Positions 1 through 48,971 of a stretch of DNA of 48,971 bases are shown here, piece after piece. The stretch comes from Weissella confusa (GTDB lineage Bacteria > Bacillota > Bacilli > Lactobacillales > Lactobacillaceae), in assembly GCF_004766315.1 (NCBI RefSeq), contig NZ_PVSN01000036.1, forward strand, positions 1 to 48,971. The letters are read 5' to 3'. The notes beneath the pieces were generated by a model. The model ran no database searches, was not told where the DNA came from, and saw nothing but the letters and a program-made list of their open reading frames with translations. Within the stretch, counting starts at the first letter, position 1, and every line of letters starts with the position of its first letter. Made by a program: the position numbers and the translations under genes.

Positions 1-143
1 CCAACACAGCGGGCAATCTCACGAGAGATTGTCGAAGCGCTTCTACCAATTTCTTTTGCAATGCTACGCATTGACAACCCTTCTCTGAGTAAAACTTCTA
101 TACGTCCGCGATCAAATGCGGTAAGCTGATGATAATGACTCAT
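1..143 (-). CDS. IS30-family transposase, N-terminal part (cut by window edge)
   Basis: The reverse strand from the ATG at 143-141 reads MSHYHQLTAFDRGRIEVLL and continues with a helix-turn-helix containing RSIAKEIGRSASTISREIAR. This is the typical DNA-binding N-terminus of IS30-family DDE transposases. Only about 47 codons lie in the window, so the catalytic DDE domain is not seen. A GAGG ribosome-site core lies just upstream on the reverse strand. The start codon sits inside a long inverted repeat described separately. Family assignment is by recognition of the HTH; the exact IS name cannot be given. Confidence 0.85.
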   Translation of the reverse strand, partial: MSHYHQLTAFDRGRIEVLLREGLSMRSIAKEIGRSASTISREIARCV

Positions 144-207
144 AATGTTTCCTCGCGTTCTGTATGTTCTAGACAAACTACATTTTACGCTGGTTCATTA
201 TGAGTCA
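136..207 (-). repeat. Inverted repeat enclosing the IS30 transposase start codon
   Basis: TGACTCATAATG at 136-147 and CATTATGAGTCA at 196-207 are perfect 12-base inverted repeats separated by 48 bases. The 136-147 arm contains the start codon at 143-141. An RNA that begins outside the element and reads through could fold so that the start codon is base-paired, while one starting inside the arms could not. This layout is known for other insertion sequences as protection against read-through expression; here the function is inferred. Confidence 0.6.
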
Positions 208-253
208 GTTTTTATTTAGCTTAGTGTTGCACTTGAATTGTAAATTCAAGCGC

Positions 254-433
254 TTTGTCAACACAGATGCTGATATACAGCTATTTTAATCGTTCTAGTT
301 GTTTTGATTTATTCAATTTACTAGAACGATTTTCATTTTCAAATCCTGATTTCATTTTTTTGAGACACTTAAATAAGCCTTGAGGGTATAAAAATTTTTT
401 CAAGGCTGTTAAGCTAATGATGACCCAAGAATT
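254..433. other. Non-coding stretch between IS30 end and IS110 transposase
   Basis: No gene is visible here. It holds two inverted repeats: AATCGTTCTAGT (288-299) with ACTAGAACGATT (320-331), and AGCCTTGA (376-383) with TCAAGGCT (400-407). The second is probably part of the IS110 downstream end and may act as a terminator for the transposase transcript. The missing 5' half of the glycosyltransferase interrupted at the other end of the IS110 would be expected here but is not found. Confidence 0.5.
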
Positions 434-1633
434 TTACAATGAACGGGCGAGTTCGTATGAGTAAAATTGGTTGGTGTTTATTAGGTAGTGGATTGTTTTG
501 ATGAGGCGATCCATAGAGGAAACGAGTAATGGCTTCTTTCGAGTTGCTGTTGCTCGTTTCTTTTCGTATCTATCCCTGATGTGGTTTGGCTGCGCAGTGG
601 AACTAACCATGTTTACGACAGTCCAATATAAAAGCTTGCGAGCGTGTGGATTGCCATGCTTCGTGATGTGACGCTGTGCGACATAATCACCGGATTGAAT
701 CTCGGTCAAATCCAAACCGATAAAACTATTCAGTTGTGAACGCTTTTCGAATCGTCGGACATCTCCGAGTTCACCGATTAGGCGAACTGCGGTGTTCTCA
801 GCGATGCTAGGAATGCTTAATAAGATGTCGAATTCAGGTAACTTCTTCGCTAAATTAATCATGTTAGAAATGACGACTTCTCGTTCCGCTGTCATTTCGA
901 TAATATTTGTTACCTGTTGTTGGAGTTGTTTAACTACGAATGATGATGGCTCGACTGCTGGATAAGAAACTCCATGGGCACGCCATAACCTTTCCGCCAG
1001 TGTTCGGGCGCGACCTTGGCCGATACCACGCAGGCCTAAGCTGAGAATGATATCCGTAATTTCTGTTACTGTATGCTCCTTAATCATGTCAGGGTGTGGG
1101 AATAAACGGAGAACTTCTAAACTTGAAATGTTGTCTACATCAATTTCATCCGTGAAATTAGGAAATGCCAACTGCATCAATTTATGGACGCGGTTTTTCT
1201 CACGTTTTATATCTTCAGTTTGTTGGTCGTAGTAACGACTCATGTCTGACAGCTCACGATATAGCGGATCTGAGAATTGTGGCACGTAGGGAACTAGTTC
1301 CTTTGTGAATTCTGTTATGGCGAGTCCGCGTGCGTCACGAACGTCGTTCTTGCGCATGCGTGAACCATCATCTAGCCGCTTCTTAGCTACCAACGGATTA
1401 AGCACGTGATACAGAATGCTGTTGTCAATTAGATATTTTTCTAGTCGACGTGAGTAGACGCCGGTTGCTTCGAAGACAACCTCCGCGCCACCGTAAGATT
1501 GAATAATTGACTTTAAGCTATGGAATCCAATGGCATCGAGAGTGATTTCGCCGTCATATGCTGTTTTTCCATCAACTGCCACGGATAACTTTGCGGATGC
1601 CTTCGAGACATCCAAACCAATAATTGTACGCAT
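434..1633 (-). CDS. IS110-family transposase (serine-dependent DEDD recombinase)
   Basis: A 399-residue protein with the full IS110 layout. The N-terminal RuvC-like DEDD domain shows D8 in GLDVSK, E55 in FEATGVY, and D97 and D100 in KNDVRDARGLA. The C-terminal Tnp_IS116/IS110/IS902 domain shows the IPSI-NTA-LIGELGD region and the candidate serine nucleophile S314 in the context QSGDY, followed by THK-type basic residues. Length is normal for the family and there is no frameshift, so it is probably active. The family cuts and rejoins DNA under guidance of an element-encoded bridge RNA. The start ATG lies at the end of a structured leader. The gene is convergent with nothing and opposite to the glycosyltransferase it interrupts. 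Confidence 0.92.
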   Translation of the reverse strand: MRTIIGLDVSKASAKLSVAVDGKTAYDGEITLDAIGFHSLKSIIQSYGGAEVVFEATGVYSRRLEKYLIDNSILYHVLNPLVAKKRLDDGSRMRKNDVRDARGLAITEFTKELVPYVPQFSDPLYRELSDMSRYYDQQTEDIKREKNRVHKLMQLAFPNFTDEIDVDNISSLEVLRLFPHPDMIKEHTVTEITDIILSLGLRGIGQGRARTLAERLWRAHGVSYPAVEPSSFVVKQLQQQVTNIIEMTAEREVVISNMINLAKKLPEFDILLSIPSIAENTAVRLIGELGDVRRFEKRSQLNSFIGLDLTEIQSGDYVAQRHITKHGNPHARKLLYWTVVNMVSSTAQPNHIRDRYEKKRATATRKKPLLVSSMDRLIKTIHYLINTNQFYSYELARSL

Positions 1634-1693
1634 GATACGCTACCTTTCTTGAAGCTCTTCACGTTGATCTTAGTATCCAAGTTTTCAAAACAC

Positions 1694-1868
1694 GGTTTCT
1701 AGAACCAAACTACTTTGAGCGAATTTGCTAAAACCAGTGAAGCAGCCATTTTTGTGCGCGGCCTCAAGGGCCAAAAAAAGCCACGGCTTTTGCTTCACTA
1801 CCACTATAAAGTAATAGAGGCGTACATGAACTCCGTCGAGTTTCATGTACGCCCCTAAGCTTAGTAGT
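1694..1868 (-). ncRNA. Candidate IS110 bridge RNA
   Basis: The region upstream of the transposase folds, in the transposase direction, into three consecutive stem-loops. The first pairs 1842-1853 with 1819-1830 (12 perfect pairs). The second pairs 1791-1799 with 1736-1744 (9 perfect pairs) around a large interior region that itself holds small hairpins. The third pairs 1728-1735 with 1694-1702 and closes CAAA/TTTG at 1706-1709 and 1724-1727. This order and the roughly 170-base span match the described IS110/IS621 bridge RNA: a 5' stem-loop, a target-binding loop and a donor-binding loop. In the third stem-loop, 1707-1714 (AAACTACT) is the exact complement of 1863-1870 at the element end, as a donor guide should be. 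Function is inferred. Confidence 0.6.
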
Positions 1869-2413
1869 TTTTCTACGTTGAACCAATCGAAGACTTTAAC
1901 GCCCTGTACCGTCAGCGACAACGTTGGCAATTGGGAGAGATGGAAGTGGTGCACATGTTTGAACCAAAACATTTGTTATCTTTCAAACACCTTACGACAA
2001 ACTTTATGGTTCGACGTCTGTTAATTGACCACACATTGCTATTTCCACGGCTTATCTGGTTATTCGCACCTATGGTCTTAGTCGTAAATGGGTTTTCGCC
2101 TGCAATGTTGGCGTTGATTTATATTGCGATGTACCTGATGTATGTTTTCGCAGGAGCAATCTATTTTTTGCTTGCTCAGGTGTACCTAAGGCCGTTTCCT
2201 GAAGCGTTCGCTTGTTACGTTAAGACCTGGTACGTCACGTTATTACTGCCGGCCTATAAGTTTCTGTTGTCATGGGTGCTATTGCTAGCCTTGCTAAATC
2301 GATCAAAGTCGCGTAAGTGGCAAGGCCGTGGGATTCGTGATGAACTATCCGCCATCAGAGAGACTATTCGGCGCGATACGAAACACATAATCAAAAGTGA
2401 GGAATCAAAATGA
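1868..2413 (+). pseudogene. XrtG-associated family 2 glycosyltransferase, C-terminal fragment interrupted by IS110
   Basis: An open frame with no start of its own begins right after an in-frame TAG at 1865-1867 inside the IS110 end. It reads through YRQRQRWQLGEMEV, the Q-x-x-RW motif that binds the growing chain in processive family 2 glycosyltransferases, followed by two to three membrane segments and a basic C-terminal tail. The catalytic A domain with its DxD residues is missing, so the product cannot work. The tail resembles the TIGR03111 glycosyltransferase that accompanies Gram-positive exosortase G, and the next two genes are the other two usual companions. The stop overlaps the next start by four bases (ATGA), indicating translational coupling in the original operon. 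A TTG-initiated fragment from 1931 is possible but would not be functional. Confidence 0.8.
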
Positions 2414-3927
2414 ATCATCGCATTATGGACGTAATCGATACTTGCGTCATGGGCCTGTTTATTATTTTGTTTGGGCTGACACTCTATTTTGCGGGTGCTT
2501 CAGTTAACTTACAGCGCGATGGCGTGACGTTTGCTGGCGTCGTCGGGGTACTGGTCTTAGTTGGCAGCTATCTCATCACACAGACGACATTGTTGCCGTG
2601 GTGTTACACGCACCGAATGGCTTTGTTAAGTGGTGGGTTTATCATTGCGATAATGTGGCAGTTCACTTTTGTGACACTCTTTCATCCTGCCATCGGTTTT
2701 GATGCAGGCGCCATACATGAAGCGTTACAACATCCGGAAGACATTGATTTAATTGGGTATTTTAGTCAAAATACCAACAACTTGCCATTATTGCTTGTGT
2801 ATGACTGGTTAAGTAACATCAGCCACACAATCAGCTGGTTATTTTTTGATTACGTTAGTCTGATTTGTGTCGATGTTGCGTTGCTTGTCAACCTGGTGAC
2901 GATGTGCATTGTGCGTCGTGAGAATGTCGGGCGACTTCTCTGGATTGAGACATTATTTATGCTTGTTTTCCCATGGATTGTTGTGCCGTACTCAGATACG
3001 GCGGTTCTGCCATTGGTTGCACTGTTATTTTTGCTGATGGCTTGCCTGCAAAAAGCGCAAGCATGGTGGCAAACGCTCATTTTGTCTGCGTCACTAGCGG
3101 CTTGCGCAGTGGCCACTTATTTCATCAAGCCCTCGGCCATTATTCCGTTAATTGCGCTGTGCCTTGTGCTGATTAGATCAGTTATCACATCAGACAAGGT
3201 CGCGTTAGGGAAGCGTCTGAAAACTGCTTGTTTAGTGATTGTGACAATTACAGTTAGCGGTCTAGGCGCCTATACTGTTGGTCAGCAGGTGATTGATGCG
3301 CAAACTGTTATTAGAATCAACAAAGGTCTTACCATTCCACCGATTCACTTCATGAGCATGGGAGTTTCTGGGGATGGTGGCTATAACGAGGCAGACGCTC
3401 TTAAGATGGCTGAATTACCAAAACGTTCTGATAAGGTTGATTACTCAAAGCAACAACTGATTAAAAGATTACGCGAGAAGGGTGTCATTGGCTATTTGGC
3501 TTTCTTAGTGAAAAAGCAAGGCAATAATACCGCAGATGGTACGTTTGCTTGGTTAAAAGAAGGTCATTTCTTTAAAAATGGTCATCCAAATGAGCCTAAG
3601 TGGTTGAGCAATTGGGTGACCACAGACGGTAAACACTTAAAGGATTTGCAATTCATCACCCAAATGTGGTGGCTGCTAATATTGGTGACCATTGCAATAG
3701 GACTACGGAAGCAAGATGATTGGTCTCGTTTATGTTGGTTAGCCATTTTAGGTGGTTTTATGTACCTCTTGTTATTTGAAGGTGGTCGTAGTCGATACCT
3801 CATACAGTTTTTGCCAGCATTTTTGATTTTAGCAGCATATCAAGCTGGTTATGTTTGGCAACTGTTCAACCGGTTTGGAAAACGATGCTGGTGGATATTC
3901 TTCGGAAAGGAGTATGCGCATGATTGA
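2410..3927 (+). CDS. XrtG-associated polytopic membrane glycosyltransferase-like protein (TIGR03766-type)
   Basis: A 505-residue protein with about 11-12 membrane segments and one larger extracytoplasmic region (about residues 290-410). It shows the layout of GT-C-type membrane glycosyltransferases, including the acidic FDAGAIHE loop after the second or third segment and GGRSRYL near the C-terminus. It most resembles the XrtG-associated family TIGR03766 of lactobacilli and lactococci. The ATG overlaps the stop of the preceding glycosyltransferase and its own end overlaps the next gene by eight bases, so the three form one operon. It is intact, but its partner glycosyltransferase is broken. 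The biochemical reaction is unknown; addition of a lipid-linked sugar to a surface product is the inference. Confidence 0.72.
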   Translation: MNHRIMDVIDTCVMGLFIILFGLTLYFAGASVNLQRDGVTFAGVVGVLVLVGSYLITQTTLLPWCYTHRMALLSGGFIIAIMWQFTFVTLFHPAIGFDAGAIHEALQHPEDIDLIGYFSQNTNNLPLLLVYDWLSNISHTISWLFFDYVSLICVDVALLVNLVTMCIVRRENVGRLLWIETLFMLVFPWIVVPYSDTAVLPLVALLFLLMACLQKAQAWWQTLILSASLAACAVATYFIKPSAIIPLIALCLVLIRSVITSDKVALGKRLKTACLVIVTITVSGLGAYTVGQQVIDAQTVIRINKGLTIPPIHFMSMGVSGDGGYNEADALKMAELPKRSDKVDYSKQQLIKRLREKGVIGYLAFLVKKQGNNTADGTFAWLKEGHFFKNGHPNEPKWLSNWVTTDGKHLKDLQFITQMWWLLILVTIAIGLRKQDDWSRLCWLAILGGFMYLLLFEGGRSRYLIQFLPAFLILAAYQAGYVWQLFNRFGKRCWWIFFGKEYAHD

Positions 3928-4291
3928 GGCACATTATCGATTGAAATTTTATATTAATGCCTATCACTTCATTCGATGGAACGGTCGCGATGGCGAGACA
4001 CATCCGCACACTTGGGAAATCGTGAGTGATTTTGCATGTGATATGGAGGAGAAAGTCCCATTTTATGAGTACGAAACAAAAATCAACACGTTTCTATCAA
4101 CGTACGATGGACAGGTACTGAATGACATTGCCCCGTTTGATAAGATTAATCCGTCTTTGGAAAACTTTGCGACGGAGCTGTTTGATCGTTTACAAACGCA
4201 TCCTGAATTGATTGGGTCGGCTGTTAAATTAGAAGAGTTGGCAGTGAGTGAAGGCCCAACTCGAACGTATGTCTTAACAAATCGAGACTGA
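3920..4291 (+). CDS. 6-pyruvoyl-tetrahydropterin-synthase-related protein (TIGR03112-type, XrtG locus)
   Basis: A small cytoplasmic protein of 123 residues. The ATG at 3920 is chosen because AAAGGAG ends seven bases upstream; an ATG at 3914 is too close. The sequence shows the PTPS/QueD fold signature: H16 in NAYHF and H28/H30 in ETHPHTWEI, which correspond to the zinc-binding histidines, followed by a DKINPSLEN segment that resembles the LNPTxEN part of QueD. The usual catalytic cysteine is not evident. Such a related domain is a known companion of exosortase G loci, with unknown function there. It lies immediately after the membrane protein with an eight-base overlap. Pterin or queuosine synthesis is not supported by the neighbours. 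Confidence 0.72.
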   Translation: MIEAHYRLKFYINAYHFIRWNGRDGETHPHTWEIVSDFACDMEEKVPFYEYETKINTFLSTYDGQVLNDIAPFDKINPSLENFATELFDRLQTHPELIGSAVKLEELAVSEGPTRTYVLTNRD

Positions 4292-4299
4292 GGCAAGTT

Positions 4300-4698
4300 A
4301 TGAAAAATGCATTGGTACTTTTTACGTCCATTGTCGGTGTTATCTTGGTGTTTTCACTGACAATTGAAACAATCTATGTTGGTGGTGGCTTTTCAAATAA
4401 CACCCATGCACAAAAGGTGTCTTCGGTATCTAAACAGTCATGGACTAGAAAAGAATTTGAAAATTTGCAAACACTTGATTGGGATGATGAAACAGACCAA
4501 CAGTATGACTATCTATTATCAAGACATGGCAAAGCAGATCGACAATCAGATAAATCAATCGATTTTGGTCATGATGAAAAGATTACCCAACAGACGTTAA
4601 CCTGGGAACAAAAACATTGCAAGGTTGTGTTAGGCTTTTATCGCTATCAGGAAAACGGTGATTGGGTTTTGCATGATAAAACGTGGATTCAGAAATAA
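4300..4698 (+). CDS. Small membrane-anchored extracytoplasmic protein, unknown
   Basis: A 132-residue protein with an uncleaved signal anchor (about residues 4-27), a short linker and a hydrophilic domain. The domain carries WTRKEFENLQTLDWDD near residue 50, then HGKAD, then alternating tryptophan-rich strands (LTWEQ, GDWVLHDKTW). It resembles the short lipoprotein-like periplasmic domains that pair an alpha segment with a few beta strands, but I do not recognise the family. It starts eight bases after the PTPS-related gene and ends at a strong terminator, so it belongs to the XrtG-associated operon. A role outside the membrane with the surface product is inferred from position only. Confidence 0.7.
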   Translation: MKNALVLFTSIVGVILVFSLTIETIYVGGGFSNNTHAQKVSSVSKQSWTRKEFENLQTLDWDDETDQQYDYLLSRHGKADRQSDKSIDFGHDEKITQQTLTWEQKHCKVVLGFYRYQENGDWVLHDKTWIQK

Positions 4699-4704
4699 CT
4701 TATT

Positions 4705-4748
4705 AGCAAGTTAACGAGAAATCGTTGACTTGCTCTTTTTTATTTTTT
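4705..4748 (+). terminator. Rho-independent terminator of the XrtG-associated operon
   Basis: AGCAAGTTAACGA at 4705-4717 pairs with 4722-4734 (one G-U pair) around a GAAA loop and is followed by a T-rich run. Confidence 0.85.
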
Positions 4749-4828
4749 GACGAATAGAAAATGATACATTTTTTAAAAGCATTATAACAACATACAATGT
4801 ACTGAATTTGAGAGCTAGGGGGCTTTGT

Positions 4829-6105
4829 ATGTATACGTTCATTTATGCCATACTATATTTTCTGGCAAATATTACTATCATTCTACCGTACGAAATGGTG
4901 TTACAAAATTACACAAATTCTGAATCCGGAACATATTTTCTAATGCTATTACTTGTGTATGGGGTTAGGTCTGTGGCCGTTTGGCTATTGCCGGATCAAA
5001 TTGCGACCGGTCCGTTTATGAACTTAAGAAGTAGTGTTTCTACCGCTTGTATCGGATTTATGTTTATGCCATTTATTAAGTCAGATACGAAGGTGTTGGC
5101 TATACTTGTTGCCGTTTTATTAGGTTATTCATCGGCAACTATTTGGCCTCTTTTTCTAACGTACAAGTCTGAAAAGTTGTTTCGCCCGGTAAAGCCAGCA
5201 ACTTTATTAATTGATTTGCTGGTTATCATTGTTACTCTTGTTATACTGCAAATTGCATTTCCGATGGACGTTAGCAGTATTCTGCTGGGCCTGCTATACT
5301 TCGCAGCGTTGTTTGTTGTGCCAAAGACTGCTGTCAATAATTTGGCTACAGACGGTAAGGCCATAGGTCTAGTTCTGGCTGTCGTGTTGTTAGACTTCAT
5401 CGCCCGTGTTAGCCTTGCATCACCAATGTTAAATAATAGCCAAGCGGTATTTGAAGAAAAGTTGGTCATCGGGATGCTGCTGACTTTGTCTATCGTTGTC
5501 AGTTTCTTGGCCGTATTAGAGTTTGGGCGGCTTAAGCATTCTGAATTGTTTTTTGCAACCGTGTTAAGGGGCCTTATAATGGCGTATATACTGCTATTTA
5601 TGCCGCTGATACTTGCGTCATTGATTGGCTCAGAAAATGCGACTTTCGTCACGTACGGTTTGTATATTTTTGGTTTTGAGTTTGGCGGAATAATGCAGAC
5701 TAAGCTGACGCATAAAAAACGCCAATTCATTTTGGGGGCCGGCTTCGTGATTGGCTTTTCCCGAACCCCGTGATGAAATTATTGGCCATTTTACTTTTGG
5801 CAACATTCGTCGGTAGTATAAATCAGGATCTTAACCGATTTCACATTCAAAACGGGCGTCGGCTTTCCTTTAAAGGTATTACTCATAAGTATAAAATCTC
5901 GAATTTGGGTAACCAATTATTTTATATCATTTTCATTGCAGGTACGTGTGCCCTGACGTTTTGGGAAACTGATTACCCGATAAAATTCTTCCCAGGAACA
6001 CTTTCGGAGCAAACCGCGCAATTCTTTTCAATAGCGATGAACGTCGTCACAGGACTAGTAGCTAGCTGGTTATTGTTCAAGGCTACAAAGAAAAAACTAG
6101 AATAG
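4829..6105 (+). pseudogene. Polytopic membrane protein, MFS-like, split by a frameshift
   Basis: Two frames together would encode a protein with about 12 membrane segments. The first runs from the ATG at 4829 (AGGGGG six bases upstream) to a TGA at 5771-5773, giving nine to ten segments. The second frame continues from 5770 to 6105 with three more segments and a basic tail. Adding one base to the C-run at 5766-5769 joins them without interruption (SRTP then VMKLLAILLLA), so a one-base loss is likely. Alternatively the GTGA overlap at 5770-5773 could be translational coupling of two subunits, which I find less likely because the first product would stop in mid-helix. Size suggests a major-facilitator-type carrier; the substrate is unknown. 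Confidence 0.6.
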
Positions 6106-6115
6106 CACCCAAATG

Positions 6116-6159
6116 AAAAGGGGGACATGTGACCACATAGGCCATGTGCCCCTTTTTTA
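6116..6159 (+). terminator. Rho-independent terminator
   Basis: AAAAGGGGGACATG (6116-6129) pairs with the arm at 6143-6156 (CATGTGCCCC then T-run), with one mismatch, followed by six T. Confidence 0.75.
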
Positions 6160-6273
6160 TTGTGTACTGTTCATAATAAAAAACACATGCCATTTCTAGG
6201 CATATAAGGAGGCATGGAGTGTGCAAGTATGCAATCAGATTTTAGTTTACATAATATTTTTAAGTGAAAATTG

Positions 6274-6295
6274 AACCCTTGATTTATCAAGGGTT
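6274..6295. repeat. 22-base perfect palindrome upstream of dnaG
   Basis: AACCCTTGAT at 6274-6283 and ATCAAGGGTT at 6286-6295 are perfect arms around TT. No T-run follows, so it is more like a protein-binding dyad than a terminator. It lies about 32 bases upstream of the dnaG -35 element. Confidence 0.6.
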
Positions 6296-6326
6296 ACAGC
6301 TAGTCAATGGGGGTTGACAAACTCGC

Positions 6327-6354
6327 TTGCATATTGTGCATTCAAGCGTATAAT
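6327..6354 (+). promoter_or_regulatory. Promoter of dnaG-rpoD
   Basis: TTGCAT at 6327-6332 and TATAAT at 6349-6354 are separated by 16 bases. This places the transcript start near 6361, so an in-frame extension of dnaG to 6307 would precede the promoter and is excluded. A perfect TTGACA at 6314-6319 has no -10 at the right distance. Confidence 0.6.
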
Positions 6355-6393
6355 TATAAGAGCTGGAAATGGTCATTTTTAGAGTTGGGGGTG

Positions 6394-8301
6394 ATGACAA
6401 TCGCAACACGTATTCCAGAACAGTTAGTCGAAGAAATTCGACAACGTGTTAATATCGTTGATGTCATTTCGCCATATGTACATCTGAAGAAACAGGGACG
6501 TAATCTGTTTGGGCTTTGCCCGTTCCACGATGAACGTACACCGTCTTTCTCAGTTAATGAAGATAAACAAATTTACCACTGCTTCTCTTGCGGTCGTGGT
6601 GGTAACGTCTTTAGCTTTATCATGGATATCGATAATGCAACTTTCCCACAAGCTGTGGCAAAGGTTGCCCCATTTGCGGGTGTTGACTTAGATGCATCTT
6701 ATACATCTGATGAAGCAACGGAAGTGGTTGATCCACAAATCAAGGCGCTGCGTGAGCTATACGCAGATGCGACAAAGTTGTACCACCACTTGCTTGTTAA
6801 TACTGAGGCAGGTGAGGGTGCCCTTGATTACCTACACGATCGAGGCTTGGATGATGGGACAATTGATGCATTTATGCTCGGGTTTGCACCTGAAAACGAT
6901 GTATTGATTAACTATTTCCAAGAACAACAAGTAGATTATCAATTACTACGATCATCAGAACTATTCATCGAATGGGATGATGGAACGTTGCACGATCGTT
7001 TTACGAATCGTGTCCTTTTCACGATTCGTGATAGTGCTGGGCACCCGATTGCGTTCTCTGGCCGTCGGCTGTCAAATGATGATTCGCAAGCAAAGTATAT
7101 GAATTCGCCGGAGAGTCCTTTATTTAACAAGTCGCAAGAGTTGTTTAATTTGGACCTTGCCAAGGGTGCGATTCGTAAGCAGAAGCACGCCGTTGTGTTT
7201 GAAGGCTTCATGGACGTTATTGCGGCGTTCCAAGCCGGTATTCAAAACGGTGTTGCCTCAATGGGAACATCTTTGACACCAGAACAAGTTCAAGTTTTGT
7301 CACGTATGGCTGACAATGTTTCGATCAGTTATGATTCTGACGCTGCTGGTCAAAAGGCGACGAAGCGAGCTTTGGACCTTGTTGCGCAAAATGGTCACAT
7401 CTCGGCTAATGTTATCCACATTCCGGATAACCAAGACCCGGATGAATTCTTGCGTTCGAATGATGTGAGTGCATTTCTAAATGTGTTGTCACACAACACT
7501 GAAGATCCCGTTGCATTTAACATTCGTTACTTGAAGACGGATCGTAACCTCAATAATCAAACAGAATTATTTGCTTATGTGAGTGATGTACTGGCAGTTA
7601 TTGCGACAGTCCCAGAACCAGTTATGCGCGAGACTTATTTGCGCGAAATTTCTGAGGAATTCAACATTGGGATGGAAGCCTTGCAAGATCAGCTTCGCCC
7701 ATTGTTGTTGCAACAACAGGCAAATCGTTCAAATCCAAGGTCGAACAATAATCGTCAATCAGGGTATCGCCGACCAGAACCAAATTATCCGGTCGCGCCA
7801 AATGGTGATTGGCAGGCAGATGCACCGGCACCTATTCCGGCGCCAACGCCACGTACAATTTCACGTGTAGAAAAAGCTGAACGCATGTTGTTGGCATGGA
7901 TGCTACGTGATAACGATGTTTGGCTACAGGTAACGGGTACGCCAGACTTTACGTTTGTTGACGTACCATATGAGACGCTATTAATGTTGGCTACCGGCTA
8001 CCGTGAGACACACGGTAATGAGCCGATTGTTGATATGGCAGGCCTCATGGACTTTGTTCAAAAGCCGGAATTGACCCGTATTTTGGCAACGCTCGATGAC
8101 TTTGATGACGAATTATTCGCTGATCGTAGTCAAGTTGGCATGTATATTCAATTTATTAGCCATGATGCACCATTATCTGATAGAATTAATAGGTTACAGC
8201 GTCAGATTAAAGAAGCTAATCAAATGCACAATGACGCGCTGGTTGCCCAACTTAGTGTTGAGTACATGGCCGCATTACGTGAACAACAGACCCACAAGTA
8301 A
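6394..8301 (+). CDS. dnaG: DNA primase DnaG
   Basis: Synthesises RNA primers for DNA replication. The 635-residue protein starts at the ATG at 6394 ([10 protein letters not shown]), preceded closely by a G-run; a GTG at 6391 is an alternative. Domains in order: CHC2 zinc ribbon with C42, H45, C63 and C66; DnaG core; Toprim domain with E270 in EGFMDVI and D314/D316 in YDSDAAG; and a C-terminal helicase-binding region after a proline- and asparagine-rich linker at about residues 450-490. All key residues are present and length is normal. It is followed by rpoD after 14 bases, the classical macromolecular synthesis operon order, here without rpsU in front. Confidence 0.97.
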
Positions 8302-8315
8302 TTAAGGAGGCCGCT

Positions 8316-9449
8316 ATGGCAGAAAAGCAAGCACCAATTTCAGCAAAGTTCGATCAAGCTGAATTTGATAAGGCAGTTAAGAACATCATCAAGGAGTTCA
8401 AGGCCGACAAGGAAATTAAAGAAAATGCTCTCCAAGATGCTTTGGTAAAGCCAATGCGTTTGAACGCTGATCAAATCGATGAACTATACGAGAAGATTGA
8501 ATCAGCTGGTATCTCTGTCGTTGATGAAAACGGCGAGCCAACCGCACGTGCGCTTGAAAACAAGAAGACCAAGTTGTCAGAAAAGGAATTGAAGCAAGCT
8601 GCTGATGCACCTACTGGCATGAAGATTAATGACCCTGTTCGTATGTACCTAAAGGAAATCGGACGTGTGTCATTGTTGACTGGTGATGAAGAAGTTGCTT
8701 TGGCCGAGCGTATTGAGCAAGGTGATGAAACTGCTAAGCAAGAATTGGCTGAAGCTAACTTGCGTTTGGTTGTTTCTATCGCTAAGCGTTACGTTGGTCG
8801 TGGTATGCAATTCTTGGACTTGATTCAAGAAGGAAACATGGGATTGATGAAGGCTGTTGAGAAGTTTGATTACCGCAAGGGATTCAAGTTCTCAACTTAT
8901 GCAACTTGGTGGATTCGTCAAGCGATTACTCGTGCAATCGCCGACCAAGCTCGTACAATCCGTATTCCTGTGCACATGGTTGAAACGATCAACAAGTTGA
9001 TTCGTATTCAACGTAACTTGTTGCAAGATTTGGGTCGCGAACCTACGCCTGAAGAAATCGGTGCCGAAATGGACATCGTGACTGACAAGGTCCGTGATAT
9101 TTTGAAGATTGCACAAGAGCCAGTTTCATTGGAAACACCAATTGGTGAAGAGGATGATTCACACTTGGGAGACTTCATTGAAGATAATGAAGCTATTTCA
9201 CCTGCTGATTCAGCTGCTTACCAAATGCTTAAGGAACAATTGGAATCAGTTTTGGACACGTTGACTGACCGTGAAGAGAACGTTTTGCGTTTGCGTTTCG
9301 GTTTGGAAGATGGTCGTACGCGTACTTTGGAAGAAGTTGGTAAGGTATTTGGGGTTACTCGTGAGCGTATCCGTCAAATCGAAGCCAAGGCACTTCGTAA
9401 GTTGCGCCACCCATCACGTTCAAAGCAATTGCGTGATTTCTTGGATTAA
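8316..9449 (+). CDS. rpoD: RNA polymerase primary sigma factor (sigma A, RpoD)
   Basis: The housekeeping sigma factor that directs RNA polymerase to TTGACA/TATAAT promoters. The 377-residue protein has an N-terminal region 1.1-like acidic part, region 1.2 ([12 protein letters not shown]), region 2 with the melting segment [14 protein letters not shown], region 3 and region 4 with the -35-binding helix [19 protein letters not shown] strong AAGGAGG lies eight bases before the ATG. Codon use is strongly biased, as for a highly expressed gene. It is the last gene of the dnaG operon and ends at a strong terminator. Confidence 0.97.
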
Positions 9450-9463
9450 TTAAGGCGAAATGA

Positions 9464-9500
9464 AAAGGGCGAGGGCATTGCACCTCGCCCTTTCTTTTTT
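9464..9500 (+). terminator. Terminator after rpoD
   Basis: AAAGGGCGAGG (9464-9474) pairs perfectly with CCTCGCCCTTT (9483-9493) around an eight-base loop, followed by a T-run. Confidence 0.92.
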
Positions 9501-9520
9501 GTCAGAGCATGGAGCAGACA

Positions 9521-10489
9521 ATGAAAAAAATACTCTTTGGATTGGCGACGTTGATATTAACGTTCACGGTCATGCATGGTGTTTTCGCAGATGATAATCC
9601 GCCATACACGGTGACGCCAGCAATTCCCAAAACGCAATTAGATAGTCAAAATAAGAATTACCTTGATTTGTTGCTTAACCCAAACCAGGTCGAATCGGTT
9701 TCATTTGATATTAAGAACAATTCAAATGACGCGTTGTCTTTGAACGTCGAGACTGGTTCAGCGTCAACTTCACCATTGGGACAGGTGCTGTATAACGACA
9801 AGAACGTCATCGGCAATGTTGGGCCACAAATGGAAAACCTGATTCATTTAGACCAACAAACGATTCAAGTGGCGCCAAAGGCAGACGCAAAAGTAACAGG
9901 TACCATTTCGATGCCGAATACGCCGGTTGACGGGATTATTGCAGGTGGTGTGACTTTCTCGTTGCCGGCTTCGAAAAACGCAGATGCTGTTGAAACAACG
10001 GTCGCTGTGTTGGCACGAAACACACGTAATCTCCCGGCGACGACAGCTGAACTTCACGCGGTTTCATACGAAAAGGTCAACAAGCAAACTGGTTTTGCAG
10101 TCGCAGTCGCCAATACTTCAGGATCGTTTATCAACGGCGCAACGTTTACGACAAAAATTATCAATGTGGCAACAAAGAAGACGGTGATAGAAGAGACGCG
10201 ACGTAATGCGCAGCTAGCGCCTAACTCGACAATGACATATTGGGTTAAAAATAATGTTAAAAACTTGCCTGGTGGTAAATATCGTGTTCAGGTGGTCGCA
10301 AATTGGAGCGGTATGAACCAAACTTGGCAAAAGCAAATCAACTTACCTAAAACAACTGCACCAGTAACACAAGAGCCCCAAAAGGTGCCGTTTATGGAAG
10401 CGTTACTGTACGCGTTTAGTTTGTTGGCTATCGCGGCGATTGTTTTAGCCGTCATGTGGTTTAAAAACATGCGATTCTTAGTTAAATAA
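9521..10489 (+). CDS. WxL-interacting-type surface protein (DUF916 and DUF3324)
   Basis: A 322-residue exported protein. The ATG at 9521 is chosen because GGAG lies six bases upstream, better than the ATG at 9509. It has a signal peptide (cleavage after FADD-like VFA, about residue 24), a DUF916 domain (about residues 30-150, beginning YTVTPAIPKTQ), a DUF3324 domain (about 155-280) and a C-terminal membrane helix with a basic tail (about 293-322). This is the layout of proteins that hold WxL-domain surface proteins, which bind peptidoglycan and host ligands. No WxL protein or further csc-cluster gene lies nearby. It is followed after about 110 bases by a degenerate paralogue. Confidence 0.85.
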   Translation: MKKILFGLATLILTFTVMHGVFADDNPPYTVTPAIPKTQLDSQNKNYLDLLLNPNQVESVSFDIKNNSNDALSLNVETGSASTSPLGQVLYNDKNVIGNVGPQMENLIHLDQQTIQVAPKADAKVTGTISMPNTPVDGIIAGGVTFSLPASKNADAVETTVAVLARNTRNLPATTAELHAVSYEKVNKQTGFAVAVANTSGSFINGATFTTKIINVATKKTVIEETRRNAQLAPNSTMTYWVKNNVKNLPGGKYRVQVVANWSGMNQTWQKQINLPKTTAPVTQEPQKVPFMEALLYAFSLLAIAAIVLAVMWFKNMRFLVK

Positions 10490-10602
10490 GACATCTTTAT
10501 TCAAAACTATACGGTAAGATATTCCTACTAAAGCGTAGTTACGTGCATTTTACAGGAAAAATTATTATAATAAGTGAAAATAGGGGTTATATTGGTTATG
10601 AA

Positions 10603-11499
10603 TTGCGACATGCAGTTTATGCGGTCGGGTTAGCGCTCGCTTTGATTGGCGTATCAAAGCCGGTTTCAGCTGACACGTTACCCGCATATGATATTACAGC
10701 GGATATTCCAGCGTCTCAAATCGACAAGAATAACTTGTCATCAATTGATTTGAAATTGGCGCCTGGTCAAAAAGAACAAGTGACGTTCTATATCAAGAAT
10801 AACACCGATTCAGAAATGACCTTGCGTCTGACTGGTGGTACGGCAATGACGCGTGATAACGGTAAGGTTAATTACGTTACGGGTAGCCAAAATGTGACAG
10901 GACAACTAGTGGGTGGTGTCTCATTTGTACGATCAACGACATCAAATACGGCATCTGAGATTCCGGTTATCCTACAAAACGACACAACGCCAGTTAAGCC
11001 AGTTCTAAAAGTAGGCAAGGCAAGTCTAAGTGATTTGTCGTCTGATCGTGTATTAGGCGTGACGTTGAGCAATAAGGCGAACACGTTGGTTAAGGATGCA
11101 ACTGTTACAACGAGCGTGACAGATAAGAATGATAAGGTGGTTTACGAAAAAGACGGTAATGTTGATATCGCGCCACAATCAAGTTTTACATTCGACATTA
11201 AGAAGAACATTAAGTCAATTAAGGTTGGCACATACAAGGTTCATGTTACTGTCGCCTCAGGTGATGTTAAAACAACCGAAACACGCACGTTAAAGGTCAC
11301 TGCCGCACAAGTTGCGCAATTGGCCGGCCAACAAGTTAGTGCAGCTGATGATTGGAAGAATCCAGCCAATTGGTGGAAGCTACTGATCTGGCCAATCGTC
11401 GTCTTTGTGGTTGTGTTCTTGGCAGGTCGTTACCTATTGCCAAAGCGCCGTCGCAAGCACAATGGACCGCGTGAAGATTTGAAGCGTAAGGATGATTAA
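10603..11499 (+). CDS. Second DUF916/DUF3324 surface protein, shortened and with a damaged start
   Basis: A paralogue of the preceding gene with signal peptide (ending PVSA, then DTLPAYDIT), a DUF916 start, a DUF3324 domain, a C-terminal membrane helix and a very basic tail. Compared with the neighbour, about 50 residues are missing inside DUF916: the text goes from NVTG directly to QLVGGVSF. No in-frame ATG precedes the signal peptide. An ATG at 10598 with AGGGG upstream runs into a stop after ten codons, and one extra base after it would restore MN-LRHAVYAVGL. Translation may use the TTG at 10603 or a GTG at 10543, or the gene may be dead. The reading frame is otherwise open, so I list it as coding with doubt. 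Confidence 0.6.
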   Translation: MRHAVYAVGLALALIGVSKPVSADTLPAYDITADIPASQIDKNNLSSIDLKLAPGQKEQVTFYIKNNTDSEMTLRLTGGTAMTRDNGKVNYVTGSQNVTGQLVGGVSFVRSTTSNTASEIPVILQNDTTPVKPVLKVGKASLSDLSSDRVLGVTLSNKANTLVKDATVTTSVTDKNDKVVYEKDGNVDIAPQSSFTFDIKKNIKSIKVGTYKVHVTVASGDVKTTETRTLKVTAAQVAQLAGQQVSAADDWKNPANWWKLLIWPIVVFVVVFLAGRYLLPKRRRKHNGPREDLKRKDD

Positions 11500-11510
11500 T
11501 AGATTATCTA

Positions 11511-11543
11511 AAAAGGGATTAGTCACTGGCTAATCCCTTTTTT
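11511..11543 (+). terminator. Terminator after the DUF916 pair
   Basis: AAAAGGGATTAG (11511-11522) pairs perfectly with CTAATCCCTTTT (11530-11541), loop of seven, T-run. Confidence 0.9.
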
Positions 11544-11545
11544 AT

Positions 11546-11561
11546 TTCACAAGCTTGTGAA
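11546..11561. repeat. 16-base perfect palindrome
   Basis: TTCACAAGCTTGTGAA is fully self-complementary. It lies just after the terminator and about 95 bases upstream of the next promoter. It may be an operator; no regulator is assigned. Confidence 0.5.
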
Positions 11562-11655
11562 GAAAAATCAACAACATAATATTCAGAATGGCTATAAATA
11601 GGCTTTTTAAATCTACAAAAACACATTTTTTCACAAAATAGATTGCTCAAAATGC

Positions 11656-11683
11656 TTGCATTACATCTTTAAAGGCTTACAAT
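11656..11683 (+). promoter_or_regulatory. Promoter of the YdcZ-type transporter
   Basis: TTGCAT (11656-11661) and TACAAT (11678-11683) with 16 bases between. The transcript leader before the GTG start is about 40 bases. Confidence 0.5.
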
Positions 11684-11729
11684 AATAAAGCATTCATTAA
11701 TAACGATTTTATTTTTTAGGAGAAGAACA

Positions 11730-12683
11730 GTGAATTTTGTATTTCTAGGTTTGTCATTGTTTGCTGGTTTCATGCTTGCGAACCAAAACCCAATTAACGC
11801 TGATATGAAGAAGGTGGTGGGCTCACCATTTATCTCAGCAGCAATCTCATTTTTGGTTGGTTCTGTCTTTTTGGCAATTGTTAGTGCCGTTAAGTCACAT
11901 CAAGTATTTCCAACAATGACTTTCATTCAATCAAATCCAGCATGGATTTGGTTGGGTGGTGTGCTGGGTGCCATTTATTTGACATCAAACGTTTTGCTAT
12001 TCCCACGCTTGGGCGCAATCCAAACAGTTGTTTTGCCAATCCTTGGTCAAATTTTGATGGGTACGCTTATTGATACATTTGGCTGGTTTGGATCACAACC
12101 AATTCCTTTGACGGCGCTACGTGTTATCGGTGTGATTGTTTTGATTGCTGGTGTGGTCGTCGCGGTTGTTTTGCCAAACGTCTTGAACAAGGATGTTGAA
12201 GCAATGGATAAGGCGATCCAAGCTAAGGAAACACACACTGAATTGCTAGGTTGGCGTGTATGGGCTATTATTGCTGGTGCATTCTCAGCTATGCAACAAG
12301 CCATCAACGGTCGCTTGGGTGCCTTGCTACATGCACCTGCCCAAGGATCATTCATTTCATTCTTTGTTGGCTTTATTTTGATCACGATTGTTGCATTGAT
12401 TGTGGACAAGCGTTTGCCAAAGATGTCAGAATTGAAGCAAGCTAAGAGCTGGAACTGGCTCGGCGGTATTCTTGGTGGTTTGTTCGTCTTTGCCAGCGTT
12501 TTGTCAGTACCTCAAATTGGTGCGGGATTGACGATTACGATGGGATTGATTGGTCAAATCGTTGGATCTATGTTGGTTCAACAATTCGGCTGGTGGCGTT
12601 CAGCTAAGATTAGCGTGTCACGTATTCAAATCTTGGGAGTTGTTGTGATGGCCGCTGGTGTGGTCTTCATCAAGTTCCTATAA
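11730..12683 (+). CDS. DMT-superfamily transporter, tandem YdcZ/DUF606 domains
   Basis: A 317-residue inner-membrane protein with ten membrane segments, made of two similar halves. Each half has the YdcZ pattern: a start like LAGFMLANQNPINADM or FSAMQQAINGRLG, then FISAAISFLVGS or SFISFFVGFI, then LGGVLGAIYLTS or LGGILGGLFVFAS, and a final VIGVIVLIAGVV or ILGVVVMAAGVV helix. Single-domain YdcZ proteins are about 150 residues, so this is the fused form. The start is the GTG at 11730 with AGGAGA upstream. It stands alone between its own promoter and terminator. The substrate is not known. Confidence 0.85.
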   Translation: MNFVFLGLSLFAGFMLANQNPINADMKKVVGSPFISAAISFLVGSVFLAIVSAVKSHQVFPTMTFIQSNPAWIWLGGVLGAIYLTSNVLLFPRLGAIQTVVLPILGQILMGTLIDTFGWFGSQPIPLTALRVIGVIVLIAGVVVAVVLPNVLNKDVEAMDKAIQAKETHTELLGWRVWAIIAGAFSAMQQAINGRLGALLHAPAQGSFISFFVGFILITIVALIVDKRLPKMSELKQAKSWNWLGGILGGLFVFASVLSVPQIGAGLTITMGLIGQIVGSMLVQQFGWWRSAKISVSRIQILGVVVMAAGVVFIKFL

Positions 12684-12696
12684 TCAAAACATTTTT

Positions 12697-12729
12697 AACC
12701 AGAGCCACATTGTCGGTTCTGGTTTTTTG
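12697..12729 (+). terminator. Terminator after the YdcZ-type transporter
   Basis: AACCAGAGCC (12697-12706) pairs with 12715-12724 with one imperfect pair, followed by six T. Confidence 0.8.
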
Positions 12730-12743
12730 TTTACAAATCAGCA

Positions 12744-12772
12744 GTGACGAGGCGGACAGAGTTTGATACACT
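12744..12772 (+). promoter_or_regulatory. Extended -10 promoter of the MFS pseudogene
   Basis: GTGACG at 12744-12749, 17 bases, then TACACT at 12767-12772 preceded by TGA, an extended -10 motif. Confidence 0.45.
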
Positions 12773-12804
12773 AAGCACATTATGTTTTTCAGAGAGGGGT
12801 AACT

Positions 12805-14024
12805 ATGCAAGAAAGAGAATCAAAATTAGAGAAGTTTAGTTTTCCATTACTTGCTTCAAATTTTGCATCAGTTTTTGGTGATGGTGTTTACCGATTTGGT
12901 TTGAATTGGTTCTTGGTTTCAAGTTACGGTAATGCACAAGTATTGGGATGGTTGAGCGGATTTGGGTTCCTGGTTTATCTATTGAATGATGTGTATGTCG
13001 GATCAGTATTGGACCGGTTTAATCGTAAATGGGTATTGCTGGGTGCCAATTTATTCGGAGCGATTGGGACGTTGACATTGTCGATGGTGATTAATCCCGA
13101 CCATCCGCAGCTGTGGTTGTTGTTTGCGTTGACGTTTATCTTAAATGTCGACGTCTCATTCGCGTATCCGGCCGCTCGTGCGATTTTGCCAGACGTTATT
13201 AAGACAAGTGCTTTAGCCCGATTTAACGCTTGGGCATCCGCTGCTTTCTCAACTGGGCAAGCCTTCGGACCGCTAGTTGGTGGACTGCTATTGCACTTGA
13301 AGTGAATTGACCTACAGTCATTTCTACAAATCTTTGGTGTGATGTTGTTAATTACAGTCGGATTGAACCTAGCCATTAAGTATCAACCAACGCCAAAACA
13401 CGAAAGCATCCAGTCAGAATCGTTTTGGCAAAGCTTGATTGGCGGTTATCGTTATGTCGTCTCTCAGCCACGGTTGTTCGAGTCGATGTTGCTAACGATG
13501 TGGAGTAACTTCTTTTTTGAGGGCTTTATCATCGCGATGCCATTCTTGATTCAACACAGTTATCACGGAACTGCGACTGATTATTCGACTGCTTTAACGC
13601 TGGCTGCGGTAGCCGGAATCGTAGCTGGTTTACTATTCGCCCGCTTGCCACATCTAAATTCATTGAAAACGCTATACTGGGACTTTTACGTGTTGGGCGT
13701 TGCATTCATATTAGGCACGTTTGTTCAAACGTTGTGGGTATTCATCGTGCTAGTCATCTTAAACGGCTTTGCGCGTGCGTCATTTGTTATTAAGATCAAT
13801 ACAGTGCGGCAACAAGATAGTGCCCCAGAATACTTGGGACGTGTTTTCGGTATTTCATTTTTTGCGACGGATTTATTCGCGCCAATTATCACAATTGCAT
13901 TTGGGTATGGTGTTTCCGAATGGGGGAGTGGACCGTGTTTCTCCTAGGTGCGATGATGTTAGCCGGCATGTTTGTTATTAAGGCCATTAGTCGTAAACAC
14001 GCTTTGAAGCTGGCACAATCATAG
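12805..14024 (+). pseudogene. MFS transporter, broken by a stop codon and a frameshift
   Basis: The frame opens at the ATG at 12805 after GAGAGGGG and encodes a typical major-facilitator protein of about 405 residues, including the motif DVYVGSVLDRFNRKWVLL between segments 2 and 3. A TGA at 13303-13305 interrupts it in the same frame (HLK, stop, IDLQSFLQIF). It then continues to 13947, where a second lesion near 13931-13933 shifts the frame. Skipping one base restores TVFLLGAMMLAGMFVIK up to a TAG at 14022-14024. With two independent lesions this is a true pseudogene. The parent would be a drug-type or nutrient exporter of unknown substrate. Confidence 0.88.
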
Positions 14025-14035
14025 CCTCATAAAGT

Positions 14036-14062
14036 AAAAGGGCAGTAATGCCTTTTTATTTT
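14036..14062 (+). terminator. Terminator after the MFS pseudogene
   Basis: AAAAGGGCA and TGCCTTTT form a short stem around GTAA, followed by a T-rich run. Confidence 0.65.
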
Positions 14063-14111
14063 GCAGACTTAATTAAATGAATGCTCGCTTAGTTATGATG
14101 AAAAGTTGGAA

Positions 14112-14146
14112 TTGCCGGTCAGCAGCCGGCAAAGTCGTGGTACACT
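14112..14146 (+). promoter_or_regulatory. Dyad and extended -10 promoter of the PhoP/PhoR-like system
   Basis: TTGCCGG (14112-14118) and CCGGCAA (14126-14132) are perfect arms around seven bases. TACACT at 14141-14146, preceded by TGG, is an extended -10. The -35 position falls inside the dyad, so a protein bound there would affect initiation. Regulator unknown. Confidence 0.45.
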
Positions 14147-14177
14147 AGAAGTAATATTAAACACAGGAGTTACCGTG

Positions 14178-14888
14178 ATGACGACAGTTTTAGTTGTTGA
14201 TGATGAACCTTCTTTGGTGACATTGCTGACATACAATCTGAAAAAATCAGGTTTTGATGTTGTCAGTGCGACCGATGGTCCAAGTGCCATTGCAACACTG
14301 GCTGAACAACCAATTGATATTATGCTGTTGGATGTGATGCTGCCGGGCAAAAGTGGTGTTGAAGTCACTCGCGAATTACGCGCCGAAAAGAACCGTATTC
14401 CCATTATCATGTTGACTGCTTTGGATGAGGAAGTTGACAAAATTTTAGGGTTGGAAATTGGTGCTGATGATTACGTGACGAAACCATTTAGTCCGCGTGA
14501 AGTGATTGCGCGTGTACGAGCCGTGTTACGTCGCTTTGACGTGACGACACCCGAGAGTAAAAACGAGAATAAGACGAAGCAATTCGGCAATATTATGATC
14601 GACTTTGACAAGATGGTTGTGCAACGTGACGGTGAGATTATTAAACTGACCCCGAAGGAATATGAATTGTTAGCTTATATGGCTGAACGTGAAGGACGTG
14701 TTTTGAGTCGTGAAACGATTCTGCACGGTGTTTGGGGCTATGAGTATACTGGTCCAGATACGCGAATGGTTGACATACACCTTTCACACTTGCGCGATAA
14801 GATTGAGAATGATCCGAAGCACCCTGTCCATCTGAAGACGGTTCGTGGTTTTGGCTACCGTTTCGACAATCAACCGACAGCTGAATAA
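14178..14888 (+). CDS. OmpR/PhoB-family response regulator (PhoP-like)
   Basis: A 236-residue DNA-binding regulator. The ATG at 14178 has CAGGAG eight bases upstream. The receiver domain has the acidic pair in VVDDEPS, phospho-acceptor D52 in LLDVMLPG, T80-region IIMLTA and the conserved lysine in YVTKPFSP. The C-terminal winged helix (about residues 140-232) carries LTPKEYELLAYMAER and DTRMVDIHLSHLRDKIE. It is followed by its sensor kinase 11 bases later with a strong ribosome site. The kinase type with a PAS domain suggests a PhoP/PhoR-like phosphate or cell-wall system, but no phosphate genes are adjacent. Confidence 0.93.
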   Translation: MTTVLVVDDEPSLVTLLTYNLKKSGFDVVSATDGPSAIATLAEQPIDIMLLDVMLPGKSGVEVTRELRAEKNRIPIIMLTALDEEVDKILGLEIGADDYVTKPFSPREVIARVRAVLRRFDVTTPESKNENKTKQFGNIMIDFDKMVVQRDGEIIKLTPKEYELLAYMAEREGRVLSRETILHGVWGYEYTGPDTRMVDIHLSHLRDKIENDPKHPVHLKTVRGFGYRFDNQPTAE

Positions 14889-14899
14889 GGAGGACATAC

Positions 14900-16270
14900 A
14901 TGCAATCAGAGTTAATGCATAACGCGAAACGTTTTGTCGTTTTCTGGGCCTTGTTCTTCGTACTCATCTGGGGACTTTTCCTGGTAGCTGCGTTAACAGG
15001 TGATGAAACGCGAATGCCAAAAGCGCATTTGTTATTGTTGTTGTCGATGATTTTGGCTGGCGTTGCGACATTGGTGTTGGACTTGCAACAACAACGTCGT
15101 GATCAACACATGGCGATTTTTATTGATAAATTGCGGGATTTACAAACAGATAATACGCGCGCGGGGCACATCTTGATGCGTCCGGACGATTCATTAGCAC
15201 CGTTGGCTGAAGCGATTAATGATGTGCAACGATTAAATCGTAACCGCATTAAATTGCTACAACAACAAGGAAGTACATTGGCTGCTCTGATGGCTAACAT
15301 GCCACTTGGCGCCTTGCGTATTACACCTGAACGAACGATTATTCAGACTAATCCACAAGCGCAAACATTACTGGGTTTGACGCAGAACGTTGTGGGACGA
15401 CAGTATGATGATGTTATTAAAAATCACCGCCTATTATCGTTGTTCGAACAATCATTAAAACGACAAACGCATGTTCGTGAGCTGGTGAAGTTGGATGCCC
15501 ACATCGTCGACGTTTCGTTGGTTTACTATGAAACACGCGAACGTCACCACGAATTATTGGTTTTGCTTTACGATATGACTGAGGTTACGCAGATGCAGGA
15601 TATGCAAAGTGCCTTTATCGCAAATGCTTCACATGAATTGCGTACACCGTTAACGGCCATTGCCGGCTTTACGGAAACGTTGCTGGGCGGTGCACAGGAC
15701 GATCCAGACGCACGTCAGGAGTTCTTGACCATTATCCAATCGGAAACGAACCGTTTATTGGAGTTGACGGAAGATATTTTGACAATTGCTAAGGTGCCTG
15801 AACGCCAGGAAAATGCAACGCCAATCAAATTGTCTGATATGGTTAATGACATCTTTAAGTCACAAGCCGAGAGTGCCGAAAAGCAACACTTAACGCTGCA
15901 GAATGAGGTTGCACCATCCTTTACGGTGACGCAAGACGCAACCGTGCTTCGCCAAATTCTGACGAACTTGATTGTTAACGCTGTTAAGTACAATCGTCAG
16001 GATGGATTGGTTAAAGTGTCCGCCATGGTCACGGCTTCTGAATTTGTGGTTGCCGTTAAGGATACTGGCCTCGGAATTCCAAGTGAGCAGCAAAATCGCA
16101 TTTTCGAACGCTTTTATCGAATTGATAAGTCACGTAATCAAGCAATCCCTGGTACCGGTCTTGGTCTTGCCATTGTCAATGACTTAGTTAACCAAGCTAA
16201 GGGAACAATTGATTTGGATAGCCAGGTTGGTGTTGGGACAACCATTACAGTGACACTGCCCCTACAATAA
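14900..16270 (+). CDS. Membrane sensor histidine kinase (PhoR-like, with PAS domain)
   Basis: A 456-residue kinase. Two membrane segments (about residues 10-32 and 42-62) enclose only about ten outer residues, so it probably does not sense an external ligand directly. A cytoplasmic linker and a PAS domain (about 125-225) follow, then the HisKA domain with phospho-acceptor H245 in NASHELRTPLT, and a HATPase_c domain with N-box NLIVNAVKY, G1 DTGLGIP, F-box FERFYR and G2 GTGLGLAIV. All catalytic boxes are present. It phosphorylates the regulator encoded just upstream. The short outer loop is typical for PhoR-type kinases that sense through membrane partners. Confidence 0.92.
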   Translation: MQSELMHNAKRFVVFWALFFVLIWGLFLVAALTGDETRMPKAHLLLLLSMILAGVATLVLDLQQQRRDQHMAIFIDKLRDLQTDNTRAGHILMRPDDSLAPLAEAINDVQRLNRNRIKLLQQQGSTLAALMANMPLGALRITPERTIIQTNPQAQTLLGLTQNVVGRQYDDVIKNHRLLSLFEQSLKRQTHVRELVKLDAHIVDVSLVYYETRERHHELLVLLYDMTEVTQMQDMQSAFIANASHELRTPLTAIAGFTETLLGGAQDDPDARQEFLTIIQSETNRLLELTEDILTIAKVPERQENATPIKLSDMVNDIFKSQAESAEKQHLTLQNEVAPSFTVTQDATVLRQILTNLIVNAVKYNRQDGLVKVSAMVTASEFVVAVKDTGLGIPSEQQNRIFERFYRIDKSRNQAIPGTGLGLAIVNDLVNQAKGTIDLDSQVGVGTTITVTLPLQ

Positions 16271-16282
16271 GTTATATTTAAA

Positions 16283-16302
16283 GAATTGAATTGAATTGAA
16301 TT
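16283..16302 (+). repeat. Pentanucleotide tandem repeat (GAATT)x4 before udk
   Basis: Four exact copies of GAATT followed by a partial fifth (GAA) lie 20 bases upstream of the udk start, just ahead of its ribosome site. The unit length of five means copy changes would alter spacing in the leader. Confidence 0.8.
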
Positions 16303-16321
16303 GAAGAAAGAGGATTGTACT

Positions 16322-16954
16322 ATGTCTAATTCACGTCCAGTTGTTATCGGAGTTACTGGTGGCTCAGGTTCAGGTAAGACAACGGTTAGCCGTGAAATCA
16401 TCGAGCGCTTGAAGGGTGAATCTGTGGTTATGATCCCACAAGACGCTTATTACAAGGATCAAAGTGAAAAGAGTATGACGCAACGCGTTGCGACGAACTA
16501 CGATCACCCGGATTCATTAGATAACGATTTGTTGATTGCCCAATTGAAGCAATTGTTGCAACGCGAATCAATTGAACAACCAACGTATGACTATGCTGCC
16601 CACACGCGTTCTGATAAGACAGTCACAGTTGAAGCATCAGACGTTATCATCGTGGAAGGTGTTTTGCTATTCACTGAACCTGAATTGCGTGACATGTTAG
16701 ACATTAAGGTCTACGTTGACACAGATGACGATTTGCGTTTCATCCGTCGCATGCAACGTGACATCGTTGAACGTGGTCGTACGACAGAATCAGTTGTAAA
16801 CCAATACTTGGCAACGGTTAAGCCAATGTATCACCAATTCGTTGAACCAACGAAGCGATACGCTGACATTATTTTGCCTGAAGGTGGCGCAAACGTTGTT
16901 GGTATTGGCATGTTGGAAGCGCAAATCCGCGCCATTCTAGATTTGCACAAGTAA
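16322..16954 (+). CDS. udk: Uridine kinase
   Basis: Phosphorylates uridine and cytidine to UMP and CMP in pyrimidine salvage. The 210-residue cytoplasmic protein shows the P-loop GGSGSGKTT at about residues 13-21, the DAYYKD substrate segment, YDHPDSLDNDLL, and the RRMQRDIVERGR lid. The ATG at 16322 follows AAAGAGG; the upstream TTG at 16301 lies in a repeat and is not a plausible start. Length fits the family. It is followed by pepA after 20 bases. Confidence 0.95.
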   Translation: MSNSRPVVIGVTGGSGSGKTTVSREIIERLKGESVVMIPQDAYYKDQSEKSMTQRVATNYDHPDSLDNDLLIAQLKQLLQRESIEQPTYDYAAHTRSDKTVTVEASDVIIVEGVLLFTEPELRDMLDIKVYVDTDDDLRFIRRMQRDIVERGRTTESVVNQYLATVKPMYHQFVEPTKRYADIILPEGGANVVGIGMLEAQIRAILDLHK

Positions 16955-16974
16955 AAAAGAAAGTGTGATACAAC

Positions 16975-18048
16975 ATGGAAGAACGTATTTGGAATCGTAT
17001 TGTAAAGTATACTGAGTTGCAGGGAACCTCAGGTCAAGAACACGCTGTTCGTAAGGCCTTTCGCGAGGATTTGACGCCACTTGTTGATGAAGTTGTTCAG
17101 AACGGCCTGGGTGGTATCTATGGTATTCGTCATAACGATGATGCTGAAGCCCCACGTATTATGATTGGTGCGCATATGGATGAAGTTGGTTTCATCGTGA
17201 CGCAAATTACACCACGTGGTATGTTGGTGGTCGACCCAGTTGGTGGTTGGAACCCATACACGGTCTCAGCACAACGTTTTACACTCTTTACTCGCGATAA
17301 CCAATACCCTGTTGTGTCTTCAGCGGTATCACCACACTTTTTGCGTGAAGGTGGTGTGAATGGTGCACCGAAGATTCAAGACATTTTGTTTGATGGTGGG
17401 TTTACTTCAGCCGATGAAGCAGCCTCATTCGGTGTTCACCCAGGTGATTTCATTGTGCCAGCTGTTAAAACAGAAATGTTGGCAAACGGCAAGCGTGTTG
17501 TGTCAAAGAGTTGGGACAACCGTTTTGGCTTGGTGACGATTTTGAATGCCCTTGAGAATTTGCAAGGTGTTTCGTTGCCTAATACGTTGATGATGGGGGC
17601 AAATGTCCAAGAAGAAGTTGGTTTGCGTGGGGTCGGCCCAGCCGTTAACCAATTGCGACCTGATATTTTCTTTGCGCTGGACTCATCTGCGGCCGACGAC
17701 ACCCAATCAGAACAGGGTCAAGGTCAAATGGACCACGGTGCCTTATTGCGTGTTTATGATCCAGGTGTCATCATGCCATTACGCTTGAAGGAATTTGTGT
17801 TGGATACTGCACATGATGCGGGTATTCCGTTGCAATACTTCGTGGCTAAGGGTGGCACTGATGCGCACGGTGCACAATCACAATTGTCTGGTGTGCCATC
17901 GGTTGCATTGGGTGTTGCTTCACGTTATATTCACACACACCAGACGGTTTGGTCAGTTTCAGACTTTGAAGCTGCTCAAGCACTGGTTGAGACCCTTGCA
18001 CAAAAGCTTGATAAGACAACTGTAAATGACATTATTTACGGTGATTAA
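16975..18048 (+). CDS. pepA: Glutamyl aminopeptidase (M42 family, PepA)
   Basis: A cytoplasmic metallo-aminopeptidase that removes N-terminal acidic residues from peptides. The 357-residue protein has the M42 layout. The first metal-binding motif is GAHMDEVGF (about residue 66). SWDNRFG contains the bridging aspartate, ANVQEEVGLRG the catalytic and metal-binding glutamates, ALDSS the next aspartate, and YIHTHQTVWS the last histidine. All metal ligands seem present and length is normal. The ATG follows AAAGAAAG at usual spacing. It sits between udk and ytpR on the same strand with short gaps, so co-transcription is likely. Confidence 0.93.
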   Translation: MEERIWNRIVKYTELQGTSGQEHAVRKAFREDLTPLVDEVVQNGLGGIYGIRHNDDAEAPRIMIGAHMDEVGFIVTQITPRGMLVVDPVGGWNPYTVSAQRFTLFTRDNQYPVVSSAVSPHFLREGGVNGAPKIQDILFDGGFTSADEAASFGVHPGDFIVPAVKTEMLANGKRVVSKSWDNRFGLVTILNALENLQGVSLPNTLMMGANVQEEVGLRGVGPAVNQLRPDIFFALDSSAADDTQSEQGQGQMDHGALLRVYDPGVIMPLRLKEFVLDTAHDAGIPLQYFVAKGGTDAHGAQSQLSGVPSVALGVASRYIHTHQTVWSVSDFEAAQALVETLAQKLDKTTVNDIIYGD

Positions 18049-18078
18049 TAAATAAAAAAAGAAACGGAGACTGACAAG

Positions 18079-18717
18079 ATGTTGATTGCCAGCTACAACC
18101 CAGCCGGAATGGGTGATGTTTTGGTTGTGTTGACTGCCCCAGCAGCCGAGCACACCGCAACGCAAAAGGGAGATGTTGTACGCCTTGCTGATAAGGACAA
18201 CGCCCTTTTGGGATTGAATTTTTTGAACGCTTCACAAATCCTTGATTTGTCAGATGTTAACGGTCAAGTTATTTTGACTGAAGAACAAGTTGCCAAGTTG
18301 AACGAAGTACTTGCAGCCGCAGGATTCGAAGATGTATTGGTAGCTGATACGACGCCTAAGTTTGTTGTCGGATATGTTGAGTCAGCAGAGCCGCACCCAG
18401 ATTCAGATCACTTGCAAGTGACGACGACGGTAGTGGACAATGATGAACGCGTGCAAATCGTTTCAGGTTCACCAAACATGCGCCAAGGCATTAAGGTTGT
18501 TGTTGCTAAGGTTGGGGCGATGATGCCTTCAGGTTTGATTATCTGGCCAGGTGCTTTGCGTGGCGTTGCCTCAAACGGTATGATTACGTCTGGTCGTGAG
18601 TTGCGTTTGCCAAATGCACCACAAGTACCAGGTGCCTTAATTTTGCCAGATGACTTTGCGGAAGTTGGTACACCATTCGACGCAAACTCAGCCGAAGCAC
18701 AAGCGTTGTTCCAATAA
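18079..18717 (+). CDS. ytpR: YtpR-family tRNA-binding protein
   Basis: A 212-residue protein with an N-terminal DUF4479 domain (about residues 1-90) and a C-terminal EMAP/tRNA-binding OB fold. The OB fold shows VGYVESAEPHPDSDHLQVTTT, then IVSGSPNMRQGIKVVVAKVGA and GVASNGMITSGREL, matching the tRNA-binding domain found at the start of the PheT subunit. The biological role is not settled. It lies in the pepA-ytpR-murC neighbourhood common in lactic acid bacteria. Confidence 0.92.
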   Translation: MLIASYNPAGMGDVLVVLTAPAAEHTATQKGDVVRLADKDNALLGLNFLNASQILDLSDVNGQVILTEEQVAKLNEVLAAAGFEDVLVADTTPKFVVGYVESAEPHPDSDHLQVTTTVVDNDERVQIVSGSPNMRQGIKVVVAKVGAMMPSGLIIWPGALRGVASNGMITSGRELRLPNAPQVPGALILPDDFAEVGTPFDANSAEAQALFQ

Positions 18718-18732
18718 GACGGGGGTAACAGC

Positions 18733-19143
18733 ATGGCTGATCGTCGTCCCATTGTCTTTTATGAACGTCTTATGGAAAACTACGATGAGCAAGTCGCACA
18801 CTTGATGTTGGCTAAGACGGCCTATGTCATGTGGGCGGATTCGTCCGAGGACGCCGTTGATGTACTTGCCGAGCCGGCAGCCGAACCCGAAGAGGTTGAA
18901 ATGCCAGCCGTATCGCAACCGGCTGAACCAGTTATCGTGGAAACGTTGCAACCGCAAGTGGAAACGGTGACGGTTCCTGATAAGCCAGTTGCAACGGTTG
19001 TGGCCAGTGAAGCACCAGCAGTCCCTCATGAAAAACATGCCAACACGCATGTTAAAACGGGGCTAGGTTTGAGTTTGGACGATATTTTATCTGAAGAAGC
19101 AAGCGTGGCTGCCAAGAGCGAAACATCGTATTTTGAAGACTAA
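18733..19143 (+). CDS. Acidic low-complexity protein, unknown
   Basis: A 136-residue protein. Only the first 35 residues look folded (RRPIVFYERLMENYDEQVAH and AKTAYVMWA). The middle is a disordered Glu/Pro/Val/Ala-rich stretch (about 40-105), and the end carries a short conserved-looking segment GLGLSLDDILSEE. No signal peptide or membrane segment is seen. It lies 15 bases after ytpR and before the murC promoter, ending at a terminator. The folded start followed by a disordered linker and a short terminal helix suggests an adaptor that binds two partners; this is inference. I do not recognise a family. Confidence 0.75.
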   Translation: MADRRPIVFYERLMENYDEQVAHLMLAKTAYVMWADSSEDAVDVLAEPAAEPEEVEMPAVSQPAEPVIVETLQPQVETVTVPDKPVATVVASEAPAVPHEKHANTHVKTGLGLSLDDILSEEASVAAKSETSYFED

Positions 19144-19151
19144 CTGACATT

Positions 19152-19196
19152 GAAGCCTTAACCGTGTTTATTCATGGTTAAGGCTTCTTTCTTTTT
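19152..19196 (+). terminator. Terminator before murC
   Basis: GAAGCCTTAACC (19152-19163) pairs perfectly with GGTTAAGGCTTC (19176-19187), followed by a T-rich run. Confidence 0.9.
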
Positions 19197-19207
19197 CCGC
19201 TGAGTTT

Positions 19208-19236
19208 TTGTCTGTGAACGGTTTTACGTGTATAAT
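19208..19236 (+). promoter_or_regulatory. Promoter of murC
   Basis: TTGTCT at 19208-19213, 17 bases, then a perfect TATAAT at 19231-19236. The transcript would start near 19243, so an in-frame extension of murC to 19208 is excluded. Confidence 0.7.
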
Positions 19237-19270
19237 AGATGATACTTACAAACAGATTGGACGAATGAAA

Positions 19271-20611
19271 ATGGACAAAGATACGTTGTACTACTTTATT
19301 GGAATTAAGGGCTCAGGTATGAGTGCGCTGGCTTTGATTCTTCACGATCAAGGCCTACAAGTCGCAGGTTCTGACATTGACGAATATACTTTCACGCAAA
19401 AGCCCTTGGCTGCAGCAGGTATTCCAATGTATTCATTCGACGCCGCAAACATCAAGCCAGGTATGACGATTATTCGTGGAAACGCCTTTACTGATGATCA
19501 AGTGGAAGTTGCCGCAGCTTTGGCAATGGGTGATCAAGTGAACGTTGTAACGTACCCTGACATGGTTGAAAGCCTAATCAAGCAATACACGTCAATCGGT
19601 GTTGCCGGTGCCCACGGTAAGACGTCAACGACTGGTTTGTTGGCCCACGTGTTGGCTGGTATCGCACCAACGTCATACTTGATTGGAGATGGTACAGGTA
19701 AGGGTGTTCCTGACGCCCGCTTCTTTATTTTTGAAGCTGACGAATACCGTCGCCACTTTAAGGATTACACACCTGACTACGCAATCATGACCAACATCGA
19801 CTTCGATCACCCTGATTACTACACGGGTGTTGATGACGTTCGCAGTGCCTTCGAAGAATTCGGAAACAACGTCAAGAAGGGTATTTTTGCTTGGGGTGAC
19901 GATCCACAACTTCGTCAAATGAAGGTGGATGTACCAGTTTACTTCTACGGTACAAACCCTGAAACAGATGATTTCTATGCGACTGATATTAAGCGTTCAA
20001 CGACTGGTTCTAGCTTCGATGTCTACTACCACGATGAATTTTTGGGTAACTTTGAGGTGCCTTTGTTCGGTCAACACGGTGTGCTAAACTCTTTGGCTGT
20101 TATCGCTGTTGCATACTTCGAAAAGATTGACGGCGATCTTGTGCGCAAGGAGTTGTTGTCTTTTAAGGGTGTTAAGCGCCGCTTTACTGAAAAGCAAATC
20201 GGCCCCGTAACCATCATTGATGACTACGCACACCACCCATCAGAAATCACGGCAACCTTGGATGCGGCGCGTCAAAAGTACCCTGGACGTGAATTGGTGG
20301 CTGTCTTCCAACCACACACGTTCTCACGTACCATCGCATACCAAGATGATTTTGCAAAGTCACTTGAATTGGCTGACAAGGTGTATTTGACAGAAATCTT
20401 TGCTTCAGCACGTGAAGCTGCTGGTGATATTTCATCATCAGATTTGGGTGCTAATATTTCAAAGTTTGGTGGCATTGTATCACCAACTGACGTCGCACCA
20501 TTGTTGGACCACGAAGAAGGTGTCTTTATCTTCATGGGTGCTGGTGATTTGCAAAACACGGAGTTTGCGTTTGAGAAGATTCTAGCGAACACGCAATCAA
20601 ACCTACAGTAA
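19271..20611 (+). CDS. murC: UDP-N-acetylmuramate--L-alanine ligase
   Basis: Adds L-alanine to UDP-MurNAc in cytoplasmic peptidoglycan precursor synthesis. The 446-residue protein has the Mur ligase order: an N-terminal Rossmann domain with [11 protein letters not shown] (about residues 11-21), the central ATPase with P-loop [10 protein letters not shown] (about 114-123), [10 protein letters not shown] and the C-terminal domain with [10 protein letters not shown] and FQPHTFSR. The start is set at the ATG at 19271; an ATG two codons earlier at 19265 is also possible, with a weak TTGGA site upstream of both. It is a single-gene unit with its own promoter and terminator. Confidence 0.96.
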
Positions 20612-20620
20612 AAAACGATT

Positions 20621-20663
20621 AAAAACCTTAACTGAACCATAGAGTTTCAGTTAAGGTTTTTGT
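20621..20663 (+). terminator. Terminator after murC
   Basis: AAAAACCTTAACTGAA (20621-20636) pairs with TTTCAGTTAAGGTTTTT. The T-run is directly followed by TATAAT at 20664-20669, which may be the -10 element of the next gene. Confidence 0.9.
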
Positions 20664-20730
20664 TATAATATACACATTGGGGTAGTTAACCAAAACATTG
20701 TCTTCGGACAACGAAAGAGGTATTAATAAT

Positions 20731-21456
20731 ATGGATAATTTTGGATTTGAACAACAAGAGCCACGTCTGGTTAACCCAGATGTGCAAGGCTTGAACAGTT
20801 TCTTTAAGAAGGTCTACACATACATGGCCTTGGCATTGTTGGTAACTGCAGTTACGGCATACTTGGGCATTACAATGTTTGCGCGCCAAATTGCAACGAT
20901 CTTCAGCAGCCCAATTTCATCAATCATCATGATTGGCGTTGTGTTTGGCTTCGTTTACTTGTTTGGTAAGCGCGTTTACCAAAACCCGGCACAAGCATTT
21001 GGTATGTTGATGGGGTTCGCCGTGTTGAACGGATTGATGTTTACGGTCATCGGTATGGTAACGCCAATTGGGACGTTAGCAACGGCATTCTTGACGACGG
21101 CATTCTTGTTTGCTGGTATGGCTTTGTATGGTGTCACGACTAAGAAGTCAATGGCGTCAATGTCATCTATCTTGTTTGGTTCATTGATTGCCTTGATTAT
21201 CGGAGGCATCATCAACTTGTTCTTCTTTAACAGCATTGTGTACATGTTCTTGTCAGTTGTTGGTGTGATTGTCTTTGCATTGTTTACGGCATACGACATG
21301 AACCGTTTGAAGGCAATGTACATGCAATTTGCTGGTGATGCAGACATGGAACAAGGAATGGCCGTTTCAGGTGCGTTGTCACTATACATGGACTTCATTA
21401 ACTTGTTCATCTACATGATTCAATTGCTCACTGCATTCGGTGGATCACGCGATTAA
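20731..21456 (+). CDS. Bax inhibitor-1/YccA family membrane protein
   Basis: A 241-residue membrane protein with seven membrane segments and the BI-1 family ending: FALFTAYDMNRLK with the conserved aspartate, then GALSLYMDFINLFIYMIQLL near the C-terminus. Family members form pH-sensitive calcium leak channels or interact with the FtsH protease; the role in this organism is not known. The ATG at 20731 follows GAAAGAGG. It is a monocistronic unit between two terminators. Confidence 0.93.
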   Translation: MDNFGFEQQEPRLVNPDVQGLNSFFKKVYTYMALALLVTAVTAYLGITMFARQIATIFSSPISSIIMIGVVFGFVYLFGKRVYQNPAQAFGMLMGFAVLNGLMFTVIGMVTPIGTLATAFLTTAFLFAGMALYGVTTKKSMASMSSILFGSLIALIIGGIINLFFFNSIVYMFLSVVGVIVFALFTAYDMNRLKAMYMQFAGDADMEQGMAVSGALSLYMDFINLFIYMIQLLTAFGGSRD

Positions 21457-21471
21457 ACTCATAAAAATATT

Positions 21472-21502
21472 AAAGCGTCTCGTTACTTGCGAGGCGCTTT
21501 TC
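21472..21502 (+). terminator. Terminator after the BI-1 protein gene
   Basis: AAAGCGTCTCG (21472-21482) pairs with CGAGGCGCTTT (21490-21500) with one G-U pair, then T. Confidence 0.85.
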
Positions 21503-21511
21503 TGTTACACT
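21483..21511 (+). promoter_or_regulatory. Extended -10 promoter of polA
   Basis: TACACT at 21506-21511 preceded by TGT forms an extended -10. TTACTT at 21483-21488 is a weak -35 at 17 bases. It overlaps the preceding terminator. Confidence 0.45.
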
Positions 21512-21528
21512 AAAGATATGACTACGGT

Positions 21529-21544
21529 GGGTGACACGTCACCC
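21529..21544 (+). repeat. Dyad in the polA leader
   Basis: GGGTGAC (21529-21535) and GTCACCC (21538-21544) are perfect arms around AC, between the promoter and the polA start. It may be an operator or a leader hairpin. Confidence 0.55.
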
Positions 21545-21559
21545 GGAAATGAGATAAAC

Positions 21560-24274
21560 ATGGCAAAACCAACATTACTATTGATCGATGGTAACTCACT
21601 GGCTTTTCGTGCATTTTATGCGCTGATTAACCAAGTTGACCGTTTTGTAAATCACGAGGGACTACACACAAATGCTTTGGTAGGCTTTAACAACCTATTG
21701 GACGGGATTGTTGATCCATTTAATCCTGATTTGGCATTGGTTGCTTGGGATGCCGGCAAGGCGACGTTCCGTACAGGAAAGTTTGATAACTATAAGGGAA
21801 ACCGAGACAAGACGCCACAAGAATTGGTTGAACAATTCGAACCACTGCGTAAGATGGTTGAATTGCACGGAATCAAGTCATACGAGCTACCGGGCTATGA
21901 AGCTGATGATATTATCGGAACCACTGCTCGTATGGGAGAAGCCGCCGGTTACGCGGTAACAATTGTGACGGGAGACCGGGATATGACGCAAATGGTGACC
22001 GACGATGTGTCTGTTTGGGTGACTAAGAAGGGTATCACCGAAATGGATCACTACACACCAGCGATGGTTGCAGAAGTCTACGACGGTTTGACTGCAGCGC
22101 AAATCGTTGAAGTTAAGGGACTCCAGGGCGACACGAGTGATAACTATCCTGGTGTTGCTGGCATCGGTCCTAAGACAGCGATCAAGTTGATGAAGGAATA
22201 CCACACCATTCCTGAGATGTATGAGCGCATTGATGAAATGAAGGCTTCTAAGCAAAAGGAAAAGCTAGTTGCTGGTAAGGAAGATGCGTTGTTGTCACGT
22301 GACTTGGCCACGATTCGCACGAATGCACCGGTTGATTACACGTTGACTGATTTGGCTTATCAAGGGCCAGATTACGACGCCATTATTCCGTTCTATCAAC
22401 ATTTGGATTTCAAGGCACAATTGGTGAAGTTGGCTAATCAAGGACACACCATCCCAGCGCCACTGCACAATGAGGCTGATGAAAACGGTGAACCAGTTCA
22501 TGATTTGAGCAATACGCCTTTGGAAGTTCGTGAGTTGACCGCCGCGAACTTGACGCACATTGAACAGCTTGGTGATGAGGTTAGTTTTTATCTTGAACTA
22601 GATGGTGATAATTACCACACGGCCGCACCAGTCGGGTTTGCAATTGGTAATAATGAGCACGGTTACTTTGTGAGTCGTGACATTGAGTTGCTGGTACAAG
22701 GCACTCCCGTGAACAAGATGTTGCAAGACCCAGCGATTAAGAAGAATGTCTTTAACGCCAAGGAGACTATCGTGGCATTGCGACGTCTTGGTGTGACATT
22801 CCCAGCGGTTGATTTCGATTTGTTGTTGGTTGCGTACTTGCTAGACACGAACGACAATAACAACAATTTAGGCGCATTAGCCCACGAAAACGGCTACTAT
22901 GCGGTTCGTACTGACGAAGAGGTTTACGGCAAGGGGGCCAAGTTTGCCATTCCTGAAGCCGATGAAGATCTGTTTGAGCACCTTGGTCGCAAGGCGATGG
23001 CTATTCAATACTTGAAGACGCCACTGATCAAGAAACTAGCCGACCACGAACAAACGAATTTGTACGAAGAAATCGAATTGCCATTGACGTATGTGCTAGC
23101 TGACATGGAGGCAACCGGTATTACAGTAGATGCCAACACGTTGCTCGAAATGCGCAGCAAGTTGACGGAACGCTTATCAGAACTGGAACAAACAATCTAC
23201 CAACAAGCAGGTCACGAATTCAATATTCAATCTCCTAAGCAATTAGGGGTTATCTTGTTTGAGGAAATGGGTTACACGCCAATTAAGAAGACTAAGACTG
23301 GTTACTCAACCAGTGTTGAAGTTTTGGAGCAAATGGGGGATGTCCCTCTAGTTGCGTCAATTTTGGAATACCGCCAAATTGCGAAGATTCAATCAACGTA
23401 CGTCGAAGGACTGTTGCGTGTGATTCACGGTTCTGATTCAAAGGTGCACACACGTTACTTGCAAACATTGACGCAGACTGGTCGTTTGTCATCAGTTGAG
23501 CCAAACTTGCAAAACATTCCCGTACGCATTGAAGAAGGTCGCCGCATTCGCAAGGCCTTCATTCCACGACAAGAAGACTGGATGATTTTCAGTGCCGACT
23601 ACTCACAAATTGAATTGCGTGTTTTGGCGCACATCACTGGCGATAAGCACTTGCAAGAAGCGTTTATCAACGGCGAGGACATTCACGCGGCCACAGCGCG
23701 CCGTATCTTTGGTCTAGCGCCGGAAGAAACGGTTGATGGCAATATCCGTCGTCAAGCAAAGGCCGTAAACTTCGGTATTGTGTATGGTATCTCTGACTTT
23801 GGTTTGGCCAAGAACATTGGTGTGTCACGAAAGCAAGCCAAGCAAATCATCGACACGTACTTTGAACAATACCCAGGTGTTAAGCAATGGTCAGAAGACA
23901 TTATTGCGTCAGCGCGTGAAAAGGGCTATGTGGAAACGATTGCGCACCGTCGTCGTTACTTGCCTGATATTAAGGCGAAGAACTTTAACGCCCGTAGCTT
24001 TGCGGAGCGCACAGCGATGAATTCACCAATTCAAGGTTCAGCCGCTGACATCATCAAAATTGCGATGATTAACATGCAACAAGCGATTGCGGATGCAGGT
24101 TTGCAAGCAAAGATGCTACTTCAGGTACACGACGAATTGATTTTTGAGGCACCAGCCAGCGAAATTGAAGCGTTGCATGAACTCGTGCCACGCATTATGG
24201 ATTCAGCTGTTAAGTTGGATGTGCCACTATCAGTTGCCAGTCACGAAGGTAAGAGCTGGTACGACGCAAAGTAA
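21560..24274 (+). CDS. polA: DNA polymerase I
   Basis: Fills gaps and removes primers in replication and repair. The protein of about 904 residues is set to start at MAKPTLLLIDGNSLAFRAFY (ATG at 21560, weak GGAAATGAG upstream). The N-terminal 5'-3' exonuclease domain has PGYEADDIIGT and GDRDMTQ. The middle domain corresponds to the proofreading exonuclease, but the E. coli DxE pair is replaced by YLELDG, so proofreading is probably lost, as in many Gram-positive homologues. The polymerase domain has SADYSQIELR, RRQAKAVNFGIVYG and LQVHDEL with all catalytic acids. It heads the run polA-mutM-coaE-dnaB-dnaI but is separated from mutM by a terminator. Confidence 0.96.
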   Translation: MAKPTLLLIDGNSLAFRAFYALINQVDRFVNHEGLHTNALVGFNNLLDGIVDPFNPDLALVAWDAGKATFRTGKFDNYKGNRDKTPQELVEQFEPLRKMVELHGIKSYELPGYEADDIIGTTARMGEAAGYAVTIVTGDRDMTQMVTDDVSVWVTKKGITEMDHYTPAMVAEVYDGLTAAQIVEVKGLQGDTSDNYPGVAGIGPKTAIKLMKEYHTIPEMYERIDEMKASKQKEKLVAGKEDALLSRDLATIRTNAPVDYTLTDLAYQGPDYDAIIPFYQHLDFKAQLVKLANQGHTIPAPLHNEADENGEPVHDLSNTPLEVRELTAANLTHIEQLGDEVSFYLELDGDNYHTAAPVGFAIGNNEHGYFVSRDIELLVQGTPVNKMLQDPAIKKNVFNAKETIVALRRLGVTFPAVDFDLLLVAYLLDTNDNNNNLGALAHENGYYAVRTDEEVYGKGAKFAIPEADEDLFEHLGRKAMAIQYLKTPLIKKLADHEQTNLYEEIELPLTYVLADMEATGITVDANTLLEMRSKLTERLSELEQTIYQQAGHEFNIQSPKQLGVILFEEMGYTPIKKTKTGYSTSVEVLEQMGDVPLVASILEYRQIAKIQSTYVEGLLRVIHGSDSKVHTRYLQTLTQTGRLSSVEPNLQNIPVRIEEGRRIRKAFIPRQEDWMIFSADYSQIELRVLAHITGDKHLQEAFINGEDIHAATARRIFGLAPEETVDGNIRRQAKAVNFGIVYGISDFGLAKNIGVSRKQAKQIIDTYFEQYPGVKQWSEDIIASAREKGYVETIAHRRRYLPDIKAKNFNARSFAERTAMNSPIQGSAADIIKIAMINMQQAIADAGLQAKMLLQVHDELIFEAPASEIEALHELVPRIMDSAVKLDVPLSVASHEGKSWYDAK

Positions 24275-24285
24275 TAGATATTTTG

Positions 24286-24318
24286 AAGACCCAACAATTC
24301 ATTTTGCTGGGTCTTTTA
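24286..24318 (+). terminator. Terminator after polA
   Basis: AAGACCCA (24286-24293) pairs with TGGGTCTT (24308-24315), followed by T. Confidence 0.75.
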
Positions 24319-24430
24319 TGTCGATAAGATTGTATTTTATATCTAACCGTCGCCTGTTAAAAATGGTAAACTAAATAAGATAAATGACACATGACCGTCT
24401 GTAAAATATACGGTCGGAAAGGCGGGAATC

Positions 24431-25264
24431 ATGCCAGAGCTTCCTGAAGTTGAAACGGTTCGTCGTGGCCTTACACGACTAGTAGTAGGACGTAAAGTAC
24501 TGGGTACAGAGGTACGCTGGGAAAAAACAATCGGCGGTATGGCACCAGAAGAATTCGATGCCGAATTAGTTGGCCGTACAATCGATAAAGTGGATCGTCG
24601 AGGTAAATATCTGCTGTTCCGTTTTTCTGGCGGCTTAACCATGGTGTCGCATTTGCGTATGGAAGGTGCCTACTATACCGTGCCAGCGGGTACCGAGCCT
24701 GGTAAGCACGACCTAGTGACATTCCATCTTGATGAGGGAATTGATTTATTTTACCGAGATACGCGTAAGTTCGGTCGTATGAACCTTGTACCAGATGCTG
24801 AAGCGCTACAAGTTGCTGGACTGGCTAAAATTGGTCCAGAGCCAACTGAGCAGGATTTGTCGTTGGCTTATATGATTAGTGAATTTGGCAAGTCACGTAT
24901 GCACGTCAAGCCGTTTTTGCTTGATCAAAGCCATATTGCGGGGTTAGGTAATATTTACGTCGATGAAACGCTGTGGCAATCACAGATTCACCCGTTAACA
25001 GCCGCGAACAAGCTAACCGAAGACGAACTAGCCCGCTTGCGTGAGAATATCATTCATGAAATTGCGCGCGCCACTGAGCACCACGGTACAACCGTGCACA
25101 GTTTTACGACGGCCTTTGGTGAAGCAGGTGAATTCCAAAATGAGTTGCAAGTGTACGGACGTGTTGGCGAACCGTGTCTTCGTTGTGGACACCCACTTGA
25201 GAAGATGAAAGTTGCACAACGTGGGACAACTTATTGCCCTGTTTGCCAAGTAGAAAAGGAGTAA
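24431..25264 (+). CDS. mutM: Formamidopyrimidine-DNA glycosylase (MutM/Fpg)
   Basis: Removes 8-oxoguanine and ring-opened purines from DNA in base excision repair. The 277-residue protein begins MPELPEVETVRRGL, with the catalytic proline P2 and E3. It contains KVDRRGKYL with the conserved lysine, GLGNIYVDETLW with the DNA-contacting asparagine, and a C-terminal zinc finger (C-x2-C then C-x2-C, about residues 247-270). Length and motifs are normal. GGAAAGGCGGG precedes the ATG. The next gene, coaE, starts four bases after the stop. Confidence 0.96.
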   Translation: MPELPEVETVRRGLTRLVVGRKVLGTEVRWEKTIGGMAPEEFDAELVGRTIDKVDRRGKYLLFRFSGGLTMVSHLRMEGAYYTVPAGTEPGKHDLVTFHLDEGIDLFYRDTRKFGRMNLVPDAEALQVAGLAKIGPEPTEQDLSLAYMISEFGKSRMHVKPFLLDQSHIAGLGNIYVDETLWQSQIHPLTAANKLTEDELARLRENIIHEIARATEHHGTTVHSFTTAFGEAGEFQNELQVYGRVGEPCLRCGHPLEKMKVAQRGTTYCPVCQVEKE

Positions 25265-25268
25265 AAAC

Positions 25269-25862
25269 ATGTTTAAATTGGGATTAACTGGGGGTATTGC
25301 TACCGGTAAGTCAACCGTATCTAATCACTTTAAAGAACTGGGGATTCCGGTGCTTGATGCTGACGTCGTGGCTCGCGAAGTTGTTGAACCAGGGCAACCG
25401 GCCTTAGCGGATGTTGTGGCGGAATTTGGGGATGAGATGCTGTTACCTGACGGATCGCTTAACCGCAAAGCGTTGGGAGCTGTTGTCTTTGGTAACCCAG
25501 AGAAATTAGCAAAACTAAACCAATTTACACACCCCCGTGTCCAAGCAAGTATGCGGGCACAGGCTGATGCGTATGCAAAGGCGGGCGTACCGTTAATTGT
25601 TTTGGACATTCCGTTGTTATTAGAAGGCAAGAACGCAGCCGGAGCTGATGCAGTTATGGTTGTTACGGTTCCGGCTGATGTACAACAAGAACGTCTGATG
25701 GATCGCAACCAATTATCGGCTGAAGACGCCCGCAAGCGCATGAATTCTCAAATGCCAATGGCTGAGAAAGAACAATTAGCCGACTATGTCATCGACAATT
25801 CCGGGACGATCGCTGAAACCTACGAACAAGTTGATGCCGTGTTGGCGCAATTACCACACTAA
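25269..25862 (+). CDS. coaE: Dephospho-CoA kinase
   Basis: Catalyses the last step of coenzyme A synthesis, phosphorylating dephospho-CoA at the ribose 3' hydroxyl. The 197-residue protein has the P-loop GLTGGIATGKST (about residues 5-16), VLDADVVAREV, the FTHPRV segment, LDIPLLLE and the lid sequence RLMDRNQLSAEDARKR. It lies four bases after mutM and 18 bases before dnaB with an AAGGAGG site between, so it is in the same transcript. Confidence 0.95.
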   Translation: MFKLGLTGGIATGKSTVSNHFKELGIPVLDADVVAREVVEPGQPALADVVAEFGDEMLLPDGSLNRKALGAVVFGNPEKLAKLNQFTHPRVQASMRAQADAYAKAGVPLIVLDIPLLLEGKNAAGADAVMVVTVPADVQQERLMDRNQLSAEDARKRMNSQMPMAEKEQLADYVIDNSGTIAETYEQVDAVLAQLPH

Positions 25863-25880
25863 ATTAACAAGGAGGCCGAC

Positions 25881-27227
25881 ATGGCTGAGTTTTCAATTCG
25901 TCAGCATTATCGGCTGATGTATGACGAACCAATTAACCTTGGGGCTGTTCAGTCACTAACTAAGGTTTACTTGCCCATTATTGGGCGTGATGCATTTACG
26001 CTGTATTTAGCATGGGCGATGATGGGTGAAACACCTGACGCTCAGAATCTACACGTCGACTTACTCGATCAATTAGCAATCAGCCAACACGATTTTCTGT
26101 CAGCTCGTCAAAACCTAGAAGGCATGGGCCTGATTAAGACCTATCGCCAAGACACGAGTTTCGGATCGCAATGGGTGTATCGTCTTTTCCCACCAATGAC
26201 CATGAAGGCCTTTTTGGCGGATACGATGTTGTCTAGTTTGCTTGCGCATTATTTGGGCGATGAACTTTTCCAACAATTGGTAGACGATATTAAGCCAAAG
26301 GACGCAACGATTCCAGGTGTGAACGTCTCGACGACCTTCTTTGACATGATGGGTAATGTGTCATTTGAAAAGTTACCAGAAGCACCATTGAGCAATGATG
26401 ACGCGAAGAGTGACTGGCAAAAGGAACTTCACCAGTCGGCTAAACCAGTTGACGTTGCTTTGCTGGCTGACATGCTACGCACATTTGGCGTCTCTGCGTC
26501 AGCCATTCGCAAGCATGAAGCGGACTTGACCATCGTTAAAAACTTGTATGGCCTGGGCGATGTTGATTTGGTCCGCGTCATTCAAGCGACTATTACACCT
26601 GACAATGGCATTGACATGGATGCTATTCGATCGACGCTTAAGAAGAGTTATCAATCTGAACAACGTCATCACACTGAAGTGGTTGCCAACAAGCCAGTTG
26701 AAGCGACGCAGAATACAGACGTTAAGAGCCCAGCCGAGGCCATTATTCAATCGGCCAAGAATACGGCACCACTTGTATTCTTGAAAAACTTGCGTGAAGT
26801 GAGTGGTGGGTTTGTAACGGATGCAGAAATTAAGGCGTTAGAAGACATTGCACAGCTAGATAAAGTAGCCCCAGAAGTGTTGAATGTCATGCTTTATGAA
26901 TTAACGGTTGTTGAAAAAAAGGCGACCCTCAACAAGGCTTTGTTGCAAACGATTGTTAACGATTGGGCGCAAGCAAAGGTCACAACCGCCGTCGGTGCGC
27001 TCGAATACTTGCAACGTCGTGCCAAGTCGCGTCAAACGAAGCAGGAAAAGAAAGTTGCTGGCCGATCGAATGGTCGTCAGTGGCAACGCCCAACACAGGT
27101 TAAGGAAACGCGTCCCGACTGGGAAAATCAAACAGCTTCAACTGTTTCTGAAGAGGCAGCCCAGGCTGCGAAGGATCAACTGGCGCAACTCCGCGCTCGT
27201 CGACAACAGACTAACAAGGAGAATTAA
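25881..27227 (+). CDS. dnaB: Replication initiation and membrane attachment protein DnaB
   Basis: The Gram-positive primosome component (not the helicase), which together with DnaD and DnaI loads the replicative helicase. The 448-residue protein has an N-terminal winged-helix DDBH1-type domain (starting FSIRQHYRLMYDEPIN), a central helical part, and DDBH2-type domains around residues 295-385 (PLVFLKNLREVSGGFVTDAE then VLNVMLYELTVV). A basic, glutamine-rich tail ends KDQLAQLRARRQQ. An ideal AAGGAGG lies upstream. It is followed by dnaI two bases after its stop, which is the normal order. Confidence 0.92.
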   Translation: MAEFSIRQHYRLMYDEPINLGAVQSLTKVYLPIIGRDAFTLYLAWAMMGETPDAQNLHVDLLDQLAISQHDFLSARQNLEGMGLIKTYRQDTSFGSQWVYRLFPPMTMKAFLADTMLSSLLAHYLGDELFQQLVDDIKPKDATIPGVNVSTTFFDMMGNVSFEKLPEAPLSNDDAKSDWQKELHQSAKPVDVALLADMLRTFGVSASAIRKHEADLTIVKNLYGLGDVDLVRVIQATITPDNGIDMDAIRSTLKKSYQSEQRHHTEVVANKPVEATQNTDVKSPAEAIIQSAKNTAPLVFLKNLREVSGGFVTDAEIKALEDIAQLDKVAPEVLNVMLYELTVVEKKATLNKALLQTIVNDWAQAKVTTAVGALEYLQRRAKSRQTKQEKKVAGRSNGRQWQRPTQVKETRPDWENQTASTVSEEAAQAAKDQLAQLRARRQQTNKEN

Positions 27228-27229
27228 CT

Positions 27230-28210
27230 ATGGCTGACGAAACATTTCGTCTGAATCGTCAAACTGATTCGGATAATCCCATGGATGTTGGGCAAGCGCT
27301 CGATCAATTCATGAATAAGAAGAACTTACATGCGCGTTATGCAGCAATTCAAAAAGAGGTTTTTGCTGAACCCGGCATCAAGGCATTCTTCGATCAAAAT
27401 AAAGATGTGTTAACCCGTGATATTGTAAACCGCGATTTTGCAGTCTTGTATGAATTCTACACACAAGTTAAAAATGCCGCGGCTGGCAAGCCAGTCGTTC
27501 ACCGTGGTTATAAGCCAATGCTGGAAGTGGCCGAAAATCGCATTGTGATTGTTTATCAACCAGACGAAGCCACTTTGGCTGCGCAACGTTTGCAGATGCA
27601 AGCTAACCTGGTGCAATCAATTGGGATGCCAAAGTTAATCGAACGCGCACGTTTAGACGACTTTTCTGAGGATGACCGCGATCGTTTAGCCGCTTTAACA
27701 GCGGTTATTAATTTTGTCAGCGAGTATATTGCTGACCCGAAGGCTTATCACCGTGGCTTGTATATTCACGGTTCATACGGTATTGGTAAGACCCATTTGA
27801 TGGGCGCAATGGCTAATGAGCTGGCGCAAGAAGGCATTCCGGTAACGTTGGTACACTTCCCAAGCTTTGCTGTCGAAATGCGTGGGTCAATCGATTCAAA
27901 GGAAAACCCACAAGATAAGATTAATGCCATTAAGCGTGTGCCCATTTTGGTGCTTGATGATATCGGGGCTGAGTCAATTACGGCTTGGATTCGTGATGAT
28001 ATTTTGGGTGTTATCCTCGAATATCGTATGCAAAATGAGTTACCAACGTTCTTCACGTCAAACTTCTCAATGGACCAGCTAGAAAAGGAGCATTTCACGG
28101 TTACCAAGAGTGGCGCTGAGCCAGTTAAGGCGGAACGTCTAATGCAACGTATTCATTTCTTGGCCAAAGAAATTCAAATGGCTGGCGACAATCGTCGGGT
28201 ATTTGATTAA
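27230..28210 (+). CDS. dnaI: Primosomal protein DnaI (helicase loader)
   Basis: The AAA+ ATPase that loads the DnaC-type replicative helicase. The 326-residue protein has an N-terminal helicase-interaction domain (about residues 1-110) and a C-terminal AAA+ domain. The Walker A is GSYGIGKTH (about 181-189), Walker B PILVLDDIGAE, sensor 1 PTFFTSNFS and a final arginine-rich LMQRIHFLAKEI helix. The ATG is preceded by AAGGAG inside the end of dnaB. Its stop overlaps the next ATG by one base, tying the YibE/F pair to the same transcript. Confidence 0.94.
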   Translation: MADETFRLNRQTDSDNPMDVGQALDQFMNKKNLHARYAAIQKEVFAEPGIKAFFDQNKDVLTRDIVNRDFAVLYEFYTQVKNAAAGKPVVHRGYKPMLEVAENRIVIVYQPDEATLAAQRLQMQANLVQSIGMPKLIERARLDDFSEDDRDRLAALTAVINFVSEYIADPKAYHRGLYIHGSYGIGKTHLMGAMANELAQEGIPVTLVHFPSFAVEMRGSIDSKENPQDKINAIKRVPILVLDDIGAESITAWIRDDILGVILEYRMQNELPTFFTSNFSMDQLEKEHFTVTKSGAEPVKAERLMQRIHFLAKEIQMAGDNRRVFD

Positions 28211-29328
28211 TGAAGCAGTACACAGAAAAGAAACGTTGGTGGTCTTGGCTTGTATTGATTTTACTGGTCGTAGCAAGCGTGGTTGTTTTGCGCCACAATG
28301 CCAGTTGGTATCGTACGCCACTGGGCCAGGTGACGCAGGTTAAGGTGCTACAAACTAACCGATTGACTGATCAGTATAATAATGATGTGAAAGAGGCCAC
28401 GCAGTCTTTACGTGTCAAATTGTTGAACACCAGCCAAGCCGGTAAAACCATCACGGTGAAGAACACATCAGACGCCGCAATGGCGATTGAACAACCATTT
28501 AAGGTTGGTAATCAAATTTTCTTGAATCGCGCGGATCATCAAACTTGGACTGTGCAAACCATGAAACGCGATACTGTTTGGGTGCCGATTATGATTGCGG
28601 TCCTTGGTATTTTGATTATTTCGATGGGTCACGCTGGCCGTCTGACTGTCATTTCTCTGGCTGTGAATGTTGTACTCTTTATTGGCACAGTTTCATTAGA
28701 TTTACACACGACCAACGGTAATATTCTTGGTTTATTCATGCTATTTAGTGTGTTAGCCTCGGCAATTACGCTTGGCTTAGTGATGGGATTCCGCCAACGA
28801 CAAACTTGGGTCGTGTTCGCCACTGTTCTGACAGCGACGGCATTGGCGATGATAATTGCGTCGATTGTCTTTAAGATGACTAACAATCACGGGTTACACT
28901 TTGAACTCATGTCGTTTATTACGCAGCTTCCACAGCCATTGTTCATGGCAATGACCTTGGTTGGCGTTTTGGGTGCCGTTATGGATGAAGCAACTGATAT
29001 GATTGCGACGTTGTTTAGTTTGGAACGTGAGCGTCCTAATATTACGATTCGTGAAATTATTCAGTCTGGTCGTCACGTTGGCCAAGAAATTTTCGGTGCT
29101 TTGAGTAATACATTGTTTTTGATTTTCATTGCGGAGCAAATTCCAATGGCCGTTTTGTACTTGCGTAACGGTAATGATTGGGGATTTACGTACATGATGA
29201 ATATGTCACTAGGACTCGTTCAAACATTGATTAGTGCGATTGGGATTGTGCTGACGGTTCCGGCCGGCATCATGTGGGTGTTGCTGGTTCGTAAGTTCAC
29301 CCGCATTAAGACGGAGGTGCCAAGATGA
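28210..29328 (+). CDS. YibE/F family membrane protein (larger member)
   Basis: A 372-residue membrane protein. A first membrane anchor (about residues 12-27) is followed by an extracytoplasmic domain of about 110 residues and then seven to eight membrane segments, including GAVMDEATDMIATLFSL, the signature loop of YibE/F proteins. Function is unknown; family members usually come as a coupled pair. Its ATG overlaps the dnaI stop by one base and its own stop overlaps the next start by four bases (ATGA). A transport or channel role is only inferred. Confidence 0.85.
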   Translation: MKQYTEKKRWWSWLVLILLVVASVVVLRHNASWYRTPLGQVTQVKVLQTNRLTDQYNNDVKEATQSLRVKLLNTSQAGKTITVKNTSDAAMAIEQPFKVGNQIFLNRADHQTWTVQTMKRDTVWVPIMIAVLGILIISMGHAGRLTVISLAVNVVLFIGTVSLDLHTTNGNILGLFMLFSVLASAITLGLVMGFRQRQTWVVFATVLTATALAMIIASIVFKMTNNHGLHFELMSFITQLPQPLFMAMTLVGVLGAVMDEATDMIATLFSLERERPNITIREIIQSGRHVGQEIFGALSNTLFLIFIAEQIPMAVLYLRNGNDWGFTYMMNMSLGLVQTLISAIGIVLTVPAGIMWVLLVRKFTRIKTEVPR

Positions 29329-30098
29329 CAGTAACCATGATTTTAGCCGTTATTTTGCTTGTCTTAATGGTCGCGATTGGTGGTGGTAAGGGCATTGGTG
29401 CTTTTGCCAGTTTGTGGGTTAATTTCGGTATTATGATCGTCATGATTGTGCTGATTAACTTCCAATTCAACGCCATGGCTGTTTTGCTTGTGGGTGGTGC
29501 CTTTTTGTTAACAATTACCATCCTGAGCGCTGGTGCTGATGAAGAAACAACGTCAATCGCCTTGATTGCAAGTTTTATTGTCATGATCGCTTTAATTCTG
29601 CTAATTCTGCCGGCAGAGCACCTGGCAATGGCGCAAGGATTTGCTGAAGAAAACTCAGAAGAACTCGAAGGATTATCATTAGGCATTAATGTTAATTTCG
29701 TCACACTAGGGATTGTGGCTGCTTTGCTTGCCACACTTGGCGCGATTGCCGAAGCAGCGATTGCGATTGCCGCTGGCGTAGGTGAATTGCGTCATGATCA
29801 ACCGGATATGAAGACCAGCCAGTTAATTGGTGCCGGTCAAAAGCTAGGTCAACAAATTATCGGAACGGCTGTTAATACCGTCTTGTTTGGCTTTATGGCC
29901 GACTTTTTGAGCTTGGCGATTTGGTTTGGTAAGTTACATTACACGATTGGCGAAATCATGAATGCGAAATTATTCACGTCATCAATGCTATCCTTGTTGT
30001 ATGCCATTTTAGGTGTCATTTTGGTGCTGCCAATCACATTAGCAATTTTTGTTTATCAACATAACCGGAAATCTAATACACCTTCAGAGTCCAAATAG
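29325..30098 (+). CDS. YibE/F family membrane protein (smaller member)
   Basis: A 257-residue protein with about seven membrane segments and no outer domain. It shows GAIAEAAIAIAAGVGEL, the counterpart of the MDEATDMIATLF loop in its partner. It starts four bases inside the end of the larger member, so both are translated together and probably form one complex. No clear terminator follows; the next gene has its own leader of about 115 bases. Confidence 0.83.
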   Translation: MTVTMILAVILLVLMVAIGGGKGIGAFASLWVNFGIMIVMIVLINFQFNAMAVLLVGGAFLLTITILSAGADEETTSIALIASFIVMIALILLILPAEHLAMAQGFAEENSEELEGLSLGINVNFVTLGIVAALLATLGAIAEAAIAIAAGVGELRHDQPDMKTSQLIGAGQKLGQQIIGTAVNTVLFGFMADFLSLAIWFGKLHYTIGEIMNAKLFTSSMLSLLYAILGVILVLPITLAIFVYQHNRKSNTPSESK

Positions 30099-30214
30099 CC
30101 GTCATAATGGCAAAAGACTAGGAATTATTAGAAAACCATGTTATGCTAATTTTAATATGTCATGACTTCAGGGGAGTGACCGTATCCTGTAGAAAGTAAG
30201 ATGAGGTATCGCAC

Positions 30215-30904
30215 ATGAGTAGTGTCCTTGTTATTGAAGATGAAGTAAATTTGGCGCGTTTTGTTGAACTAGAGTTGCAACACGAAGGTTATGAAACGCA
30301 CGTAGAAGACAACGGTCGTGGTGGATTACAAGCTGCATTGGACAACGATTACGATTTGATTTTGTTGGACTTGATGTTGCCAGAACTAAGTGGGTTGGAA
30401 GTGGCACGTCGTTTGCGTGAAGTTAAGAACACGCCAATCATCATGATGACGGCTCGTGATTCAGTTATTGATCGTGTTTCAGGGCTAGATTACGGGGCTG
30501 ATGATTACGTGGTAAAGCCATTTGCCATTGAAGAATTGTTGGCCCGTGTCCGTGCTTTGTTGCGTCGTATTAATATCGAAACCGAAGAGCACAGCACGCA
30601 CCAAAGTGTTGTCCGTTACCGTGACTTGACGGTTGAAAAGGAAAACCGCATTGCCCACCGTGGTAATGAAATCATTAATTTGACGAAGCGTGAGTACGAA
30701 TTGTTGTTAATCTTGATGGAAAACATTAACGTTGTCCAATCTCGTGAGGAACTATTGAAGAAGGTTTGGGGTTACGACTCACAAATCGAAACCAATGTTG
30801 TCGATGTTTATATTCGTTACTTGCGTAATAAGATTGATCAACCAGACTCACGCGCATCATACATCCAAACCGTTCGCGGTACTGGATACGTTATGCGTCA
30901 GTAA
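30215..30904 (+). CDS. OmpR-family response regulator (ArlR/CovR-like)
   Basis: A 229-residue regulator. The receiver has the acidic pair in VIEDEVNLARFVE, phospho-acceptor D52 in LLDLMLPELSG, IIMMTARD and DYVVKPFAIEEL. The winged helix (about residues 130-226) has LTKREYELLLILMEN and TNVVDVYIRYLRNKID, a recognition-helix pattern seen in ArlR/CovR/LisR regulators. A TGTTATGCT extended -10 at 30139-30147 is the likely promoter. The sensor kinase follows after 15 bases. Targets are not evident from the neighbours. Confidence 0.93.
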   Translation: MSSVLVIEDEVNLARFVELELQHEGYETHVEDNGRGGLQAALDNDYDLILLDLMLPELSGLEVARRLREVKNTPIIMMTARDSVIDRVSGLDYGADDYVVKPFAIEELLARVRALLRRINIETEEHSTHQSVVRYRDLTVEKENRIAHRGNEIINLTKREYELLLILMENINVVQSREELLKKVWGYDSQIETNVVDVYIRYLRNKIDQPDSRASYIQTVRGTGYVMRQ

Positions 30905-30919
30905 TTTTGGGGGCGACTA

Positions 30920-32389
30920 ATGGACAATGCATCCATTATCACTGAAACACCGCAGCGCCAGGGACTCTCACTTAAATGGAAGTGGGCACTTGGTTCTGCA
31001 GCCGGTGTTTTTTTAATATTTATAATCTTTGCTTGGTTTGTTGTGCAGGCTTTTTCATCACAAATGCTGAAAACCGAGCGTCAACAAGTGGCGACGTCAC
31101 TACAGGTCGTCACAACGCGTCTGCAAAATCTAGATGAAAAGAAGTTATCACCAGCTGATGTTGATGCCATGTTGCGACCAAAGTCAAATGACCTGAACAA
31201 GGTTGTTAACGACCCGGTTATGCAACAAATCACGCGTCAGGATTACACTGTGATGGTTTATAACACAAATGGTCGCCAGGTTTATCCGATTGGTGGTGCT
31301 GGTGTGTCATTCCAACGTGTTTCCGATCTGAGTGTGAAAACGGAACGTGTTAATGGGAGTTCTGTGTTGGTCGGTCGTCAGGAATTGCGCAACTCGAATA
31401 ACCACCTGATTGGTTATGTCGTGATTGAAAATCATCTGACGTCTTATCATAAAACTTTTAACCGTGTGTACCTGATCATCATGATTTTGATTGGTCTGGG
31501 CTTGTTCTTGTTGGCATTGTGGGGCTACTGGCTATCAGATTACCTACTTCGTCCAGTCAACAACATCAAAAAGGTTGTTGACGAAATGCAAGCCGACCCA
31601 CAATCACAAGCTCGTGTCCAACATGAAGACCGTCGTCCTGATGAATTAACGGACTTGTCAGATTTGTTGAACGACATGCTGGATCGTATGCAACGTTTCA
31701 TTTTGCAACAACACCAATTCGTTGAAGATGTTTCGCACGAATTGCGTACGCCAGTGGCTATTGTTAAGGGCCACATGGAGTTATTGAATCGTTGGGGTAA
31801 GGATGATCCTAAGATATTGGCTGAGTCAATTGAGGCATCATTACAAGAAATGCGTCGTATGGAAGGGCTAGTTTCTGAAATGCTTGATTTGACGCGTGCT
31901 GATCAAGTCGAATTGACATTCCGTGATGGTGATACGGACGTAAAGGACATGATTAATGCCATTTACACGAACTTCAAGATGATTCACCCAGACTTCACAT
32001 TTGGCTTGGATGATGACTTGAAGGGACCAACGATTGTTAATATGAATCGTGATCACTTGGAGCAAATTTTAATTATCTTGTCGGACAACGCCGTGAAGTA
32101 CAGCCAAGACCGCAAGGAGATTCATTTTGCTGCGTCACGTTCTGGTAACTTCGTACAATTGGCCGTGCAAGACTTTGGTGAAGGTATTTCTCCAGAAGAT
32201 GCTGCGCGTGTCTTCGACCGCTTCTATCGCGTTGATAAGGCACGTTCTCGTAAGCAAGGTGGTAATGGTCTCGGTTTGAGTATTGCCCAAAAGCTAGTCG
32301 AGGGTTATGGCGGTAAGATTGAACTAGAATCCGCCATTGGACAAGGATCAATCTTCCGAATTACATTGCCTATTAAGCCAGAAAAATAG
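30920..32389 (+). CDS. Sensor histidine kinase (ArlS-like)
   Basis: A 489-residue membrane kinase with a first membrane segment at about residues 23-45, an extracytoplasmic sensor domain of about 130 residues, a second membrane segment near 180-205 and a HAMP linker (YLLRPVNNIKKVVDEM). The HisKA domain has phospho-acceptor H273 in EDVSHELRTPVA, and the HATPase domain has ILSDNAVKYS, QDFGEGIS, FDRFYRVD and GGNGLGLSIA. All catalytic boxes are present. The domain order matches ArlS/CsrS-type kinases of Firmicutes. It ends at a strong terminator. Confidence 0.93.
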   Translation: MDNASIITETPQRQGLSLKWKWALGSAAGVFLIFIIFAWFVVQAFSSQMLKTERQQVATSLQVVTTRLQNLDEKKLSPADVDAMLRPKSNDLNKVVNDPVMQQITRQDYTVMVYNTNGRQVYPIGGAGVSFQRVSDLSVKTERVNGSSVLVGRQELRNSNNHLIGYVVIENHLTSYHKTFNRVYLIIMILIGLGLFLLALWGYWLSDYLLRPVNNIKKVVDEMQADPQSQARVQHEDRRPDELTDLSDLLNDMLDRMQRFILQQHQFVEDVSHELRTPVAIVKGHMELLNRWGKDDPKILAESIEASLQEMRRMEGLVSEMLDLTRADQVELTFRDGDTDVKDMINAIYTNFKMIHPDFTFGLDDDLKGPTIVNMNRDHLEQILIILSDNAVKYSQDRKEIHFAASRSGNFVQLAVQDFGEGISPEDAARVFDRFYRVDKARSRKQGGNGLGLSIAQKLVEGYGGKIELESAIGQGSIFRITLPIKPEK

Positions 32390-32395
32390 TACACT

Positions 32396-32432
32396 AAAAG
32401 CTGTGGCCAATTCAGTTGGCCACAGCTTTTTT
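32396..32432 (+). terminator. Terminator after the second two-component system
   Basis: AAAAGCTGTGGCCAA (32396-32410) pairs perfectly with TTGGCCACAGCTTTT (32416-32430), loop of five, T-run. Confidence 0.93.
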
Positions 32433-32458
32433 AATATATAAAACGAGAGATAAAGATT

Positions 32459-33460
32459 ATGATTTTAAAACACGTTATTTTGCACATTTTGGATAAAGAT
32501 GCAGGCAATCTAATTGCATCTCAAGCTGAAATTGATTTGACCCAACCAGGACTCCATGATTATCTAGAGAAGATTATTATGAAGTTTCAAACCGGCGACT
32601 TTAAGCCCGGCACGTTAACGGGTGAAGATTACTTGGCCCAGACCATCGACGACAATAATGGGTTATCGTTTGCTGAGAAGACAACCCAACTAACCGAGAA
32701 ATTGTTTGACACAATCGCTGCTAGTGATGCGGTGCCAGCTGGGGATTTGTTAAGCTTTGAGTTTGCAGAGGGAACAGATGACTTCTTTGGCTTGATCAAG
32801 CTAAACTTTGCGCCACGCTATGCGCACATTGTGGATTATCGCGATGATCAATTGGTGAACAACTTGGTTTTGAATCAAGCTGTGTTGCCAGGTGCAAATC
32901 AAAAGGCAGATGAGGGGATCATTGTTAATTTGATGACTGGCGCTTATATGCTAGTCGAGAAGCAATATTTAATTGATGGACACCGCATCAATTACTTCTC
33001 AGAGCGTTTCTTGGAGATTAAGCCAGAAGAGTCTACCAAGGATAATATCAAGACAATTAAGCGCGCGGTTAAGACCGTTGCTGAGAAATTTGACGTGCCT
33101 GAACACGAAGCGATGGCAGCAACGCAAAGTGCCATTTTTGAGTCAGTCTCAGATGGTGGTCAAATCAATACTGCTGACATTGCAGAAGCTGTTTTCAAAG
33201 GTAATATTTCAGCCAAACAGGCGTATAACGAAGTGATTGCGGACAAGGAGCTTGATACTGAAATCGACGTGCCTAACGTTGAGCGTGTGGAGAAGAAATA
33301 CCGGCTCCAACGTTTTAAGTTGGACTCTGGTATCGAGATCGCGATTCCGATGGATATTTACCAAGACCGTAGTAAGGTTGAATTTGTGAATAATCCAGAT
33401 GGCACGATGTCACTTGTGATTAAAGACATTGAGTCAATCGTCAATAAGTTTAATTCTTAA
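32459..33460 (+). CDS. Nucleoid-associated protein (NdpA/YejK family)
   Basis: A 333-residue cytoplasmic protein of the 37-kDa nucleoid-associated family (Pfam NA37). Recognised by the opening ILKHVILHILDKD, the central FGLIKLNFAPRYAH and the later DGHRINYFSERFLEIKPEES, which is the family hallmark order. Its role in Gram-positive bacteria is not well known; binding to the nucleoid is assumed from the family. It starts after AACGAGAGA and lies between two terminators, so it is a single-gene unit. Confidence 0.85.
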   Translation: MILKHVILHILDKDAGNLIASQAEIDLTQPGLHDYLEKIIMKFQTGDFKPGTLTGEDYLAQTIDDNNGLSFAEKTTQLTEKLFDTIAASDAVPAGDLLSFEFAEGTDDFFGLIKLNFAPRYAHIVDYRDDQLVNNLVLNQAVLPGANQKADEGIIVNLMTGAYMLVEKQYLIDGHRINYFSERFLEIKPEESTKDNIKTIKRAVKTVAEKFDVPEHEAMAATQSAIFESVSDGGQINTADIAEAVFKGNISAKQAYNEVIADKELDTEIDVPNVERVEKKYRLQRFKLDSGIEIAIPMDIYQDRSKVEFVNNPDGTMSLVIKDIESIVNKFNS

Positions 33461-33471
33461 TCATGGATACG

Positions 33472-33512
33472 AAAAAAGACGAGTTCGCTTTATACGAACT
33501 CGTCTTTTTCTT
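33472..33512. terminator. Bidirectional terminator
   Basis: AAAAAAGACGAGTTCG (33472-33487) pairs perfectly with the arm at 33495-33509. A-rich and T-rich flanks serve both the forward gene on the left and the reverse gene on the right. Confidence 0.9.
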
Positions 33513-33516
33513 TGAA

Positions 33517-33946
33517 TTAATTTTCTTCTTCGTCCAACTCAGCAGAACGTTGCAAAAGAGCTTGCAATTCGTTCTTACGACGATCGCGTGGAATAAACAA
33601 TCCCAACATATCTTCATTAATACCAGTCATAACATGGACAACCTCGCCAGCTTCGTTGGTCTCAACTGTTAGAGGTGACTTCAAAGACTTGATTGGACTT
33701 GCAATGACATCATTGATTGTCCAATCGTCAATTGACATACCGCGTGGATTCTTGAAAATGGTTGCTTCAGGATCCTCAGCTGCGCAAATTGCACGCATCG
33801 TTGGCACTGAAACAGGGGAGGGATGATGAGTCCTTCAACTGTACTAGCTCGTAGTCTAAGTTGTTACGTTCGAAAAAGCTCTCGACTGACTTCAACGCAT
33901 TCAACGCTGAGGTGCGGTGAGAAAATGAATAAACCGTGACAGCCAT
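33517..33946 (-). pseudogene. Spx/ArsC-like protein, frameshifted
   Basis: On the reverse strand an ATG at 33946-33944 with GAGGG upstream opens MAVTVYSFSHRTSALNALK, which aligns with the thioredoxin-like start of Spx/ArsC proteins, up to about 33825. There the frame breaks, and the other frame continues PTMRAICAAEDPEATIF to a TAA near 33517. It ends in the Spx-like string NEDMLGLFIPRDRR. Joining the two gives about 142 residues, close to the usual 130. The CxxC redox motif of Spx is replaced by HRTS, so even the parent would not be a redox switch of the classical kind. The family assignment is tentative because similarity is weak; the frameshift is seen directly. Confidence 0.55.
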
Positions 33947-34203
33947 GAAATTCCCTCAATTCAATCTTTTACTAATGCTTCTATTTTCACACATATAAAA
34001 AAACAGTCAAGTCTTTATAAGGCTTTTGATGTCATCTTAATGTTTCATTGGTGATAATGTGAGAATTAGGTTTTAATCAGGTTAGAAAACAGTTTGATTT
34101 AGGTCATTGAATTGCCACGCGCCTTAAACAAGCGTAAACTAATTGCATGTATATTTATGATATTTTCGTAAATTAAATATGAATTTTTCAAGGGGTTATT
34201 CTT
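33947..34203. other. Intergenic region between divergent genes
   Basis: No gene is visible. It contains the likely promoter of the downstream permease: TTGCCA (34112-34117), 17 bases, TAAACT (34135-34140). The part near 33947-34010 must hold the reverse-strand promoter of the Spx-like gene, but I cannot fix it. The region is AT-rich, with an AAGGGG ribosome site at 34190-34196. Confidence 0.5.
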
Positions 34204-35688
34204 ATGGATAAGAAGAAAATCGGCCTTGGCGCGTTAATCATGATGATGTTTACCACCATTTTTGGTTTCGCCAATGGGCCTGTGGCCTTTGAGCGTATGG
34301 GTTATGCAGCAATTATTTGGTATGTTTTGGGTGCCTTGTTGTTCTTCCTACCAACTTCAATGATGTATGCCGAATTCGGTGCATCATTCAAGGACGCTAA
34401 GGGTGGTATTTACTCATGGATGGAGCGTTCATTGGGTAAGAAGGTTGCTTTTATTGCAACTTTCATCGGATTGGCATCATGGGTGATTTGGATGATTTCC
34501 GTTTCACAAAAGGTGTGGATTCCGCTCTCAACTTTGATTTTCGGTAAAGATATGACAACAACATGGTCATTGTTCGGTTTGAACGGTGGTCAAACGGTTG
34601 GTGTTTTGGCCGTTTTGTTCATCTTGGTTGTTGCATACTTTGTAACCCGTGGTGTTAAGTCAATCTCACGAATTTCTGCTTTGGGTGGTATGTTCGTTAT
34701 GGCGTTGAACGTCATTTTATTGTTGGCTTCAATCGCGGTGTTGATTGGCCATGGTGGTCACTTCGCTGAGCCATTGAAGTTGCGATCATTCTTTATCTCA
34801 GGCAGCCCTGATTATCAAACGATTGGTCAAATGATTTCATTCGCGTTGTATGCTATCTTTGCTTACGCTGGTTTGGAACAAATGGGCGGTATCATGGAAG
34901 ACGTTGATAACGCTGAAAAGACGTATCCAAAGGCCGCTTTGATTGCCACAACCATTATTGGTTTGGGTTACGCTATCTCAATTTTGCTTTGGGGGGCGTC
35001 AACAAACTGGACATCATTGTCAGCTGATAAGTCAGCTAACCTTGGAAACATCACGTATGTGTTGATGAACAACCTTGGGGTGCAATTGGGTGATGCCTTT
35101 GGCATGACTCACAGCGCTGGTTTGATTTTGGGTTCAATTTTCGCCCGCTTCGCTGGTATTTCAATGTTCTTTGCTTATGTTGGATCATTCTTTGTTTTGA
35201 CATATGCACCATTGAAGTCATTCATTTTGGGATCACCAAAGGAAGTTTGGCCAAAGAAGTTCATTGCTTTGAATGAACATGACGTGCCTGCTGTTGCCGT
35301 TTGGTCACAAGGCATCTTGGTCTCCATTTTGGTTATCTTGATTTCATTTGGTGGTAAGAGTGCTGAGCAACTATACCTTGTTTTGACGAACATGGGTAAC
35401 GTATCATCAACGTTGCCTTACGTCTTCTTGGTTGCTGCGTTCCCATTGTTTAAGCGTTTGAACGACGTTGAGCGTCCATTCGTCTTCTACAAGAACCCAA
35501 CAATTACTTGGATTATCACAATCCTTGTTGAAGCTTTGACGATTGTTTCAATCTTGTTGACGATTATCTCTCCATTCCAAACGGGAGATTGGTTCAGCGG
35601 TATTTGGACGGTTGTCGGTCCAATCTTCTTCGGTGTGCTAGCGTGGGTATTGTTCACGTTGGGTGAGAAGAAGCACGGTAAGTTATAA
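34204..35688 (+). CDS. yjeM: Amino acid permease, APC family (YjeM-type)
   Basis: A 494-residue membrane carrier with 12 membrane segments. The first segment contains the APC substrate loop as FGFANGPVAFERMG, segment 6 has FALYAIFAYAGLEQMGGIMEDVDNAEKTYPKA, and further motifs match the glutamate/GABA exchanger group, most closely YjeM. Substrate in this organism is unknown; exchange of an amino acid for its decarboxylation product is typical for the group, but no decarboxylase is near. Codon use is strongly biased to TTG and AAG, suggesting good expression. It has its own promoter and terminator. Confidence 0.85.
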   Translation: MDKKKIGLGALIMMMFTTIFGFANGPVAFERMGYAAIIWYVLGALLFFLPTSMMYAEFGASFKDAKGGIYSWMERSLGKKVAFIATFIGLASWVIWMISVSQKVWIPLSTLIFGKDMTTTWSLFGLNGGQTVGVLAVLFILVVAYFVTRGVKSISRISALGGMFVMALNVILLLASIAVLIGHGGHFAEPLKLRSFFISGSPDYQTIGQMISFALYAIFAYAGLEQMGGIMEDVDNAEKTYPKAALIATTIIGLGYAISILLWGASTNWTSLSADKSANLGNITYVLMNNLGVQLGDAFGMTHSAGLILGSIFARFAGISMFFAYVGSFFVLTYAPLKSFILGSPKEVWPKKFIALNEHDVPAVAVWSQGILVSILVILISFGGKSAEQLYLVLTNMGNVSSTLPYVFLVAAFPLFKRLNDVERPFVFYKNPTITWIITILVEALTIVSILLTIISPFQTGDWFSGIWTVVGPIFFGVLAWVLFTLGEKKHGKL

Positions 35689-35697
35689 TAATGATTT

Positions 35698-35730
35698 AAA
35701 AAACGTGTCTGCAAAGGCACGTTTTTTCTT
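35698..35730 (+). terminator. Terminator after the permease
   Basis: AAAAAACGTGTC (35698-35709) pairs with 35716-35727 with one imperfect pair, and a T-run follows. Confidence 0.8.
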
Positions 35731-35783
35731 GCTCAAATTCAAACGCGGGAGTAACCTATATTACAACTAAGGAGGCAAGTAAT

Positions 35784-36172
35784 ATGCCAAAGATGAATAT
35801 CGATATGATTAAGGGGCGTACGCCTGAAGAAATCAAGCAAATTTGGACATTTCATATGAAGTGATGCTCGCCGCATTTGGCGCACCAGATGGTGATCGTT
35901 ACCAAATCGTGACGCAACACGAACCTTACGAGATGCAAATTTTGGACACTGGTCTAGGAATCGAACGCACGGATAAGGTACTTGTTTTCAGTTTGGTGAC
36001 TCGTCCGCGCACAACGGAACAAAAGGTTAACTTCTATAACAACCTGGTTTCGGAGTTGCACGATAAGACTGGTCTTCGTAAAGAAGATGTGATGATTAAC
36101 CTAGTTGTTAATACCGATGAGGATTGGAGCTTTGGTTACGGTGAAGCACAGTTCTTGACTGGTAAGTTGTAA
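35784..36172 (+). pseudogene. Tautomerase family protein, frameshifted
   Basis: A perfect AAGGAGG precedes the ATG at 35784, which reads MPKMNIDMIKGRTPEEIKQI and then hits a TGA because one T is missing near 35841-35845. The other frame goes on directly with LDISYEVMLAAFG up to 36172. Together they form about 130 residues of the Tautomerase_2 family, with the catalytic N-terminal proline P2, DRYQIVTQHEP, LGIERTDK and VMINLVVNTDEDWSFG. All other features are intact, so this is a recent mutation or a sequence error. The start of the visible second frame (35843) has no ribosome site. Confidence 0.85.
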
Positions 36173-36191
36173 TCAGAAAGGAGTAAACCTG

Positions 36192-36572
36192 ATGTTGCCA
36201 GATGAAGAAGACTATCAACCTATTGATGAGTTAACGAGTGACGAGCATAGTTGGTATGCCGTTCGCATGGTCGGCGAAGATGTCGATACGTTATTAACGG
36301 CTGCGACAACCGAATCTGACGCGGAAGGCATTGCTCATCGAACAGCAACGCAATACCCTGATTTTTCATTTTCCGTTGTCCCAGTGACCGGTATTTTTAT
36401 GGACAATACTCGTTATGACAAGATGACTGATCTCCAATGGTACGGCGTCATGCCGGCAAGTCGTAAAGACAACTACATTACGCAGATATTCGTTGATTTC
36501 AAGGATTTGAATACATTTTTAAGCGATAACCGCGCAGAAAAGTATCGTTTTGTCAGTTTAATGATGAAATAA
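36192..36572 (+). CDS. Small cytoplasmic protein, unknown
   Basis: A 126-residue acidic protein without signal peptide or membrane segment. It contains HSWYAVRMVGEDVDTLL, a middle FSFSVVPVTGIFMDN and a C-terminal YITQIFVDFKDLNTFLSDN. A GAAAGGAG ribosome site lies upstream, 19 bases after the tautomerase frame, so it was probably co-transcribed with it. No family recognised. Confidence 0.7.
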   Translation: MLPDEEDYQPIDELTSDEHSWYAVRMVGEDVDTLLTAATTESDAEGIAHRTATQYPDFSFSVVPVTGIFMDNTRYDKMTDLQWYGVMPASRKDNYITQIFVDFKDLNTFLSDNRAEKYRFVSLMMK

Positions 36573-36576
36573 GGGG

Positions 36577-36605
36577 TTGACGTTACAACGTTTTACCTGT
36601 ATTAT
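36577..36605 (+). promoter_or_regulatory. Promoter of the tRNA-Gly gene
   Basis: TTGACG (36577-36582), 17 bases, TATTAT (36600-36605), near-consensus and 34 bases upstream of the tRNA. Confidence 0.7.
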
Positions 36606-36638
36606 TAACTATGCTGTTTAGGCAACGTAGTTAAATAT

Positions 36639-36710
36639 GCGGATGTAGTACAATGGCTAGTGCTCCAGCCTTCCAAGCTGGGAATGCGGGTTCGATTCCC
36701 GTCGTCCGCT
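36639..36710 (+). tRNA. tRNA-Gly (anticodon TCC)
   Basis: A full cloverleaf: acceptor GCGGATG pairs with CGTCCGC (one G-U), the anticodon stem CCAGC/GCTGG encloses CTTCCAA with anticodon TCC, and the T-loop is TTCGATT. CCA is not encoded. It stands alone with its own promoter and terminator. Confidence 0.95.
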
Positions 36711-36714
36711 TACT

Positions 36715-36749
36715 AAAACAACCATCAAGTTTTTGATGGTTGTTTTTTT
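36715..36749 (+). terminator. Terminator after tRNA-Gly
   Basis: AAAACAACCATCAA and its perfect complement enclose a short loop, followed by a T-run. Confidence 0.9.
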
Positions 36750-36778
36750 GTAAAGTAAGTTCGCAAAGAAAAACCGTG

Positions 36779-36787
36779 TGCTATAAT
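36779..36787 (+). promoter_or_regulatory. Extended -10 promoter of yidC
   Basis: TGCTATAAT is a perfect extended -10; the -35 (around 36760) is weak, as is usual for this class. Confidence 0.6.
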
Positions 36788-36827
36788 AGAAACGTTAAAA
36801 AAAGAGATAGATAAGGATGTTATTTCC

Positions 36828-37769
36828 ATGAAGATTAAAGGCTTAACGCCAATTTTGTTGATTCTGTTGGTCATTTTGTTTGTGACGGGGCACGGTTACT
36901 TCCTTGAAGGCCCATTGACTAATTTCATGCACATGTCTGAAAACTGGATTGGTGGTGCCAATGCAGTTGGTTGGTCAATCATCATCTTGACGTTCGTTGT
37001 GCGTTTGGTTTTGTTGCCATTTATGGTGCACCAACAACGTGCTGCAACGATTCAACAAGAAAAGATGCGTTTGTTGCAACCACAAATGACAAAGATTCAA
37101 GAAGCGCAAAAGAACGCCCAAACGCAAGAAGAAAAGATGCTTGCTTCTCAAGCGATGATGGCTGTCTACCGTGAGAACGGTGTATCATTGCTAGGTGGCA
37201 TGAACTTTACGGTTTTGATCATACAATGGCCTGTGTTCATGGGGTTGTACGCAGCTATTAAGAACTCACCAGATTTGGTCAACGCCAGCTTCTTCGGTAT
37301 CAAGTTGGCACACCAATCACCTGTATTGGCCATTGCAACAGCGGTTGTTTATGGTTTGCAAGCTTACTTGTCAATGGTAGGTGTACCGGCTGAGCAAAAG
37401 AAGCAAATGCAATCAATGATGATGATTATGCCAATTATGATGTTGTTCATGACTTGGGTAACCAACGGTGGTATCGCATTGTACTTCTTCGTTGGTGCCT
37501 TGGTTATGATCATTCAAACGTTGATCATCATCGTATGGCGTCCACGTTTGCGTCAACACGTTGCGGACACATTCGAAGTTAAGGATGTTGTTGACGATGC
37601 CTTGTCTGGTAAGTTGCAATCAGAACCAACTGGTCCATTTGCACAAGCGATGAAGGCTGCGCAAGCACAACAAGATGCACAAGCACGTAAGGATATTACA
37701 GATGACGCCAGCGAAAACACACGCCCTAAATCAAAGGGTGGTCGTAACGCGGGTAAGCAAAAGCGTTAA
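36828..37769 (+). CDS. yidC: Membrane protein insertase YidC/Oxa1
   Basis: Inserts and folds membrane proteins, alone or with Sec. The 313-residue protein has an N-terminal membrane segment, then the Oxa1 core with WSIIILTFVVRLVLLPFMVHQQR, which contains the conserved arginine in the membrane groove. A cytoplasmic helical hairpin and four more segments follow, ending in a basic tail rich in K and R (about residues 260-313) that can bind the ribosome. No lipobox cysteine is seen at the N-terminus, unlike many Gram-positive YidC lipoproteins. It is a single-gene unit. Confidence 0.93.
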   Translation: MKIKGLTPILLILLVILFVTGHGYFLEGPLTNFMHMSENWIGGANAVGWSIIILTFVVRLVLLPFMVHQQRAATIQQEKMRLLQPQMTKIQEAQKNAQTQEEKMLASQAMMAVYRENGVSLLGGMNFTVLIIQWPVFMGLYAAIKNSPDLVNASFFGIKLAHQSPVLAIATAVVYGLQAYLSMVGVPAEQKKQMQSMMMIMPIMMLFMTWVTNGGIALYFFVGALVMIIQTLIIIVWRPRLRQHVADTFEVKDVVDDALSGKLQSEPTGPFAQAMKAAQAQQDAQARKDITDDASENTRPKSKGGRNAGKQKR

Positions 37770-37777
37770 TTAGGTTT

Positions 37778-37813
37778 AAAAACCAGTGACCATTTTTGGG
37801 TCACTGGTTTTTT
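37778..37813 (+). terminator. Terminator after yidC
   Basis: AAAAACCAGTGACC pairs with GGTCACTGGTTTTT around a short loop, T-run. Confidence 0.9.
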
Positions 37814-37887
37814 CATGTCTCGAAAATAGAATTTTCATGTTTTATCATGTGCATTAATGTACAATATATGTACGGAGGGTGGAACGC

Positions 37888-38706
37888 ATGACAATTAATC
37901 ATACAAAAGACTCAACCCGTTATCCTGATTTGCGTGGGAAAACAGCGGTTGTAACTGGTAGTTCTTCTGGTATTGGTGAAGCGATTGCACGTCACATGGG
38001 ATCTGAAGCGATGAACGTGGTGATTAACTATATCAACGCTGACGAAAAGGTGATTGATGGTTTGATTTATCTGATTGAATAATCAGGCGGACGCGCAGTG
38101 GGGATTCGTGCTGACGTTGGAACAGAAGCTGGTGTGCAGGCGATTTACGACAAAGCGATTGAAGCTTTTGGCGATATCGATGTTTGGGTTAACAACGCTG
38201 GCTTTGAAATTCAATCAGAGACACACGAAACATCTTATGAAGATTGGCAACGTGTCCTTCACGTTGACTTGGATGGTGTCTTTTTGGGAACCAAGATTGC
38301 GGTGCAGCACTTCTTGAAGCACAACAAAAAGGGAAACATTCTAAACACCTCATCAATCCACGACATTATTCCTTGGCCTATATATGCTTCATACGCAACG
38401 GCAAAGGCTGGTGTCTTGATGTTTACGAAGACAACGGCGCTTGAGTATGCTGAACGTGGCATTCGTATCAACGCCATTTCACCAGGGGCTTTGGAAACGC
38501 CAATTAACGCACAACGTTTTGCTGATCCAGCGGTTCGTGCCGACACAGAGGGCATGATCCCAATGAAGAAGGTCGGTGACCCAGTTGATGTCGCTAACGC
38601 AGCTGTGTGGCTGATTTCTAACGAAGCCTCATACATTACAGGTACGACATTGTATATCGACGGTGGAATCACGCTTTACAACGAGTTCCAAGGCGGTCGC
38701 GGTTAA
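37888..38706 (+). pseudogene. Short-chain dehydrogenase (glucose 1-dehydrogenase-like), nonsense mutation
   Basis: From the ATG at 37888 (GGAGGG upstream) the frame encodes a classical SDR of about 272 residues. It has the NAD(P)-binding TGSSSGIGEA, NNAG, the catalytic S in NTSSIH and the Y-x3-K as YATAK, and a C-terminal SYITGTTLYIDGGI. A TAA at 38080-38082 interrupts it in the same frame (LIE, stop, SGGRAVGIR), probably a changed GAA or CAA codon. The rest is intact. A GTG at 38098 could start a fragment, but it would lack the cofactor-binding strand. The family reduces or oxidises sugars and alcohols; the exact substrate is unknown. Confidence 0.88.
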
Positions 38707-38720
38707 ATATTGGTACTATC

Positions 38721-38751
38721 AGACATGTTCAATTTGGACATGTCTTTTTTT
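38721..38751 (+). terminator. Terminator after the SDR pseudogene
   Basis: AGACATG (38721-38727) pairs with CATGTCT (38739-38745), then T-run. Confidence 0.8.
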
Positions 38752-38819
38752 AATGACTGGCATACTGTAATTTGTGATATGATTTACATATTAAGCTTTT
38801 AGGACTGGGGGCAATTCGT

Positions 38820-39719
38820 ATGGCAGAAAACATTATGCCAGAGCGTCTAATTGAAAAAGTGCGACTACGTGACTTCGCAATTTTTACAGTTGGAACGGCT
38901 ATGTATGCGTGGGGGCTGGTTAACGTGAATATTCCCAATCACCTGGCCGAAGGTGGTGTAACAGGTATTACGTTGATCTTTAAAGCGTTGCTAAATATTA
39001 ATCCTGCGTTATCAACGCTATTTTTGAACATTCCATTGCTCTTAATTGGATTGCGGATGCTCGGAAAGCGCGCATTGATTTACACATTATATGGGATTTT
39101 CAGTCTGTCATTTTGGTTGTGGCTATGGCAACTAATACCATTCGATTTAGACTTGCAGCATGATTTGCTGATTTCGGCTTTGCTAGCAGGATTGTTTGGT
39201 GGATTAGGTTCGGGGTTAATTTATCGCTATGGTGGGACAACTGGTGGAACGGACGTCATTGCGCGAATCTTAGAACAGAAGCTAAACATCCCCATGGGAC
39301 GCACGTTATTCGCACTTGATGTCGTGGTTTTGACAGCTTCATTGGTTTACATTGACGTCGTTCAAATGATGTACACCGTTATCGCAGCCTTCGTGTTCGC
39401 ACAAATGGTTAACTTCACCCAAAAGGGATCTTATGCAGCTCGTGCATTCTTAATCTTCACATCAAAGCCGGAAGAGATTTCGCATGCGATTATGCAAGAT
39501 TTGGAACGTGGAACGTCGTTGCTTCACGCTGAAGGTGGCTTTACGCACAATGAACAACGCGTTGTCTACGCAGTGGTTGATCCGTCAGAAATGAACGTCG
39601 TGCGAAAGATTATTGATGATATTGACCCACGTGCATTCGTGACAGTCATGGATACACAAGAAACATTAGGTGAAGGATTCTCGTTTGCTCGTCCGAAGAA
39701 ATCATTCTTTAAGTTTTAA
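38820..39719 (+). CDS. YitT family membrane protein (DUF161 and DUF2179)
   Basis: A 299-residue protein with five to six membrane segments in the N-terminal two thirds. These contain the YitT hallmark LFGGLGSGLIYRYGGTTGGTDVIA, and a C-terminal cytoplasmic DUF2179 domain (about residues 215-280, with VVYAVVDPSEMNVVRKIIDDIDPRAFV) follows. The family is widespread in Firmicutes; function is unknown, with transport suspected. It is a single-gene unit before a strong terminator. Confidence 0.9.
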   Translation: MAENIMPERLIEKVRLRDFAIFTVGTAMYAWGLVNVNIPNHLAEGGVTGITLIFKALLNINPALSTLFLNIPLLLIGLRMLGKRALIYTLYGIFSLSFWLWLWQLIPFDLDLQHDLLISALLAGLFGGLGSGLIYRYGGTTGGTDVIARILEQKLNIPMGRTLFALDVVVLTASLVYIDVVQMMYTVIAAFVFAQMVNFTQKGSYAARAFLIFTSKPEEISHAIMQDLERGTSLLHAEGGFTHNEQRVVYAVVDPSEMNVVRKIIDDIDPRAFVTVMDTQETLGEGFSFARPKKSFFKF

Positions 39720-39722
39720 AAT

Positions 39723-39767
39723 AAAAGCTGGTATTAACGATTTAACGACGTTAATACCAGCTTTTTT
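39723..39767 (+). terminator. Terminator after the YitT gene
   Basis: AAAAGCTGGTATTAACG (39723-39739) pairs perfectly with the arm at 39749-39765, followed by T. The A-rich 5' side may allow function in both directions. Confidence 0.93.
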
Positions 39768-39828
39768 AATTTACTTTTGTGGCTAAAATGCCTATATGAC
39801 GCGGTTTTACAGCGCACACCCAAAATAA

Positions 39829-39855
39829 TTAGCGCTCTAACAAAGAGAGTGCTAG
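39829..39855 (+). promoter_or_regulatory. CIRCE operator (HrcA-binding)
   Basis: TTAGCGCTC (39829-39837), nine bases, then GAGTGCTAG (39847-39855). This matches the CIRCE consensus TTAGCACTC-N9-GAGTGCTAA with two differences. It lies directly upstream of the clpL promoter. HrcA binding would repress clpL at normal temperature. Confidence 0.85.
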
Positions 39856-39862
39856 AAAATGC

Positions 39863-39891
39863 TTGCAATGGTTTTGTAATAGTTGTACAAT
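39863..39891 (+). promoter_or_regulatory. Promoter of clpL
   Basis: TTGCAA (39863-39868), 17 bases, TACAAT (39886-39891). The leader that follows holds GAGG/CCTC and GGCC/GGCC arms around 39906-39930, and its CCTCC could also pair with the G-run at 39960-39965. Confidence 0.7.
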
Positions 39892-39977
39892 TAGTTTACA
39901 AAGTTGAGGGATGGCCGTGGGGGCCTCCTCATTACAGCCGAGTTTAACAATTGAATATTGGGGGGATTGTAAATAAA

Positions 39978-42080
39978 ATGGCAAACTTTAATGATTTTAA
40001 CAACATGGATGATATCTTTAACCAAATGATGGGACGCATGGGTGGTTTCAACTCAGAGAATTCTCGTTATTTGATCAACGGGCGTGAGGTAACGCCTGAA
40101 GAATTCGCAGAATACCGTCGTACTGGTCAACTACCTAACAGTGCTAACCAAGACTTACCAGAAGTCGAGCCAAACGGGCAAGCACCAAAGAAGGATGGCA
40201 TTCTAGCAAAGCTTGGCCGTAACTTGACGCAAGAGGCCCGTGAAGGTTTGTTGGATCCAGTTATCGGTCGTAACAAGGAAATTCAAGAAACGGCTGAAAT
40301 CTTGAGCCGTCGTACCAAGAACAACCCAGTCCTTGTTGGAGACGCTGGAGTTGGTAAGACTGCGGTTGTTGAAGGGTTGGCACAAGCAATTGTTGCTGGT
40401 GATGTGCCTGCTTCAATTCGCAACAAGGAAGTTGTCTCAATTGATCTTTCAAGCATCGAGGCTGGTACACAATACCGTGGTTCATTCGAAGAGAACGTGC
40501 AAAACTTGATTAAGGAAGTCAAGGAAGCCGGTAACGTGGTTATCTTCTTCGATGAGATTCACCAAATCCTAGGTACAGGTGCGATGGGTGGTGATTCAGG
40601 TTCAAAGGGCTTGGCTGATATTTTGAAGCCGGCTTTGAGTCGTGGGGAGTTCACCGTTATCGGTGCAACGACACAAGATGAGTACCGTAACACGATTTTG
40701 AAGAACGCTGCTTTGGCACGTCGTTTCAACGAAGTCACAGTTAACGCACCTTCACCAGAGGATGCTTTCAACATCTTGCTTGGTTTGCGTGACTTGTATG
40801 CCCAACACCACAACGTTGAATTGCCTGACAATGTTTTGAAGGCAGCGGTTGATTACTCAATTCAATACATTCCACAACGTTCTTTGCCTGATAAGGCCAT
40901 CGACTTGTTGGATATGACGGCTGCTCACTTGGCTGCTAAGAACCCCGTCACTGACGTGGTGTCATTGGAAGAGCAAATCAAGCGTGAACGTGAGGCACAA
41001 CAACTAGCTGCTGATAAGGAAGATTACGAGTCAGCTGCACAACACAAGGTTAAGATTGACGAATTGCAAAAGCAAATCGACGACGCTGGTGAAGCTAAGA
41101 AGGTAACGGCTACGGTTAACGACGTGGCTGAGTCAGTTGAGCGTTTGACTGGTGTGCCGGTTGCACAAATGGGTGCTTCAGACATTGAACGTTTGAAGGG
41201 TATTAACGAGCGTTTGCGCGGTAAGGTTATCGGTCAAGACGATGCCGTTGAAGCCGTATCACGTGCTATCCGTCGTAACCGTGCCGGCTTCGATGAAGGA
41301 AACCGTCCAATTGGTAGCTTCTTGTTCGTTGGACCTACTGGAACAGGTAAGACTGAGTTGGCAAAGCAATTAGCTTTGGATATGTTTGGTTCAAAGGACC
41401 ACGTTATCCGTTTGGACATGTCAGAGTACTCAGATTTGACGGCCGTTTCTAAGTTGATTGGTGCAACTGCTGGATACGTTGGATACGATGACAACAGCAA
41501 CACGTTGACTGAGCGTGTTCGTCGTCAACCATATGCTATCGTCTTGCTAGATGAGATTGAAAAGGCTAACCCACAAGTTTTGACGTTGTTGTTGCAAGTG
41601 ATGGACGACGGTCGTTTGACTGATGGACAAGGAAACACGGTTAACTTCAAGAACACCGTTGTGATTGCCACATCAAACGCCGGCTTTGGAAACGAAGCTT
41701 TGATGGGTGACGATGCCAAGGATAAGGAATTGATGGAGAAATTGGCACCATACTTCCGTCCAGAATTCTTGAACCGTTTCAACGCTATTGTAGAGTTCTC
41801 ACACTTGACGAAGGAAGACTTGAACCAAATTGTCGACTTGATGTTGAATGATGTTAACGATACATTGGCCAAGAAGGATATTGTCTTGACGGTTACGCCT
41901 GAAGCCAAGGCTTGGTTGATTGACGAAGGTTACGATGAGGCCATGGGAGCACGTCCATTGCGTCGTGTCATCGAACAACAAATTCGTGACAATGTGACCG
42001 ACTTCTACTTGGATCACTTGGACGCTAAGAACTTGCAAGCTGACCTCGTTGACAACAAGATTGTTATTTCAGAATTGTAA
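39978..42080 (+). CDS. clpL: ClpL, Clp/Hsp100 ATPase chaperone
   Basis: A stress chaperone that refolds or disaggregates proteins; unlike ClpC/ClpE it generally does not work with ClpP. The 700-residue protein starts at [18 protein letters not shown], a start typical of ClpL, with [18 protein letters not shown] shortly after. It lacks the ClpN double repeat and any zinc finger. Two AAA+ domains follow: the first with Walker [10 protein letters not shown], the second with Walker [10 protein letters not shown] and Walker [11 protein letters not shown], separated by a short coiled-coil middle region (about residues 335-380). Codon use is highly biased, fitting strong induction. It is controlled by a CIRCE site; no terminator is seen before cfa. 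Confidence 0.93.
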
Positions 42081-42181
42081 AAATTTAAGTCGCTAAAAGG
42101 GCCTGTAGACAGCTATTTTTACCGGCGTTTAAAATGGGTGTAAACTTTATTATGTAAGAATATTGAGATAGGGTGGATAAC

Positions 42182-43372
42182 ATGTTAGAGAAACAAGTAT
42201 TTAGCAAGCTTTTATCTAAAGCTTTTGATGTACCCGTTATGGTGACGTATTGGGATGGCAAGTCTGAAAACTACGGTGCCGGTTTGCCAGAGATTCACAT
42301 CAAGTTAAACGAGAAACCAAACATGAAGTCCTTAGCTAAGATGCCAACATTGACACTCGCTGAGGCGTACATGAATCGTGGCATTGAAATCGAAGGTAGC
42401 ATCCAAGAATTGATTGCTTCCGCTTACCGCCAATCTGGTAGTTTTTTGACCGATCAAAGTGGGTTCAAGGGCACATTGACGAAGATGCTCCACGGCCACG
42501 ATAAGAACGAATCTAAAGAAGACATTCACAGTCACTATGATATCGGTAACGACTTCTATAAGGAGTGGTTGGACCCATCAATGACTTATTCTGCGGCATA
42601 CTGGCCAAAGGATGATATGACATTGGAAGAGGCTCAGATGGCCAAGGTTCACCATATCTTAGACAAGTTGCACAGTGAACCAGGCAAGAAGCTATTGGAT
42701 ATCGGTTCTGGCTGGGGAACTTTGATTATCACAGCCGCCCAAGAATACGGCCTTGAAACATACGGAGTAACGTTGTCAGAAGAACAATACGCCTTTACGA
42801 ACCAACGTATTCAAGAACTAGGCCTACAAGATAAGGTCCATGTCATGTTACGCGATTACCGTGATGCGGATATGACTTTTGATTACATCACCTCAGTTGG
42901 GATGTTCGAGCACGTCGGTAAGGAAAACCTCGGTGAGTACTTTAAGGATGTCGCTAACTATCTCGTACCAAATGGTCGTGCGTTGATTCACGGCATTACT
43001 GGCCAGCACTACGGCGCCGGTGTCGATCCATTTATTCAAAAGTACATCTTCCCAGGCGGTTACATTCCAAACATCGCTGAGAATGTGACGCACATTATGG
43101 AAGCTGGTATGCAATTGGACGATATCGAACCATTACGTCGTCACTACCAAAAGACGTTGGAAACTTGGACTGAGAATTACCACGCGGTTTACGATGAAAC
43201 GGTTGCAAATCGTGGTGAAGCCTTTGCGCGCGCTTGGGATTTGTATCTCCAAGGTAGTGCAGCTTCATTTGAATCAGGTAACATTGATGTGATTCAATTC
43301 CTGATGACAAAGGGGGCAGCCGGTCAAGGCTTGCCAATGAGTCGCGCCTACATGACAGCTCGTGAAAATTAA
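42182..43372 (+). CDS. cfa: Cyclopropane-fatty-acyl-phospholipid synthase
   Basis: Transfers a methylene group from S-adenosylmethionine to unsaturated acyl chains of membrane phospholipids, an acid and cold stress adaptation. The 396-residue protein has an N-terminal lipid-binding part and a methyltransferase domain with [17 protein letters not shown], followed by [11 protein letters not shown] and MFEHVG. The carbonate-binding EYF-type and YIFPGGYIP motifs are present. The ATG at 42182 follows GGGTGG at a good distance. It is next to clpL, another stress gene, with about 100 bases between and no visible terminator. Confidence 0.94.
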
Positions 43373-43381
43373 ATCATTATC

Positions 43382-43417
43382 AGCGCTTGCCATAATTTTG
43401 TGGCAGGCGCTTTTTTT
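43382..43417 (+). terminator. Terminator after cfa
   Basis: AGCGCTTGCCA (43382-43392) pairs with TGGCAGGCGCT (43401-43411) with one G-U pair, then seven T. Confidence 0.9.
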
Positions 43418-43429
43418 ACAGTTGTGTAA

Positions 43430-43443
43430 CGAAAACGCTTTCT
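43430..43443. promoter_or_regulatory. cre-like site upstream of the metalloprotease
   Basis: CGAAAACGCTTTCT differs from the classical CcpA site TGAAAACGCTTTCA only at its two outer bases. It lies about 110 bases before the start. The flanking bases GTGTAAC and TAAAAC recur at the second copy. Confidence 0.55.
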
Positions 43444-43552
43444 TAAAACCATTTCGTTTCGCTTACCTTTCGTAACCTTTATGCTAGTCAAGCGAGAGAT
43501 CGAAAAGGCGACCGCAGACGCCAAATTAGAGACACAAGGTGAGTGAAAAATT

Positions 43553-44407
43553 ATGAAGTTTATTAAAGGATTAGCCAGTGTTGTATTGGCAACGCTAGTT
43601 TTAGCCAATGCAACCATTGCTAACGCAGCCACATGGGCATACAGCAATCTAAACGCGTCAGACACGGTTGTCGCGTATTCAGCCGATTATCCCGCGCAAA
43701 CTGCAGCAGCAGCAGCGTATTGGAACAGCCTTGCGGGAACAACAGTTATTGCCGTAACGAATAATCAAGCTGACGCAACCGTCACGATTGAAAAGAAGGA
43801 CACCCCCGCTGGCTACGCTGATCCAAACGTGGCGCTAACGTACGCGCCAAATGGGATTACTGATATTTATCCATCACGCGTGGCGACGCAAGGGGTTGAT
43901 TTGCAAACAGTCATTACCCACGAACTAGGCCACTCGTTGGGCTTGGATCACGATGCCGGATCAACGTTGATGGCTCCGGCTGGTGGTCAATTAGGTGGTC
44001 AAGCACATGATTATCAAGCTTTGAAGGCTGACTTGGCGAGCCATGGCCGTCAATTGGATAATCCCGCCTACGAGGCAACTAAGACAGCATCGGTGTCATC
44101 TAGCCAAACAAGCCCTACTTCGTCTGAGACATCAGTTAGTGAAAAGAGTTCGTCAACTGAAACGACGTCCGCTTCTGAACAAAAGCAACCTGAGACAACG
44201 GCCACAGAAGTCGCTGAAACGGCTGCCAGTCAAATCGCAGGATCAGCAACTGTCACGCGTGATGCGACTTTTGTCAAGCCATCCGCAGCTACCGTCAGTG
44301 TCGAATCATTGCCCAAACCAACGAAAACAAGTAATCAAGGCGGTCGTTTGAAGCAAGAAGTGAAGGTGGTTCTTCACAAAGTTTCAAGCGCCTTAGCAAC
44401 CAATTAG
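43553..44407 (+). CDS. Secreted matrixin-like zinc metalloprotease
   Basis: A 284-residue exported protein with a signal peptide ending NANA or ANA before ATWAYSNLN (about residue 25). The catalytic domain of about 140 residues has the metzincin motif HELGHSLGLDH (zinc ligands H123, H127, H133, catalytic E124) and a Met-turn at M140 in STLMAP. A low-complexity Ser/Thr/Glu tail follows (about 175-235). The end carries no clear sorting signal, only an amphipathic basic helix. It is small for an M10 peptidase and lacks a propeptide with cysteine switch. The substrate is unknown. A cre-like site suggests carbon control. A damaged tandem copy follows. Confidence 0.85.
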   Translation: MKFIKGLASVVLATLVLANATIANAATWAYSNLNASDTVVAYSADYPAQTAAAAAYWNSLAGTTVIAVTNNQADATVTIEKKDTPAGYADPNVALTYAPNGITDIYPSRVATQGVDLQTVITHELGHSLGLDHDAGSTLMAPAGGQLGGQAHDYQALKADLASHGRQLDNPAYEATKTASVSSSQTSPTSSETSVSEKSSSTETTSASEQKQPETTATEVAETAASQIAGSATVTRDATFVKPSAATVSVESLPKPTKTSNQGGRLKQEVKVVLHKVSSALATN

Positions 44408-44424
44408 TGACATTTTCTTATAAG

Positions 44425-44457
44425 ACTCCCTGATAACAAAATCGGGGAGTTTTTTTC
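44425..44457 (+). terminator. Terminator after the metalloprotease
   Basis: ACTCCCTGAT (44425-44434) pairs with ATCGGGGAGT (44441-44450) with one G-U pair, T-run. Confidence 0.85.
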
Positions 44458-44478
44458 ATTGACTTTTCAGTTTGTTAA

Positions 44479-44492
44479 CAAAAACGCTTACA
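44479..44492. promoter_or_regulatory. cre-like site upstream of the second metalloprotease
   Basis: CAAAAACGCTTACA is close to the CcpA site consensus and sits about 80 bases before the start, in sequence related to that in front of the first copy. Confidence 0.5.
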
Positions 44493-44569
44493 TAAAACTA
44501 TTGGCTTTAACTTACAAAACGTAAGGCGTAATTTAGATTGTAAGTTATAAAACAGTAGGGATATGAATC

Positions 44570-45411
44570 ATGAATTTTTCAAAGGGACTGCTTGGTGTGG
44601 CAGTTGCTGCTACACTGCTAGCAGACACACCATCAGCTCATGCGGTTACATGGGCAACCAGTAATTTAAACAGTAGCAACATGGTTGTGGCTTATTCGCC
44701 AGACTACCCAAATCAGGTAGCCAACGCAGCGGCGTACTGGAATAATCTAGCTGGGACTACCGTGGTCGGTGTCACAAGTGACCCCAGTGCCGCTTCAGTT
44801 ACAATCAAGGACGTCCCTGTGCCAGACGGTGACAACACGCCTAATTTGGCGTTGACCTTTGCACCAACTGGTGAAACGGACATTTATCAGCAACGTATCA
44901 CTGAGCAGGGATCTGATTTGCAGACGGTGATTACGCACGAGTTAGGCCACTCATTGGGGTTGGATCATGATCCAGCCTCAACATTGATGGCGCCGTCAAT
45001 GTTGAGGCATTAAAGGCTGATTTAGCTAGTCATGGCCGTGAAATTGATAATCCGGCATTCGATGCGCCACAAACAAGCCAAGCCGCCAGTTCAACGGCAG
45101 CTGCAAGTAATGCTGCAAGCGCATCATCAGTCAGCCAACCCGAATCAAGTGTCGCGTCATCAGCAGCTGAGTCATCACAAACAACGACAAGTCGAACAGC
45201 TCGTGCCACTCGTGACGATGCAAGTACGCAATCGCAACAACTTGCAACAATCGAGACGACGCCAGATCAACCAAAGACATTTGATGCCAAGATGTCAACG
45301 GTGGCGCATAACACAACCAAGCACATTGTCGAGGGTGCCATGATTGTTGTTGGTGCCGTGGCCGGTCTCTTTACAGCAATGGCCCGTTATTCACGCGCAC
45401 ATATCGATTAA
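44570..45411 (+). pseudogene. Tandem copy of the matrixin-like metalloprotease, frameshifted
   Basis: From the ATG at 44570 the copy has a signal peptide, a catalytic domain with HELGHSLGLDH (H123, H127, H133) and STLMAP, then a premature TAA at 45011-45013. Compared with the first copy, 28 bases are missing near 44991-44997, which shifts the frame. The other frame continues VEALKADLASHGREIDNPAF, a Ser/Ala/Gln-rich tail and a C-terminal membrane helix (about residues GAMIVVGAVAGLFTAMA) up to 45411. The intact ancestor was thus membrane-anchored, unlike the first copy. The truncated product would still contain the whole catalytic site and could be secreted in soluble form. Confidence 0.82.
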
Positions 45412-45421
45412 GCTAGATATC

Positions 45422-45456
45422 AGACTTTCCATTTGTACAAGTGGGAAGTCTTTTTC
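45422..45456 (+). terminator. Terminator after the second metalloprotease
   Basis: AGACTTTCCA (45422-45431) pairs with TGGGAAGTCT (45442-45451) with one wobble, T-run. Confidence 0.8.
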
Positions 45457-45484
45457 TTTTGCTGATATATTAGTCAATCCACAT

Positions 45485-45512
45485 TTGTATACTTGTGTAG
45501 TGTAAGTATAGT
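45485..45512 (+). promoter_or_regulatory. Promoter with embedded operator-like dyad (HrtBA-like operon)
   Basis: TTGTAT (45485-45490), 16 bases, TATAGT (45507-45512). Between and overlapping them lies TATACTT (45487-45493), nine bases, AAGTATA (45503-45509), perfect arms. A repressor bound here would block RNA polymerase. Confidence 0.65.
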
Positions 45513-45539
45513 AAGCGACAACAAGTACAGGAGGGACGC

Positions 45540-46592
45540 ATGTTTTTAGCGATTAGAGAGATTAAAAAAGAAAAACTACGGTACGGGTTGATTCTGACGG
45601 TCGTCGTCTTGATCAGTTATCTGATTTTTATTTTAAGTGCCCTGGCACTTGGACTAGCAACAGCCAACACCGCTGCCGTGGACAGTTGGCAGTCTAAGTC
45701 ATTTGTGATGACCAAGGATGCTAACGGTAATGCAGGACAGTCATTGCTCACGGCGAAACAGGTGAGTCAATTAAGCAACCGTAACACCGCGACGCTGGGC
45801 ATTACACCGGTGAATATGAAAATTGACGGCAAGCGGGAATCCGCCCAATTCGTGGGGATGAACAATGATGAGTACATTGCTAAAGAGTTGCAACTAACTA
45901 AGGGGCATTTACCAAAGGCAGCCAATGAAGTGGTAGTCGCTGACTCAGTTAATAAGGATAATTTTGGTATCGGGGACAAGGTTTCAATCGGCCTATCTGA
46001 CACGAAATATAAAATTGTGGGTTATGTCAAAAATGCCACGTATAACACTGCACCTGTTATTTATGGTGAGTTAGCGGAGTGGCGTGCCATTAAGGGTGTT
46101 TCAGATCAATTCCCAGGTAGCGTGGTTGCCTCAAAAACGTCTCAATCGGTCGACGATAACACCCTGAAGACGTATTCATATCAGGCCTTTATCAATAAAC
46201 TGCCAGGTTATACGCCACAAAAAGCGACGTTTGGCCTAATGATCGGTTTCCTGATTGTCATTTCCTTGATTGTGATTACCATCTTCCTCTATATTCTAAC
46301 GGTTCAAAAATTGCCTAACTTGGCCGTTCTACGTGCCCAAGGAATTCCAAATCGTTTCTTGGCTCAAAATACATTGTTTGAAACGTTCTTTATTATGGCG
46401 ACTGGCATCATCGTCGGTGCTGTATTGTCAGCATTAACAGAATTTGGCATTCCGGATAGTGTCCCAATGGCATTTGATTGGGGATTAATGGGACTTATTG
46501 CAGCCGGATTGATGGTAACCGGCCTACTAGGTGCGATTATTCCAATTCGTGTGATTAGCAAGATTGATCCCGTATCAGTGATTGGAGGTTAG
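45540..46592 (+). CDS. hrtB: ABC exporter permease, FtsX type (HrtB-like)
   Basis: A 350-residue permease with one N-terminal membrane segment, an extracytoplasmic domain of about 200 residues and three C-terminal segments, the MacB/FtsX layout. The start LAIREIKKEKLRYGLI and the end SKIDPVSVIGG closely resemble HrtB, the permease of the haem exporter HrtBA of Gram-positive bacteria. AGGAGGG precedes the ATG. It overlaps the ribosome site of the ATPase gene. Haem export is inferred from similarity; another small hydrophobic substrate is possible. Control probably acts at the dyad in its promoter. Confidence 0.75.
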   Translation: MFLAIREIKKEKLRYGLILTVVVLISYLIFILSALALGLATANTAAVDSWQSKSFVMTKDANGNAGQSLLTAKQVSQLSNRNTATLGITPVNMKIDGKRESAQFVGMNNDEYIAKELQLTKGHLPKAANEVVVADSVNKDNFGIGDKVSIGLSDTKYKIVGYVKNATYNTAPVIYGELAEWRAIKGVSDQFPGSVVASKTSQSVDDNTLKTYSYQAFINKLPGYTPQKATFGLMIGFLIVISLIVITIFLYILTVQKLPNLAVLRAQGIPNRFLAQNTLFETFFIMATGIIVGAVLSALTEFGIPDSVPMAFDWGLMGLIAAGLMVTGLLGAIIPIRVISKIDPVSVIGG

Positions 46593-46596
46593 GACA

Positions 46597-47277
46597 ATGC
46601 GTGAAGAAAAACTATCTCTTGAACATGTCACCAAACAATTTGGTCAGAAAACCAATTTAGTCACAGCATTAGAAGACGTCAGTTTATCATTTAAAGCCGG
46701 CCAGGTGTCACTCATTATTGGACCTTCAGGGTCTGGTAAAAGTACCTTGCTGACGATTTTAGGTGGCTTACAGACGCCGACAGAAGGTTCAGTTCGATTG
46801 AATGGGCGCGATATTAGTGATTTAAGTACCAAAGAAGCCGAAAGAACACGGTTGGAACAAATTGGCTTTGTCTTACAGGCATATAATCTCGTACCATATT
46901 TAACAGTCGCGGACCAATTTAAGCTGGTTAAGCAAGTAAAACCCGACAACAACCTTAGCGCAGCTGATTTTGACAAAATCATCGATACGCTGGGCATCAA
47001 AAAACTCTTAAACAAATACCCCGGTGAACTATCCGGTGGCCAACAGCAACGAGTAGCCATTGCTCGTGCGTTGTATACAAACCCGGCAATCGTTTTAGCC
47101 GACGAGCCAACTGCCGCATTAGATACGGCTCGTGTCAAAGAAGTTGGGCAACTTTTCGCTAATATTGCGCATGATGAGCAAAAAGCAGTCGTCATCGTCA
47201 CGCACGATGATCGACTACGTGAATTTGCCGATAATGTCTACAAAATTGTCGACGGAAAACTATCTAATACGGACTGA
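46597..47277 (+). CDS. hrtA: ABC exporter ATPase (HrtA/LolD/MacB type)
   Basis: A 226-residue ATPase with Walker A GPSGSGKST (about residues 41-49), Q-loop FVLQAYNLVPYLTV, signature LSGGQQQRVAIARAL, Walker B IVLADEPTAALD and the H-loop VIVTHDDR. The ATG at 46597 is five bases after the permease stop with AGGTTAGGA in front; the upstream TTG at 46582 inside the permease is unlikely. It forms one operon and one exporter with the permease. Confidence 0.88.
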   Translation: MREEKLSLEHVTKQFGQKTNLVTALEDVSLSFKAGQVSLIIGPSGSGKSTLLTILGGLQTPTEGSVRLNGRDISDLSTKEAERTRLEQIGFVLQAYNLVPYLTVADQFKLVKQVKPDNNLSAADFDKIIDTLGIKKLLNKYPGELSGGQQQRVAIARALYTNPAIVLADEPTAALDTARVKEVGQLFANIAHDEQKAVVIVTHDDRLREFADNVYKIVDGKLSNTD

Positions 47278-47349
47278 TTAGCACACTTTCTAACACCTTT
47301 TGGGTATACTGGAATAGTTAAACAGAATTAAAGTAAGGGAGGACCTCGT

Positions 47350-47676
47350 ATGTTGAGGAATCCTTGGTTAAAAATTGTGCTAGCCATTGGGTTTGAAGAT
47401 GGCTGGGTCGTCGGTCTAAAACACGCTAATCAATGGTGGGAATGGGGACTAACCCTCATTGCCTTAGGGTTATCATTCCTTTTATTCATGACAGCCGTCG
47501 ACAAATTGCCAGTTGGTACCGTATATGCCGTATTCGTTGGGCTTGGTTCCGCTGCAACTGTTTTGACGGGATGGTTGGTATTTGGTGACAAGTTAGACTT
47601 ACCGGAACTACTGTTCTTAGCTATCTTATTAGGTGGTGTGATTGGTCTTAAGTTGATAACGGAGGAACGCACATAA
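47350..47676 (+). CDS. Small multidrug resistance (SMR) exporter subunit 1
   Basis: A 108-residue protein with four membrane segments. The conserved membrane glutamate is in AIGFEDGWVVGLKHA (E at about 15), with AVFVGLGSAATVLTGWLVFGDK in segment 3-4. AAGGGAGG precedes the ATG. It overlaps its partner by one base (TAATG), the layout of paired, two-gene SMR exporters, in which both products form one antiparallel dimer. The substrate may be guanidinium-type or quaternary cations. No guanidine riboswitch fits in the 72-base leader. Confidence 0.88.
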   Translation: MLRNPWLKIVLAIGFEDGWVVGLKHANQWWEWGLTLIALGLSFLLFMTAVDKLPVGTVYAVFVGLGSAATVLTGWLVFGDKLDLPELLFLAILLGGVIGLKLITEERT

Positions 47677-47999
47677 TGGCATGGGTATTTCTTGTTCTCG
47701 CCGGCTTAATGGAAGTTTCTGGCGTTATCATGATTAATGAATGGCAACGACGCAAAGCTTGGTGGGCTGCCGCTGGTATGGCCATTGGTGGTGCATTAAG
47801 TATTGGTCTGCTTGGTCTCGCTTTACGCCAGATTCCGATGGGAACTGGTTACGCAATCTGGACAGGTATCGGGTCTGCCGGTGGTACAATCGTCGGCATG
47901 TATTTATATAAAGAATCAAAAGATTGGAAGCGCATCTTATTTATCACGATGATTATCGTCGGTGCGGTTGGTCTAAAGCTGACCACAGGTAAAGGATAG
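47676..47999 (+). CDS. Small multidrug resistance (SMR) exporter subunit 2
   Basis: A 107-residue partner of the previous gene: AWVFLVLAGLMEVSGVIMINEW with the conserved glutamate (about residue 13), four membrane segments, and YAIWTGIGSAGGTIVGMYLYKE. It is translated from an ATG that overlaps the stop of subunit 1. A terminator follows at once. Confidence 0.88.
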   Translation: MAWVFLVLAGLMEVSGVIMINEWQRRKAWWAAAGMAIGGALSIGLLGLALRQIPMGTGYAIWTGIGSAGGTIVGMYLYKESKDWKRILFITMIIVGAVGLKLTTGKG

Positions 48000-48007
48000 C
48001 GACAGGA

Positions 48008-48029
48008 AGAGGGGCAACCCTCTTTTTTT
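48008..48029 (+). terminator. Terminator after the SMR pair
   Basis: AGAGGG (48008-48013) pairs with CCCTCT (48018-48023) around a GCAA tetraloop, T-run. Confidence 0.85.
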
Positions 48030-48138
48030 GTAGTTGCTCATTTACGTCATAACCGTTACGATTAGAGAATAGAAAAGATTTTGCTGAGTATCGATTTACT
48101 GGGGAGTAACGACTTTAGCAATTAATAGGGAATAATGT

Positions 48139-48711
48139 ATGCGAACACGAGATGAGAATAAGATTCAAGCTTTAGAAAACGCAACGTTTGATTTAGTGGA
48201 AGAATCAGGAATTGCAAATTTAAGCATTAATAAACTAGCGAAACGCGCCGGTGTATCGGTTGCGACGACCTATATTTATTATGAAAACAAGGCCGATTTA
48301 TTGGGCCAACTATTTGGCAAGGTCCAAGACAATTTAATCACACAATTACCAATGCCAGATCAGACGCTGACACCACAGGATCAGTTTGCAACTTTGATGC
48401 GTGATTATGCAGCTAATTTCGAGAAACACCCGAAGCAAGTTGCTTTCATGGCAACAATGGTTGCTAATCCAGAATTTTTGCCAGATGAGATGCAGGGTGA
48501 AGGTTCATTGCTCAGTCCAGCCATGTTGACTGTTATTAAGCAAGCGTACCAACAACAACTGTTAACGACAGCCAATGTTGATATCATCGTGGCACAAGCT
48601 TTACAGCCGATGCAATGGCTCATGCAGTCACGCCTACGCAATAATCTTAGCGTTAGTGAAGATGAACTTAATATACTTATTCAACTCGCAACCCGTGCGT
48701 TGTTTAAGTAA
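48139..48711 (+). CDS. TetR-family transcriptional regulator
   Basis: A 190-residue regulator. The N-terminal helix-turn-helix (about residues 10-57) contains ATFDLVEESGIANLSINKLAKRAGVSVATTYIYYENKADLLGQLF-type spacing, with the Y-x-Y-F-like YIYYENK segment. The C-terminal ligand domain of about 130 residues is helical. It is transcribed alone after the SMR pair with its own leader and AGGGA site. Its position suggests control of the SMR pair and possibly of the HrtBA-like operon, whose promoter has a dyad, but this is not shown. Confidence 0.9.
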   Translation: MRTRDENKIQALENATFDLVEESGIANLSINKLAKRAGVSVATTYIYYENKADLLGQLFGKVQDNLITQLPMPDQTLTPQDQFATLMRDYAANFEKHPKQVAFMATMVANPEFLPDEMQGEGSLLSPAMLTVIKQAYQQQLLTTANVDIIVAQALQPMQWLMQSRLRNNLSVSEDELNILIQLATRALFK

Positions 48712-48738
48712 ATGAGACACCTCAGATAGATTATGCGG

Positions 48739-48971
48739 TGTACCCAAAAAGTTAAAGTAAAATATTTTAGCTGATTAAGCGGCCATTTGTCGGTATTCTA
48801 CCGGTGAGTGGCCGTTTAATTTTGCTTGAATTCGTGTGTTGTTGTAATACAGTATCCAATTGTTAATTGCATCAATCAACTCTTTTGCTGATGAATAATT
48901 GTTCAATGGGCCGATTTCGACTTTCAACTTATTAAAGAAACTTTCCATAACCGCATTGTCTAGAGCGGTCG
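48739..48971 (-). mobile_element. IS3-family insertion sequence, one end only
   Basis: The reverse-strand transposase end is followed by TGTACCCAAAAAGTT-type terminal sequence (48739-48753), which fits the 5'-TG ends of IS3-family elements such as the IS150 group. The rest of the element is outside the window. Confidence 0.65.
48775..48971 (-). CDS. IS3-family transposase OrfB, C-terminal part (cut by window edge)
   Basis: On the reverse strand the frame reads LDNAVMESFFNKLKVE, containing the catalytic glutamate of the DDE triad, then NNWILYYNNTRIQAKLNG and SPVEYRQMAA before the stop at 48777-48775. This is the standard end of the rve domain in IS150-group transposases. About 65 codons are visible. 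Confidence 0.9.
   Translation of the reverse strand, partial: TALDNAVMESFFNKLKVEIGPLNNYSSAKELIDAINNWILYYNNTRIQAKLNGHSPVEYRQMAA

Follow-up and report, generated by a model that had tools for sequence, protein, structure and literature searches.

The XrtG/Firmicu-CTERM system is already named in the databases as a group of five families: the exosortase XrtG (TIGR03110), its Firmicu-CTERM substrate (TIGR04145), a family 2 glycosyltransferase or GT2 (TIGR03111), a membrane glycosyltransferase (TIGR03766) and a 6-pyruvoyl-tetrahydropterin-synthase-related protein (TIGR03112). A literature search, with subscription journals and preprints mostly outside its scope, found no paper on the control or the product of this system. 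Papers on exosortases together with cyclic di-GMP (c-di-GMP) or GGDEF proteins included none on a Gram-positive XrtG operon, as judged by titles and the starts of abstracts; the association with c-di-GMP reported here goes beyond the initial annotation.

The system resembles the PEP-CTERM/EpsH systems, as these are presented in the accessible part of PMC1569441, in having an exosortase of family PF09721, a C-terminal signal with a membrane helix and basic tail, and linked exopolysaccharide genes. It differs in usually having one substrate per locus, with a GGSTGP-type motif and in Gram-positive hosts, whereas PEP-CTERM/EpsH has up to 65 substrates per genome and a PEP motif. There is also a likeness to the gts operon of L. 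acidophilus (PMC6123363), another member of the Lactobacillaceae, where a GT2 synthase lies beside EAL and GGDEF genes and c-di-GMP is linked to exopolysaccharide. Unlike the XrtG loci, however, the gts operon is not described in the accessible sections of that paper as having an exosortase or a Firmicu-CTERM, TIGR03766 or TIGR03112 partner, and c-di-GMP is received there by PdeB, an EAL protein of degenerate type; among the XrtG loci examined, only L030 and L041 have a comparable membrane-anchored EAL-like protein next to them.

The window analysed here is the whole of contig C5 (48,971 nucleotides) from a 2.2-Mb genome of the genus Weissella, which is in 95 contigs and has a listed completeness of 99.99%. 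All five families are present at the XrtG locus (L028) of G006, a genome listed as the same species: XrtG, TIGR04145 and the TIGR03111 gene score above cut-off there, as do TIGR03766 and TIGR03112 in the window. Compared with the full system, the window retains the rear half only, without XrtG and its substrate. We think it probable that the best explanation as a whole is a deletion in an operon that, when intact, would be a c-di-GMP-controlled polysaccharide system.

The operon remnant

The first 6 kb of the window run from the end of an IS30 element to dnaG, in the order shown in Table 1.

Table 1. Features at the start of the window, in order of position, dnaG following the last.
Feature	Position	Strand	Evidence
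IS30-family element end	1..250	-	Transposase residues 1-47 at 143-3; HTH_38, E 2e-17
IS110 transposase, 399 aa	434..1633	-	Pfam DEDD_Tnp_IS110 and Transposase_20
Presumed IS110 end region, up to the glycosyltransferase junction	1634..1868	.	G006 homology from 1869; plasmid IS110 similarity until 1876
TIGR03111 glycosyltransferase remnant, C-terminal 180 residues	1869..2413	+	QRQRW and membrane tail kept; D-x-D and GED gone
TIGR03766 XrtG-associated membrane glycosyltransferase, 505 aa, intact	2410..3927	+	535 bits (cut-off 500); length equal in G006
TIGR03112 6-pyruvoyl-tetrahydropterin-synthase-related protein, 123 aa, intact	3920..4291	+	109 bits (cut-off 69); length equal in G006
Small protein, 132 aa, without a family above any cut-off	4300..4698	+	Pfam/NCBIfam profile search
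Membrane gene in two frames, ahead of dnaG	4808-6105		

The initial annotation had recognised three consecutive plus-strand frames, overlapping by a few bases, as partner families of exosortase G, and profile searches with TIGR03111, TIGR03766 and TIGR03112 all gave matches. The TIGR03111 match (frame 1868-2410, E 1.6e-50) scores 172 bits; it falls short of the 364-bit cut-off because the frame covers no more of the profile than positions 263-438 out of 439. The glycosyltransferase was correctly seen as destroyed: a search of the window's genome gave no match to residues 1-267. It retains QRQRW and a membrane tail, as had been noted, and has lost D148, D150 and G246-E247-D248, which are invariant in 48 of 48 TIGR03111 relatives. 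The other two genes, taken to be intact, are indeed free of internal stops and equal in length to those of G006, and the histidines H16, H28 and H30 picked out in the TIGR03112 frame are conserved in the alignment of relatives. Pfam agrees with the annotation of an IS110 beside the remnant. Since all three frames match and close relatives carry xrtG, the reading of the locus as a remnant stands: positions 1869-4291 are the rear half of an XrtG operon, and not a working member of the system.

The DNA of the IS30 end has a 77% match, stopping at position 250, to an annotated IS30 transposase on plasmid NZ_CP117885.1, and it has 15 further copies elsewhere in the genome. Plasmids of Lacticaseibacillus and Lactiplantibacillus carry relatives of the IS110 element, with a match of about 76% across 1308-1876. 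It is worth adding that relatives of TIGR03766 are present on Lactococcus and Lacticaseibacillus plasmids. The small protein that follows TIGR03112 has relatives after the operon at four Weissella XrtG loci (L028, L029, L030 and L031).

XrtG loci in related genomes

A survey of 251 Lactobacillaceae genomes identified 46 with XrtG and 205 without. Together with four Weissella genomes that also carry it (G003, G004 and G014, besides G006), these gave a set of 52 XrtG loci from 50 genomes; a second set, of named loci, kept 80 of 152 relatives. With profiles built from the loci themselves, a TIGR03111 gene was found at all 52 loci, TIGR03766 at 48 and TIGR03112 at 41, and a Firmicu-CTERM-like protein at all 52, the last with a loose profile (E 1e-3). 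One locus with neither TIGR03766 nor TIGR03112 (L157) starts at a contig end. The NCBIfam family TIGR04145 was found in all of the 28 XrtG genomes examined, in 26 of them over the cut-off.

The key residues are strongly conserved. The Cys-Arg-His triad, which has a catalytic role in exosortases, is invariant in XrtG (C97, R140 and H160 in 50 of 50), and the D-x-D, GED and QRQRW motifs, which in GT2 proteins are the marks of processive synthases, are conserved in 48 of 48 TIGR03111 proteins. The C-terminal signal of the substrate is mostly GGSTGP or close to it, a loose pattern being matched by 45 of 55 frames and not by the other 10. A carbohydrate-binding domain in the Firmicu-CTERM proteins was considered and is unsupported, the six examined having no Pfam match above cut-off.

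Association with cyclic di-GMP

GGDEF proteins were searched for with PF00990, at E up to 1e-6. They are present in 44 of the 46 XrtG genomes and in 66 of the 205 without XrtG (Fisher 2e-16); G037 and G167 are the two XrtG genomes with no match. The association holds when stratified by genus (44 observed against 34.6 expected, P 6e-8) and when counted by genus (13/15 against 8/25, P 0.001), and one genus, g17, has GGDEF in 5/5 genomes with XrtG and 0/5 without. At similar genome size, GGDEF is found in 40/40 XrtG genomes against 31.4 expected (P 4e-7); this test covers the ten genera in which both traits are variable (36 of the 46 XrtG genomes) plus 4 Weissella, with the 66% complete Weissella G007 omitted, and the genera of G037 and G167 are among those dropped from it. 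Weissella alone has GGDEF in 4/4 genomes with XrtG and 11/23 without, which is not significant (P 0.08); in ten Weissella (G001, G009, G015, G016, G019, G022, G023, G025, G026 and G027) XrtG was scored as absent from the result of the TIGR03111 search.

The genes are also close together more often than expected. A GGDEF gene lies within about 10 kb of 9 of the 52 XrtG loci, against 1.2 expected (P 2e-6, related species not being independent), and EAL genes lie near 7 of the 52; GGDEF or EAL genes are found at 22 of the 80 named loci. The W. cibaria operon runs EAL, GGDEF, CTERM, XrtG, GT2, TIGR03766, TIGR03112, with short gaps or overlaps, and Enterococcus sp. 10A9 and E. gallinarum share the arrangement XrtG, GT2, TIGR03112, TIGR03766, EAL, GGDEF, CTERM. 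Ligilactobacillus saerimneri and Limosilactobacillus have different orders again, with 4-base overlaps, although overlap lengths were taken from the longest frame and some start codons are perhaps placed too early. The motif GGDEF, GGEEF or similar is present in 10 of 11 frames from the 52 loci and in 16 of 20 from the named loci, and at least two of the frames that do not have it have GGEEI or GGEEL. Mechanism aside, co-occurrence, proximity and position in the operon are evidence, drawn from gene content and order, that the GGDEF and XrtG genes probably act together.

We lean slightly towards the reading that the intact XrtG operon is a c-di-GMP-controlled surface polysaccharide system. It would work as follows. 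GGDEF and EAL proteins would set the level of c-di-GMP, which would activate the TIGR03111 GT2 through a receptor other than a PilZ domain of the synthase; the GT2 would polymerise sugar and move the polymer across the membrane; the TIGR03766 membrane enzyme would modify or transfer the glycan; and XrtG, with its Cys-Arg-His triad, would cut at the GGSTGP-type signal of the Firmicu-CTERM protein and link this protein to the glycan or envelope. In line with this proposal, we note the c-di-GMP-linked exopolysaccharide and degenerate-EAL receptor of L. acidophilus (PMC6123363), the over-expression of XrtG genes in a self-aggregating L. plantarum (PMC12854382) and a PEP-CTERM protein that attaches polymer to cells (PMC9850573), each as given in the accessible part of the source. 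Counting against a polysaccharide model is the case of Methylobacillus, where, according to the accessible part of PMC1569441, loss of the exosortase homologue EpsH leaves exopolysaccharide production unaffected. Control by c-di-GMP has against it the majority of XrtG loci, which have no GGDEF gene close by, the two XrtG genomes with no GGDEF match, the non-significant result for Weissella alone and the split GGDEF and EAL genes of G006 (see below).

It is possible, but not likely, that the intact operon makes no exopolysaccharide and instead glycosylates a protein or wall polymer, the GT2 making a lipid-linked sugar that TIGR03766 transfers to the Firmicu-CTERM protein as acceptor. A single dedicated Firmicu-CTERM gene does adjoin XrtG at the loci, and TIGR03766 is a large multi-spanning protein that NCBIfam names a glycosyltransferase. 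However, the GT2 carries the motifs of a processive synthase in all 48 proteins, as described above, and genes for c-di-GMP turnover would suit a regulated polymer.

It is unlikely that GGDEF and XrtG genes co-occur and adjoin merely through common surface-associated lifestyles, without direct control. Such a reading would account for the 43 of 52 XrtG loci that lack a GGDEF gene in the surrounding 10 kb or so, and for the frequency of GGDEF proteins in genomes without XrtG (66 of 205), because of which c-di-GMP has other uses as well. It does not readily explain why the association persists within genera and at similar genome size, nor the overlapping frames seen in several genera with differing gene orders.

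The TIGR03112 protein and the search for a receptor

The control model calls for a receptor. No PilZ domain was found by Pfam in the three GT2 proteins examined, and 36 of the 50 genomes with XrtG gave no match to PilZ, which leaves TIGR03112 as a candidate c-di-GMP receptor, by exclusion only. Its family was aligned twice, once from 62 of 64 loci plus the window, frames of 160 aa or more being excluded, and once in 44 rows (the window and 43 loci). The TIGR03112 profile matches PF01242 and, in the PDB, 2dj6 (E 7e-9) and 4ntk (E 2e-5); a PDB search with the window's single sequence gave chance matches only.

TIGR03112 is thus similar by profile to 6-pyruvoyl-tetrahydropterin synthase and QueD, a fold family that binds guanine-like rings. 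In QueD three histidines bind zinc, and a Cys and an Asp-His pair are catalytic. The zinc histidines are kept in TIGR03112 (in the 44 rows H30 is invariant, and H16 and H28 nearly so), as are N68 and E81, both invariant in the same rows. However, the Asp-His pair is replaced by Ser-Gly and the Cys position is variable, for which reason an ordinary pterin or queuosine enzyme was rejected. The best PDB match, 2dj6, likewise has no Cys there, yet it keeps the Asp-His.

The fullest version of the model would make XrtG operons a new class of c-di-GMP-activated polysaccharide machine, with TIGR03112 as the receptor of c-di-GMP (by its guanine) that activates the synthase, and exosortase G linking the polymer to a dedicated surface protein. 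We regard this as highly doubtful. TIGR03112 was not found at 11 of the 52 XrtG loci, which argues against a general role as receptor.

Loss of the front half of the operon

The window matches G006 over 1869-11913, in two pieces of 98.7% and 99.5% identity. Upstream of the point that corresponds to 1869, G006 has EAL, GGDEF, Firmicu-CTERM, XrtG and the front of the glycosyltransferase, all in one direction. The Firmicu-CTERM substrate (84 bits, cut-off 50) is the only one in G006, and adjoins xrtG and the full-length glycosyltransferase. A search of the window's genome with a 7.25-kb block of G006 DNA found only the outer flank, which on contig C68 extends to a point just beyond a transporter gene, and 25 bases of the glycosyltransferase. 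About 4.0 kb (L028 10175-14174), starting where that transporter gene ends, upstream, and reaching midway into the glycosyltransferase, was not found there. Profile searches of the same genome gave no match to XrtG, for which G006 is positive at 161 bits (cut-off 103), to Firmicu-CTERM or to GGDEF. The initial annotation had seen only the missing front of the glycosyltransferase; this stands, but the real loss takes in five genes or gene parts. It also overlooked the absence of xrtG, its substrate and the GGDEF and EAL genes, and the c-di-GMP association.

The loss of about 4.0 kb from the front of the operon, relative to the same-species genome, is almost certainly a deletion, and IS30 and IS110 sequence is located at the break. 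One annotated IS30 transposase gene, on plasmid NZ_CP117885.1, is matched at one end by the end of C68 (56% protein identity) and at the other by the start of C5 (60%), and therefore the simplest reading would be a single IS30 copy bridging the two contigs. This bridge can only be inferred, because both ends are multicopy, with about 15 other copies of each; the tail of C68 matches neither a Pfam or NCBIfam family nor any plasmid DNA, and its identity as IS30 comes from protein search only. We infer that insertion sequences were behind the deletion, and that the XrtG system is non-functional in this strain.

Substitutions relative to G006 were counted in the two remaining genes. In TIGR03766 synonymous and non-synonymous changes number 12 each, with a ratio of rates of 0.29, and TIGR03112 has one of each; for comparison dnaG has 11 and 4 (ratio 0.10) and rpoD 5 and 0. 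The counts may be compatible with a recent deletion, but prove little, being few and not assigned to a branch. Decay had perhaps begun earlier. The GGDEF and EAL genes of G006 are each split across two overlapping frames, whereas W. cibaria has whole genes (391 and 238 aa), although the split could be a sequencing error, and in both strains TIGR03112 carries Ala at a position that is Glu in 92% of aligned rows. TIGR03111 genes are truncated or interrupted in several other genomes too (G045, G082, G100, G215 and G221), and therefore decay of the XrtG system is recurrent.

It is very unlikely that TIGR03766 and TIGR03112 still function in this strain with another glycosyltransferase. Neither gene is disrupted, their synonymous changes per site relative to G006 exceed the non-synonymous ones, and the genome has distant GT2 matches elsewhere; set against this are the absence of XrtG and its substrate, and the loss in both strains of the nearly invariant Glu of TIGR03112. 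That the strain still has the front half, which merely fell into an assembly gap, is extremely improbable and was rejected: at least 11 of the 95 contigs do end in the same IS30 sequence, but the G006 block matched only the outer flank and 25 bases, the three family searches were empty, the listed completeness is nearly full, and the contigs on either side bear opposite ends of a single IS30 type.

Significance

The results suggest that a little-studied sugar operon of the cell surface has lost its front half in this lactic acid bacterium, beside mobile elements, and that its intact relatives point to control by c-di-GMP. A strain can apparently shed the XrtG module, together with its only GGDEF gene, through one deletion. 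If the link to c-di-GMP is true, the XrtG system would gain both a signal and a predicted phenotype, namely a surface polymer and aggregation.

Insertion-sequence ends and interrupted genes

The coordinates of the features are collected in the table. Between the start of the IS110 transposase and the junction with the glycosyltransferase (GT2) remnant, some 235 bases are without coding sequence; the guide RNA of IS110 elements is carried in the corresponding stretch. The contig itself begins with an IS30-type end, such ends being found at 15 further sites in the same genome, and all 11 of these that are on contigs of listed length are contig ends.

Downstream of the remnant, comparison with the same-species genome G006 shows that a membrane gene is split by a frameshift, its counterpart there being intact (432 aa). 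In the XrtG locus of G006 (L028), the GGDEF and EAL genes are each in two frames, unlike the whole copies in W. cibaria, which reflects either decay or assembly error.

Features discussed
Sequence	Coordinates	Feature
Window	1-250	IS30-type end
Window	1634-1868	Non-coding, IS110 side of junction
Window	4808-6105	Membrane gene, two frames
L028	12213-14092	GGDEF and EAL genes, overlapping frames
L030	13125-15281	Second GT2 (two frames), EAL-like protein
L041	3943-6603	Second GT2, EAL-like protein
G045:C25	17999-18532	TIGR03111 fragment, positions 258-436

Related loci

A genome of a different genus (G045) holds a fragment covering nearly the same C-terminal stretch as the remnant, and a search of that genome gave no match to XrtG. 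At L115 the XrtG operon is complete and includes EAL and GGDEF genes; its contig bears the label of an archaeal MAG (Candidatus Methanovirga) but is possibly bacterial and misbinned. Two further XrtG loci (L030 and L041) are adjoined by a second GT2 and a membrane-anchored EAL-like protein, a pairing that calls to mind the gts operon of L. acidophilus, in which a GT2 synthase has EAL and GGDEF genes as neighbours (PMC6123363).
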